A DNA stretch of 41,562 nt from Gammaproteobacteria bacterium (GTDB lineage Bacteria > Pseudomonadota > Gammaproteobacteria > Xanthomonadales > SZUA-36), in contig JAJRRA010000079.1 in assembly GCA_024279945.1 (NCBI GenBank), forward strand, positions 1 to 41,562, written 5' to 3'. Positions 1 through 41,562 of this stretch are shown piece after piece. The translations under genes were made by a program, and so were the position numbers. Below the pieces are notes generated by a model. The model did no database searches. It worked only from the letters and a program-made list of their open reading frames with translations, and had not been told where the DNA came from. Each line of letters starts with the position of its first letter. Within the stretch, counting starts at the first letter, position 1.

Positions 1-2
1 AT

Positions 3-512
3 CATTTCCGCAGCAAAGATGACATCGTCATCCAGTTGTTCAAGCGCTTTGTGAGCCAACTGCAACCTTTGACCGAAGTTCCGGAAGACAGCACGATGGA
101 AGCTGAGGATCTATGGTTCCTGCTCCACCTCAGCTTCGAAATCAAAGGCCAGTACCGATTCCTTTACCGCAACCTTTCTGACCTGACCGCGCGTATTTCA
201 GACCTGAACTACGCCATGCACGGACTGATGATGCGCGAACGCCGGGCAGCCTTCCTGATGATTTCAGCTCTCGAGATGAAGGGAGCCCTTGAGATCAGCA
301 GCCTGGAAAAGGAATTACTGGTTGATACGATTCTGCTGGTTCTCACTTACTGGATTCCTTTCTCTGGCATTTTCGAACGACAGGGTCTCGAAGACGGCAA
401 TGCACAAATCAAGGCCATCTCACGCGTACTCCAACTGGTTATACCCTTCCTGCGCGAACCGGAGCACAGCCAGTTCACCAGCCTGGTCCTCGAGTACCTG
501 GGAAAAGATTAA
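3..512 (+). CDS. TetR/AcrR-family transcriptional repressor, C-terminal part (5' end outside window)
   Basis: The frame is open to the left edge, so the gene starts before the window. The first visible residues, HFRSKDDIVIQLF, match the end of a TetR helix-turn-helix (the usual YYHFRsKdeI motif). The remaining ~155 residues are a helical ligand/dimer domain resembling the bacterial repressor C-terminal family PF13972 (MEAEDLWFLLHLSFEI, then LYRNLSDLTARISDLN). It would act as a cytoplasmic repressor that releases DNA on binding a small ligand. The target genes are not visible. An internal TTG at position 36 is not a credible start because it would remove the DNA-binding end. Stop TAA at 510-512, followed directly by repeats. 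The family call is fairly secure; the ligand is unknown. Confidence 0.8.
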   Translation, partial: HFRSKDDIVIQLFKRFVSQLQPLTEVPEDSTMEAEDLWFLLHLSFEIKGQYRFLYRNLSDLTARISDLNYAMHGLMMRERRAAFLMISALEMKGALEISSLEKELLVDTILLVLTYWIPFSGIFERQGLEDGNAQIKAISRVLQLVIPFLREPEHSQFTSLVLEYLGKD

Positions 513-521
513 GCATTCCAG

Positions 522-573
522 AGCCGGGGTCAGCCCACTTTTTCCAAAGCCGGGGTCAGCCCACTTTTTCCAA
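522..573. repeat. 26-bp tandem direct repeat, two copies (GGGGTCAG-type)
   Basis: Copies at 522-547 and 548-573 are identical; the unit begins AGCCGGGGTCAGCCCACTTT. Positions 526-545 and 552-571 are near-complementary (18 of 20) to 606-625, so either copy can pair with the downstream arm as a long hairpin. Motifs of this type (GGGGTCAG...CTTTTTCC) commonly accompany REP-associated tyrosine transposases (RAYT, IS200/IS605-like); no such transposase is in the window. Confidence 0.8.
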
Positions 574-605
574 ACCAATCGTTTTTCACACATTACCCCC
601 TATAA

Positions 606-625
606 GGAAAAAGTGCCCTGACCCC
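606..625. repeat. Inverted partner arm of the GGGGTCAG repeat
   Basis: GGAAAAAGTGCCCTGACCCC is the reverse complement, with two mismatches, of the 20-bp core found at 526-545 and 552-571. Together they form a REP/BIME-like hairpin just after the TetR gene. With no T-tract directly after it, it is a poor intrinsic terminator. Confidence 0.6.
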
Positions 626-748
626 AGTCCGGAGCGCGAAGCGGTATCAGGCTGGTTTACCGCCCATTCTTATTGAGCGCCATCACCAGTCCGGAGCGCG
701 AAGCGGTATCAGGCTGGTTTACCGCCCATTCTTATTGAGCGCCATCAC
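625..748. repeat. 62-bp perfect tandem duplication
   Basis: Positions 625-686 are repeated exactly at 687-748. The unit begins CAGTCCGGAGCGCGAAGCGG and ends GAGCGCCATCAC. There is no open reading frame of note across it. Two identical copies suggest a recent slippage or recombination event, or possibly an assembly duplication. Confidence 0.85.
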
Positions 749-775
749 TAACAGAACCCGCTCCGCCAGTTCGAG

Positions 776-801
776 GGGGTCAGGTTCGGGAACCTGACCC
801 C
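776..801. repeat. Perfect 12-bp inverted repeat (REP-like palindrome)
   Basis: Left arm GGGGTCAGGTTC (776-787), two-base loop, right arm GAACCTGACCCC (790-801). It shares the GGGGTCAG head with the repeats at 522-625. It lies 8 bp beyond the end of the phasin reading frame (minus strand) and may stabilise or end that transcript, but no U-run follows. Confidence 0.6.
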
Positions 802-808
802 AGTCCGT

Positions 809-1516
809 TTACGGCTTCTTTGCTTCCGGCTTCTTTGCTTCCGGCTTCTTTGCTTCCGGCTTCTTTGCTTCCGGCTTCTTGACGGCGGCCTTCTTGGCTG
901 CAGCTTTCTTTACTGTGGCCTTCTTAACTGCGGCCTTTTTGGGAGCGGCCTTCTTCGCTGCGGGTTTGGTCTTCTTGTCCAGTGCCGCAACCTGCCGGGA
1001 GAGCTTCTGTACGCGTTTCGCCAGGTCGTTTACGTCATCCCGGTTCGGGATTCCCAGGCTGGCCAGTGCGCGGGACACACGCTCTTCAAAAATATTCTCC
1101 AGCTTGTCCCAGTTATCGAACGCCTGTTTGCGAACGGATTCCGCCTGCTTGCGGACAGACTCGGCCTGTTAGCGAACACCGCCGAAACGGGATCCAACGT
1201 TGCCGCGGATTCCGCTGACCCGAGATTCAATGTCGCTGCGAATGTCACCCACACGTGACTCAATGTCGCTGCGTAAATCACCAACCGCGCCTTCAACATC
1301 CTTGCGTGTCCGTTTTTCAAGCTTGCTGCCTTCGGCAACCAGCTTCTCAAACATCTTGCTGCCCTCATCGATAATTTTGCCACCTTCCGTCTGGGCCACG
1401 CTGAAAGCGCCGAGGCCTGCGAGCCAGATTTCGCGTGCAGAATCAATAACCGGATTCACATTCTTGCTTGCTGCCGGCTTGCCCTGTACTTTCCTTTTCA
1501 ATTTCTTCTTAGCCAT
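809..1516 (-). pseudogene. PhaI-type phasin gene interrupted by one in-frame TAA
   Basis: Reading from ATG 1516 (strong AAGGAGG at 1521-1527 on the minus strand), the protein has the phasin core (VIDSAREIWLAGLGAFSVAQ, residues ~23-42) and then RSDIES-type coiled repeats. It ends after 115 residues at TAA 1171-1169. The same frame continues without a gap as QAESVRKQAESVRKQA, WDKLENIFEERVSRALASLG, and a Lys/Ala-rich histone-like tail ending in four PEAKK repeats (stop at 809). The TAA sits exactly where the local repeat reads AAG or AAA (VRK-QA), so a single A-to-T change explains it. Phasins coat polyhydroxyalkanoate granules, and the basic tail resembles those proposed to bind DNA (PhaF type). 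It could be a true nonsense mutation, a shortened but working phasin, or a sequencing error. The downstream part (GTG 1078) is not an independent gene. Confidence 0.85.
1169..1516 (-). CDS. Truncated phasin, N-terminal 115 residues
   Basis: This is the part of the split phasin gene that can be translated from its own ribosome-binding site. It keeps the hydrophobic amphipathic segment (residues ~25-45) that attaches phasins to granules and three imperfect repeats (VGDLRSDIES, VGDIRSDIES, VSGIRGNVGS). It lacks the conserved WDKLENIFEERV segment and the basic tail. It may still coat granules but would lose the nucleoid-like tail. An upstream in-frame start at 1585 is rejected because it lies before the AAGGAGG. 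Confidence 0.6.
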   Translation of the reverse strand: MAKKKLKRKVQGKPAASKNVNPVIDSAREIWLAGLGAFSVAQTEGGKIIDEGSKMFEKLVAEGSKLEKRTRKDVEGAVGDLRSDIESRVGDIRSDIESRVSGIRGNVGSRFGGVR

Positions 1517-1607
1517 GATGTCCTCCTTCGTATTTACGGGTTTAACCAAATGATGGAGGTATTTTGGGGATAAAAAATAGAGCAATCACACTAGAAAGTG
1601 ACTTTTT

Positions 1608-1637
1608 TTGAAAAAAAACGCGGTAAACTGATATTCT
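1608..1637 (+). promoter_or_regulatory. Possible sigma70 promoter for the TPR gene
   Basis: TTGAAA at 1608-1613 (one mismatch to TTGACA), an 18-bp spacer, then TATTCT at 1632-1637 (two mismatches to TATAAT). It lies about 33 bp before ATG 1671 in the divergent gap between the phasin and TPR genes. Motif match only. Confidence 0.4.
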
Positions 1638-1670
1638 CTTTTGATTCAGCCAGTTGAGCAGGAAACAATC

Positions 1671-2444
1671 ATGTATGAATGGAATAAGTTTCCCTTTGAT
1701 CATTCGCCCTACGATTACCAGGGTGAAGCTTTGAGAGAAATCTGGGACGAACTGCATGAGGGGGACCGGGAACCTTTCCCGGCAGATGAACGCCTGCAGG
1801 AAGCCTGGCGCTGCTACCACCGGGGTGATTTCCAGCAAGCGGTAAATCTGGCTGATGAATGTGGCCTGCAGGGGCATGCCGTGGCCAACAAGGCAACGGG
1901 CATGTATGCCAGCCACCTGGAAGAAAATGAGAAGCGGCAACGGGACTGTTATCAATCAGCCATTGCCCGGGCTGAAAAGGCCGTTATCGAGTTCCCGGAT
2001 GACGCCAACAGTCACCATTTTCATGCCTTTAACCTGGGCCGTTACAGCCAGTCCATATCGATTGTGAAGGCATTAAAGCAGGGCCTCGGTGGAAAAATTA
2101 TGCACGCACTGACGCGCGCCCTGGAAATCAACCCGGACCATGCAGATGCACATACCGCGCTGGGTCTGTATCACGCTGAAATCATCGGCAAGATCGGCAA
2201 ACTGGTGGGTGGCGTAACCTACGGCGCCAGCGAGAAAAAGGCCATTGATCACTTCAAAAAATCCCTGCTGCTGGCGCCCACCTCCCCGATCGCACATATC
2301 GAATACGGCAACGGCCTGTACCTGCTCTACGGTGACCGCCGCATCGATGAGGTGTCCGGCCTTTACGAACAGGCGACTGAACTCACAGCCCGGGATGCCG
2401 TTGAAAAACTGGACATAGAATCTGCGCTGGCCGAGTTCGAATAG
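1671..2444 (+). CDS. Tetratricopeptide-repeat protein of unknown function
   Basis: 257 residues from ATG 1671, preceded by AGGAAA eight bases upstream; a TTG at 1641 is in frame but has no such site. No signal peptide or membrane helix is visible, so it is probably cytoplasmic. TPR-like helix pairs are seen: ...AWRCYHRGDFQQAVNLADEC (residues ~45-64), ALTRALEINPDHADAHTALG (~145-164) and AIDHFKKSLLLAPTSPIAHI (~193-212). TPR arrays bind proteins, but the partner cannot be deduced. It is transcribed divergently from the phasin and precedes the HerA gene by 139 bp, which is too far to claim an operon. The overall layout recalls RMD1/TRAP-associated TPR proteins, but I do not assign it to that family. 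Confidence 0.75.
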   Translation: MYEWNKFPFDHSPYDYQGEALREIWDELHEGDREPFPADERLQEAWRCYHRGDFQQAVNLADECGLQGHAVANKATGMYASHLEENEKRQRDCYQSAIARAEKAVIEFPDDANSHHFHAFNLGRYSQSISIVKALKQGLGGKIMHALTRALEINPDHADAHTALGLYHAEIIGKIGKLVGGVTYGASEKKAIDHFKKSLLLAPTSPIAHIEYGNGLYLLYGDRRIDEVSGLYEQATELTARDAVEKLDIESALAEFE

Positions 2445-2583
2445 ATAAAACTGTGATTTCTCATGGATTTAGTTTAATAATCACTCGCAAAACGTTAGGA
2501 TAATATCTGGAATAAAGGGATTTAGGAGCCTGCTGCATCAGCGGCAACCATTTTTTGCAACTTCGATCAGGTAGGGACACAAC

Positions 2584-4230
2584 ATGATCAGTGAAAACAA
2601 TACCCTAATAGGACATATCGTCGAGATCAGCGGCGCAGAGTTTGTTGCACAGGTAATCTCTAAAGAAGAAGGGTTCATACCGCAGTTAACCATCGACGAC
2701 AATCTGATTCGCGTCGGCCAGGTCGGCTCCTATCTCATGGTCAGGCAGTCGGGCCTGTATCTGCTGCTTATCGTTGAGAGCATGTGGCAGGAAATCGACC
2801 CGGAAGGCGGCCTGGTACGCATGCTCCGCCTTAATCCTCTGGGTGAAATTACCGCGAAAGGTGGCTTTGTCCGGGGCGTATCACACTATCCCACCACCGG
2901 GGCGGAACTGCACCTGGTCACGGCTTCGACCCTGGGTATCATGTTCTCCAAGTACAGCGCCGCCGATTTCAAGGTGGGCAAGCTCAGTTCCTTCGAATCT
3001 ATCGATGTTTTCCTTGATGCCTCGGCTTTTTTTGGGCGCCACGCAGCCATTCTCGGCCAGTCGGGCTCCGGCAAGTCCTGGACAGTCACCAGTATGGTTC
3101 AGTCAACCTTGCGATCCATGCCCAATGCCCATATCACGATTCTCGATTTGCACGGTGAATATGGCACCAAGGACTGGGACCCGGACACCACACCACCCTT
3201 CCCTGCCGACAAAGTTCGTTGCATCAAGGCCAGTGATCTGGAAATCCCCTACTGGTTATTGACCTATGAGGAAATGATTGAACTGCTGATCGATCAGGAT
3301 GAGGAAGACGCATCCATACAGATTGCCTTTTTACGCGGCGCTCTGCTGGAACTGAAACGTGAGGCCAACCAACATCTGGAGCTTGGCCATATCACCGTGG
3401 ATTCTCCAATTTACTTTTCCATGGAAGACCTGTACAAACGCTTCAAAACCACCAATGAAACAACGGCCGACTTCGGTAAATCGAAAACCGCGTTAACCGG
3501 CAAATTTGACTCCCTGCTGGTCAAACTGCAAAGCCGCATGAATGACACCCGCTACGACTTCCTGTTACGGCCAAAGAAAAGAACGTCATCGGAGACCCTG
3601 CCGGACCTGCTACGGGATTTCGTCGGCCTCGGTGAACCCCGCGCCAAGGTGACCGTAATCGACCTGAGTTCCGTACCCTTCGACGTTCAGCCGACGGTCA
3701 CGGCCCAGATCGGCCGCCTCGCTTTTGAATTCAACTTCTGGAACCCGCGCTGCCGCGAATTCCCCCTGTTTCTGATTTGTGAGGAAGCGCACTCCTACAT
3801 CACCCGCGAGGGCACCAGCACCACCCACGAATCACCCCGCCGCAGCTTCGAGCGCATCGCCAAAGCCGGTCGTAAGTATGCCGTGGGCCTGTGTGTGGTC
3901 AGTCAGCGCCCGCATGAACTTTCGGAAACCGTTTTGTCCCAGTGCAGCAGTTTCATCTGCATGCGCATTACCAATCCGGACGACCAGGAATATGTCCGCG
4001 AACTGGTGCCCGATTCTGCCCGGGGCATACTCGAAGCGCTCAGTTCCCTGTCACAGGGCGAAGCCATTGCCACCGGGGAAGCCTCACCCATGCCGATGCG
4101 TTTCCGGGTCACCATGCCCGATCCGCCACCGAACGCCCAGTCGATTGACTACGCCGGCATGTGGACCCACGGTCCGACCGAAACCGACGTCGACCACATC
4201 GTTGATTGCTGGCGACGCCAGCGGCGTTAA
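2584..4230 (+). CDS. HerA-type hexameric ATPase (DUF87/COG0433)
   Basis: 548 residues from ATG 2584, with AGGTAGGG upstream. The N-terminus (residues ~5-65, LIGHIVEISGAEFVAQVI) is a HAS-barrel-like domain. Walker A is GQSGSGKS at 158-165, with ILDLHGEYG at ~186-194. Walker B is LICEEAH at 397-403, with a second acidic residue in place of the usual D. A sensor region follows (VVSQRPHELSETVLSQC). HerA proteins are FtsK-like DNA-pumping ATPases; archaeal ones work with NurA nuclease, and several bacterial ones act in anti-phage pairs with SIR2, DUF4297 or nuclease partners. No partner is adjacent here: the upstream gene is a TPR protein and the downstream gene is convergent, its stop overlapping this one by 4 bp (TTAA, 4227-4230). 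The ATPase call is secure; the biological role is unknown. Confidence 0.9.
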   Translation: MISENNTLIGHIVEISGAEFVAQVISKEEGFIPQLTIDDNLIRVGQVGSYLMVRQSGLYLLLIVESMWQEIDPEGGLVRMLRLNPLGEITAKGGFVRGVSHYPTTGAELHLVTASTLGIMFSKYSAADFKVGKLSSFESIDVFLDASAFFGRHAAILGQSGSGKSWTVTSMVQSTLRSMPNAHITILDLHGEYGTKDWDPDTTPPFPADKVRCIKASDLEIPYWLLTYEEMIELLIDQDEEDASIQIAFLRGALLELKREANQHLELGHITVDSPIYFSMEDLYKRFKTTNETTADFGKSKTALTGKFDSLLVKLQSRMNDTRYDFLLRPKKRTSSETLPDLLRDFVGLGEPRAKVTVIDLSSVPFDVQPTVTAQIGRLAFEFNFWNPRCREFPLFLICEEAHSYITREGTSTTHESPRRSFERIAKAGRKYAVGLCVVSQRPHELSETVLSQCSSFICMRITNPDDQEYVRELVPDSARGILEALSSLSQGEAIATGEASPMPMRFRVTMPDPPPNAQSIDYAGMWTHGPTETDVDHIVDCWRRQRR

Positions 4231-5675
4231 TTCGTACGGATCAGTTCTTCGGCAAGTTTTCCGGCTGTGGGCACCTCAACCGGAAGCATCAGGCTGAGGT
4301 AAACGAGGTTTTCGAACTCGGGCTGAAAGCGCTGGATGATTTGCTGGGGTTCCGGCACCAGTTTGCGGTCGGTAATGACCCCAAAAAAAACTTTGCCGTT
4401 GTAGCTCAGAATGCTGACACCCATGCCGATACTGCCGTTTTGCGGCACCCAAAACATCATCTGCCTGACCTCACCACCGCCCAGGTAAAGGGGCTGTTGC
4501 GGGCCGGGAACATTGGTTAACACCATGGTCGCTTTTTCACTGAGCATATCCAGCGCCGGCTTCTGCAATGCGGAAGGCCCCATTCCCAGGGCGGACAGAA
4601 GCCCAAAGGAGACGGCTGCCTGCTTGCTGGATTTCAGCTTGTTCATGCGTGCATGGACCTGTTTCACCCGGTCGATGGGGTTGGCTTCACCGATCGGCAG
4701 AGGCAGGAAAACCAGGCCAAAGTGATTGCCGAGGTTTTTTGCATGCTCCAGCGGCCTGAGGTTGACCGGCACCGTGGCCCGGACCTCGCTGTTGCGCGAG
4801 GGCGCTTCGCCCTGATCGAGCATATAGCTGCGCAGGGCTCCGGTCACGGCCGCAATCAGCACATCATTGACGCTGCAGCCGAACAGTTTGCTCACTGCCT
4901 TGACTTCGGCCAGCGGCAGCGGCTCTGCCCAGGCCACGCGTTTGCGCACGCCCAGGGCGCCCTTGAACAGGGTTTTCGGGTCATCCGAAAGCGTTAAGGA
5001 ATTGGACACTTCCTTAACCAGTTCCGTGGCTTCGGTCACATACTTACGGGCCTTGTCCGGCTCCCGCACAATCTGCACGGCTTCACCGAGCAGCTTTTGG
5101 GACCAGTGGACGGCCAGATCCAGCCCTTGCCGGGCAGGCTCCCGGAGCCGCTGATAAATAGATGATTCGGCTACCCGCCGTTTTTTCCAGATTTCCGGAT
5201 TGGCCGCCGAAGGCCGGGGTTCGGGACTCGGATCGGTGAGGGAAAGAAAGACCTGCACCAGCGCGATACCGTCTGCGTAGCAGTGATGAACCCGCTGCAC
5301 GATAACCGGGCCATCAACGAAGTTTTCCACGTAATGAAACTGCCACAGCGGCCGGGACGGGTCGAGACGGGTGCTGGCCAGGTCGCTGACAAACTCTTCA
5401 AGCTCATCCTGGCCGGCTTTTCCGGGCAGCGCGACACGCCGGACATGGGTGTTGATGTCGAAATCCCGATCCAGTTCCCAGTAAGCCCCAGCCGCCTTGT
5501 CCACGGCTTTTTGCCGGAACCGCCGGAACGCCAGCCAGCGCTGCTCGATGGTGTCCACGACACGTTCGTAAGTAGCCCCGGAGTCCAACACAATAACACC
5601 GGTAATCATCATCAGGTTGGTGGCCTGCTCCATGCGCCACCAGGCGGTATCTACCTTGGAAATAGGTTCACGCAT
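4227..5675 (-). CDS. Wax ester synthase / acyl-CoA:diacylglycerol acyltransferase (WS/DGAT)
   Basis: 482 residues from ATG 5675. It catalyses esterification of a long-chain alcohol or diacylglycerol with acyl-CoA to make wax esters or triacylglycerol, at the membrane or lipid-droplet surface. The start MREPISKVDTAWWRMEQATN matches the family N-terminus (xSPVDxxWlxxExxxxxMxi). The catalytic motif HHCYADG is at residues 130-136 (HHxxxDG, PF03007). The C-terminal half has TNVPGPQQPLYLGG and GMGVSILSYNGKVFFGV, typical of PF06974. The upstream in-frame extension to 5846 lies inside purF and is rejected. Its ATG overlaps the purF stop by 8 bp, so it is probably translationally coupled to purF. Together with the phasin it points to carbon storage as both neutral lipid and PHA. 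Confidence 0.93.
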   Translation of the reverse strand: MREPISKVDTAWWRMEQATNLMMITGVIVLDSGATYERVVDTIEQRWLAFRRFRQKAVDKAAGAYWELDRDFDINTHVRRVALPGKAGQDELEEFVSDLASTRLDPSRPLWQFHYVENFVDGPVIVQRVHHCYADGIALVQVFLSLTDPSPEPRPSAANPEIWKKRRVAESSIYQRLREPARQGLDLAVHWSQKLLGEAVQIVREPDKARKYVTEATELVKEVSNSLTLSDDPKTLFKGALGVRKRVAWAEPLPLAEVKAVSKLFGCSVNDVLIAAVTGALRSYMLDQGEAPSRNSEVRATVPVNLRPLEHAKNLGNHFGLVFLPLPIGEANPIDRVKQVHARMNKLKSSKQAAVSFGLLSALGMGPSALQKPALDMLSEKATMVLTNVPGPQQPLYLGGGEVRQMMFWVPQNGSIGMGVSILSYNGKVFFGVITDRKLVPEPQQIIQRFQPEFENLVYLSLMLPVEVPTAGKLAEELIRTN

Positions 5676-7161
5676 TGACTGCTGAATGCTCCGTTCTGCG
5701 CCGCGTACGCGCCTGATCGGAGCGTTGCATTTGAAGCTGTTCCAGGTAACCGTACTGAACGCCGGTGATGTATTCGCCGGAAAAACAGGAAGTATCGAAC
5801 TTCTCGATGCGTTCATTACCTTCACGGCAGGCCTCGATAAGATCACTCAGGTCCTGGTAGATCAGCCAGTCAGCGCCCAGTTCTTCTTCTATTTCCTGCT
5901 CACTGCGACCACTGGCGACCAGTTCATCAGATGCCGGCATGTCGATGCCGTAAATATTCGGATAGCGTACCGGCGGTGCGGCCGATGCAAAATAGACTTT
6001 ACGCGCACCCGCCTCTCTGGCCATCTGAATGATCTGCCGGGAAGTGGTGCCCCGCACGATGGAGTCATCAACGATCAAGACATTTTTACCCCGGAACTCC
6101 AGGTCGATGGCATTGAGCTTCTGTTTGACCGATTTCCTGCGTTCCGCCTGACCCGGCATGATGAAGGTGCGGCCAATGTAGCGATTTTTGATAAATCCTT
6201 CACGATACTTGACGTCCAGATCGTAGGCCAGCGGCAAGGCCGCCGTGCGGCTGGTGTCGGGAACCGGAACAACCACCTCGATATCGTGATTGGGGCGTTC
6301 CCTGAGAATTTTTTTTGCCAGTGACTGCCCCATGCGCAAACGTGCCTTGTACACCGAGATGTCATCGATCATCGAATCCGGTCGGGCAAAATAGACGTAT
6401 TCAAAAATGCACGGTGACAGGGCCCTGGCCTGTGGACTCACGTGGCTGTGAAGTTTTCCGTCCAGGGTGATGAAAACGGCTTCACCCGCCTGCAGGTCCC
6501 GCATCAGAGTAAAACCCAGTGCGTCCAGGGCGACACTCTCCGAAGCGATGGCGTATTCAACCCCGCTGGCCGTTTCCCGCGAGCCCAGAACGGCCGGGCG
6601 GATACCCCGTGGATCGCGGATACCCAGAACGCCATGGCCCGAAATCAGCGCCACCGCTGAATAGGCGCCCCGGCAACGTTTGTGGACCGCATCAACCGCC
6701 TGAAAAATATGTTCAACTTCCAATTTGGCTGGGTTCTGCTTTTGCAGTTCATGCGCCAGGACATTGAGCAATACTTCGGAATCTGAACGGGTATTGAGGT
6801 GGCGCCGGTCGCTGTCAAAAAGTGCCTGCGTGAGTTCCGCCGTATTGATCAGGTTGCCGTTGTGGGCGAGTGCAATGCCGTAAGGCGAATTGACATAGAA
6901 AGGCTGGGCTTCCGAGGAGTCATCCCGCCCGGCCGTTGGGTAGCGGACGTGGCCTATGCCTACGTTGCCGGTGAGCCTGAGCATGTCCGACCGTTCAAAC
7001 ACGTCCTTTACCAGCCCGCTGCCGGTGCATAGCCGGATTCGATAACCATCAAGGGTGGCTATGCCTGCAGCATCCTGACCGCGGTGCTGCAGCATGGTCA
7101 ATGCATCATACAAAGCCGGTGCTACAGCACTCTTCCCAACTATTCCTACGATTCCGCACAT
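5668..7161 (-). CDS. purF: Amidophosphoribosyltransferase
   Basis: 497 residues. It catalyses the first committed step of purine synthesis: PRPP plus glutamine gives 5-phosphoribosylamine. After Met removal the N-terminal Cys2 of MCGIVGIVGK is the glutaminase nucleophile. The class II glutamine amidotransferase domain spans about residues 1-235 (with GIGHVRYPTAG). The phosphoribosyltransferase domain carries the PRPP loop VLIVDDSIVRGTTSRQI. Length is normal for the family. It follows cvpA by 75 bp, the usual gammaproteobacterial pairing, and its last codons overlap the WS/DGAT start. Cytoplasmic. Confidence 0.97.
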   Translation of the reverse strand: MCGIVGIVGKSAVAPALYDALTMLQHRGQDAAGIATLDGYRIRLCTGSGLVKDVFERSDMLRLTGNVGIGHVRYPTAGRDDSSEAQPFYVNSPYGIALAHNGNLINTAELTQALFDSDRRHLNTRSDSEVLLNVLAHELQKQNPAKLEVEHIFQAVDAVHKRCRGAYSAVALISGHGVLGIRDPRGIRPAVLGSRETASGVEYAIASESVALDALGFTLMRDLQAGEAVFITLDGKLHSHVSPQARALSPCIFEYVYFARPDSMIDDISVYKARLRMGQSLAKKILRERPNHDIEVVVPVPDTSRTAALPLAYDLDVKYREGFIKNRYIGRTFIMPGQAERRKSVKQKLNAIDLEFRGKNVLIVDDSIVRGTTSRQIIQMAREAGARKVYFASAAPPVRYPNIYGIDMPASDELVASGRSEQEIEEELGADWLIYQDLSDLIEACREGNERIEKFDTSCFSGEYITGVQYGYLEQLQMQRSDQARTRRRTEHSAVNA

Positions 7162-7236
7162 TTCGCCAGCCCCTGTTGGATTTCCGGCTCCTCATTCGCG
7201 CAAAATTCTAGCATGACGGCCGCACATTTCGGGAAT

Positions 7237-7854
7237 TCATTTTGCCTCGCCGCTGCCACTGCCCGCACTGGCTTTGGCGCCGGTCGCCTCCGCTTCCGGC
7301 TTGTTCTCTTGCTCTTTTGCAGAGTCATCTGCTGATCCGTCCTGCGGATCGAAATCAAGCTGCCCGATGGCATTCTCCGGCAGAAAGCCGGCAGACCATT
7401 CAACCAAAGGCATCAGGCGCTGGACCATTTGAGAATCGTTCCACCAGGGATCAGCCGGGATGGGCGTAAAGCCCGCAACCAGCAGAACCGCGATCACCAG
7501 CGCCAGCCCCCTGGCGGCTCCGAAAATACCACCCAGCAGCCGGTCTGTTCCGCTCAGGCCGGTTGACTCCACCAGCCGCCCCAGCAGGTAATTCAACAAG
7601 CCACCGATCAGCAGAACCACCACGAACAGGCCGGTAAAACCCATCGCAGTGCGCGCGGACGGTAAGGATATCTGTGCTTCCATCAGGCCGGCAACATCAC
7701 CGCCGTACTGGTAGGCAACCAGAAATGCCGCCGCCCACACCAGCAGGGAAAAAACTTCCTTTATGAATCCTCGCAGCGCACCAACCAGCAGAGAGATTGC
7801 GATGGTGCCCAGAATGGCATAGTCAGGCCAGTTCAAAAGAGTATCAATCCGCAC
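7237..7854 (-). CDS. cvpA: CvpA family membrane protein
   Basis: 205 residues from GTG 7854, overlapping the end of the SPOR gene by 11 bp. Four hydrophobic segments (roughly residues 14-32, 36-48, 72-92, 106-128) make up the CvpA domain (PF02674), with the conserved GALRGFIKEVFSL after the first. The ~45-residue tail is polar and rich in Glu, Ala and Gly and is probably disordered. E. coli cvpA was named for colicin V export, but the family is widespread, lies before purF and has roles in envelope homeostasis; it is not evidence for a bacteriocin here. Inner membrane. Confidence 0.93.
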   Translation of the reverse strand: MRIDTLLNWPDYAILGTIAISLLVGALRGFIKEVFSLLVWAAAFLVAYQYGGDVAGLMEAQISLPSARTAMGFTGLFVVVLLIGGLLNYLLGRLVESTGLSGTDRLLGGIFGAARGLALVIAVLLVAGFTPIPADPWWNDSQMVQRLMPLVEWSAGFLPENAIGQLDFDPQDGSADDSAKEQENKPEAEATGAKASAGSGSGEAK

Positions 7855-8773
7855 TCATTACAACGCCGTCAAGCGATCGTTTCTCACGCAACTCACGCTC
7901 AAGCTGCAAGGCCTCTTCACGCTGCAGATAGGGGCCGATGCGAACGCGGTAAATGTTCGATTCGCCGGAACGGACCGTCTCCTGATAAGCACTCAGGCCA
8001 TCGAGTCTCAGGGAGGCGACCAGTTTCTCTGCATTGCCGGCCCTGGAAAAACTGCCGACCTGGACAACCCACCGAATCAGCGGGTCTGAAGGGGTCGTTA
8101 TCAGGGCGCTTTTTCCGGGCTGAAGATCCATCACCCGTGGTTTAACGCCATCGACCTTCGACTCAAGGTCAATCACAATCTGTTTGGCCTGCGCTTCAGA
8201 GTCATACGGGCCGACACGAACGCGGTGTAATGTCCCCACCTGCGATTTAACGCTGTCTGTCGTAACGGTATAACCGCTACTCCGCAGCGTGGCCGAGAGC
8301 TTGTTGGCATTAGCAACTGAGCCAAAACTGGCGACCTGGACAATGTAACGGCCTCTGTCCCCCAGGAGTTCAGGCTGTGGGATCGCGCGACCGGCCGATT
8401 CAGATGGTGGTGTTGGCGCCGGCTCATCATTCGTGGTTTCTTCCACAGTGGAAGCGGCCGCCACCGTTTTTTCAACCTGGCTCAGCGCGGGTTTCGCCAC
8501 GGGTTTGGCCGCAGATCTTGGTGCCGGTAGGGGGCGCACGGGCTCTTTCCCGCCGGACGGGTCCTTCTTAGGCTGCTGATCGGAACCCTGCGCCGCAATC
8601 GGGTAACGGCGGGTTTCGAAACTGAGCTCGGGTGGCTGTGGGGGTAGCTCGATTTTCTGTACCCGCAGGGATTCACCATCGCTGCGCCCACCCAGCAACA
8701 TGGGCAAAACAATAACCGCCAGGGCAATCAAAACGCTGGCGCCGACCAGTCTTTGCTTCAGGGCTTTATCCAT
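7844..8773 (-). CDS. DedD-like inner-membrane protein with two SPOR domains
   Basis: 309 residues. One membrane helix is near the N-terminus (residues ~11-28, GASVLIALAVIVLPMLL), followed by a Pro/Ala/Lys-rich linker to ~135. Two SPOR repeats (PF05036) follow, at about 141-215 (YIVQVASFGSVANANKL) and 231-305 (WVVQVGSFSRAGNAEKL). SPOR domains bind denuded peptidoglycan glycans at division septa. E. coli DedD in the same folC-dedD-cvpA-purF position has a single SPOR domain, so the tandem pair is a difference. It lies 34 bp after folC and overlaps cvpA by 11 bp. Confidence 0.92.
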   Translation of the reverse strand: MDKALKQRLVGASVLIALAVIVLPMLLGGRSDGESLRVQKIELPPQPPELSFETRRYPIAAQGSDQQPKKDPSGGKEPVRPLPAPRSAAKPVAKPALSQVEKTVAAASTVEETTNDEPAPTPPSESAGRAIPQPELLGDRGRYIVQVASFGSVANANKLSATLRSSGYTVTTDSVKSQVGTLHRVRVGPYDSEAQAKQIVIDLESKVDGVKPRVMDLQPGKSALITTPSDPLIRWVVQVGSFSRAGNAEKLVASLRLDGLSAYQETVRSGESNIYRVRIGPYLQREEALQLERELREKRSLDGVVMSAD

Positions 8774-8807
8774 TGGGAATTACAACTCCTTTAGCAGTCA
8801 AACACAA

Positions 8808-10157
8808 TCACAGTGGGATTCTAGCAGCATCAAGTTCCTTGTGCGGAGGAACTTCTGTACGTTTAGCGGCCCGCTCCGGCTGCCATCTGCCAAGCGCCTG
8901 GCCGGCGGTAAGGAATGAGCCGAAGACAAGTACGCAAGATGACGATGTACCCTGGGTACTCAATGCACCCAGCGCCGCATCCAGCGCCGTATCAACATTC
9001 GCCCAGGGGCTGACATTTGCACCACCGGCCCCGGCCCTGATGCGCGCAGCCAATTGTTCGCCGGTCTGCCCCCGCTGGCCTTCCAGCCCGGCGCAATACC
9101 AGTGGCAAACCACAGGATCGAGAATGCGTGCAACGGTAGCCGCATCCTTGTCGGCCAGCATCGCGATTACGCAGTGGCAGTCCCCCGCTGCGTCCGTTTG
9201 CACGACCTCGCTCAGTGCCGCCCGGATGGCTTCTGCCGCCAGCACGTTGTGACCCACGTCAACATAGACACGGGGGCGGACTGAGACCTGCTGAAAGCGG
9301 CCAGCCAGGGATACCGAGGCCAAACCGTGCCGCAGTTGATCAACGTGATTTGCAGCATCCGGCACCAATTCGAGTAAGGCGGCCAGGGCCGTTGCCATGT
9401 TGTCGACCTGGTGGCGGCCGCTCATTTGCGGTCGGTCCAACAGACATGCCGCTTCATCCTTGCTGAAACGAATACTTCCTTGCTCCTCAATCGCGAAAAA
9501 TTCATGACCCAGGCGCAACACCGGGGCCTGCAGGCGTCTTGCCTGCGCCATGACGCTGACGGGAGGCTCTGCCTCCCCGCAAACCAGCACGGTATCCGGT
9601 CGAATAATTCCAGCTTTTTCCCGCCCGATAGACTCGCGATCGTCACCCAGATATTCCTGGTGATCAAGGCCAACAGTGGTGATGACGGCACAGTCCGTAT
9701 CAAGGATATTAACCGCATCCAGGCGACCGCCCAGACCGACCTCCATCACTGCAAAATCCAGCCCGGACCGGTTCAGCAGGAAAATTGCTGCCAGAGTCCC
9801 GAATTCGAAGTAACTCAGGCTGATATCACCCCTGGCGGCCTCTACCCCCTCAAAAGCAGCCAGCAGTTGGCGGTCCGAAACCTCGCTTCGATTGATTTGC
9901 ACCCGTTCGTTGTAACGGAATAAATGGGGGGTGGTGTAACTTCCGGATGAATAGCCCAGTGCCTGGAGCATGGTGCTCAGATAACCCACCGTGGAGCCCT
10001 TGCCATTGGTGCCGGCCACCGTAATAATCTGCCGGGCGGGGCGCGGTGAGCCCATGCGCTGCCAGACTTCCCGACTGCGCTCCAGGCCAAGATCAATCGT
10101 CCGGGGATGCCGCGATTCCAGCAGGACAAGCCATTCATTCAATGCGAGAGAGCACAT
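8808..10157 (-). CDS. folC: Bifunctional folylpolyglutamate synthase / dihydrofolate synthase
   Basis: 449 residues. It adds glutamate to dihydropteroate and then extends folate polyglutamates, using ATP, in the cytoplasm. The Mur-ligase-type P-loop is seen as VAGTNGKGSTVGYLSTM (residues ~46-62), with the motif YFEFGTLAAIFLL and the metal/ATP region TTVGLDHQEYLGD. Length is usual. The ATG at 10157 has no clear Shine-Dalgarno sequence. The gap to accD (115 bp) holds two palindromes, so folC may not simply be co-translated with accD. Confidence 0.95.
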   Translation of the reverse strand: MCSLALNEWLVLLESRHPRTIDLGLERSREVWQRMGSPRPARQIITVAGTNGKGSTVGYLSTMLQALGYSSGSYTTPHLFRYNERVQINRSEVSDRQLLAAFEGVEAARGDISLSYFEFGTLAAIFLLNRSGLDFAVMEVGLGGRLDAVNILDTDCAVITTVGLDHQEYLGDDRESIGREKAGIIRPDTVLVCGEAEPPVSVMAQARRLQAPVLRLGHEFFAIEEQGSIRFSKDEAACLLDRPQMSGRHQVDNMATALAALLELVPDAANHVDQLRHGLASVSLAGRFQQVSVRPRVYVDVGHNVLAAEAIRAALSEVVQTDAAGDCHCVIAMLADKDAATVARILDPVVCHWYCAGLEGQRGQTGEQLAARIRAGAGGANVSPWANVDTALDAALGALSTQGTSSSCVLVFGSFLTAGQALGRWQPERAAKRTEVPPHKELDAARIPL

Positions 10158-10176
10158 AGTTTAACGCTTAAGAATA

Positions 10177-10200
10177 GACCGTCAATCCGGAATGACGGTC
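10177..10200. repeat. Hairpin with 8-bp stem in the accD-folC gap
   Basis: GACCGTCA (10177-10184) and TGACGGTC (10193-10200) are perfect complements around an 8-base loop. It sits 20 bp upstream of the folC start codon on the transcribed strand. No T-run follows, so it is more likely an RNA structure or repeat remnant than a terminator. Confidence 0.5.
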
Positions 10201-10218
10201 GAATCGTTGCTTCCGTCA

Positions 10219-10248
10219 TCCCGGATCACGCGCAGCGTGCATCCGGGA
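10219..10248. repeat. REP-like palindrome (TCCCGGAT...ATCCGGGA)
   Basis: Outer arms TCCCGGAT (10219-10226) and ATCCGGGA (10241-10248) plus inner arms CACGC (10227-10231) and GCGTG (10235-10239) form an imperfect hairpin. The CGTCATCCCGGA...CATCCGGGATCC pattern resembles dispersed intergenic repeats common in proteobacteria. It lies between accD and folC inside an otherwise compact gene run. Confidence 0.6.
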
Positions 10249-10272
10249 TCCATCGAGCATCATACGAAAGCC

Positions 10273-11160
10273 TCAGGCAACGACTTCTCCGCTCACCACT
10301 TTGGCTGGCTCCCCGTCCATCATCAGCGCCAGCATGGCGGCAATTTCATCCCGCAACTGCCGGCGATCCAGGATCATGTCGATGGCGCCTTTCTCGAGCA
10401 GAAATTCACTGCGCTGGAATCCTTCCGGTAGCTTTTCACGCACGGTCTGTTCAATCACGCGCGGCCCGGCAAAACCAATCAAGGCACCCGGTTCGGCGAT
10501 ATTGATATCCCCCAGCATACCCAGGCTGGCGGAAACCCCGCCCGTGGTGGGATGAGTCAGTACGGAAATATACGGGATTCCCTCTTCCGCCATGCGGCCC
10601 AGCACGGCGCTGGTTTTGGCCATCTGCATCAGGGACAGCAAGCCTTCCTGCATGCGCGCCCCGCCGGTGGCCGAGAAACACACCAGGGGCACCTTCAGCC
10701 GCAAGCATTCCTGGCCGGCGCGGGCAAACTTTTCACCGACCACCGAGCCCATGGAGCCGCCCATGAAGGCAAATTCAAACGCACAAGCCACGATGTCCCG
10801 CTCGGCGAGCTTACCCACCAGGGCGATCAGTGCGTCTTTCTCGCCGGTTTTTTTCTGCGCGGCAATGATTCGATCGCGGTATTTTTTCTGATCACGGAAT
10901 TTGAGTGTATCTACCGGTTCGAGATCGCCGGCAATTTCACGTTTCTCGCCCGGGTCGAGGAATTGTTCCAGTCGGACCCTGGCGGCGACCGGCATGTGTT
11001 TGCTGCACTTGGGACAGACCGCCAGGTTGCGGTCAAGTTCGGGCTTGTACAGTACCGCTGAACAGGCAGCGCATTTGGTCCACAGCCCTTCGGGCACGTT
11101 ACGTTTGGTCCCGCCTTCGGTGCGGATTCGCGAAGGCATGAGTTTTTGAAACCAGCTCAT
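10273..11160 (-). CDS. accD: Acetyl-CoA carboxylase carboxyltransferase subunit beta
   Basis: 295 residues from ATG 11160 ([16 protein letters not shown], the standard start); the in-frame extension to 11199 lies within trpA and is rejected. With AccA it transfers the carboxyl group from biotin to acetyl-CoA, giving malonyl-CoA for fatty-acid synthesis. An N-terminal zinc ribbon is visible with Cys30, Cys33, Cys49 and Cys52. The crotonase-like core includes GARMQEG and [14 protein letters not shown]. It starts one base after the trpA stop codon, so the two are almost certainly co-transcribed. Length is normal. Confidence 0.96.
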
Positions 11161-11161
11161 A

Positions 11162-11971
11162 TCAGTCCCTGTTGTCCATTGCATGACGGATGGGTGCAAG
11201 AAAGCCCATCACCCGTTCGCAGGCATCATCGCATGATACGGCGTTGCGTACCTGCTCCACCAGTGCACTGCCGATGACCACCGCGTCAGCCAGATCGGCA
11301 ACTGCTGCGGCATCTTCTGCAGTCTTGATCCCGAAACCAACGGCAAGCGGCAAATCACTGCATGAACGGATTTCACCCAGCGGCCCGGCAAGACTGGCCC
11401 GGTCCAGGCTGTTGGCCCCGGTGATACCCTTGAACGAAACGTAGTACAGGTAGCCTCTGGCCTGCCCGGCAATGAACCGCAGGCGCGCGCTTGTGGTCGT
11501 GGGCGCTACCAGGAAAATGGGGTAAATTCCCTGTTCATCCAGGCAGTCGCGTAAAGCCTTCATTTCCTCCGGCGGGCAGTCCACAGTCAATATCCCGTCG
11601 ACACCGGCGCGGGCGGCATCCCGGGCAAAGGCTGCGTAGCCATAGCGCTCAATCGGGTTCAGGTAACCCATCAGTACAACAGGTGTATCCGGATCCCGGC
11701 AGCGAAATGTTGCCACCGCATCAACTACACTGCGCAGCGTGACGCCCCTGGAAATTGCGCGTTCACTGGCCATCTGGATAACCGGCCCATCCGCCGCCGG
11801 GTCAGAGAACGGTACACCGAGTTCCAGCACATCAGAACCGGATTTCACCAGCGCATGCAGGATATCAACCATCCACTCCGGATCGGGATCACCCATGGTA
11901 ATAAAGGGAACCAACGCCTTGCGTCCACTCCGTGACAAGGCCTCAAAGCGTGTATCTAATCGGTTGCTCAC
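11162..11971 (-). CDS. trpA: Tryptophan synthase alpha subunit
   Basis: 269 residues from GTG 11971. It cleaves indole-3-glycerol phosphate to indole and glyceraldehyde-3-phosphate within the TrpA2B2 complex. The catalytic Glu50 (ELGVPFSDP) and Asp61 (AADGP) are present, as is the phosphate loop [10 protein letters not shown]. The start codon overlaps the trpB stop as GTGA (11968-11971), a classic coupled arrangement. Length matches the family. Confidence 0.96.
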
Positions 11972-13203
11972 AGGGAAATATTCTCCAGTTCGGCAACGGT
12001 CTGGACGTCTTTGTCGCCCCGCCCGGAAAGATTGACCAGCAGGGTCTGGTCCGCCTTCATTTCGGCAGCCAGCTTCATTCCGTAGGCAACGGCGTGGCTG
12101 CTTTCCAGCGCCGGCAGGATGCCTTCCAGCCGGGTCAGCCGGTGAAAGGCCTCGAGTGCCTCCTGGTCCGTCACTGCGACATACTCGGCACGCCCGCTGT
12201 CCTTGAGCCAGGCATGCTCGGGACCCACGCCCGGATAATCCAGCCCGGCTGAAACCGAGTGTGTGTGCATGATCTGACCGGCGTCGTCATCCATCAGGTA
12301 GCTGCGGCAACCGTGCAGGACACCCGGCCGCCCGGCACACAGGGATGCCGCATGCTGCCCGCTGGACAGCCCCCGGCCCGCGGCCTCCACCCCAAACATT
12401 TTCACCGGGGCATCCTCGATGAACGGATGAAACAAACCCATCGCATTGGAACCGCCACCGACACAGGCCACCAGCGCATCGGGCAGCGTATCGTACTGTT
12501 CCATCATCTGGCGGCAGGCTTCGCGCCCGACCACCGCATTGAAATCCCGCACCATCACCGGATAGGGGTGCGGCCCGGCAACGGTGCCGATAATGTAATA
12601 GGTGTCATCTATATTGCTGACCCAGTCCCTCATCGCCTCGTTGAGCGCATCTTTGAGTGTTTTTGACCCCGATGTGACGGACCGTACTTCCGCCCCCAGC
12701 AAACGCATCCGGAAGACGTTGATGGCCTGGCGATGGATATCTACCTCACCCATGTAAACCACGCAGGACTGGCCCAGACGCGCCGCTACGGTTGCCGATG
12801 CAACACCATGCTGCCCTGCACCGGTTTCCGCGATCACCCGGGACTTGCCCATGTAATGGGCGAGAAGTGCCTGCCCCACCGTGTTGTTTATTTTGTGCGC
12901 CCCGGTGTGATTGAGGTCTTCGCGCTTGAGAAGAATCCGCGCACCACCGGCCAATTCGGTCAGGCGGCGGGCAAAATAAAGGGGCGAAGGACGGCCAACG
13001 TAATACGTAAGGTCAGAGTCCAGGCGAGCCATGAATTCCTCATCCTGGCGCCAACGGCCATAAGCCTCTTTCAATTCATCCAGGGCATGCATCAGGGTTT
13101 CGGCCACATAGCTGCCGCCGTAAGGACCAAAATGGCCGGATTCATCGGGCTCTGAAGTGGTCAGGATGGTCTGGTCTGCTTCACTACTCACTGGGGTGCT
13201 CAC
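11968..13203 (-). CDS. trpB: Tryptophan synthase beta subunit
   Basis: 411 residues from GTG 13203 (AGGTAAAG just upstream); a second in-frame GTG at 13191 is possible. It condenses indole with serine to make tryptophan. PLP lysine Lys104 lies in [13 protein letters not shown], the catalytic Glu is in ETGAGQHG, and the PLP-phosphate loop is [10 protein letters not shown]. It overlaps the end of trpF by 20 bp and the start of trpA by 4 bp. Confidence 0.97.
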
Positions 13204-13834
13204 TCTTTACCTGTTCAACAAATCGCCGCATTGCAGCAGCGCTCTTGATACCCGGCCCTTCCTCTACGCCACTGGATACATCCACCGCCCAGGGCTGCAC
13301 CAGACGCACCGCCGCAGCAACATTGTCCGGGGTCAGGCCACCTGCCAGGATCAGCGGCCGTCCGGCCCTGTTGCCGGTCTGACCTAATTGCCGCCAATCG
13401 AGTACCTGGCCGGTGCCACCCAGCCCGCCGGGTTCATGGCTGTCGACCAGCAAAGCCGCAGCATCGTCAAACTCCCGGTGCGCCCGCTCCAGGGTCTGCT
13501 CAGCAAGCCGGGCGGAATCCATACTCACCGCCTTGACGTAAGGCAGACCAAACTGTCGGCAGAAGGCGGCATCCTCCCGGCCATGAAATTGCAGCAAGGA
13601 CAGCGGTACCTGGCTGATAATACGGCCAACCTGCTCCTCATCCTGATCCAGAAACAGCCCTACCCGGGCTACAAATGCCGGAACCCATTGTACGAGTTCC
13701 CGGGCCTTGCTGTGATCGATCAGGCGCTTGCTGCCGGCGGCAAAAACAAAACCAAGCGCATCCGCCCCACAGGCGACAGCGGCCCGCACATCACGGCCCC
13801 GGGTCAAGCCACATATTTTAACCCTAATTCGCAT
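13184..13834 (-). CDS. trpF: Phosphoribosylanthranilate isomerase
   Basis: 216 residues from ATG 13834. It isomerises phosphoribosylanthranilate in tryptophan synthesis. VKICGLTR carries the catalytic Cys8; [18 protein letters not shown] (catalytic Asp) and [11 protein letters not shown] with [12 protein letters not shown] (phosphate binding) are all present. An in-frame frame open to 13972 is poly-proline shadow sequence inside truA and is rejected; ATG 13846 is an alternative. The start overlaps the truA stop by 11 bp and has no clear ribosome-binding site, so coupling is likely. Confidence 0.94.
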
Positions 13835-14585
13835 ACGGAAAATCATATTGTGCCGCATAACGGGCGCGCACAAAATAGAGCCCTTCGGGGGCGGCGGTGG
13901 GGGCGGCCAGGGCACGATCCTGCTTGCCCAGCACGTCACCAAGCCACTGCGGGGGCGCCTCACCCAGCCCAACCCGGATCAGGCTGCCGGCAATGTTCCT
14001 GACCATGTGATACAGAAATCCGTTGGCCGTGACTTCCAGGCTGACGGTATCAGCCGAGCGCTGCACCGAAATTTGCTGAATTTCACGCAGCGCATGGCGC
14101 GCCTGGCAGGCGGCGGCACGAAAAGACGTGAAATCGTGTTCACCGAGCAAAAGTTGTGCGGCATCGTGCATTTTATCGGCATCCAGCGGTTTGCGGCACC
14201 AACTCTTTCGGCCGGCATCCAGCGCCGGTCGGATCCAGCGGTTCAGGATGAGGTATCGATAGGTCCGGGAAAAGGCGCTGAAGCGTGCGTGAAACTCGTC
14301 ATCCACCGGACGAATCCACAGGACGCTGATACCCTTTGGCAGATTGCTGTTGAGGCCCAGGATCCAGGATCGTTCGCTGCGCTGTGCATCAGAATCAAAG
14401 TGTGCGACCTGCCCCAGTGCGTGAACACCCGTGTCGGTCCTGCCGCAAACAGTAACCCTGGCTGCATGATTTGCGACCCGGGCCAGGGCCTTCTCGACAC
14501 AGCCCTGCACCGTCGGCTGCTGGCGCTGAATCTGCCAGCCCAGGAAGGCGCAACCATCATATTCTAGTCCCAGGGCATAACGCAT
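13824..14585 (-). CDS. truA: tRNA pseudouridine(38-40) synthase
   Basis: 253 residues. It converts uridines 38-40 of the tRNA anticodon arm to pseudouridine. The catalytic Asp51 is in VCGRTDTGVHALGQ; FHARFSAFSRTYRYLI and GFLYHMVRNIAGSL are family signatures. It lies 20 bp after fimV and overlaps trpF by 11 bp, the usual gammaproteobacterial order. Confidence 0.96.
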   Translation of the reverse strand: MRYALGLEYDGCAFLGWQIQRQQPTVQGCVEKALARVANHAARVTVCGRTDTGVHALGQVAHFDSDAQRSERSWILGLNSNLPKGISVLWIRPVDDEFHARFSAFSRTYRYLILNRWIRPALDAGRKSWCRKPLDADKMHDAAQLLLGEHDFTSFRAAACQARHALREIQQISVQRSADTVSLEVTANGFLYHMVRNIAGSLIRVGLGEAPPQWLGDVLGKQDRALAAPTAAPEGLYFVRARYAAQYDFPYAN

Positions 14586-14605
14586 ATCACGTCGGGCTTG
14601 GCATG

Positions 14606-16441
14606 CTAAAACAAACCCTTCATTTTGTTCGCTTCAGTCTGCTGTTCCGCGGAGCCGTTGGCAATCACTTCTTCCAGAATGACCCTTGCAGCTTCTTTAT
14701 CGCCCATGGAGATATAGGCCCGAGCCAAATCCAGTTGGATCTCCGGATCTGCGCTTTCCTCATCCAGCAAGTGGGCATCTTCATCATCGGCGGGAGGTTC
14801 GTTCTTGACCGGCATGGTTTGGGTGGCCTCTGGCGCATCCCCTGGCGCATCCCCTGGCGCATCCTCCGGCGCACCATCGGCTTCTGCTGTTACAGACCCT
14901 TCGATGGACTCCTCATTTGCAGCCTCTTCGGCCGGCATCTGTTCAATCGGAGTGGAGTCCAGAACCCGCAGGACATCTTCCGCTGGGTCCTTGAACTCAC
15001 TCAGCGGGCCCGGTTTGCGCCCAAGGTCGGAAACCACCGTGTCCGCACCGCCACGACGGCTCATGAACCAGCCCACAAGCACAACGATAACGACCAGCAG
15101 CGCCAGCAACCAAAGAGAAAATCGACTGTACCAGGGCTTTTCCTGCACCGGAGCAGGCACGACTTTTGGTGTTGCAGTTTCTTTATCGGCGAGTCTTTCC
15201 TGCCGCAGGCGTTCCTCCATGCCGGCCAGATTCTCGTTCTCGACCGTCGCTGCGGGGGCTTCCGCCAGTTGGCTTTCCAGTTCCTTCAGGCGTTGTTCCA
15301 GATAGCTGTTTTGCTGCTGTTGATTGATCAATTCTTCTTCTTTACGCGATAATTCCTCACGCAAGGCTTGGGCTGTTTGCACTTCATCCGCCCCCGCCTG
15401 TGTTTCCTCCGCTCCAGAGCCGTTGCTAAGGGATTTGTCTTCAGCCGGCGGCAGCAGCTCCAATTGACTGGGGATTAAGTCTGCCTGCGGTTCGGATGGC
15501 GGCACTTCATCCGCCGTGACAGATTCTAAAAGAGCGGATTCCCCGGCCTGCTGGTCCGAAACCGGCTCAATTGCGGCACTTTCATCAGCCAGCAACGGAA
15601 CCATCGGATCGGCCATGTTACGGTCCGGGCGCGACTGGACGGCATCCGTTTGTTTTTTCACTTCACTGCTGGCCACAACGGAAGATATGGTATTGATACT
15701 GTCCTTCTGCGGCATGCGGAGAATGGCCCCGCGTCGCAGCAGATTAATGTTGTTTTGGGAAAATGCCGTCGGGTTTTCACGCTGGATGGCCAGCATCACT
15801 TTGTTCAGGTTGAACCCGCTTCCGGCAGACCAGTCCGTGGCGATGCGCCACAGGGTATCGCCATTTTGTACCGGACCGTATTGATCTGCGCCGGGCACCA
15901 GGACATCAGCCCCTTGTGCGCTGGGTGTGGCGGGCTGCGTTTCGGTTGTACTGCCTGCGTCAGGCCGGGGCGCAGCAATGGGTTGTGACGCAGTGGCCCC
16001 GGCTGTTTCAGTGCGGGGTGCCGGAGCGGGACGACTGAGTGTTGGCGGATCCAGGAACAGGGTGTATTCCCGCAGCATGCGACCATTCGACCACTTCACC
16101 TCCAGGATCAGGCGCAGAACAGGATCATTGATACCCAGTTCACTGCTCACCGTGATAGACGCATCTCCATCCAGTTCATTGACCGAGAACTGTAAGGGCA
16201 CGGAAACATCATTGCGGCTCGCACCGATCAGCTCATAGTCTTCTGCCGAAGCCAGGCTGGCGCTGAGCGAATCCAGGTCGTCCGATGGACGGGTAATGAG
16301 TTCTATGTTGACTTCCAGCGGTTCGCCAAGGAAAGATTCAATTTTTGCTTCTCCCAGCCCGAGTGACCAGGCCAGTTGGCTGAAAACAAGCAATGAAGCA
16401 CCCAGCATGGCGCTGATGCAGAATGAATTTCGGGTGTTCAT
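14606..16441 (-). CDS. fimV: FimV-type polar assembly protein with LysM domain
   Basis: 611 residues from ATG 16441, preceded by GGAGGG. In pseudomonads FimV is a polar landmark that binds peptidoglycan and helps type IV pilus and type II secretion assembly and cAMP signalling. Order here: signal peptide (1-26, ending AWS), FimV N-terminal domain (GLGEAKIESFLGEPL, 27-132), LysM (~188-243), a Gln/Glu coiled coil (~355-395), one membrane helix (441-460), an acidic linker, and the short FimV C-terminal helical motif (565-611, ending ANKMKGLF). The linker has tandem EDAP/GDAP repeats encoded by a 12-bp DNA repeat at 14831-14866, a likely site of length variation. It is shorter than Pseudomonas FimV (over 900 residues), with a reduced cytoplasmic part. 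Confidence 0.93.
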   Translation of the reverse strand: MNTRNSFCISAMLGASLLVFSQLAWSLGLGEAKIESFLGEPLEVNIELITRPSDDLDSLSASLASAEDYELIGASRNDVSVPLQFSVNELDGDASITVSSELGINDPVLRLILEVKWSNGRMLREYTLFLDPPTLSRPAPAPRTETAGATASQPIAAPRPDAGSTTETQPATPSAQGADVLVPGADQYGPVQNGDTLWRIATDWSAGSGFNLNKVMLAIQRENPTAFSQNNINLLRRGAILRMPQKDSINTISSVVASSEVKKQTDAVQSRPDRNMADPMVPLLADESAAIEPVSDQQAGESALLESVTADEVPPSEPQADLIPSQLELLPPAEDKSLSNGSGAEETQAGADEVQTAQALREELSRKEEELINQQQQNSYLEQRLKELESQLAEAPAATVENENLAGMEERLRQERLADKETATPKVVPAPVQEKPWYSRFSLWLLALLVVIVVLVGWFMSRRGGADTVVSDLGRKPGPLSEFKDPAEDVLRVLDSTPIEQMPAEEAANEESIEGSVTAEADGAPEDAPGDAPGDAPEATQTMPVKNEPPADDEDAHLLDEESADPEIQLDLARAYISMGDKEAARVILEEVIANGSAEQQTEANKMKGLF

Positions 16442-16481
16442 GAGTCCCTCCGTCTTTCCCTGACTTTTAGAACAACAGGAT

Positions 16482-17498
16482 TTAGTGATTTTTCTCAAGC
16501 ACATTCATAATCTGGATGGCGTTCAAAGCCGCTCCTTTGCGGATATTATCCGCAACAACCCACATATCGATACCACGCGGGTGGCTTAAATCACGTCGCA
16601 ATCTCCCGACGTATACCGGATCCTTGCCGGCAGCATGGGTCACCGGCGTCGGGTGAATCATGTCCTTGCCTTCCAGGAATTCGATGCCGGGAGCCGCTTC
16701 CAGCAATTCCCTGACCCGCTCGATACTGATGTCTTCACGGGTTTCAAAATGCACCGCTTCGGCATGACCGAAAAACACCGGCACCCGCACCGCGGTTGCA
16801 TTGACCAGCACGTCGGAATCTTCAAAGATTTTCTGGGTTTCCCACAACATCTTCATTTCTTCGCGCGAATAACCGTTGTCCTGCATTTCGTCGATTTGCG
16901 GCAACACATTAAAGGCGATCGGCTGGGCAAACTTGCTGATTTCAACATCCTTGAGGTTCAGCCGTTGGGCGGTCTGAGCCGCAAGTTCATTCAGGCCGCC
17001 ACGCCCGGCGCCTGATACCGACTGGTAAGTAGCCACGTTAATCCGGCTGATACCCGCCGCCCGGTAGACCGGTTCCAATGCAACCACCATCTGGATGGTC
17101 GAGCAATTGGGATTGGCGATAATGCAACCACCCGACAGGCCATCGAGGACGGCGGCATTCACTTCCGGAACAACCAGCGGAATATCATCGTCGTAGCGGA
17201 AAGCGGAGGTATTGTCGATCACGATCGCACCTGCCGCTGCCGCCCGGGGCGCAAATTCCTTGCTGACGGAACCACCGGCTGAAAACAGTCCGTAATCTAC
17301 CGTGGAAAAGTCAAAATCCGCGAGGTTTGATATAGTCAGTTGTGCGTTGCCGAAATCCACATCGGTGCCTGCCGAACGTTCGCTGGCCAGTGCCGTAACC
17401 TGGTCGGTCCGGTAGCCTTCTTCGGCAAGAATGGACAACATCACTTCACCCACGGCGCCGCTGGCGCCGACTACTGCAATTTTCGTTTTATGATTCAT
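16482..17498 (-). CDS. asd: Aspartate-semialdehyde dehydrogenase
   Basis: 338 residues. It reduces beta-aspartyl phosphate to aspartate semialdehyde with NADPH, feeding lysine, diaminopimelate, methionine and threonine synthesis. The Rossmann motif VVGASGAVGEV is at 9-19, the nucleophile Cys132 is in IANPNCSTIQ, and SVSGAGRGG follows. No Shine-Dalgarno sequence precedes the ATG; instead a TATAAT lies 7 bp before it, which suggests a leaderless transcript. Followed by fimV after a 40-bp gap. Confidence 0.96.
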   Translation of the reverse strand: MNHKTKIAVVGASGAVGEVMLSILAEEGYRTDQVTALASERSAGTDVDFGNAQLTISNLADFDFSTVDYGLFSAGGSVSKEFAPRAAAAGAIVIDNTSAFRYDDDIPLVVPEVNAAVLDGLSGGCIIANPNCSTIQMVVALEPVYRAAGISRINVATYQSVSGAGRGGLNELAAQTAQRLNLKDVEISKFAQPIAFNVLPQIDEMQDNGYSREEMKMLWETQKIFEDSDVLVNATAVRVPVFFGHAEAVHFETREDISIERVRELLEAAPGIEFLEGKDMIHPTPVTHAAGKDPVYVGRLRRDLSHPRGIDMWVVADNIRKGAALNAIQIMNVLEKNH

Positions 17499-17505
17499 GT
17501 TTAAA

Positions 17506-17511
17506 ATTATA
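17506..17511 (-). promoter_or_regulatory. TATAAT box directly upstream of asd
   Basis: On the minus strand a perfect TATAAT ends 7 bases before the asd ATG in an AT-rich 54-bp gap. A transcript from it would start at or next to the A of the ATG. No good -35 element is seen at 16-18 bp. Chance occurrence in AT-rich DNA cannot be excluded. Confidence 0.35.
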
Positions 17512-17552
17512 TAGTAATTGTAAGTCGTTGTTTAACAGTTTTTAAATTAAAT

Positions 17553-18614
17553 TTATCCGTTCTGCGCACGATGGCGTAAAACATGATCAATCAATACCAG
17601 GGCCAGCATGGCTTCGACAATGGGCGTCGCCCGGATTCCGACACAGGGGTCATGACGGCCGGTGGTAATAACCTGCACTTCATTGCCATCGGTATCCAGT
17701 CCCCTGCAGGGAATTCTGAGGCTGGATGTGGGTTTGAAAGCCGTACTGACAAACACATCCTGACCACTCGATATGCCACCGAGGATACCCCCTGCGTGGT
17801 TACTTAGAAAGCCCTCTTTTGTCATTTCATCGCGATGCTGCGTTCCGTTCTGTTCAACGCTGTTGAAACCCGCCCCGATTTCAACCCCTTTCGCCGCATT
17901 GATGCCCATCATGGCGCTGGCCAGGTCCGCATCAAGCTTGCCGTAAATCGGCGCACCCAGGCCCGCCGGCACGTTTCGCGCCACCACGTTCACCCGTGCG
18001 CCTACGGAATCTCCCGACTTGCGCAACGCATCCATAAACGACTCGAGTTGCGGCACTTTAGCCGGATCAGGACAGAAAAACGGGTTGTCGTCTATGCTCT
18101 CCCAATGAATGGTCTCATCGGTGCGGATGGGCCCCAGTTGGGCCAGCCAGCCCTGGATCTCGATGCCGTGATTCACATTGAGCCACTTGCGAGCGATCGC
18201 GCCGGCCGCCACCCGCATGGCAGTCTCCCGCGCAGACGCACGCCCTCCGCCGCGATAATCCCTTAAACCATATTTTTTCCAATAGGTGAAATCAGCATGG
18301 CCCGGCCGAAACTGATCCTTGATTTTACCGTAGTCTTTCGATTTCGCATCGGTGTTTTCAATCACCAGGGCAATCGGTGTACCGCTGGTCCTGCCCTCAA
18401 ACACACCGGACAGTATCTGTACATCGTCTTTCTCCCGGCGCTGGGAAGTGTGCCTGGATTTGCCGGTAGCGCGGCGGTCGAGTTGCAGCTTGATTTCTGC
18501 TGCATCGATTTCCAGCCCAGGGGGGCAACCGTCGATCACGACCCCGATCGCCGGGCCATGGCTTTCACCGAATGTGGTGCATCGGAACAGGTGGCCAAAG
18601 GTGTTATGTGACAT
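17553..18614 (-). CDS. aroC: Chorismate synthase
   Basis: 353 residues. It eliminates phosphate from EPSP to make chorismate, the branch point for tryptophan and other aromatics, using reduced FMN. Family signatures: [18 protein letters not shown] (residues ~13-30), [20 protein letters not shown] and [13 protein letters not shown]. The ATG overlaps the prmB stop by 11 bp. Upstream position in the same run as trpF, trpB and trpA is metabolically consistent. Confidence 0.97.
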
Positions 18615-19518
18615 TTTTTCTTTCCTCCAGTAAAGCCGCTATCCGGGGACCGGCTTGATCCAGTTCCTCCCGCGTCAGGATAAATACACCGGAACCGCCC
18701 TGGGTGAAATCCAGCCACAGAAACGGCACTTCCGGCAGCAAGGCACTCAGGCGTTCTTCACTTTCGCCCACTTCACACAGCAGCACGCCATTTGCCGTCA
18801 GAAAGCACGGCGCGTCCGCCAGAATGGACAACGTGGCGTTCAGGCCGTCACGCCCGGAAACCAGGCCCTCAACCGGTTCGGCCCGATACTCATCCGGCAG
18901 GGTTTCAATGGATTCTACGGGAACATAAGGCGGGTTCGCCACGATTAAGTCATAGCGGCAGGCGGAAAGTGCGTGGAATAAGTCAGATTCGATCAGTTTT
19001 ACCCGCTCACCCGCGGCATGGCGGCTGATATTGGCTGCGGCAATTTTGAGCGCCTCGCGACTGTTATCCACCGCATCGACCCGGGTCATGGGCAGATAGC
19101 GGGCAATGGCAACAGCAATGCAGCCGCTACCGGTGCACATATCCAGCACGCGCCTGAGTGAGGCCGGATCGACCCAGGGCTGGAAGCGGTCGTGTATCAG
19201 TTCGGCGATGGGAGAGCGCGGCACCAGGGCGCCAGGGCCGGATTCGAACTCGAGCCCGGCAAACCAGGCGCGGCCGGTCAGGTAGGCCAGCGGCAGTTTT
19301 TGCGTTATGCGGGCGTCCAGCAATTCCCTGACCTGCTGCTCCTCCCGGTCATCAAGCGCCCTGTCCCAGTCATCAAAGCTTCCCTCCGGGCTAACGCCGA
19401 TGGCATGCAGGACCAGCCAGGCCGCTTCATCCCGTGCATTTGTCGTTCCATGGCCGAAATGAACATCTGCCTCATCCAGCTTTCTGTTCGCCCACTCGGC
19501 CCACTGTGCAACATTCAT
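18604..19518 (-). CDS. prmB: 50S ribosomal protein L3 N5-glutamine methyltransferase
   Basis: About 304 residues. It methylates a glutamine of ribosomal protein L3 (HemK/PrmC family). The SAM-binding motif [16 protein letters not shown] and the glutamine-binding NPPY in [10 protein letters not shown] are present, and the [11 protein letters not shown] segment before them is characteristic of PrmB. The start is uncertain: ATG 19518, ATG 19527 and GTG 19539 are all in frame and none has a good ribosome-binding site. The stop overlaps the aroC start by 11 bp; this is the first gene of the long minus-strand run. Confidence 0.93.
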
Positions 19519-19555
19519 CGTCAACATCCAGGTTTTCACATGTTCAGGCTCACGG

Positions 19556-19586
19556 TTTACACACCCCGGTCTGCTCGAAGTATAAT
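19556..19586 (+). promoter_or_regulatory. Possible sigma70 promoter for the SCO1-psd pair
   Basis: TTTACA (19556-19561, one mismatch) and a perfect TATAAT (19581-19586) are separated by 19 bp, slightly long, in the gap between divergent prmB and the SCO1-like gene. The ATG of the latter is 50 bp downstream. Confidence 0.45.
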
Positions 19587-19635
19587 CGAGGTTTCACTAC
19601 TGCCTGGGTTTGATTTGACTTCCAACAACTTCAAT

Positions 19636-20259
19636 ATGCGACTTTTCATCATGGCGTCCGTACTCGGCATCGTCAGCGCCATCGGCGGCTTTTCGTACTG
19701 GCAGTTAAGCCACGCCCGCAACCCGTTTCCAAGTTCATCGCTACTGGTGCTGCCGGATGCCCGCGTCATCGCGGATTTCAGGCTCGCCGATCAGGATTCA
19801 CAGCCCTTCACGCTGGCCAATCTGCGCGGCAAGTGGTCATTGATTTTCTTCGGATACACCCAGTGCCCCGATGTCTGTCCCAGCACCCTGTACGAGTTGC
19901 AAAAGGTCAACGATATCCTCAAGCAATCGTTGCCGAACAAAGCCGACCGGCCGCAGATTCTTTTCTTCTCGGTCGACCCGGAGAGGGACACGGCTGCCAA
20001 ACTGAAGCAGTACCTGGCGTACTTCGACCCCGATTTTATCGGCGTCACGGGGGATGATGCGCAGTTACTGCCGCTTACCCGCCAAATGGGCATTGCCTAC
20101 CGGATCGAAGAACACGAGCCCGGGGCTACGCAGTACGATGTTGCTCATTCAGCCAGTATCCTGCTGATGAATCCGGCCGGCAGGCTTTACGGGGCCTTTC
20201 CGGCGCCCCATGATGCAGAAAAAATTTCGGCCGACATGCTGACCATCATCGAAGATTAA
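19636..20259 (+). CDS. SCO1/SenC/PrrC-family copper chaperone or thiol-disulfide protein
   Basis: 207 residues from ATG 19636; a much longer open frame upstream runs antisense through prmB and is rejected. One N-terminal membrane anchor (residues ~3-24) places the domain in the periplasm. The thioredoxin-like fold carries CPDVC (Cys77, Cys81) and the copper-ligand histidine His171 (YDVAHSASILL), the full SCO metal site (PF02630). SCO proteins deliver copper to the CuA site of cytochrome c oxidase or reduce its cysteines. It ends 5 bp before psd and is probably co-transcribed with it. No oxidase gene is near. Confidence 0.92.
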   Translation: MRLFIMASVLGIVSAIGGFSYWQLSHARNPFPSSSLLVLPDARVIADFRLADQDSQPFTLANLRGKWSLIFFGYTQCPDVCPSTLYELQKVNDILKQSLPNKADRPQILFFSVDPERDTAAKLKQYLAYFDPDFIGVTGDDAQLLPLTRQMGIAYRIEEHEPGATQYDVAHSASILLMNPAGRLYGAFPAPHDAEKISADMLTIIED

Positions 20260-20264
20260 TCCCC

Positions 20265-21119
20265 TTGGTCCTACTCGAGAAATTTCTTGCAGCGATTCAA
20301 TTCCTGCTCCCCCATCACCTGCTGTCCAGTCTCGTTCACCGCTTCATGCGCATCCGGCTGAAGGCAATTAAAAACCTGCAAATAGTGCTGATCGGTGAGA
20401 TGGCGGGCGTTGACTGGAGCGAATCCAAGCTAAAGTCCGTGTCTGATTTTGAGACTTTCAATGCCTTTTTTACGCGCGAACTGGAGGATGACGCCCGGCC
20501 GATCGACCCGGATCCCGCCTCTTTCGTCTCACCCTGTGACGGCAAAATCAGCCAGTGCGGGCGATTAACCAGCGACCGCATATTGCAGGCCAAGGGGCAA
20601 CACTACTCGGTTCGGAACCTGTTGGCCGGCGACCCGGTAGCCCGCGAATTCAACAACGGATTCTTCCACACCATCTACCTGTCGCCGCAGGATTATCACC
20701 GCGTCCACATGCCACTGGATGGCCATCTGCAGCGCGTGATCCACGTGCCGGGAAGGCTGTTCAGCGTGGCGCCCTACACGGTGCGTCGCGTGCCACGAAT
20801 CTTTACCCGCAATGAGCGCGTGATCAGCCTGTTTGAGACCCGTCACGGGCCCATGGCGGTCATCCTGGTCGGCGCCATGCTGGTCTCGAGCATGGAGACC
20901 GCCTGGTCCGGCGTGGTCACGCCTCCCCGTGGACGGCGGGTCGTCACCGGCGACTGGAGCCGGCAAAATATTCGTCTTAAAAAGGGTCAGGAAATGGGGC
21001 GTTTCAATATGGGCTCAACGGTGATCCTGTTGCTGCCGGCCACTGCGGTTTCCATGCTGGAGGACTACGAAGCGGACGATCTGGTCCTCATGGGGCAGAA
21101 GCTTGGGCGCCTGACTTAG
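20265..21119 (+). CDS. psd: Phosphatidylserine decarboxylase proenzyme
   Basis: 284 residues from a TTG at 20265, which gives the usual N-terminus (KFLAAIQFLLPHHLLSSLVHR) and length. It makes phosphatidylethanolamine at the inner membrane. The precursor cleaves itself at the Gly-Ser bond of MGST (249-252); Ser251 becomes the pyruvoyl group. The catalytic triad partners Asp92 (SPCDGK) and His148 (YHRVHMP) are present. No ribosome-binding site is seen for the TTG, and translation may be coupled to the SCO1-like gene ending 5 bp before. Confidence 0.94.
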   Translation: MVLLEKFLAAIQFLLPHHLLSSLVHRFMRIRLKAIKNLQIVLIGEMAGVDWSESKLKSVSDFETFNAFFTRELEDDARPIDPDPASFVSPCDGKISQCGRLTSDRILQAKGQHYSVRNLLAGDPVAREFNNGFFHTIYLSPQDYHRVHMPLDGHLQRVIHVPGRLFSVAPYTVRRVPRIFTRNERVISLFETRHGPMAVILVGAMLVSSMETAWSGVVTPPRGRRVVTGDWSRQNIRLKKGQEMGRFNMGSTVILLLPATAVSMLEDYEADDLVLMGQKLGRLT

Positions 21120-21128
21120 ATGGAAGCA

Positions 21129-21140
21129 GACAGGCCTGTC
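21129..21140. repeat. 12-bp perfect palindrome between psd and the AraC regulator
   Basis: GACAGGCCTGTC lies 9 bp after the psd stop codon and 76 bp before the regulator start. It could be a dimeric protein binding site. Too short for a terminator and possibly chance. Confidence 0.3.
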
Positions 21141-21215
21141 AAGTGCAGCCCGAGGCGTAACTGTGCTACTCAATTATCATATTTCCTGTTGAAGCAATAA
21201 GTTGATAACCCGATA

Positions 21216-22289
21216 GTGAAATTTGGCGAACTTTACATTGTAGACTTGAAAACGACGAAGAATTTGTCTTCGCCCGGAAAGCACCAGTGGCATGGTCTGG
21301 AAAAACATGGGGTCAGGAGCACCCGCTTTGCTGCAGCACAGGACGAGTCTTTTGCTGATATTCCCTATAATATCAATCCAATCAGGTCGACTGACAGCAA
21401 ACCCATATTTTTCAAAGTAGACGCTGATGGCATCATTGAAATTCAGGACGTACAAATCAAAAGCCCTACCCTCAGTCACAATCAGATCGGTGACATTATC
21501 TCTTTCCAGTTTGTGTCAAAGGTGTCCCGATCAGCAACTCTGGGCGATATCACCAACACCCACAACCTGGGTCCCGCTATCATCTGTACGACCATCGGTA
21601 ACCCGATAAACTCTTACCGCCTGCCCAAGGTCGGTGAGGTCCCAAAGTGCGTCATTATTCACACCACATTATCTACCCTGATTTCCCGGCTTAATGAAAA
21701 CCTGAACGACTACCCGAAGTGGTTTCGCAATTGCGTAGACGGGCAGTCTGCCAGTCCGATTCAAAGAGTCCTTTTTCTGGATCCTGCTCATCGCGGCCTG
21801 ACCTGGCCGTGTTTTCAGCTTCCGGTAGGAGGCAACCTTCTCAATAAATGGTTGACCGCAAAATATTGGGAGTTACTGACTGTCGGCTTGCATACCCTCA
21901 AAGAGGATGTGGAATACTTACCGCTTTCACCACCGGGAAATATGATTGCCATGACAGAAAGGCTACGCAGGGCCCGGCGTATTCTGGATCGTGAGTATGT
22001 AAATCCACCTTCACTGGAAAGCCTTTCGCTTCACCTGGGCCTGTCCCAAACGCGGTTGAAATCCGGATTCAAAGGCATTTTCAACACCACGATTACGCAA
22101 TATTGTCTCCAAAAACGAATTCAGGCGGCACAATTACTACTGGCGGAAAATCACCTGACCATTTCTCAAATAGCAGACAACGTCGGTTATGAGGATCCCT
22201 CGGCCTTTTCGCGGGCTTTTCGCCGAATTACAGGCGTAAGCCCCAACCAGTGGAGACAATCCGGAATCCCGGTAATTTCACAGGAATAA
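21216..22289 (+). CDS. AraC/XylS-family transcriptional regulator
   Basis: 357 residues from GTG 21216. The C-terminal ~95 residues (about 255-350) form the double helix-turn-helix: LESLSLHLGLSQTRLKSGFK, then ISQIADNVGYEDPSAFSRAF and RRITGVSPNQWR. The N-terminal ~200 residues are a ligand or dimer domain without a close match that I recognise; the general plan resembles PchR-like regulators that sense small secreted metabolites. The start is weakly supported: there is no clear ribosome-binding site. It is convergent with the serine hydrolase (20-bp gap) and is the only regulator in the accessory island 21216-35261, so it is the natural candidate to control it. Base composition looks lower in GC than the housekeeping block, which may mark acquired DNA. 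Confidence 0.87.
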   Translation: MKFGELYIVDLKTTKNLSSPGKHQWHGLEKHGVRSTRFAAAQDESFADIPYNINPIRSTDSKPIFFKVDADGIIEIQDVQIKSPTLSHNQIGDIISFQFVSKVSRSATLGDITNTHNLGPAIICTTIGNPINSYRLPKVGEVPKCVIIHTTLSTLISRLNENLNDYPKWFRNCVDGQSASPIQRVLFLDPAHRGLTWPCFQLPVGGNLLNKWLTAKYWELLTVGLHTLKEDVEYLPLSPPGNMIAMTERLRRARRILDREYVNPPSLESLSLHLGLSQTRLKSGFKGIFNTTITQYCLQKRIQAAQLLLAENHLTISQIADNVGYEDPSAFSRAFRRITGVSPNQWRQSGIPVISQE

Positions 22290-22309
22290 ACCGAAGATTG
22301 ACTACTCCG

Positions 22310-23731
22310 TCACGGCGTGATCCTGGAAGCCGGCATTGCACCGATGGAAGTGAGCACCTCCAGTCCCGTCACCCTTCCTGAGTCACTTACAAAACGAAGC
22401 CTGATTTCATCATCTGTAGCCAGTACAAACTCATTAGCTGATTGGGGAAGCAAGGGGATCAGGGATGAATTATCCTCATCATTAAGCTGTAACTGCAGTT
22501 CTCCATCCTTCAGCACGATCCAGATAAACTCACCAAACACACGAAACGGACTCATCCTGTACTTGCCTGTACAGGTTTCCAATACTTGCTCGGAAACTTT
22601 GACTCCGGTCTCTTTCGGCTGTGGAATCATAAATATCTCGCGCGCTATCTTTACGGCCAGACTGCCAGGCGAAATGGGGGCACCATCGGCGTTCACAAGC
22701 ACAATCAGGGTGATGTCTTCGTCCGCAAAGTAATCCTGATGGCTGCCAAAGCCGGAGATGCTACCCGAATGCCCCCATCTGCGATGCCCCTGGAAGTCGC
22801 TGATCAACAGTCCACCCAGTGCATAGCGTTGTTTGGTCCCATCAGGAAACGTATTGGTTTGGGTGATCAGGTCCCGTAATTTCTGAGAGCTTAATGGTGA
22901 TTTGAACACCATACGACGGTACTTAAGCAAATCTGCAGCAGAAGATTCCAGCGTACCCGCAGAAAAAGGTGTCAGTTGTGGTACCGGGTCTGCACGGGCA
23001 TATCCACCTGACGTTACCGTGTAACCACGTGCCTGATGCGGCACTATTTCAGCGTAGTCGCCGGTGAAGGTTGCTTTCAGACCGAACGGTTCAAGCAGAC
23101 TGGTTTCCAAATAATCGAAATAGTCTGATCCGCTGACTGCCTCGATTATCAACCCCAACAAGTAGTAACCCGAATTACTGTAGCTGTACTGGCTGCCGGG
23201 CTCAAATTCGAGTGCTTTATCTCTGAACAGACCCACAATGTCATCGCGTGTTGTAACCACCCATGACATCATCGGCATGGCTCCCGGCAATGCAGTGTAG
23301 TTTGGAATACCGGATGTGTGGGTCAACAACTGACGGATAGTGACCCGACTGGCAGGCCCCTCATATTCCTTAAGGTAGTGTGCAACTTCCGCATCCAGGT
23401 CTATTTCTCCCTTTTCCACTAATTGAAGAATAAGTAATGCGGTATATGACTTACTGAGCGAGCCGATCTTGTAAACTGTATTTCTTGTTGCCGGGATCTG
23501 GTTTCCGATGTCAGCGTAGCCGCTGTTTCTTTCGTAAACGATTTCTCCCCCCTGATCAATCAGGATCGAGTACGCGGGTGTGTCTCCGGACCAACTCAGC
23601 CTGGAAGATACCAGTGCATCAATGTTTTCGATGATTTCCTGGTTAAACTCGACTTTTGACTGGGCCGATCCGGAAAAAACAATGTTGACCAAAAGGACTA
23701 CAAAAAGCGCCGCTCTGCGTAACGATATCAT
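22310..23731 (-). CDS. Secreted serine hydrolase, beta-lactamase/S12 family (first of three)
   Basis: 473 residues from ATG 23731, with GGAG seven bases upstream. A signal peptide is seen at 1-25 (ALFVVLLVNIVFSGSAQS), so it is periplasmic or exported. Catalytic motifs of class C beta-lactamase/DD-peptidase folds are complete: SLSK (Ser91, Lys94), YSN (184-186) and HSG (321-323). A C-terminal beta-rich domain (~385-473) follows. Such enzymes hydrolyse D-amino-acid peptides, esters or lactams; the motifs do not define the substrate and resistance is not implied. It is divergent from the oxoamine-synthase-like gene, sharing a 174-bp promoter region. Confidence 0.92.
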   Translation of the reverse strand: MISLRRAALFVVLLVNIVFSGSAQSKVEFNQEIIENIDALVSSRLSWSGDTPAYSILIDQGGEIVYERNSGYADIGNQIPATRNTVYKIGSLSKSYTALLILQLVEKGEIDLDAEVAHYLKEYEGPASRVTIRQLLTHTSGIPNYTALPGAMPMMSWVVTTRDDIVGLFRDKALEFEPGSQYSYSNSGYYLLGLIIEAVSGSDYFDYLETSLLEPFGLKATFTGDYAEIVPHQARGYTVTSGGYARADPVPQLTPFSAGTLESSAADLLKYRRMVFKSPLSSQKLRDLITQTNTFPDGTKQRYALGGLLISDFQGHRRWGHSGSISGFGSHQDYFADEDITLIVLVNADGAPISPGSLAVKIAREIFMIPQPKETGVKVSEQVLETCTGKYRMSPFRVFGEFIWIVLKDGELQLQLNDEDNSSLIPLLPQSANEFVLATDDEIRLRFVSDSGRVTGLEVLTSIGAMPASRITP

Positions 23732-23797
23732 CGCTTATCTCCCTACCATACGAGCATTGTTGATCATGCTGAATAATAGCCTGAACCAACACACAAG

Positions 23798-23858
23798 CTG
23801 TAGGCAAAGACGCACCGCGTACCGCATCGGCACATCAATTTGACGGATCAGCCTACAG
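23798..23858. promoter_or_regulatory. Inverted 8-bp sites in the divergent promoter region
   Basis: CTGTAGGC at 23798-23805 and its reverse complement GCCTACAG at 23851-23858 are placed 53 bp apart (start to start, about five helical turns) between the divergent serine hydrolase and PLP enzyme genes. This spacing suits a looping regulator such as the nearby AraC-family protein. Two short matches may still be coincidence. Confidence 0.35.
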
Positions 23859-23905
23859 TCATTTTGCTAGCGGGCTCTAGTATTCTCATATGGTTAAGGT
23901 AACGT

Positions 23906-25015
23906 ATGTCTGACACCACACACTACATAATGGAATCTGCCCCGGGTTCCGAAACCACTATCACTGGACAGAGCTATCTCTATTTCGGCGGCACGGGATA
24001 CTACGAACTTCAAAGTCATCCTGAGCTCATCAATGCAGGAATCGAGGCCTGGAAGATATCCGGCACCAGTACGGCAGCAAGCCGTAGAGGTATGGGGACC
24101 GCTGCAATTCACCTGAAAGTCGAACAGCTTGCAGCAAAATATTTTGCTGCCGAAGATGCAAGCTATATTGCATCGGGTTATCTCAGCAATATGGCCGGTT
24201 TGCAGGCACTTTATGAAGCCCGGTCATTCGATGTGATTTTCATTGACCAGCATGCGCATTTTTGCATCTTCGATGCCGCACGTTCCATCGGCGTAGAAAA
24301 TTTCCCATTTTCCCATTTGAGTCCGGATGACCTGCTCCGACAGCTAAAAGCACATGTCAAACCCGGTCAGAGGCCTGTGGTGTTGACAGACGGTCTTTTT
24401 CCTGGCCACGGCAGCATCGCTCCACTACCCCGCTACCTGGAGATTCTCGAACCCTGGAACGGCATCATCTGGGTCGATGATGCTCACGGGGCCGGAATAC
24501 TCGGCCCACATGGCAGAGGGACAGAAGACCACTTTAGTTTAAACAGCGACCGGATATATTCCGGCACAACAATGTCCAAAGCATTCGGCGGTTTCGGCGG
24601 CATGGTAAAAGGGTCAAAAACATTCATGGCGAATGTCCGCTCAGGGAACGTCATGAATGGCGCCAGCCAACCCCCCTTGCCCATTGCAGCCACAACAGCC
24701 AGGGGAATAGAGTTGGTCACGGCAAACCCACAGTGGCGAGAGGCCCTGTGGCGCAACGCACGGCTACTCAAAGCCGGTCTGCGGAAACTGGGATTCGATA
24801 CAGATCAGTCAGAAATTCCAATTATTACATTTTCACTGGAAAATCCGCACCGAAACCGCCAGGTATTCAAACAACTCCTGCAACGGAAAATAGCCATTCA
24901 GAACACCAACTATCCCGGTATTGCCGCCGGTGGAACACTGCGAATGGTGGCATTTTCAACGCATACTGACGAACAGATCAATTATTTCCTTGAGGAACTG
25001 CGTTCCATCATTTGA
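23906..25015 (+). CDS. Alpha-oxoamine synthase-like PLP enzyme (BioF/KBL/SPT group)
   Basis: 369 residues from ATG 23906 (AAGG nearby). Fold type I PLP enzyme: cofactor lysine Lys225 in SGTTMSKAFGGFGG, the PLP aspartate and histidine in VDDAHGAGILG (Asp191/192, His194), a ring-stacking histidine at 116-118 and the AOS-type ASRRGMGTAAIHLKVEQLA. Members condense an amino acid with an acyl-CoA, losing CO2, to give an aminoketone (biotin, heme, sphingolipid, threonine catabolism). It is about 25 residues shorter than BioF or KBL, and the usual DEAHS reads DDAHG. No other biotin, heme or sphingolipid gene is near. The nearest genes are a divergent serine hydrolase and a convergent epimerase. The product is unknown; cytoplasmic. 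Confidence 0.85.
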   Translation: MSDTTHYIMESAPGSETTITGQSYLYFGGTGYYELQSHPELINAGIEAWKISGTSTAASRRGMGTAAIHLKVEQLAAKYFAAEDASYIASGYLSNMAGLQALYEARSFDVIFIDQHAHFCIFDAARSIGVENFPFSHLSPDDLLRQLKAHVKPGQRPVVLTDGLFPGHGSIAPLPRYLEILEPWNGIIWVDDAHGAGILGPHGRGTEDHFSLNSDRIYSGTTMSKAFGGFGGMVKGSKTFMANVRSGNVMNGASQPPLPIAATTARGIELVTANPQWREALWRNARLLKAGLRKLGFDTDQSEIPIITFSLENPHRNRQVFKQLLQRKIAIQNTNYPGIAAGGTLRMVAFSTHTDEQINYFLEELRSII

Positions 25016-25049
25016 TTCCACAACTGTTGGGAGCGTACTGCCTGACGGC

Positions 25050-26042
25050 TTATCCCCACATCTGCGGATCGATTGCGGAAACAATCCCTTTGTCATAGGT
25101 CAGTCCCCTGGGGCGATCGTACTTGAGAAGCAGGGGTCCATCGATATCGACGAAGTCACAGAGTTGGGCAACGACAAAGGCAGGGGCCATCGCCAACGAA
25201 GTACCACACATGTTGCCTACCATCAGTTTGCAATTCCGCTCTTTCGCCGCCCTGGCGAGTTTCAAAGCTTCGGTGAGCCCCCCCGTCTTGTCGAGCTTGA
25301 TATTGATCATGTCATAGCGTCCTGCCGCGACATCCAATTCACCGCTGTGCAGGCAGGACTCATCTGCCGCCAGCGTGATGGGGGATTTGAATCCCTCCAG
25401 CATTTCATCTGCACCCCGAGCCAGCGGTTGCTCGATCATCTCGAGATTCAGACGGTCACATTGCGGAATTATTTTCGTTAGTAATTCAAAATTCCAGCCC
25501 TGGTTTGCATCGACAACTAAAGTGGCATCGGGCCGGGCCGCGCGAATTGCCATCAGTTTTTCGTAGGGTTGATGACCGTCCAGTTTGATTTTTAGCACCG
25601 GCGCATCGGACGCGGCAGCCGCCTTGGCTGCCATTTCTTCAGCCGTGGACTCCAGGCCGATGGTATAAACGGTGGTTACTGGTCTCGGGTCAATGCCAGT
25701 CAATTCCCAGATACTCCTGCCTGAGCTTTTGCACTCCAGATCCCACATTGCACAATCAATGGCGTTACGCGCTCCGCCAGCGGGAAGTAATTCCTGCAGG
25801 TCTTCACGGGAAATACCCTGGCGGATTTCAGCAGCCACTGCGTGCACCTGCTCAAAAATACTATCGGCAGTTTCATCCATATAGAAAACCCCCTGGGCTT
25901 CCCCCCTGCCAATGCAGTCGTTGACTGCCAGTTGCACTACAATGCCGCGGATGGTGGTCCATTCCTTATCAGAAATCCGGAAGGGTTCAGTCATTTCCCA
26001 CGCTTCGATGTGTACGCTAAGTTTCACGATGATATTCCTCAT
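25050..26042 (-). CDS. Dipeptide epimerase-like enzyme of the enolase superfamily
   Basis: 330 residues from ATG 26042. Mandelate-racemase/muconate-lactonising fold with all catalytic marks of the L-Ala-D/L-Glu epimerase group: the acid/base pair KIK (Lys151, Lys153) and Lys249 or Lys252 (NIKLDKTGG), metal ligands Asp178 (VDANQGW), Glu204 (EQPLARG) and Asp227 (AADESC), and the C-terminal DxD (Asp299, Asp301 in VDIDGPLLL) that binds the dipeptide amino group. It interconverts D and L residues in a dipeptide; the exact dipeptide depends on loop residues I cannot resolve. Cytoplasmic. It lies 25 bp after the second serine hydrolase, forming a probable operon, and ends 34 bp from the convergent PLP gene. 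Confidence 0.9.
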   Translation of the reverse strand: MRNIIVKLSVHIEAWEMTEPFRISDKEWTTIRGIVVQLAVNDCIGRGEAQGVFYMDETADSIFEQVHAVAAEIRQGISREDLQELLPAGGARNAIDCAMWDLECKSSGRSIWELTGIDPRPVTTVYTIGLESTAEEMAAKAAAASDAPVLKIKLDGHQPYEKLMAIRAARPDATLVVDANQGWNFELLTKIIPQCDRLNLEMIEQPLARGADEMLEGFKSPITLAADESCLHSGELDVAAGRYDMINIKLDKTGGLTEALKLARAAKERNCKLMVGNMCGTSLAMAPAFVVAQLCDFVDIDGPLLLKYDRPRGLTYDKGIVSAIDPQMWG

Positions 26043-26067
26043 ATGATTCGTTTAGTTGTTTAATGCC

Positions 26068-27621
26068 TCACCGCTCTTTCGCGCTTGCTTCGGGTGGCAC
26101 AATAAATCGGACCCTGGGTGTACCTTCAGCCCAGAATTGCAGTAAAACAGACTCGACTTTACCGCTGCCATTCAGGGTGAAATTCAGCACACCCGGATCG
26201 GACGCATTACGCCATGCCAGATCATAGGCCAGATCAAATGAGTTGTTCTGGTGGTGCACGAGTTCGCCCTGATAAAGGCTGCCAAAGGCAAATCGCAGCT
26301 TATGGTCAACATAGTCAACAACAAGATCACCGTAGACCTTATCGCTGAAGGTTCCGGCAAACCTGTCGGGTGTTGTGGAAGGCCTTAAGGACGGGTCGTG
26401 TGTGTCAATGTGCAGTTGCCTGGTTTCAGTTTCTTTATCCTTTTGTTTCAGCAGCTTTTCATTGAAGTCCGCCAGGTAGTCCTTGTCATCCAGCCCCAGT
26501 TGGTGATCCAGTATCCAGGTCAACACAGCACTATCGAGCCCGTAGTTGGGTGTGCTGTTGGTCAGCACCACGACGCATAGCTCTGAGTCCGGCAGGAAGG
26601 TGAAACTCGATACCATCCCGTCAATGCCCCCGTTATGCCAGTAAGCAACCTGGTCCGCTCCATAGTTCTGCCGGAGGATGCCAGGGCCATAGGCGCCATG
26701 AACTGTTCGAACATGCCCCTCACCGGTCAGTGGCACCAGGGTATGAGGCTTGCGGACTTCGCTGATGACCTTTTCCGGGATAATCTGCTTACCGTTCAAC
26801 TTGCCGCCGTTGATCTGCACCTTGCACCACTGGGCCATATCGGATACGGAAGAATTGATCGATCCTGCCGGAGCCATTTGGTCGATATTGTAGTAAGGGA
26901 TCGCCACGGCCTGAGCATCTGCGAGACTGTGTGGAACGGCCACATTACTCATCTCTCCCAGGTCCCTGACGCTGGTATTGCTGCGGGTCATCTGCAGTGG
27001 TTTGAATAGTCGCTGGTTGATAAAGTCATCCCAGGTTTGCCCCGTTACCGCGGGAATCGTCTGGCCCGCAGCCAGGAACAGGAAGTTGTTATAAAGCAAT
27101 CCGGATCGGAAAGATTGCTCCAGAGAAAGGTTCTGAATCATGGCAAGAATTTCGCCCCGCGACTTTCCGGGGTTTACGTACCAGGCCAGGTCTGCCCGTT
27201 GCAAGCCCGAGCGATGCGACAAGGCATCGCGAACAGTCAGTTCGGTAAACAGGTATGGGTCGGAAAAACGCAAGTGGGGAAGATAACTCGTCAACGGATC
27301 GTCCAGACTGAGTGTAGCTTCCTCAGCCAGCATACCGAGCGCCGTGGCGGTAAAGTATTTCGTGTTAGATCCAATTGCAAACAAGGTATTCTCGTCCACC
27401 GGCTGGTCTTTTCCGGTCTCCAGCACACCGTATCCCCGTGCCAGTATGACCTCGTCACCGAGCACTACTGCAACCGCAAGTCCGGGTGTCCCGCTCGCTT
27501 TGCGTGCCTGTGTTACGAATGCGTCCAGACCGTCCAGTCGATTCGTCTGCGTGGCGGCATTTGCAGTAGCCACCAGGCAATAAATGAACGTAAGTTTCAG
27601 TAAGCGTACTGCCAGATTCAT
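26068..27621 (-). CDS. Secreted serine hydrolase, beta-lactamase/S12 family (second of three)
   Basis: 517 residues from ATG 27621 with GGAG six bases upstream; the in-frame TTG at 27633 lies in that site. Signal peptide 1-22 (LTFIYCLVATANA). Catalytic motifs: SNTK (Ser85, Lys88), YNN (177-179) and HNG (329-331). A C-terminal domain (~410-517) after a charged linker resembles the lipocalin-like or DUF3471-type domains often fused to such hydrolases. Periplasmic peptidase, esterase or D-aminopeptidase activity is possible. It is 60 bp after the third hydrolase (from stop codon to ORF start region) and directly precedes the epimerase, which hints that it releases the epimerase's dipeptide. Confidence 0.91.
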   Translation of the reverse strand: MNLAVRLLKLTFIYCLVATANAATQTNRLDGLDAFVTQARKASGTPGLAVAVVLGDEVILARGYGVLETGKDQPVDENTLFAIGSNTKYFTATALGMLAEEATLSLDDPLTSYLPHLRFSDPYLFTELTVRDALSHRSGLQRADLAWYVNPGKSRGEILAMIQNLSLEQSFRSGLLYNNFLFLAAGQTIPAVTGQTWDDFINQRLFKPLQMTRSNTSVRDLGEMSNVAVPHSLADAQAVAIPYYNIDQMAPAGSINSSVSDMAQWCKVQINGGKLNGKQIIPEKVISEVRKPHTLVPLTGEGHVRTVHGAYGPGILRQNYGADQVAYWHNGGIDGMVSSFTFLPDSELCVVVLTNSTPNYGLDSAVLTWILDHQLGLDDKDYLADFNEKLLKQKDKETETRQLHIDTHDPSLRPSTTPDRFAGTFSDKVYGDLVVDYVDHKLRFAFGSLYQGELVHHQNNSFDLAYDLAWRNASDPGVLNFTLNGSGKVESVLLQFWAEGTPRVRFIVPPEASAKER

Positions 27622-27693
27622 CTTTTTCTCCAAAACCGTTCTTCGGCCATTGAGCGTCGTCTCAAAACACGAGCCGCTATATTTCGGTCAGAT

Positions 27694-29622
27694 TCAAGCA
27701 AAATATTGCCAGCCGAGGATATTCCAGTAGTAGTAAAACCAGCACATGAACAAGCCGGCGAGCGTGACCAGGGTGTAACGAAGTCTGGCCCACAGGCCAC
27801 CGAGTAATGCATTTTTCCACACGCCGGCGCAGCGATACATCAGCAACAGGCCTGAGATGCCTGCAACAATCGGCAATACCAGCCACAACTTCAACAACAA
27901 GGGTATTTCCATACCCAGGCGATCCCCCACCAGGGCGAGCACGACCAGAGCGGTGATGATCACCAGCCAGTTGGCGGCGGCAGTATAAAAAGATGCTTGG
28001 AGCGCCGATTGGTCAGCGCCCTGCATGGATGAGAACATGGATCGTTGAAAAAACCGGCGCAGCAGCACAACGAGAAAAATCAACATCGATAAACCCAGCA
28101 GACTCCAATTGAAACCGGGACTCGCAAAAACCGGAAGTTTGCGCAAGGACATGAAAGGCAGGCCGTCCATTACAAAACCCGTAATTTGACCCTGATCGTT
28201 CTCCTGGAATGCCACCAGCCTCACCTTGAACCGGGAATTAAGAGAAACACCGGAATCAAGCTCACGAAAAAGGTTCTTTTCAATTTCCACATATTGTTTG
28301 ACCCCCTCGCCCCAACTGATCGCCAGGGTATTGTCCCTTGTGACCGCCACGGTAATTCCCCCCAACAGTCCCTGAACCTTTTCCAGGCTTGAAAAGTTGG
28401 ATCGCCAGAAATTATAGGAACCGGCATATTTACCCGCCTGTTCTGAAAAGTCAGGTGGTATAGGATCATTTTTTGTTTCATCAGGATAAAACGTATCGTA
28501 AAAGGCGCCGGTGAAAGCGGAACGAGCAACCGACCCACCTTCACCTGCAAAAGATACGAAAAATGCCAGATTATGTACCTGATCGATCACCAATTCAGAT
28601 TTAAAATACTCGGTTGACCCACCATGCCCGACCAGACGCAGACCATTGGCCTGCGTTTCGTAAAATCCCAGGGCCATGCCCATCAGGCGGTCATCCTGGG
28701 AAAAATTCCGGGTCAGCATTTGCCTGACGGTTTCCTCTCTTAAAATTCGCTCACCGTGATACTCACCCCCGTTTAAGATCGCCCGGGCAAATTTGAGCAT
28801 GTCGGTCGAAGTGGCCGACAGAGCGCCTGCCGGTGCAAAATTGGAAATAATTTCAAACGGTTTTTCAACATAAGCCCCCTCTTCAAAAGCATAAGACAGC
28901 ACCATATTTTCTTGCAGGTATTCCGGCAATGGCTCCACGAACGTAGCATTTTTCATCCCCAGTACATCAAATATATTCTTTTGTACATAATCGACAAAAC
29001 TCATACCGGAAAGATTGCTGACAATCAGGCCGGCAACAGCCGCAGCATAATTCGAATAGGCTGTCTGTAATCCGGGTGGATTGACCCGTTCCGGCTGATA
29101 TCTCTGCATGGATTCAGCCAGTGGAATGATCCTTGAAGGATCATCAATAATCAGGTACCCGAGGCTGCCGTCCTCAAAACCGGGCGTATGGGTCATGATA
29201 TGACGCAGGGGGATGGGCTGGCCGGGATAGCTGTCCTTTATCTGAAACGTTTTCAGATACTGGTTTATATCCACATCCAGGTTCAGTTTCCCCTGTTCAA
29301 ACAATTGCATCACCGAAACCCAGGTAAAAAGTTTGGAAATGGAACCGGGGCGAAACAGGGTTCGAGTGGGGTCAACGGGTATACGTTTTTTCACATCCTG
29401 AAAACCATACCCCTTGGCAAATAACAGTTCTCCGTCTTTAACGATGGCCACGACTCCTGCCGGACTGCGATGGTTACTCATCAGTGGCGTGACCAGACCA
29501 TCCACAAAAGCCTCAGCAAGCCTGGGGTTATCAAGGTCCGAAATCTCCAGCGCCTGCACCGACATCATCAGGCTTTGGGAGATAAGGAAAGCCACCAGGA
29601 CGGCCGCTATGCGAGTATTCAT
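27694..29622 (-). CDS. Serine hydrolase with C-terminal membrane domain (third of three)
   Basis: 642 residues from ATG 29622, preceded by AGGAAA; the frame open to 29772 is an artefact inside DUF819. Signal peptide 1-24 (VLVAFLISQSLMMSVQA). Beta-lactamase-type motifs SISK (Ser94, Lys97), YSN (189-191) and HGG (333-335) are complete. After a beta-rich segment (~395-500) come four hydrophobic helices at about 505-523, 548-566, 574-595 and 616-634. This anchors the catalytic domain on the periplasmic face of the inner membrane. It lies 53 bp after the DUF819 transporter-like gene, so processing and uptake may be physically linked. Substrate unknown. Confidence 0.9.
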   Translation of the reverse strand: MNTRIAAVLVAFLISQSLMMSVQALEISDLDNPRLAEAFVDGLVTPLMSNHRSPAGVVAIVKDGELLFAKGYGFQDVKKRIPVDPTRTLFRPGSISKLFTWVSVMQLFEQGKLNLDVDINQYLKTFQIKDSYPGQPIPLRHIMTHTPGFEDGSLGYLIIDDPSRIIPLAESMQRYQPERVNPPGLQTAYSNYAAAVAGLIVSNLSGMSFVDYVQKNIFDVLGMKNATFVEPLPEYLQENMVLSYAFEEGAYVEKPFEIISNFAPAGALSATSTDMLKFARAILNGGEYHGERILREETVRQMLTRNFSQDDRLMGMALGFYETQANGLRLVGHGGSTEYFKSELVIDQVHNLAFFVSFAGEGGSVARSAFTGAFYDTFYPDETKNDPIPPDFSEQAGKYAGSYNFWRSNFSSLEKVQGLLGGITVAVTRDNTLAISWGEGVKQYVEIEKNLFRELDSGVSLNSRFKVRLVAFQENDQGQITGFVMDGLPFMSLRKLPVFASPGFNWSLLGLSMLIFLVVLLRRFFQRSMFSSMQGADQSALQASFYTAAANWLVIITALVVLALVGDRLGMEIPLLLKLWLVLPIVAGISGLLLMYRCAGVWKNALLGGLWARLRYTLVTLAGLFMCWFYYYWNILGWQYFA

Positions 29623-29675
29623 ATTAATTTCCTGCCGTAAAGGCCGAGAACTTACTTTGACGCCCGGTGAAGTGA

Positions 29676-30821
29676 CTAGCCCAGCAATCCTGCCAGCCCC
29701 ACGCCGATAAAATTGGCAATCGCATAACCCAGAATCCCCACCATGAGTCCGGGCGTCACTAAGGTCCGCCACCCTCTTGATGCCGAGATGGCGGCCGGTG
29801 CCACCGGTCCGCCAATACAGGCCAGCGAAGCGATTACAAGCTCGGCGAGATCCATCTTAAACAGCTTTGCGCCCAGGATAATCACAATCAAGTGCGTGAT
29901 GATGATGAAAGCAGCATAAATAAAGATCATCACACCGGCATTAATCATCACCGTGATATCCGCACCGGCACCGATGGTCGCAAAAAAGATATACATCATC
30001 AACATGCCGGTCTCGAATGCGCCATGGAGATTTTCGAGCTGCTTGTGGAACATATTGGCCACCAACAGAGTGATGGCTGTAATGAACAGAATGCCGTAGT
30101 TGGGTACGTGCAAAAATCCGGCGATACCGTAGCCGGTGGCCGCGATCAGCAGACCGATGGTCAATGCAAGACAGATGTGCGCCGAGTTATATGGAACCGT
30201 CTTGTCTTCAACCTCAATTCCATCATGCTGATTGTCAGCGGAATTCTCGACGATGGGAGAGGGTATCCACCTTCTCAGAACAGCCACTGATGGAATCAAC
30301 ACGACCACCAGAATATGCAGCGTGCCAACGACATTGTCAGCCGCAAGCGCTGCGGCCAACAGTGTCTTTTCCGTGAACTGCAGGGCCTCGGCTACCGCCA
30401 CGAAATTCATTGAACCCCCAATATAGGTTGCGCTCAGAATACCGGCAAGATCCGGCCCGGCACTGCCCATCGGCAAGACCCACAAACCCATAACCGCACC
30501 CATCAGGGTGCCGGCAACGCCGAGAAAAAATGCCCCCAGCATTGGGCCGGTTTCCGGGATGATGCGCCTCAGGTTTGCCTTGAGCAGCAACAACGGTACG
30601 GCAACCGGCACCAGGAAACTCCAAACCACCTCATAGGCAGGTGCGGCATGCGGGATCACACCAAAGTTGCCCAGCACCATTGCAATAACCAGCATGATAC
30701 CGACCCCTGAAACCTGTTTTCCCAGATGCGTGGAATCAGCCCAGAAACCAAAACCCGCCACACCGATAAGTACGGCCCACAGTGCAAAACCCCAGTCCGG
30801 TGAAATGAGCGGAAAGGTCAG
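29676..30821 (-). CDS. DUF819 family multi-pass membrane protein, probable CTG start
   Basis: 381 residues if read from CTG 30821. DUF819 (PF05684) proteins have about ten membrane helices and are thought to be transporters, though none is characterised to my knowledge. Visible helices include GVGIMLVIAMVLGNFGVI, LLAAALAADNVVGTLHILVV and MLMMYIFFATIGAGADITVM. The conserved ATYIGGSMNFVAVAEAL and ACIGGPVAPAAI are present. The only usual start codon, GTG 30761, would begin in the middle of helix 1 (WGFALWAVLIGVAGFGFW). The frame extends upstream with no ATG, GTG or TTG, but a CTG overlaps the receptor stop codon as CTGA and has GAGGAAG five bases before it. From there the N-terminus matches the family. 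Co-translated with the TonB receptor. Confidence 0.85.
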   Translation of the reverse strand: MTFPLISPDWGFALWAVLIGVAGFGFWADSTHLGKQVSGVGIMLVIAMVLGNFGVIPHAAPAYEVVWSFLVPVAVPLLLLKANLRRIIPETGPMLGAFFLGVAGTLMGAVMGLWVLPMGSAGPDLAGILSATYIGGSMNFVAVAEALQFTEKTLLAAALAADNVVGTLHILVVVLIPSVAVLRRWIPSPIVENSADNQHDGIEVEDKTVPYNSAHICLALTIGLLIAATGYGIAGFLHVPNYGILFITAITLLVANMFHKQLENLHGAFETGMLMMYIFFATIGAGADITVMINAGVMIFIYAAFIIITHLIVIILGAKLFKMDLAELVIASLACIGGPVAPAAISASRGWRTLVTPGLMVGILGYAIANFIGVGLAGLLG

Positions 30822-33148
30822 AAGGTCTTCCTCAAATTCAGACCGATGGTGCGCGGGCGGTTTCGCAACGCTCTTTGTGGACCCAGAGAAGCCTGATCGA
30901 TAAACAGATCGGCTCGGGTGTCTGTGAGATTTTTCACATACACAGACACGTTCCAGCTTTCTTTAACCAGGCCCAACCTGAGATTCATAATGGTATAGGC
31001 ATCCATTCTCACGCGGAGCTGACTAAACGGTCCTTGCTCATAGGTGTTGTAGGTGCCTGAGGTGTAAACCGTATCCAATCGCGCATAGCCGGCAAACGTA
31101 CCGATCAGTTCAGGGATTCGGTAGTTCAGAGTCAGGCTATAGGTCTGTTTCGGGATACCGGGAAGGTCTTCCCCTTTCGGCGCCAGGGTCAGGTTCTGTG
31201 GATAAGGCACCCCAATCTCCTCCAGCACCGGGTCGACTTCTTCAGCACTCAGCTCCGCAGAAGTAAGCGCTGCAGTGGCGAAAATATCGAAATTCTCGAT
31301 CGGGTTATATTGCAATTCAAGCTCCAGGCCGTAGATATCGGCGGCCGGGCCGTTGGTCGTATAATTAATCCCGCTTGGACGGGCAACATTAACCCGAATA
31401 TCGGTCCAGTCCATGTAGTAAACCGCTCCATTCAGGAGCAGAGTGTTATCCAGCCACTGGCTGTGCAGTCCCAGTTCCCAATTGGTCACTTCATCAGAGT
31501 TATAAGCCTCGGGAATATTGGGTATACCGAAGCTGGCTCCTATAGCTGAAGCGAGATTGAAGCCGCCCCGCCGGAAACCTTCGGAGCGGATAAAAAACAC
31601 CCCCACATCTTCGGTAAACTCATAGGCAACACGGAACTTGGTGTAGTAGTCACTGTGGTCTACCGCCACAAGATCGAGTGGATCGCCCACACCGGGTGGA
31701 AACCCGAACAATGTACTGACAACAAAGGTCTGGTTGCGCTGCTCTACATCCAGATAGCGAATACCGCCTGTCACATAAAGTTTATCAGTGAAGTGATAGC
31801 TCAATTCACCAAATACGGCTGTTTCTCGCTCTGTGCCAAGGATGGCCCGCTGATCAAGCAGCATGTCCGGGTCGTCAAATCCGGAGAGATCTCCAACACG
31901 GATACCGATCGCCGGATTATCCGGGTCCACTTCTGTTACGAAAACAGAGGTATCGGCAAAAGTAAACTCTGAATCCTGGTAGAAGGCGCCCACAACCCAA
32001 TCCCAGGCACTGTCCATCGACGATACCAGGCGAAGCTCTGCTACATCATTTTCTTTTGTAATATCGTCCAGTTGATACACGGTAGCGAACCCTCCGCTGG
32101 GAGGATCGGGAAGACCAAATGCACCGTTTATGAAACTCGTAATATCCTCACGCCCGGTGTTCTCTTCTTTGGTTTTGGTCAATGACAGGACCAGGTTGGA
32201 CCACCCCAGATCCCAGTCAAGCAACAGGTTGCCGACACCGACATCCGTATTGGATTTTGCCTCAAAATAGCCGGCAGTCTGGTAAGGCCCCAGATTCAAA
32301 TCCTCGAAATCACTGTTACCAAAAGCCTCGACTTCTTCGCGCAAATAGGTGGCCGTGATAGCCAGTGTATCTGTCACATCCCAGCGTAAGGCGAACCGGC
32401 CACCGGTCACTTTTTCTGCGTTGATATCATTAATACCCAAACGTATATCATCGATAAAGCCATCATAGTCCTGCTGATAGAGTACAGCCCGCACAGCCAG
32501 TTTATCCTCGACCAGCGGCATATTAATCGCTGCGTTTAATTCATAATTATCACTGCCCGAGCCTGATGTTGATGAGTAGTCGAGATCAACAATTCCATAG
32601 AATTCCCGACTGTTGGGCTTATTGGTCACCATCCGGATGACCCCACCCATTGCACCGGCGCCATACCAACTTCCTTGCGGCCCTTTCAGTACCTCTACAC
32701 GGGCCATGTCAAACAATCGAAAATTGTGCTCGATGGGTACTTCATCCAGATAACGCGATGTGGTGCCCGTTGATCCGTTGCGGTTACCCAACTGACTTCT
32801 CAAGCCACGGATCGTATAGTCCTCGCCGGTTTTAACAAGGCCCGGCACAAAAGCGACGATTTCATCCAGATCAACGGCGCCAATGGCTCGCAAGTCGGAT
32901 TCGGTGATGGCCTGAATACTAATCGCCGTTTTCTGAAGGTTGAGTTCACGACGCGTGGCGGTAACAATGACCTCTTCCAACACCATACCGTCTTCCACTT
33001 CATCCTCTGCCTGTGCAACAGCAAGTGTTGATATCGAAAGGCCGGCACTGACAGCAAAGGCCGGGACCAGCAGTGACAACATGATTCTCCTGGCCGGACC
33101 GGCACGACCGGAGCAGTGCAATTCTGACTGAGATTCGAGTATTTTCAT
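30818..33148 (-). CDS. TonB-dependent outer-membrane receptor
   Basis: 776 residues from ATG 33148 (AGAGGAAAT upstream). A signal sequence is seen near 20-47 (RRIMLSLLVPAFAVSAGLSISTLAVAQA has a long n-region). The TonB box is LEEVIVTATRRE (~58-68), followed by a plug (AISIQAITESDLRAIG, IRGLRSQLGNRNG, EVLKGPQGSWYGAGAMGG) and a 22-strand barrel ending in TIGLNLRKTF with the C-terminal Phe needed for BAM recognition. It takes up a scarce ligand with energy from TonB-ExbBD. There is no siderophore gene nearby; peptidase and hydrolase neighbours suggest a peptide-like substrate. It is followed by DUF819 with a 4-bp overlap, an unusual direct coupling of outer and inner membrane transport candidates. 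Confidence 0.93.
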   Translation of the reverse strand: MKILESQSELHCSGRAGPARRIMLSLLVPAFAVSAGLSISTLAVAQAEDEVEDGMVLEEVIVTATRRELNLQKTAISIQAITESDLRAIGAVDLDEIVAFVPGLVKTGEDYTIRGLRSQLGNRNGSTGTTSRYLDEVPIEHNFRLFDMARVEVLKGPQGSWYGAGAMGGVIRMVTNKPNSREFYGIVDLDYSSTSGSGSDNYELNAAINMPLVEDKLAVRAVLYQQDYDGFIDDIRLGINDINAEKVTGGRFALRWDVTDTLAITATYLREEVEAFGNSDFEDLNLGPYQTAGYFEAKSNTDVGVGNLLLDWDLGWSNLVLSLTKTKEENTGREDITSFINGAFGLPDPPSGGFATVYQLDDITKENDVAELRLVSSMDSAWDWVVGAFYQDSEFTFADTSVFVTEVDPDNPAIGIRVGDLSGFDDPDMLLDQRAILGTERETAVFGELSYHFTDKLYVTGGIRYLDVEQRNQTFVVSTLFGFPPGVGDPLDLVAVDHSDYYTKFRVAYEFTEDVGVFFIRSEGFRRGGFNLASAIGASFGIPNIPEAYNSDEVTNWELGLHSQWLDNTLLLNGAVYYMDWTDIRVNVARPSGINYTTNGPAADIYGLELELQYNPIENFDIFATAALTSAELSAEEVDPVLEEIGVPYPQNLTLAPKGEDLPGIPKQTYSLTLNYRIPELIGTFAGYARLDTVYTSGTYNTYEQGPFSQLRVRMDAYTIMNLRLGLVKESWNVSVYVKNLTDTRADLFIDQASLGPQRALRNRPRTIGLNLRKTF
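30819..30833 (-). promoter_or_regulatory. Ribosome-binding site and CTG start for the DUF819 gene
   Basis: On the minus strand GAGGAAG (30833-30827), five bases, then CTG (30821-30819), whose last two bases open the TGA stop of the upstream receptor gene (CTGA, 30821-30818). This mirrors the common ATGA/GTGA coupled junction with a C in the first position. It decides the start of the DUF819 protein. Confidence 0.6.
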
Positions 33149-33416
33149 GATTTCCTCTTGTAATTGAAAACGGGAATATCCATGGTGATCGGGCACAAGT
33201 AACTCTTGATTGGTTCTTTGGCCGAAACGGTAAATTGACCGATCCCCAAAATGACACTAGCGCGGATTCAGTCGAAAGCGGTATGCAAGGCAGACAATTC
33301 AGTATGCAGAAACGGTGGGAAGGTCCGGTCAACGATATTTTATGGTGATACCGACACCCTGATTCAGGCCATGATATTCATCACTGCCACCGGCGTCGCA
33401 AACGCTGGAGGCAGTA

Positions 33417-35261
33417 CTACCAGCCGCACTGCCTTTGAGCATTCTGTTCGTCCAGCCAGGTTTTGAGGGGAGCAAAATAATCCAGGATGGCGGTGGCATC
33501 CATTTGCTTTGACCCGGTCAGCGCTTCGAGCGCTTCGGGCCAGGGTTTGCTGCGGCCCATTTCCAGCATGGCGTTGAGGCGTTCTCCCGCCTGGCGGTTG
33601 CCGTAGATTGAGCAGCGATTGACCGGGCCCTTGTCTGCGGCTATTTCACACAGTGCGCGATGGAACTGGAACTGCAGGATATGGGCGAGGAAATAGCGGG
33701 TATACGGTGTGTTCCCCGGCACGTGGTACTTGGCGCCCGGATCAAAGGCGTCTGCGGGACGTTCGGATGGGGCGGCTACGCCCTGGTATTTCTCGCGTAA
33801 CTGCCACCACAAATCGTTGTAGCCATCGGGTCCGACTTCGCCGTCAAATACCTTCCATCGCCATTGATCCACCATCAACCCGAAGGGCAGGAAAGCAATT
33901 TTTTCAAGTGCCTGTTTCATCAACAGGCCGAGGTCACCTGAGGTGTCCGGTACTGCATCAAGCAAGCTGATCTGAACCAGGTATGTCGGCGTGATGGAGA
34001 GCGACAGTGTGTCACCTACCGCCTCGTGAAAACCGTCGTTGGCGCTGCCCCGGTACAAATAGCTCAGATTTTTGTACGCACGCTGATAATAGTTGTGCCC
34101 CAGTTCATGGTGAATGGTCTTGAAGTCCTCGGCATTCACATCAATGCACATCTTGATGCGCAGGTCGTCTTTCTCATCAATATCCCAGGCGGAAGCATGG
34201 CAAACCACGTCGCGGTCAGCCGGCTTGACGAACAGGGAGCGCTGCCAGAATGTCTCCGGCAGTTCAGCAAATCCCAGCGAGCTGAAAAAGGCCTCACCGG
34301 TTTTCACCATGCGGATAGGATCGAATTTATTGGCCTGCAAAATCGCGCTCAGGTCGTAGCCGGCGGAAGTCTCTTCCGGAGCCACAATGGGATAGATATT
34401 TTCCCAGCTCTGGGCCCACATATTACCCAGCAAGTGTGCTGGAATGGGGCCGTCCAGCGGCACCAGATCACTGCCGTACTGTGCTGCCAGTCGAGCCCTG
34501 ACATGGCAATGGAGTGCATCGTAAAGCGGCTTGACCTGACCCCAGAGCCGGTCAAGTTCTGCTGGAAAATCGGTCGGATCCATGTCGTATCCGGAGCGCC
34601 ACATGGTACCCAGATCGGCAAAACCCAGTTCGACCGCACCCTCGTTGGCCAATTCCACCTGGCGCGCATACAGCGCTTTCATGGGCGGTGAGATCGTGCG
34701 CCAGCCCAGCCAGGCCTCCAGTAGTTCGTCTGGGTTCCTGGAATCTGCCATGATGTCTTCCAGTTCGCCCAGCGCCAGACATTCTCCGTCCTCGCGACAG
34801 TATCTGCCCTTGCCGTACAGCCCGTTCATCTTTGCGCCGATTTCCGCCTGCTCGGCGGTCTTGGCCGGATCGGCGGGAGCCGGCATGACAATGCCGCTGC
34901 GAAGCATGTTCAACTTTCTCGCGGTGTCATAATCCAGACCTTCAAGATGGGTGAAACGGGCTGCCTGGGCGGCAATTTCAACCTGTGCTGCAGTGAATTG
35001 TTCGCCGGCCCGGGCGGCAAGTCGTTCGGTATCTTCGGTGATAAAATTGGCCAACACCCAATTTGTGCGTTCACTGTACTGCCCAAGTTCTGCCAGGCGC
35101 TGTTCGGCCCCGGCAACAAAACTTACTGCCTCTGCAACACCTGCGGCAGCCGCCTGCGATTCATCAGCCGCCGGGTTGGAAGCTGTCGTTGCGACAGGCT
35201 CACAGGCTGCAAGCAGCAGAAATAGTGTAGCCAACAACATCCGTTTGCTGAGTTTATCCAT
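33417..35261 (-). CDS. M2-family (ACE-like) peptidyl-dipeptidase, lipoprotein
   Basis: 614 residues from ATG 35261, chosen because AGAGGG lies six bases before it; the frame further upstream translates REP repeats (GSYIFAQ copies) and is rejected. A lipoprotein signal (LFLLLAAC, Cys20) places it in the periplasm or on a membrane leaflet. The zinc motif HELGH is at 385-389 and the third ligand Glu413 (HEAVGD) is 24 residues after His389, as in angiotensin-converting enzyme (PF01401). The enzyme removes dipeptides from peptide C-termini, a ready source of dipeptides for the epimerase. It lies 268 bp upstream of the receptor on the same strand; the gap shows no clear terminator or promoter. Confidence 0.94.
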   Translation of the reverse strand: MDKLSKRMLLATLFLLLAACEPVATTASNPAADESQAAAAGVAEAVSFVAGAEQRLAELGQYSERTNWVLANFITEDTERLAARAGEQFTAAQVEIAAQAARFTHLEGLDYDTARKLNMLRSGIVMPAPADPAKTAEQAEIGAKMNGLYGKGRYCREDGECLALGELEDIMADSRNPDELLEAWLGWRTISPPMKALYARQVELANEGAVELGFADLGTMWRSGYDMDPTDFPAELDRLWGQVKPLYDALHCHVRARLAAQYGSDLVPLDGPIPAHLLGNMWAQSWENIYPIVAPEETSAGYDLSAILQANKFDPIRMVKTGEAFFSSLGFAELPETFWQRSLFVKPADRDVVCHASAWDIDEKDDLRIKMCIDVNAEDFKTIHHELGHNYYQRAYKNLSYLYRGSANDGFHEAVGDTLSLSITPTYLVQISLLDAVPDTSGDLGLLMKQALEKIAFLPFGLMVDQWRWKVFDGEVGPDGYNDLWWQLREKYQGVAAPSERPADAFDPGAKYHVPGNTPYTRYFLAHILQFQFHRALCEIAADKGPVNRCSIYGNRQAGERLNAMLEMGRSKPWPEALEALTGSKQMDATAILDYFAPLKTWLDEQNAQRQCGW

Positions 35262-35300
35262 AAGCATCCCTCTGGTGTCAGAACCCACTTGCGCAAAAAT

Positions 35301-35416
35301 GTAAGAGCCCCACTGGGTAAAAATGTAAGAGCCCGCTTGCGCAAAAATGTAAGAGCCCGCTTGCGGGCGATATAATATCATTGAAGCAGAGATCGCCCGC
35401 AAGCGGGCTCTTACAT
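35301..35416. repeat. REP cluster: three 24-bp direct units plus one inverted copy (BIME-like)
   Basis: GTAAGAGCCC starts at 35301, 35325 and 35349, a strict 24-bp period with AAAAAT at each unit end. The third unit continues into GCTTGCGGGCGAT, and 35347-35371 is a perfect 25-bp inverted repeat of 35392-35416, with a 20-bp spacer. It fills most of the gap between divergent genes at 35261 and 35430, so their promoters must lie in or between the repeats. A TATAAT occurs at 35371-35376 but with no matching -35 box. Confidence 0.85.
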
Positions 35417-35429
35417 GACAGGACGGACG

Positions 35430-36143
35430 ATGAAAAGACTTGCTTATCTTATCTTTTGTTCACTCATTGTTTCCGCTGCCTTGCGGGCGAACGATGAGCG
35501 CCCTGCTCCACCCATCAGCCTCGCAGACCTCGGTGCAAAAGCAGATGTGATCGTGCTGGCCCAGGTGAAAGATACGGACTATTTTTATCGCCATGGATAT
35601 CCGGTCAGCGGCAGCGCCTATCTGAAGATTCTGATTCCTTACAGAATCGACAAACCCGCCGACATCATTGAAGTTTATGAAAAGGGTTTACACCCGAACG
35701 AGTGCTATTTCCCCAACCCCACGGTCTTTGAAGAAGGCCGGCGCTACCTGCTCTTTCTGCAGCGGGATGCTGAGCACCCGGAGCGCTACCGGGGACTGGC
35801 GCAAGGCTGTGCTCTTGACGTACTGGTTGATGTGGACAATCACTATGCACTGCGTTACCCGGTCACCGGCATCGCTCTTGCTGATTCACTTGATGAACTT
35901 GCAACAGAAATGAAATTTGGCGATGCCTACGCCATTGAAGATGAGGATTCCCTCAGTTCAAACGAACGCAATATTCTGCTCGGGGCCGGCTGGATTGCTC
36001 CCCTGGATGAGCCGGAAAAGAAGAGGGTTCCCGGCGTACTGGGGATGCCGCAAGCTAAAGTCCCTGGCCGACAATGGACATATACCCATGGCATCGACCT
36101 GTCCACCATCCGCAAAATGCTGGGGCCCATGCGGGAAGACTGA
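35430..36143 (+). CDS. Secreted protein of unknown function
   Basis: 237 residues from ATG 35430, with AGGA six bases upstream; ATG 35415 lies inside the REP arm and lacks a ribosome-binding site. Signal peptide 1-20 (LAYLIFCSLIVSAALRA) suggests periplasmic or secreted location. The middle (ADVIVLAQVKDTDYFY, then YRIDKPADIIEVYEKG, ECYFPNPTVFEEGRRYLLFL) has the look of small beta-barrel domains in which a cysteine and a YLLFL strand follow a loop, as in some tissue-inhibitor-like or OB-type exported proteins, but I do not recognise a family. It ends one base before the convergent ppnN stop. No function is assigned. Confidence 0.75.
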   Translation: MKRLAYLIFCSLIVSAALRANDERPAPPISLADLGAKADVIVLAQVKDTDYFYRHGYPVSGSAYLKILIPYRIDKPADIIEVYEKGLHPNECYFPNPTVFEEGRRYLLFLQRDAEHPERYRGLAQGCALDVLVDVDNHYALRYPVTGIALADSLDELATEMKFGDAYAIEDEDSLSSNERNILLGAGWIAPLDEPEKKRVPGVLGMPQAKVPGRQWTYTHGIDLSTIRKMLGPMRED

Positions 36144-37517
36144 TCAGGCCAATAGTCTGTAACAGGGTTTATAGGCGCTGTTGCCGGGAAGTTTCATCCG
36201 GTTGTCGGCCACGAAAGCGGTTAACAGCTCATCCAGTGAACGCATGATTTTCCGCTCACCCTGAATCTCAAAATTGCCGTGCTCGCGGATTGCCCGCAGA
36301 CCGTCCGGCTTGACATTGCCGGCCACGATCCCCGAAAACGCCCGGCGAAGATTGGCGGCCAGTTCATGGATCGGCAGATCCCGGCTGATTTCAAGCGCCG
36401 CCATGTTTTCATGGTTGGGGCGGAACGGAATCTGAAAAATCTTCTCAATTTCAAGCATCCAGTTAAAATAGAAAGCGTCATGGGTTTCAACCCGGAACTG
36501 CCGTACCGTCTCCATGCCCCTGGCCATTCGCTGCGCTACCTGTGGTGGATCACCGATAATGATCTGGTAACAGCGGCAGGCTTGCTCACCCAAAGCCAGC
36601 CGGATAAAATTATCAATCTGTTCGAAATAAGCGGCTGATTCCTTCGGCCCGGTCATGATCATCGGAACCGGCATTTCGGCATTGGCCGGATTGAGCAGTA
36701 TTCCGATCAGGTAGAGGATTTCTTCCGCCGTTCCCACACCACCGGGAAAGACGATCATGCCGTGCCCCAGGCGGACGAAGGCTTCGAGACGCTTCTCAAT
36801 GTCAGGCATGATCACCAGTTCGTTAACGATCGGATTGGGCGACTCGGCTGCAATGATTCCGGGCTCTGAAATACCGATGTAACGGCCCGGCGCGACGCGT
36901 TGTTTCGCATGGGCAATGGTCGCGCCTTTCATTGGCCCCTTCATGGCGCCGGGTCCGCAACCGGTGATGATATCCAAGCGGCGCAAGCCCAGTTCGTAAC
37001 CACATTTCTTGGTGTAGTTGTACTCCGTGCGGGAGATCGAATGACCGCCCCAGCATACCACCAGGTCCGGATCAACCGCCGGCAGCAGTGCGCCGGCATT
37101 GCGCAGCATCTCGAACACCGCGTTGGTGATGCCGGAGGTATCTTCCGGGTCATCGCTCAGGCGTGCAGAAATTTCGCTGTCAAAGTGAACCAGGTCGCGG
37201 ATGACGGCGGAAAGCAATTCACGGATACCCTCGATAATTCGCCCATCAACGAATGCCGACCCGGGCGCATTGATCAATTCAAGACGCAGTCCCCGGTTAA
37301 CCTGTTGCACCTCGATTCTGAAATCACGGTAGGCCTCCATCAGGGTATCCGCGTTGTCCCCCTGGTTGCCGCTGTTGAGCACCGCCAGGGCGCAACGTTT
37401 GACCAGGCCGGCAAGATCTCCCCGGCTGGCGTCATGCAAACGTTCCACTTCGTGGCGGCTGAGGGTGTTGAGCATCCCGGCGGGATACAGATGGGTGGAA
37501 ACGGAATCAGCGGGCAA
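36144..37517 (-). CDS. ppnN: Pyrimidine/purine nucleotide 5'-monophosphate nucleosidase
   Basis: 457 residues from TTG 37517, close to the 454 of E. coli PpnN (YgdH). It hydrolyses the glycosidic bond of nucleoside monophosphates, releasing ribose-5-phosphate and base, and is activated by ppGpp in E. coli. The LOG-family core holds the nucleotide/phosphate motif PGGVGTAEE; the N-terminal part LSRHEVERLHDASRGDLAGL and AFVDGRIIEGIRELL match the PpnN-specific domain, and the C-terminal DUF3412-like domain ends in SAYKPCYRLL. The TTG is favoured over ATG 37475 because AGGAG lies seven bases upstream and the extra residues (THLYPAG) resemble E. coli THISPLG. The longer open frame to 37625 translates repeats. 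Confidence 0.93.
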   Translation of the reverse strand: MPADSVSTHLYPAGMLNTLSRHEVERLHDASRGDLAGLVKRCALAVLNSGNQGDNADTLMEAYRDFRIEVQQVNRGLRLELINAPGSAFVDGRIIEGIRELLSAVIRDLVHFDSEISARLSDDPEDTSGITNAVFEMLRNAGALLPAVDPDLVVCWGGHSISRTEYNYTKKCGYELGLRRLDIITGCGPGAMKGPMKGATIAHAKQRVAPGRYIGISEPGIIAAESPNPIVNELVIMPDIEKRLEAFVRLGHGMIVFPGGVGTAEEILYLIGILLNPANAEMPVPMIMTGPKESAAYFEQIDNFIRLALGEQACRCYQIIIGDPPQVAQRMARGMETVRQFRVETHDAFYFNWMLEIEKIFQIPFRPNHENMAALEISRDLPIHELAANLRRAFSGIVAGNVKPDGLRAIREHGNFEIQGERKIMRSLDELLTAFVADNRMKLPGNSAYKPCYRLLA

Positions 37518-37529
37518 AAATCTTCTCCT
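37515..37529 (-). promoter_or_regulatory. Ribosome-binding site fixing the TTG start of ppnN
   Basis: AGGAGAAG on the minus strand (37529-37522) followed after a short AT-rich spacer by TTG at 37517. The nearest ATG (37475) has no comparable site. Confidence 0.65.
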
Positions 37530-37545
37530 AAACAATCTGGCCAGC

Positions 37546-37649
37546 CAGCATAACGCTAAAAAAGCACCCATGTAAGAGGCCCCTTGGGGCCGAAACAGGC
37601 AGCATAACGCTAAAAAAGCACCCATGTAAGAGGCCCCTTGGGGCCGAAA
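37546..37649. repeat. 54-bp tandem duplication containing REP type B
   Basis: The unit beginning CAGCATAACGCTAAAAAAGC starts at 37546 and again at 37600. Each copy carries ATGTAAGAGGCCCCTTGGGG (37570 and 37624), a stem GGCCCC-TT-GGGGCC. It lies immediately upstream of ppnN, between its ribosome-binding site and the terminator of the next gene. Confidence 0.8.
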
Positions 37650-37660
37650 AAAGCTGGGCC

Positions 37661-37684
37661 ATCGCCCGCAAGCGGGCTCTTACA
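37661..37684. repeat. REP type A copy, inverted
   Basis: ATCGCCCGCAAGCGGGCTCT followed by TACA is the same sequence as the right arm of the 35392-35416 repeat, so this is a dispersed element present in at least two loci of the window. Confidence 0.8.
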
Positions 37685-37689
37685 GTAAG

Positions 37690-37714
37690 AAAACGGGGCG
37701 GAAATCCGCCCCGT
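37690..37714 (-). terminator. Rho-independent terminator of the Oar-like receptor gene
   Basis: On the minus strand, a stem of ACGGGGCGGA and TCCGCCCCGT (37714-37705 with 37702-37693) is followed by TTTCTT, 22 bp after the receptor stop codon. GC-rich stem plus T-run is the standard form. Confidence 0.8.
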
Positions 37715-37736
37715 AGCTGTTTTTGTCGGGTCTTCG

Positions 37737-40700
37737 TCAGAATGAATAACGCAGTCCGATGCGAGCCTTCCACAGTGACGGGTTGGCGAGTCGGGTCTGC
37801 ACATCAGGTTTGGTGAACTCTTTGAAAACGTACTGGCCATCGCTGTTGATGGACGCATCGACTGCAGGCTGGTAACGCGGGAAGCTGGCTTCGTACATCA
37901 CGCCCCACTCGCTGTTCAACGGATTGGTCAGGTTTTCGATGATCAGGAAAGCCTCAAACTGATGGCCCTGCTTGAAACCCGGGAACTGCTGGGAAATCTT
38001 CAGATCCGCCTTGGCCCACCAGTCGCTTTGGAAGGCATTGCGCTTGGAAATGCTCCCGGCGAACTTGTCCAGGCCGCTGGCATTGACGAAATCAAAGAAG
38101 GCATCCGTATCAAAACCATCAGCAAAAACGACCTTCGGGTCATCTGCGCCACTGGGTACATACAGCAACTGACGGCTGATGAAACCAACCGAGTCGCCAA
38201 ACATGAATCCGCTGTCAAAGGTATAAGAATACGGCCGGCCCTGGTTAAAGCTCATAAACAATGAAACCCGGGTCATGCTGTCACCAAAGAAGGCGTGTTC
38301 CCAATTCAGGCGACCGGTAAAGCGGTGCGGGATTTCATAGTTTGAAGTCGCCCGGTCCGGGTTATTGGGATCAGAGGTTGCAATGTTGGTAAAGTTAGAC
38401 CAGGCAACTGAACTGGTCATCGGGTTGACATCTGTGGCCTTGGTATAAGCATAGCCGAGGAACCAGTCCACACCGGAGTCGTAGTAGTTCTTGCCAACAC
38501 CAAATGCGACCTGCGTCTGCTCGGCATCCGGCCCTTTCACGTTGGTCAGGATGAAATCCTGACTGCGGCGGCTGGAACAAGCGGAAGAGGTCGGATCGGA
38601 ACAATCCGGATCACTGCGGTCAATGGCCCGGTAGATCGGGCGGCCATCAGGTGCTGTACCAATCCTTACCATGGTTGAATCCTGGATAATTGCGGAATCC
38701 TGGCCCTTGGAGTAGATGATATCGCCATTCACAGTCCAGCTTTCGTCCGAACCCATAACCCAGGTAAATCCAAGGTTGAATTTCCAGTTGGATGGAAGTT
38801 TGAAGTTCGGATCCATGGCGTTGACGCCGCTGTTGGCGACACCACTGCCCACTGCGTCATACAGATGCTGCGGGATATCCCAAATGGGACGGCCGGAACC
38901 AGTCCAGTTCATGTCAAAGAGAGGCGTACGGCTACGATCCTGGAATTCAACCTGAGTTTGCCCATCGTTGGAATAGTTGTTGGAAATCCAGACGTTCGGA
39001 TTGCCGCCGGAATACAGGCCGATACCACCGTGAACCAGCAAGCGGTTGCTCGCGGTCCAGTTGAAACCGAACCGTGGCTGTAAAAGGTCCTTGCCGTCCA
39101 GGGTCCGGGTATTGGTGAAACCGTTACGGGCCTCGAACAGATCATTTTGGCGCGGTGCGTCACTGGTGCTGTACCAGTCATAGCGCAAACCCAGGACAAC
39201 GCTCAGGTCACCGTTCATCATGGTGAAATCGTCCTGGATATAGGCGGTGTTGATGTCATATCCAAATGAGGCAGCCGCATCGGCCTTGATATTGGACGGA
39301 GCGGCATTCTCGTAGGTAATGCGATCGGCGGTGCCGGCCTGGAATGCATCGATACAACCGTCCGGATTGGAACTGCTGCACTGGCGGTCAAAGCGGTATT
39401 CACCTTCTGCTTCCTGGATGAACATATTGAAGATATCGTAGCCTTCCTGCTCGAAACCACCCATGATTACGTGATTACCGACCGTATAAATACCAGCCAG
39501 CTTGAGTTGCAGGGTTTCGTAATAAAGTTTGTTGGCGTGACGGGAATCATCTGCGCCGAGGTAAACCGTAGCGCGGGAGAAGATGCCATCACCGTCCGGG
39601 TCGTTATAAGTCCGGATCTGCACCTCACCAAAATCGATCGGTCCCTGCGGAATCTGACGGTTGTCCAGTTCGGAGTAAGACACCCGGGCTTCGGTGGAAA
39701 AATTGGACGTCCAGTCGGAGAACAACTGGCCTGAATAGGAAGTCAGTTCAGCACCACGCTCATAGTAGTGGTTGGAGAATTCCAGTTCGTTGTTGTCGCC
39801 GTCTGCCTGGGAAATTGAAAAACCATCATTGTAGTTGTAGATCAGTGATGCGCGATGGTTATCATTGATGCTCCAGTCAAGGCGAGCGAAGATCTTCTCA
39901 TCATCGACCGGCAGGCTGAGCGGAAGGCCACCGGGCTCGTAATCATAAAGTGTGCGGGCAATTTCGGCGATCCGCGCAAACTGCTCGGCAGACACGCCCT
40001 GAACGGGTACGGCACGATTGGAATCGGCCGGGCCACGGTTAAATGTTCTGACACCTTCCAGCTTCTCATAAGCCAGATAGAAAAAGAGGTGATCCTTGAT
40101 GATCGGACCGCCGAGAGTGACACCATAGCGTTTTTCGTCAAATTTTGGCGAAGCCAGCTTTTCACCTTCGAGTTTGTCGCCTCTCAGGTTGTCATCGGTG
40201 TAATCATAAAATGCCGAACCGTGAAATTGATTTTCGCCGGACTTGGTCACTGCATTGATGTTACATGCGGTGAAACCACCGTACTGAACATCGAAAGGAG
40301 CCAGTTCAACCGCCACCTGCTGCAGGCTGTCAAACGGGAATGGCGTACGTTGCGTGGGATAGCCATTGCTGTTCAGGCCGAAATTATCGTTCCTGCGAAC
40401 ACCATCCACCGTCAGGCTGTTGAAACGGGGATTGGCGCCGGCGCACTGGATAGCACCGACAAAACCGGCATCAATGTAAACTCGTGGATCCTGCTGGATG
40501 ATATCCCTCAGGTCGCGATTGATGGCGTGAAGTTTTTCCAGGTCTTCCTGACCGAACATGGAGGACGGGCCCATTGCGATCTGCGAACTGCGTACTGCGG
40601 TAGCCGTAACGATGACTTCTTCAAGCACGTCTGCGCCCAGTTTCAGAGTCAGGTCATAGGTATCACCCAAACGCAGGCTGATGTCTGTAACGGTCTGATC

Positions 40701-40976
40701 TGCGTAGTTGTTGGAAGAAACGACGACGGTATAAGGACCGCCAACGTTTAAGCCCCGCTGGGTAACAACACCGGAGGCGTTACTGGTACTCATGCGAGAT
40801 CTGCCGGTCCGGGAGTCGATGATGGTAATCTCATCCCCCACTGAAGGAGAACCATCCGGCCCCTGGACAGTGACACGAATGGAAGAAGTGGTTTCCTGCG
40901 CAAGAGCAATCACAGGAACCAGGACGAAAAGCATTGTTACCAATGCCGAAAAACAAAGTCGGAATCTATTATTCAT
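37737..40976 (-). CDS. Oar-like TonB-dependent receptor with N-terminal carboxypeptidase-regulatory-like domain
   Basis: 1079 residues from ATG 40976. Signal peptide 1-26 (ALVTMLFVLVPVIALA). A CarboxypepD_reg/Cna-B-like beta domain spans ~32-113 (IRVTVQGPDGSPSVGDEITI, GPYTVVVSSNNYADQTV), then a TonB-box-like VLEEVIVTATAV (118-128), a plug (NRDLRDIIQQDPRVYID, FNSLTVDGVRRNDNFG, GENQFHGSAFYDY) and a long barrel ending in KARIGLRYSF. This layout is that of Oar/OmpA-related TonB receptors, which in some bacteria take up or export protein or peptide ligands. It is monocistronic: its own terminator lies downstream and a 233-bp leader upstream. Substrate unknown. It is separate from the receptor at 30818. 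Confidence 0.92.
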   Translation of the reverse strand: MNNRFRLCFSALVTMLFVLVPVIALAQETTSSIRVTVQGPDGSPSVGDEITIIDSRTGRSRMSTSNASGVVTQRGLNVGGPYTVVVSSNNYADQTVTDISLRLGDTYDLTLKLGADVLEEVIVTATAVRSSQIAMGPSSMFGQEDLEKLHAINRDLRDIIQQDPRVYIDAGFVGAIQCAGANPRFNSLTVDGVRRNDNFGLNSNGYPTQRTPFPFDSLQQVAVELAPFDVQYGGFTACNINAVTKSGENQFHGSAFYDYTDDNLRGDKLEGEKLASPKFDEKRYGVTLGGPIIKDHLFFYLAYEKLEGVRTFNRGPADSNRAVPVQGVSAEQFARIAEIARTLYDYEPGGLPLSLPVDDEKIFARLDWSINDNHRASLIYNYNDGFSISQADGDNNELEFSNHYYERGAELTSYSGQLFSDWTSNFSTEARVSYSELDNRQIPQGPIDFGEVQIRTYNDPDGDGIFSRATVYLGADDSRHANKLYYETLQLKLAGIYTVGNHVIMGGFEQEGYDIFNMFIQEAEGEYRFDRQCSSSNPDGCIDAFQAGTADRITYENAAPSNIKADAAASFGYDINTAYIQDDFTMMNGDLSVVLGLRYDWYSTSDAPRQNDLFEARNGFTNTRTLDGKDLLQPRFGFNWTASNRLLVHGGIGLYSGGNPNVWISNNYSNDGQTQVEFQDRSRTPLFDMNWTGSGRPIWDIPQHLYDAVGSGVANSGVNAMDPNFKLPSNWKFNLGFTWVMGSDESWTVNGDIIYSKGQDSAIIQDSTMVRIGTAPDGRPIYRAIDRSDPDCSDPTSSACSSRRSQDFILTNVKGPDAEQTQVAFGVGKNYYDSGVDWFLGYAYTKATDVNPMTSSVAWSNFTNIATSDPNNPDRATSNYEIPHRFTGRLNWEHAFFGDSMTRVSLFMSFNQGRPYSYTFDSGFMFGDSVGFISRQLLYVPSGADDPKVVFADGFDTDAFFDFVNASGLDKFAGSISKRNAFQSDWWAKADLKISQQFPGFKQGHQFEAFLIIENLTNPLNSEWGVMYEASFPRYQPAVDASINSDGQYVFKEFTKPDVQTRLANPSLWKARIGLRYSF

Positions 40977-41209
40977 TGATTTACGCCTGTAAGTCATCTG
41001 GAACGAGTTAACTCAGGCCAGAAAAGACACAAAGGATTGGAAACAAGCTGTGCATGATTGCCTATTGCCCGGAGCGTTCCCCACAGTCAACCTCGGTCTT
41101 TCTGACTCCCACTACCATGAAATGGTCGACGTATTGTAGCAGGGATTTATTACGAAATCTTAACAATCAACTATGGGTTCATTTTCCAATAAATCTCAAT
41201 ATCAATGAC
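40977..41209. other. Non-coding leader of the Oar-like receptor gene
   Basis: 233 bp with no credible gene. It should contain the receptor promoter; a TACAAT is present on the minus strand (near 41135) but I find no convincing -35 partner. Nothing else recognised. Confidence 0.4.
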
Positions 41210-41421
41210 CCCCTTGCGCAGGAACCTGGCGAATAATGTAAGAGGCCCCTTGGGGCCGATATCCAGTGATCCCCTTGCGCAAGAACCTGGCGAATAATGT
41301 AAGAGGCCCATTGGGGCCGATATCCAGTGATCCCCTTGCGCAAGAACCTGGCGAATAATGTAAGAGGCCCCTCGGGGCCGATATCCAGTGATCCCCTTGC
41401 GCAAGAACCTGGCGAATAATG
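41210..41421. repeat. 61-bp tandem array with REP type B palindromes, 3.5 copies
   Basis: Units start at 41210, 41271, 41332 and 41393 (exact 61-bp period; CCCCTTGCGCAAGAACCTGG, then CGAATAAT, GTAAGAGGCCCC...). Palindromes in the three full units read GGCCCCTTGGGGCC, GGCCCATTGGGGCC and GGCCCCTCGGGGCC, so copies have begun to diverge. The fourth unit breaks off at 41421, where the IS66-type end begins. Repeats are separated by near-identical sequence, so this is not a CRISPR array. Confidence 0.88.
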
Positions 41422-41562
41422 GTAACCGGTTAATAAACGACAGGCTTGCTCAACCGGCCCTGATCTGATCCTTGTCGATGTTGCCTGGCAACAGTGTTTC
41501 AATGGCCTCAACGGTTTCTGCTTTCGGTAGTTCGGTAAAGACATGACGCAGATAGACATAGG
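41422..41562 (-). mobile_element. IS66-family insertion sequence, one end (continues beyond window)
   Basis: The 61-bp repeat pattern stops after AATAATG and is replaced by GTAACCGGTTAATAAACGAC. IS66-family termini begin with GTAA, and a transposase C-terminus is encoded 28 bp inside. The target duplication should be 8 bp, probably GAATAATG (41414-41421); the other end is outside the window. Confidence 0.6.
41450..41562 (-). CDS. IS66-family transposase, C-terminal 36 residues (partial)
   Basis: Reading from 41560 down to TGA 41452-41450 gives YVYLRHVFTELPKAETVEAI followed by ETLLPGNIDKDQIRAG. This matches the typical end of IS66 transposases (YLRxVFxxLPxAxTVExxExLLP, PF13817-like). The start lies beyond the right edge. 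The overlapping frame read from 41559 through the tandem repeats is not coding. Confidence 0.75.
   Translation of the reverse strand, partial: YVYLRHVFTELPKAETVEAIETLLPGNIDKDQIRAG

Follow-up and report, generated by a model that had tools for sequence, protein, structure and literature searches.

A candidate CTG start codon of a DUF819 transporter gene in a four-nucleotide overlap with a TonB-dependent receptor gene

Where does translation begin in a gene whose reading frame offers no usual start codon ahead of its predicted first membrane helix? The question is raised by a transporter gene of the DUF819 family (PF05684, E-value 8.9e-72) in a window of 41,562 nucleotides, positions 1-41,562 of contig JAJRRA010000079.1 in the draft genome of a Gammaproteobacteria bacterium (GCA_024279945.1, 91 contigs). 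The gene occupies positions 29676-30821 of the minus strand and runs from CTG to TAG with 381 codons plus the stop. Sequence comparisons indicate that its start is most likely the rare codon CTG at 30819-30821 (codons are named below by their first base, here 30821).

The end of a TonB-dependent receptor gene (30818-33148; PF00593 E-value 4.8e-31, PF07715 E-value 6e-13) overlaps this start. The receptor terminates in PRTIGLNLRKTF, and we set its own start at ATG 33148, preceded by AGAGGAAATC, whereas the tool's frame and the Pfam scan begin at GTG 33196. Upstream lies an ACE-like M2 peptidase (33417-35402; PF01401 E-value 3.2e-222), and downstream follow a serine hydrolase assigned by Pfam (PF00144, 27694-29622; probably starting at ATG 29622, scanned from GTG 29772), a second one, likewise assigned (PF00144, 26068-27633), and a DgcA protein of the N-acetyl-D-Glu racemase / L-Ala-D/L-Glu epimerase type (25050-26042; NF042940, 422.9 bits at a cut-off of 400). 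All are encoded on the minus strand, and the neighbours of the transporter gene on this strand are open frames. The genome contains three DUF819 genes besides that of the window.

A codon scan of the DUF819 frame, followed from the upstream stop, met no ATG, GTG or TTG before GTG 30761 (30759-30761), the first usual start, whose use would remove 20 residues. Ahead of residue 21 the frame contains the start-like codons CTG 30956, CTG 30821, ATT 30806, CTG 30782 and ATC 30767. CTG 30821 forms a four-nucleotide overlap, CTGA (30818-30821), with the receptor stop TGA (30820-30818), and a Shine-Dalgarno motif, GAGGAAG (30827-30833), lies within the receptor codons TTG AGG AAG, with its core GAGG (30833-30830) 8 nucleotides before the CTG. 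A first-pass annotation of this DNA had claimed just this, namely that no usual start would preserve the first helix, that GTG 30761 would cost 20 residues and that a CTG overlapping the receptor stop has GAGGAAG at the right spacing, and direct reading bears it out. It is plausible that a gene finder would pick GTG 30761 and so misannotate the N-terminus. Although the frame is open upstream of the CTG as far as 30962, we rejected a frameshift fusion of receptor and transporter, since it would implausibly join an outer- to an inner-membrane protein.

The computed pairing with the 16S tail is −6.2 kcal/mol for CTG 30821, −5.4 for the internal CTG 30782 and −2.4 for both GTG 30761 and ATC 30767; at ATT 30806 there is none. 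Among 3,000 random window positions, −6.2 is reached in 6.9% and −2.4 in 57%, and 5 of 15 control starts in the window (one taken at 29620 instead of 29622) surpass −6.2. We had considered the AGG codon within the motif to be unusual, but rejected this: AGG makes up 10% of the arginine codons in 16 window genes and, at the corresponding position of other receptor tails, 2 of 30.

The first-pass annotation had suggested looking for relatives with ATG or GTG at the position of the CTG, and had named relatives starting at the equivalent of GTG 30761 as evidence to the contrary. All 28 other DUF819 homologues whose starts we read carry an ATG or GTG at the CTG-equivalent place or in its close vicinity, and in none of them is the sole usual start at the equivalent of GTG 30761. 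In three, the start shares four nucleotides with an upstream open frame (ATGA in L037, GTGA in L038 and L039). A start was assigned in 25 members besides the window's (17 ATG, 8 GTG); L024, L029 and L034 were read, but are outside this set and the register comparison. Starts were left unread in L021-L023, L025-L028, L030-L033, L043, L049, L050 and matches without a locus, and L019, which has a run-on C-terminus, was omitted from alignment A1.

The window's CTG is in register with the ATG of L014, of L015 and of L041, a paralogue from the same genome, which reads ATG ACC CTG CCG CTG ATT where the window reads CTG ACC TTT CCG CTC ATT. Read from the CTG, the window's protein has 381 residues, as do all three. 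The nearest relative, L035 (77%), begins with MFNLPLISPDW, the CTG reading of the window with (M)TFPLISPDW; in a gapless register, however, the ATG of L035 corresponds to CTT 30824, one codon ahead of the CTG, which counts against it. From PLI to GTG 30761, 12 of 17 residues are identical between the two, with 1, 3 and 8 differences at first, second and third codon positions, and these codons give a dN of 0.16 and a dS of 0.84 for this one pair. The stretch ahead of GTG 30761 thus looks translated, with apparent protein-level constraint over 17 of its 20 codons. The earlier proposal that the N-terminus encoded from the CTG fits the family is thereby upheld by the register with L041, L014 and L015 and by L035. 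While the CTGA and the Shine-Dalgarno motif are each weak evidence alone, the conserved N-terminus and the register are strong evidence, and because both agree with the homologues we regard the CTG start as well supported; the CTGA by itself proves nothing.

The transporter matches PF05684 with 242.6 bits (cut-off 27), residues 16-378 aligning to positions 1-374 of the 379 in the profile, and its AlphaFold2 model has a mean pLDDT of 89.5 and a pTM of 0.88. In a Foldseek search with this model the best 18 PDB matches were all entries of the citrate symporter CitS (5a1s_D: E-value 3.1e-05, TM 0.63); 5a1s is also the template named for DUF819 in the portion of PMC8396727 available to us, which describes the family as having 10 helices and 2 re-entrant ones with the N-terminus outside. 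Judged on the resemblance of the whole model, the protein would be a CitS-like transporter of the re-entrant CPA/AT fold, in line with other DUF819 members in its near-full profile match and predicted structure but differing from the 25 with assigned starts, all ATG or GTG, in its CTG.

The model also bears on the simplest alternative, that translation starts at GTG 30761, the upstream frame being open by chance, and yields 361 residues. This codon is the first usual start and Pfam hardly tells the two apart (240.3 against 242.6 bits), but the first helix of the model (residues 11-29; 30735-30791, minus strand) spans it, so that a start at residue 21 would cut this helix. Given also the conservation of the preceding stretch as protein, the upstream ATG or GTG in all 28 homologues read and a Shine-Dalgarno pairing at random level, we consider a GTG start very improbable. 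Initiation at another near-cognate codon appears very improbable too. ATT 30806 would give MSPDW, one residue below the shortest homologues (MIQPDW), but lacks Shine-Dalgarno pairing, and the quoted yield from ATT is about 0.3% of that from ATG (Hecht 2017, through the part of PMC10666635 seen); the internal CTG 30782, for all its fair Shine-Dalgarno match, would lose the conserved PLISPDW. That the gene is decaying after loss of its start might be suggested by the odd codon and by the three other DUF819 genes in the genome; 381 open codons, the low dN/dS at the N-terminus, the confident predicted fold and the open same-strand neighbours make it extremely improbable.

CTG starts are rare: PMC11983097, in the part seen, quotes 20 among nearly 85,000 annotated genes. 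It also presents the closest parallel, the rep gene of FIB replicons, whose proven CTG start is often misannotated at a GTG 14 codons downstream. The window's gene shares the CTG, a Shine-Dalgarno motif and a probable misannotation at a GTG, here 20 codons on. The rep start, however, was proven by N-terminal analysis and mutation, whereas the window's is proposed from sequence comparison, and the window's CTG overlaps an upstream stop, a feature that the same excerpt does not describe for rep. Four-nucleotide overlaps with termination-reinitiation are named as ATGA or GTGA in the part of PMC10666635 seen, and a term search of the accessible part of PMC6728339 for such overlaps gave no match. 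In the known cases start and stop share four bases, as in CTGA 30821-30818, for which coupled translation would be expected.

A reason for the codon may lie in the receptor. The receptor's terminal phenylalanine codon, TTC (30821-30823), supplies the C of CTGA with its third base, a point not made in the first-pass annotation. This residue belongs to the C-terminal outer-membrane assembly signal. Since the third base of a phenylalanine or tyrosine codon (TTY, TAY) is either T or C, TTGA and CTGA are the only four-nucleotide overlaps available behind a tail of this kind.

The 158 receptor tails that we collected comprise 99 from 100 fetched regions, one of which lacked a stop, 28 and 30 further loci, and the window. 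The set of 28 comes from the matches listed, less four, three of which end before the C-terminus; among the matches in the genome itself, 14 had no locus, of which seven were fetched, six were left out and the remaining one is the window's receptor. In the 58 loci the longest open frame was taken to mark the stop, an assumption that may fail close to the end of a contig. The terminal residue is F or Y in 99 of the 158 tails, F, Y or W in 113 and L in 3; with 45 non-aromatic ends, the constraint is common, not absolute. Among 32 other tails, from matches of the receptor itself and partly within the 158, 15 end in F and 10 in Y.

Tails with F or Y followed by TGA comprise 51 CTGA and 8 TTGA, and CTGA occurs at 58 of the 158 tails overall. 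It is thus common even with no gene behind it, and we rejected it as a start signal in itself. The four-base Shine-Dalgarno core is in range at 6 of the 58 other F/Y-TGA tails, and it is for these two reasons that we hold CTGA and motif to be weak evidence. The overlapping frame is open for at least 90 codons in 7 of the 59 F/Y-TGA tails (L125, L149, L153, L198, L226, L229 and the window), one further region having ended first. A nearby ATG is present in L198, L226 and L229; in L125, which has CTGA and a long open frame leading into what we take to be moaC, an ATG 74 or 104 nucleotides further on looks the likelier start. Strong evidence for a CTG start was found at only one of the 158 tails, the window (L149 and L153 being outside the homology comparison).

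The tails also speak to a possible assembly or sequencing error at 30821, where the real base would be T (TTG) or A or G (ATG, GTG). The assembly is a draft in 91 contigs, and no further assembly of the species turned up against which to check the base. An A or G, however, would turn the terminal phenylalanine into leucine, a rare end among the 158 tails, although T would be compatible. By reasoning rather than computation, real CTG starts should also be commoner than random errors that hit precisely this base; we rate an error as highly improbable.

We thus consider it very probable that, as a whole, translation starts at CTG 30821 in a coupled overlap whose first base is held by the receptor's phenylalanine. 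Ribosomes ending receptor translation would stop at TGA 30820, and either these or new 30S subunits would re-initiate within CTGA, aided by GAGG in the receptor's last codons; the initiator tRNA would read the CTG as methionine, giving a product (M)TFPLISPDW... with a complete first membrane helix. That the codon is CTG, and not ATG or GTG, would follow from the double role of its first base, which is also the third of the TTY codon: as long as the terminal phenylalanine is kept, only CTG or TTG would be possible in a four-nucleotide overlap. CTG is not forced over TTG, since phenylalanine codons in 16 window genes are about equally TTC (178) and TTT (194), and a single synonymous change of the terminal TTC to TTT would yield a TTG start. 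Weak initiation at the CTG may be under selection, so that little transporter is made per receptor, or may simply be tolerated. Initiation at the CTG, coupling to receptor translation and retention of the base by the phenylalanine are all what we infer.

Close relatives of the receptor are lacking in its family: its best other match has 35% identity, and that in the genome of L035 has 33%, which leaves no orthologous junction for comparison. Nor is there a conserved receptor-transporter pair, although translationally coupled overlaps usually, if not necessarily, join conserved pairs: in the 27 other homologues surveyed upstream (Pfam on 5; L018 at a contig end), a receptor was recognised in two, L016 and L040. 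DUF819 genes overlap some upstream open frame in L037, L038, L039, L016 and the distant paralogue L003. In L037 the ATGA lies behind a gene of the mandelate-racemase/epimerase type, and in L038 and L039 the GTGA follows a gene taken as a serine hydrolase by its likeness to the scanned L010 and L012; in these cases, unlike the window, the last codon of the upstream gene permits A or G. In L016 the GTG start is 16 nucleotides inside a receptor ending in ...NFR, compared to the overlap of 4 in the window.

The CTG start is a well-supported but modest curiosity. It makes a chromosomal gene a clean, testable candidate for such a start and comes with an explanation of why the codon is CTG: a single base would serve the outer-membrane signal of one protein as well as the start of its neighbour. 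The corrected N-terminus would restore the first helix, which would be lost in a usual annotation. Since most outer-membrane protein genes end in phenylalanine or tyrosine, a four-nucleotide TGA overlap behind such an end must start with CTG or TTG, and they could form a hidden niche of such starts, missed by gene finders that disallow CTG; we think this unlikely. Genes behind F- or Y-ending outer-membrane genes are nevertheless a place to search for overlooked CTG and TTG starts, although the scale looks small. If the niche were real, a class of rare-codon starts would follow from the outer-membrane assembly signal.

The DUF819 transporter gene in the window (contig C81 of a draft genome of 3.92 Mb in 91 contigs) is on the minus strand, with its TAG stop at 29676. 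Upstream, the frame stays open as far as 30962, and its first ATG, GTG or TTG is GTG 30761. Twenty codons ahead of this GTG, a candidate start CTG (30821-30819, minus strand) overlaps the TGA of the upstream TonB-dependent receptor gene (30820-30818) in a directly readable CTGA tetramer, and is preceded by GAGGAAG (30833-30827, minus strand). The first-pass annotation had described this arrangement, with no usual start before GTG 30761, and a reading of the sequence bears it out. Counted from the CTG, the protein has 381 residues, of which 16-378 match the Pfam DUF819 model (E 8.9e-72); the Pfam scores hardly tell the two starts, CTG and GTG, apart (242.6 vs 240.3 bits).

Searches for DUF819 relatives gave matches in 34 of 39 genomes at family level, 17 of 398 at order level (E <= 1e-80) and 3 of 369 at class level (E <= 1e-60), the genome of the window included each time, and a further search added two loci. 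The question whether relatives carry ATG or GTG at the position of the CTG was answered affirmatively: all 28 other homologues that were read have one at, or at most 13 codons from, the place matching the window N-terminus, and the start codons chosen for 25 of them were ATG (17) and GTG (8). The paralogue in the same genome (L041) and two further homologues (L014, L015) open with ATG ACC CTG CC., in register with CTG ACC TTT CCG in the window, and their proteins also have 381 residues. In the nearest relative (L035, 77%), from an uncultured Gammaproteobacteria MAG, the N-terminus is MFNLPLISPDW; that of the window lacks one residue by comparison, and in a gapless register the ATG of L035 therefore falls on CTT 30824. 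From PLI to the GTG, 12 of 17 residues are identical between the two, with 1, 3 and 8 differences at codon positions 1, 2 and 3 (dN 0.16, dS 0.84). Judged by this comparison, which is a small sample, the 17 codons ahead of GTG 30761 bear the signature of translated sequence.

In an AlphaFold2 model based on an alignment of 25 sequences (mean pLDDT 89.5, pTM 0.88), the first helix comprises residues 11-29 and would be cut by a start at the GTG (residue 21). The closest solved structures are of the citrate symporter CitS (5xat_D, E 2.6e-05; 5a1s_D, E 3.1e-05, TM 0.63), in agreement with PMC8396727, where DUF819 is assigned to the re-entrant CPA/AT transporters, with 10 helices plus 2 re-entrant ones and N-out topology.

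The gene belongs to a same-strand cluster (25050-35402) with an M2 peptidase, the TonB receptor, two PF00144 serine hydrolases and DgcA (NF042940, 422.9 bits, cut-off 400). Near the DUF819 gene of L035 are an amidohydrolase gene, a DgcN-like gene (439.3 bits, below its cut-off of 480), a DgcA-like gene (380.1 bits, below 400) and a serine hydrolase with D-aminopeptidase as best model (142.3 bits, far below 443). These neighbours suggest that this DUF819 branch is a putative permease for D-amino acids or peptidoglycan-derived peptides.

Pairing with the 16S tail amounts to −6.2 kcal/mol at CTG 30821, −5.4 at an internal CTG (30782) and −2.4 at GTG 30761, with none at ATT 30806. The value of −6.2 is reached by 6.9% of 3,000 random positions and bettered at 5 of 15 other starts in the window, and an AGG within the Shine-Dalgarno motif is not unusual by a codon-usage control. 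The ribosome site at CTG 30821 is decent, not exceptional.

The receptor C-terminus, ...PRTIGLNLRKTF, is encoded with TTC TGA at its end, so the terminal Phe codon and the transporter start share a base, third in the former and first in the latter. A 1991 paper by Struyve reportedly concerns, by its title, the carboxy-terminal Phe. Codons for Phe and Tyr have T or C as third base; hence a tail of this kind followed by TGA leaves only CTGA or TTGA for the tetramer XTGA. Among 158 tails of TonB-dependent receptors from 15 genomes of the family, that of the window included, the last residue was F in 81, Y in 18, W in 14 and another in 45. Tails with F or Y before TGA gave CTGA 51 times and TTGA 8 times, and all TGA-ended tails gave CTGA 58, TTGA 11, GTGA 5 and ATGA 1. 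Efficient outer-membrane assembly requires a C-terminal motif with aromatic residues, the β-signal, according to the portion of PMC13067283 available. The restriction to CTGA or TTGA follows from the genetic code; the gain is that it explains the base C and speaks against a misreading of ATG or GTG. An overlap of 1 nt (TGATG) may still occur behind any tail, perhaps at locus L198.

CTGA is also frequent at those of the 158 tails that have no gene behind them. Taken alone as a start it was rejected: locus L125 has CTGA and a long open frame, yet its start is more probably an ATG further downstream. The genome of the window carries a high receptor load, with 44 PF00593 matches and 4 DUF819 genes in 3.9 Mb; one receptor (G000:C16:14662-15746) is split into two neighbouring matches, of which one contains two TAA; it is either a broken gene or a frame error.

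A receptor upstream of DUF819 was recognised in 2 of 27 other homologues, and the pair is not conserved. Where DUF819 overlaps another kind of gene, the tetramer fits the last codon of the upstream frame: ATGA with an epimerase-type gene in L037, and GTGA in L038/L039 with a frame that resembles the serine hydrolases scanned in L010 and L012. At L184 (G030:C2), a second receptor tail forms a 4-nt overlap, the receptor ending ...NFK-stop and sharing GTGA with a GDSL-hydrolase gene, and in L016 (G014:C65) a DUF819 GTG start lies 16 nt inside a receptor ending ...RWNFR-stop, in the same phase as in the window. This handful of cases is consistent with the last codon setting the tetramer and is no test of that idea. 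At L080 (G025:C42), a receptor ending ...SRRL-stop (CTT TGA) has TTGA at its stop, an open overlap frame of 497 codons and an ATG directly after the TTG; the same contig (20296-20553) also carries a short DUF819 remnant that contains a TGA in frame. Elsewhere in the window (17553-19539), there is an 11-nt overlap between the genes that match ribosomal protein L3 glutamine methyltransferase and chorismate synthase.

In the accessible text of PMC11983097, FIB rep has a proven CTG start that is often mis-annotated in the manner expected for the window transporter, CTG starts are put at 20 among nearly 85,000 annotated genes, and expression from CTG at about tenfold below TTG. The 4-nt gene overlap is well known, the tetramers named in the part of PMC10666635 seen being ATGA or GTGA; a term search of the main text of PMC6728339 found no TTGA, CTGA or GTGA. 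A literature search, with most subscription journals outside it, found no paper on CTGA overlaps and, for terminal Phe linked to start codons, one that looks unrelated, judged by its title and the opening of its abstract. CTG starts and 4-nt overlaps are already known, and the window case adds a neat reason for its codon. Phe codons in 16 window genes are about equally TTT (194) and TTC (178), so a synonymous change of the receptor Phe codon to give TTG was open. In this single case CTG may stand because it is tolerated, because low expression is selected or because the junction is young.
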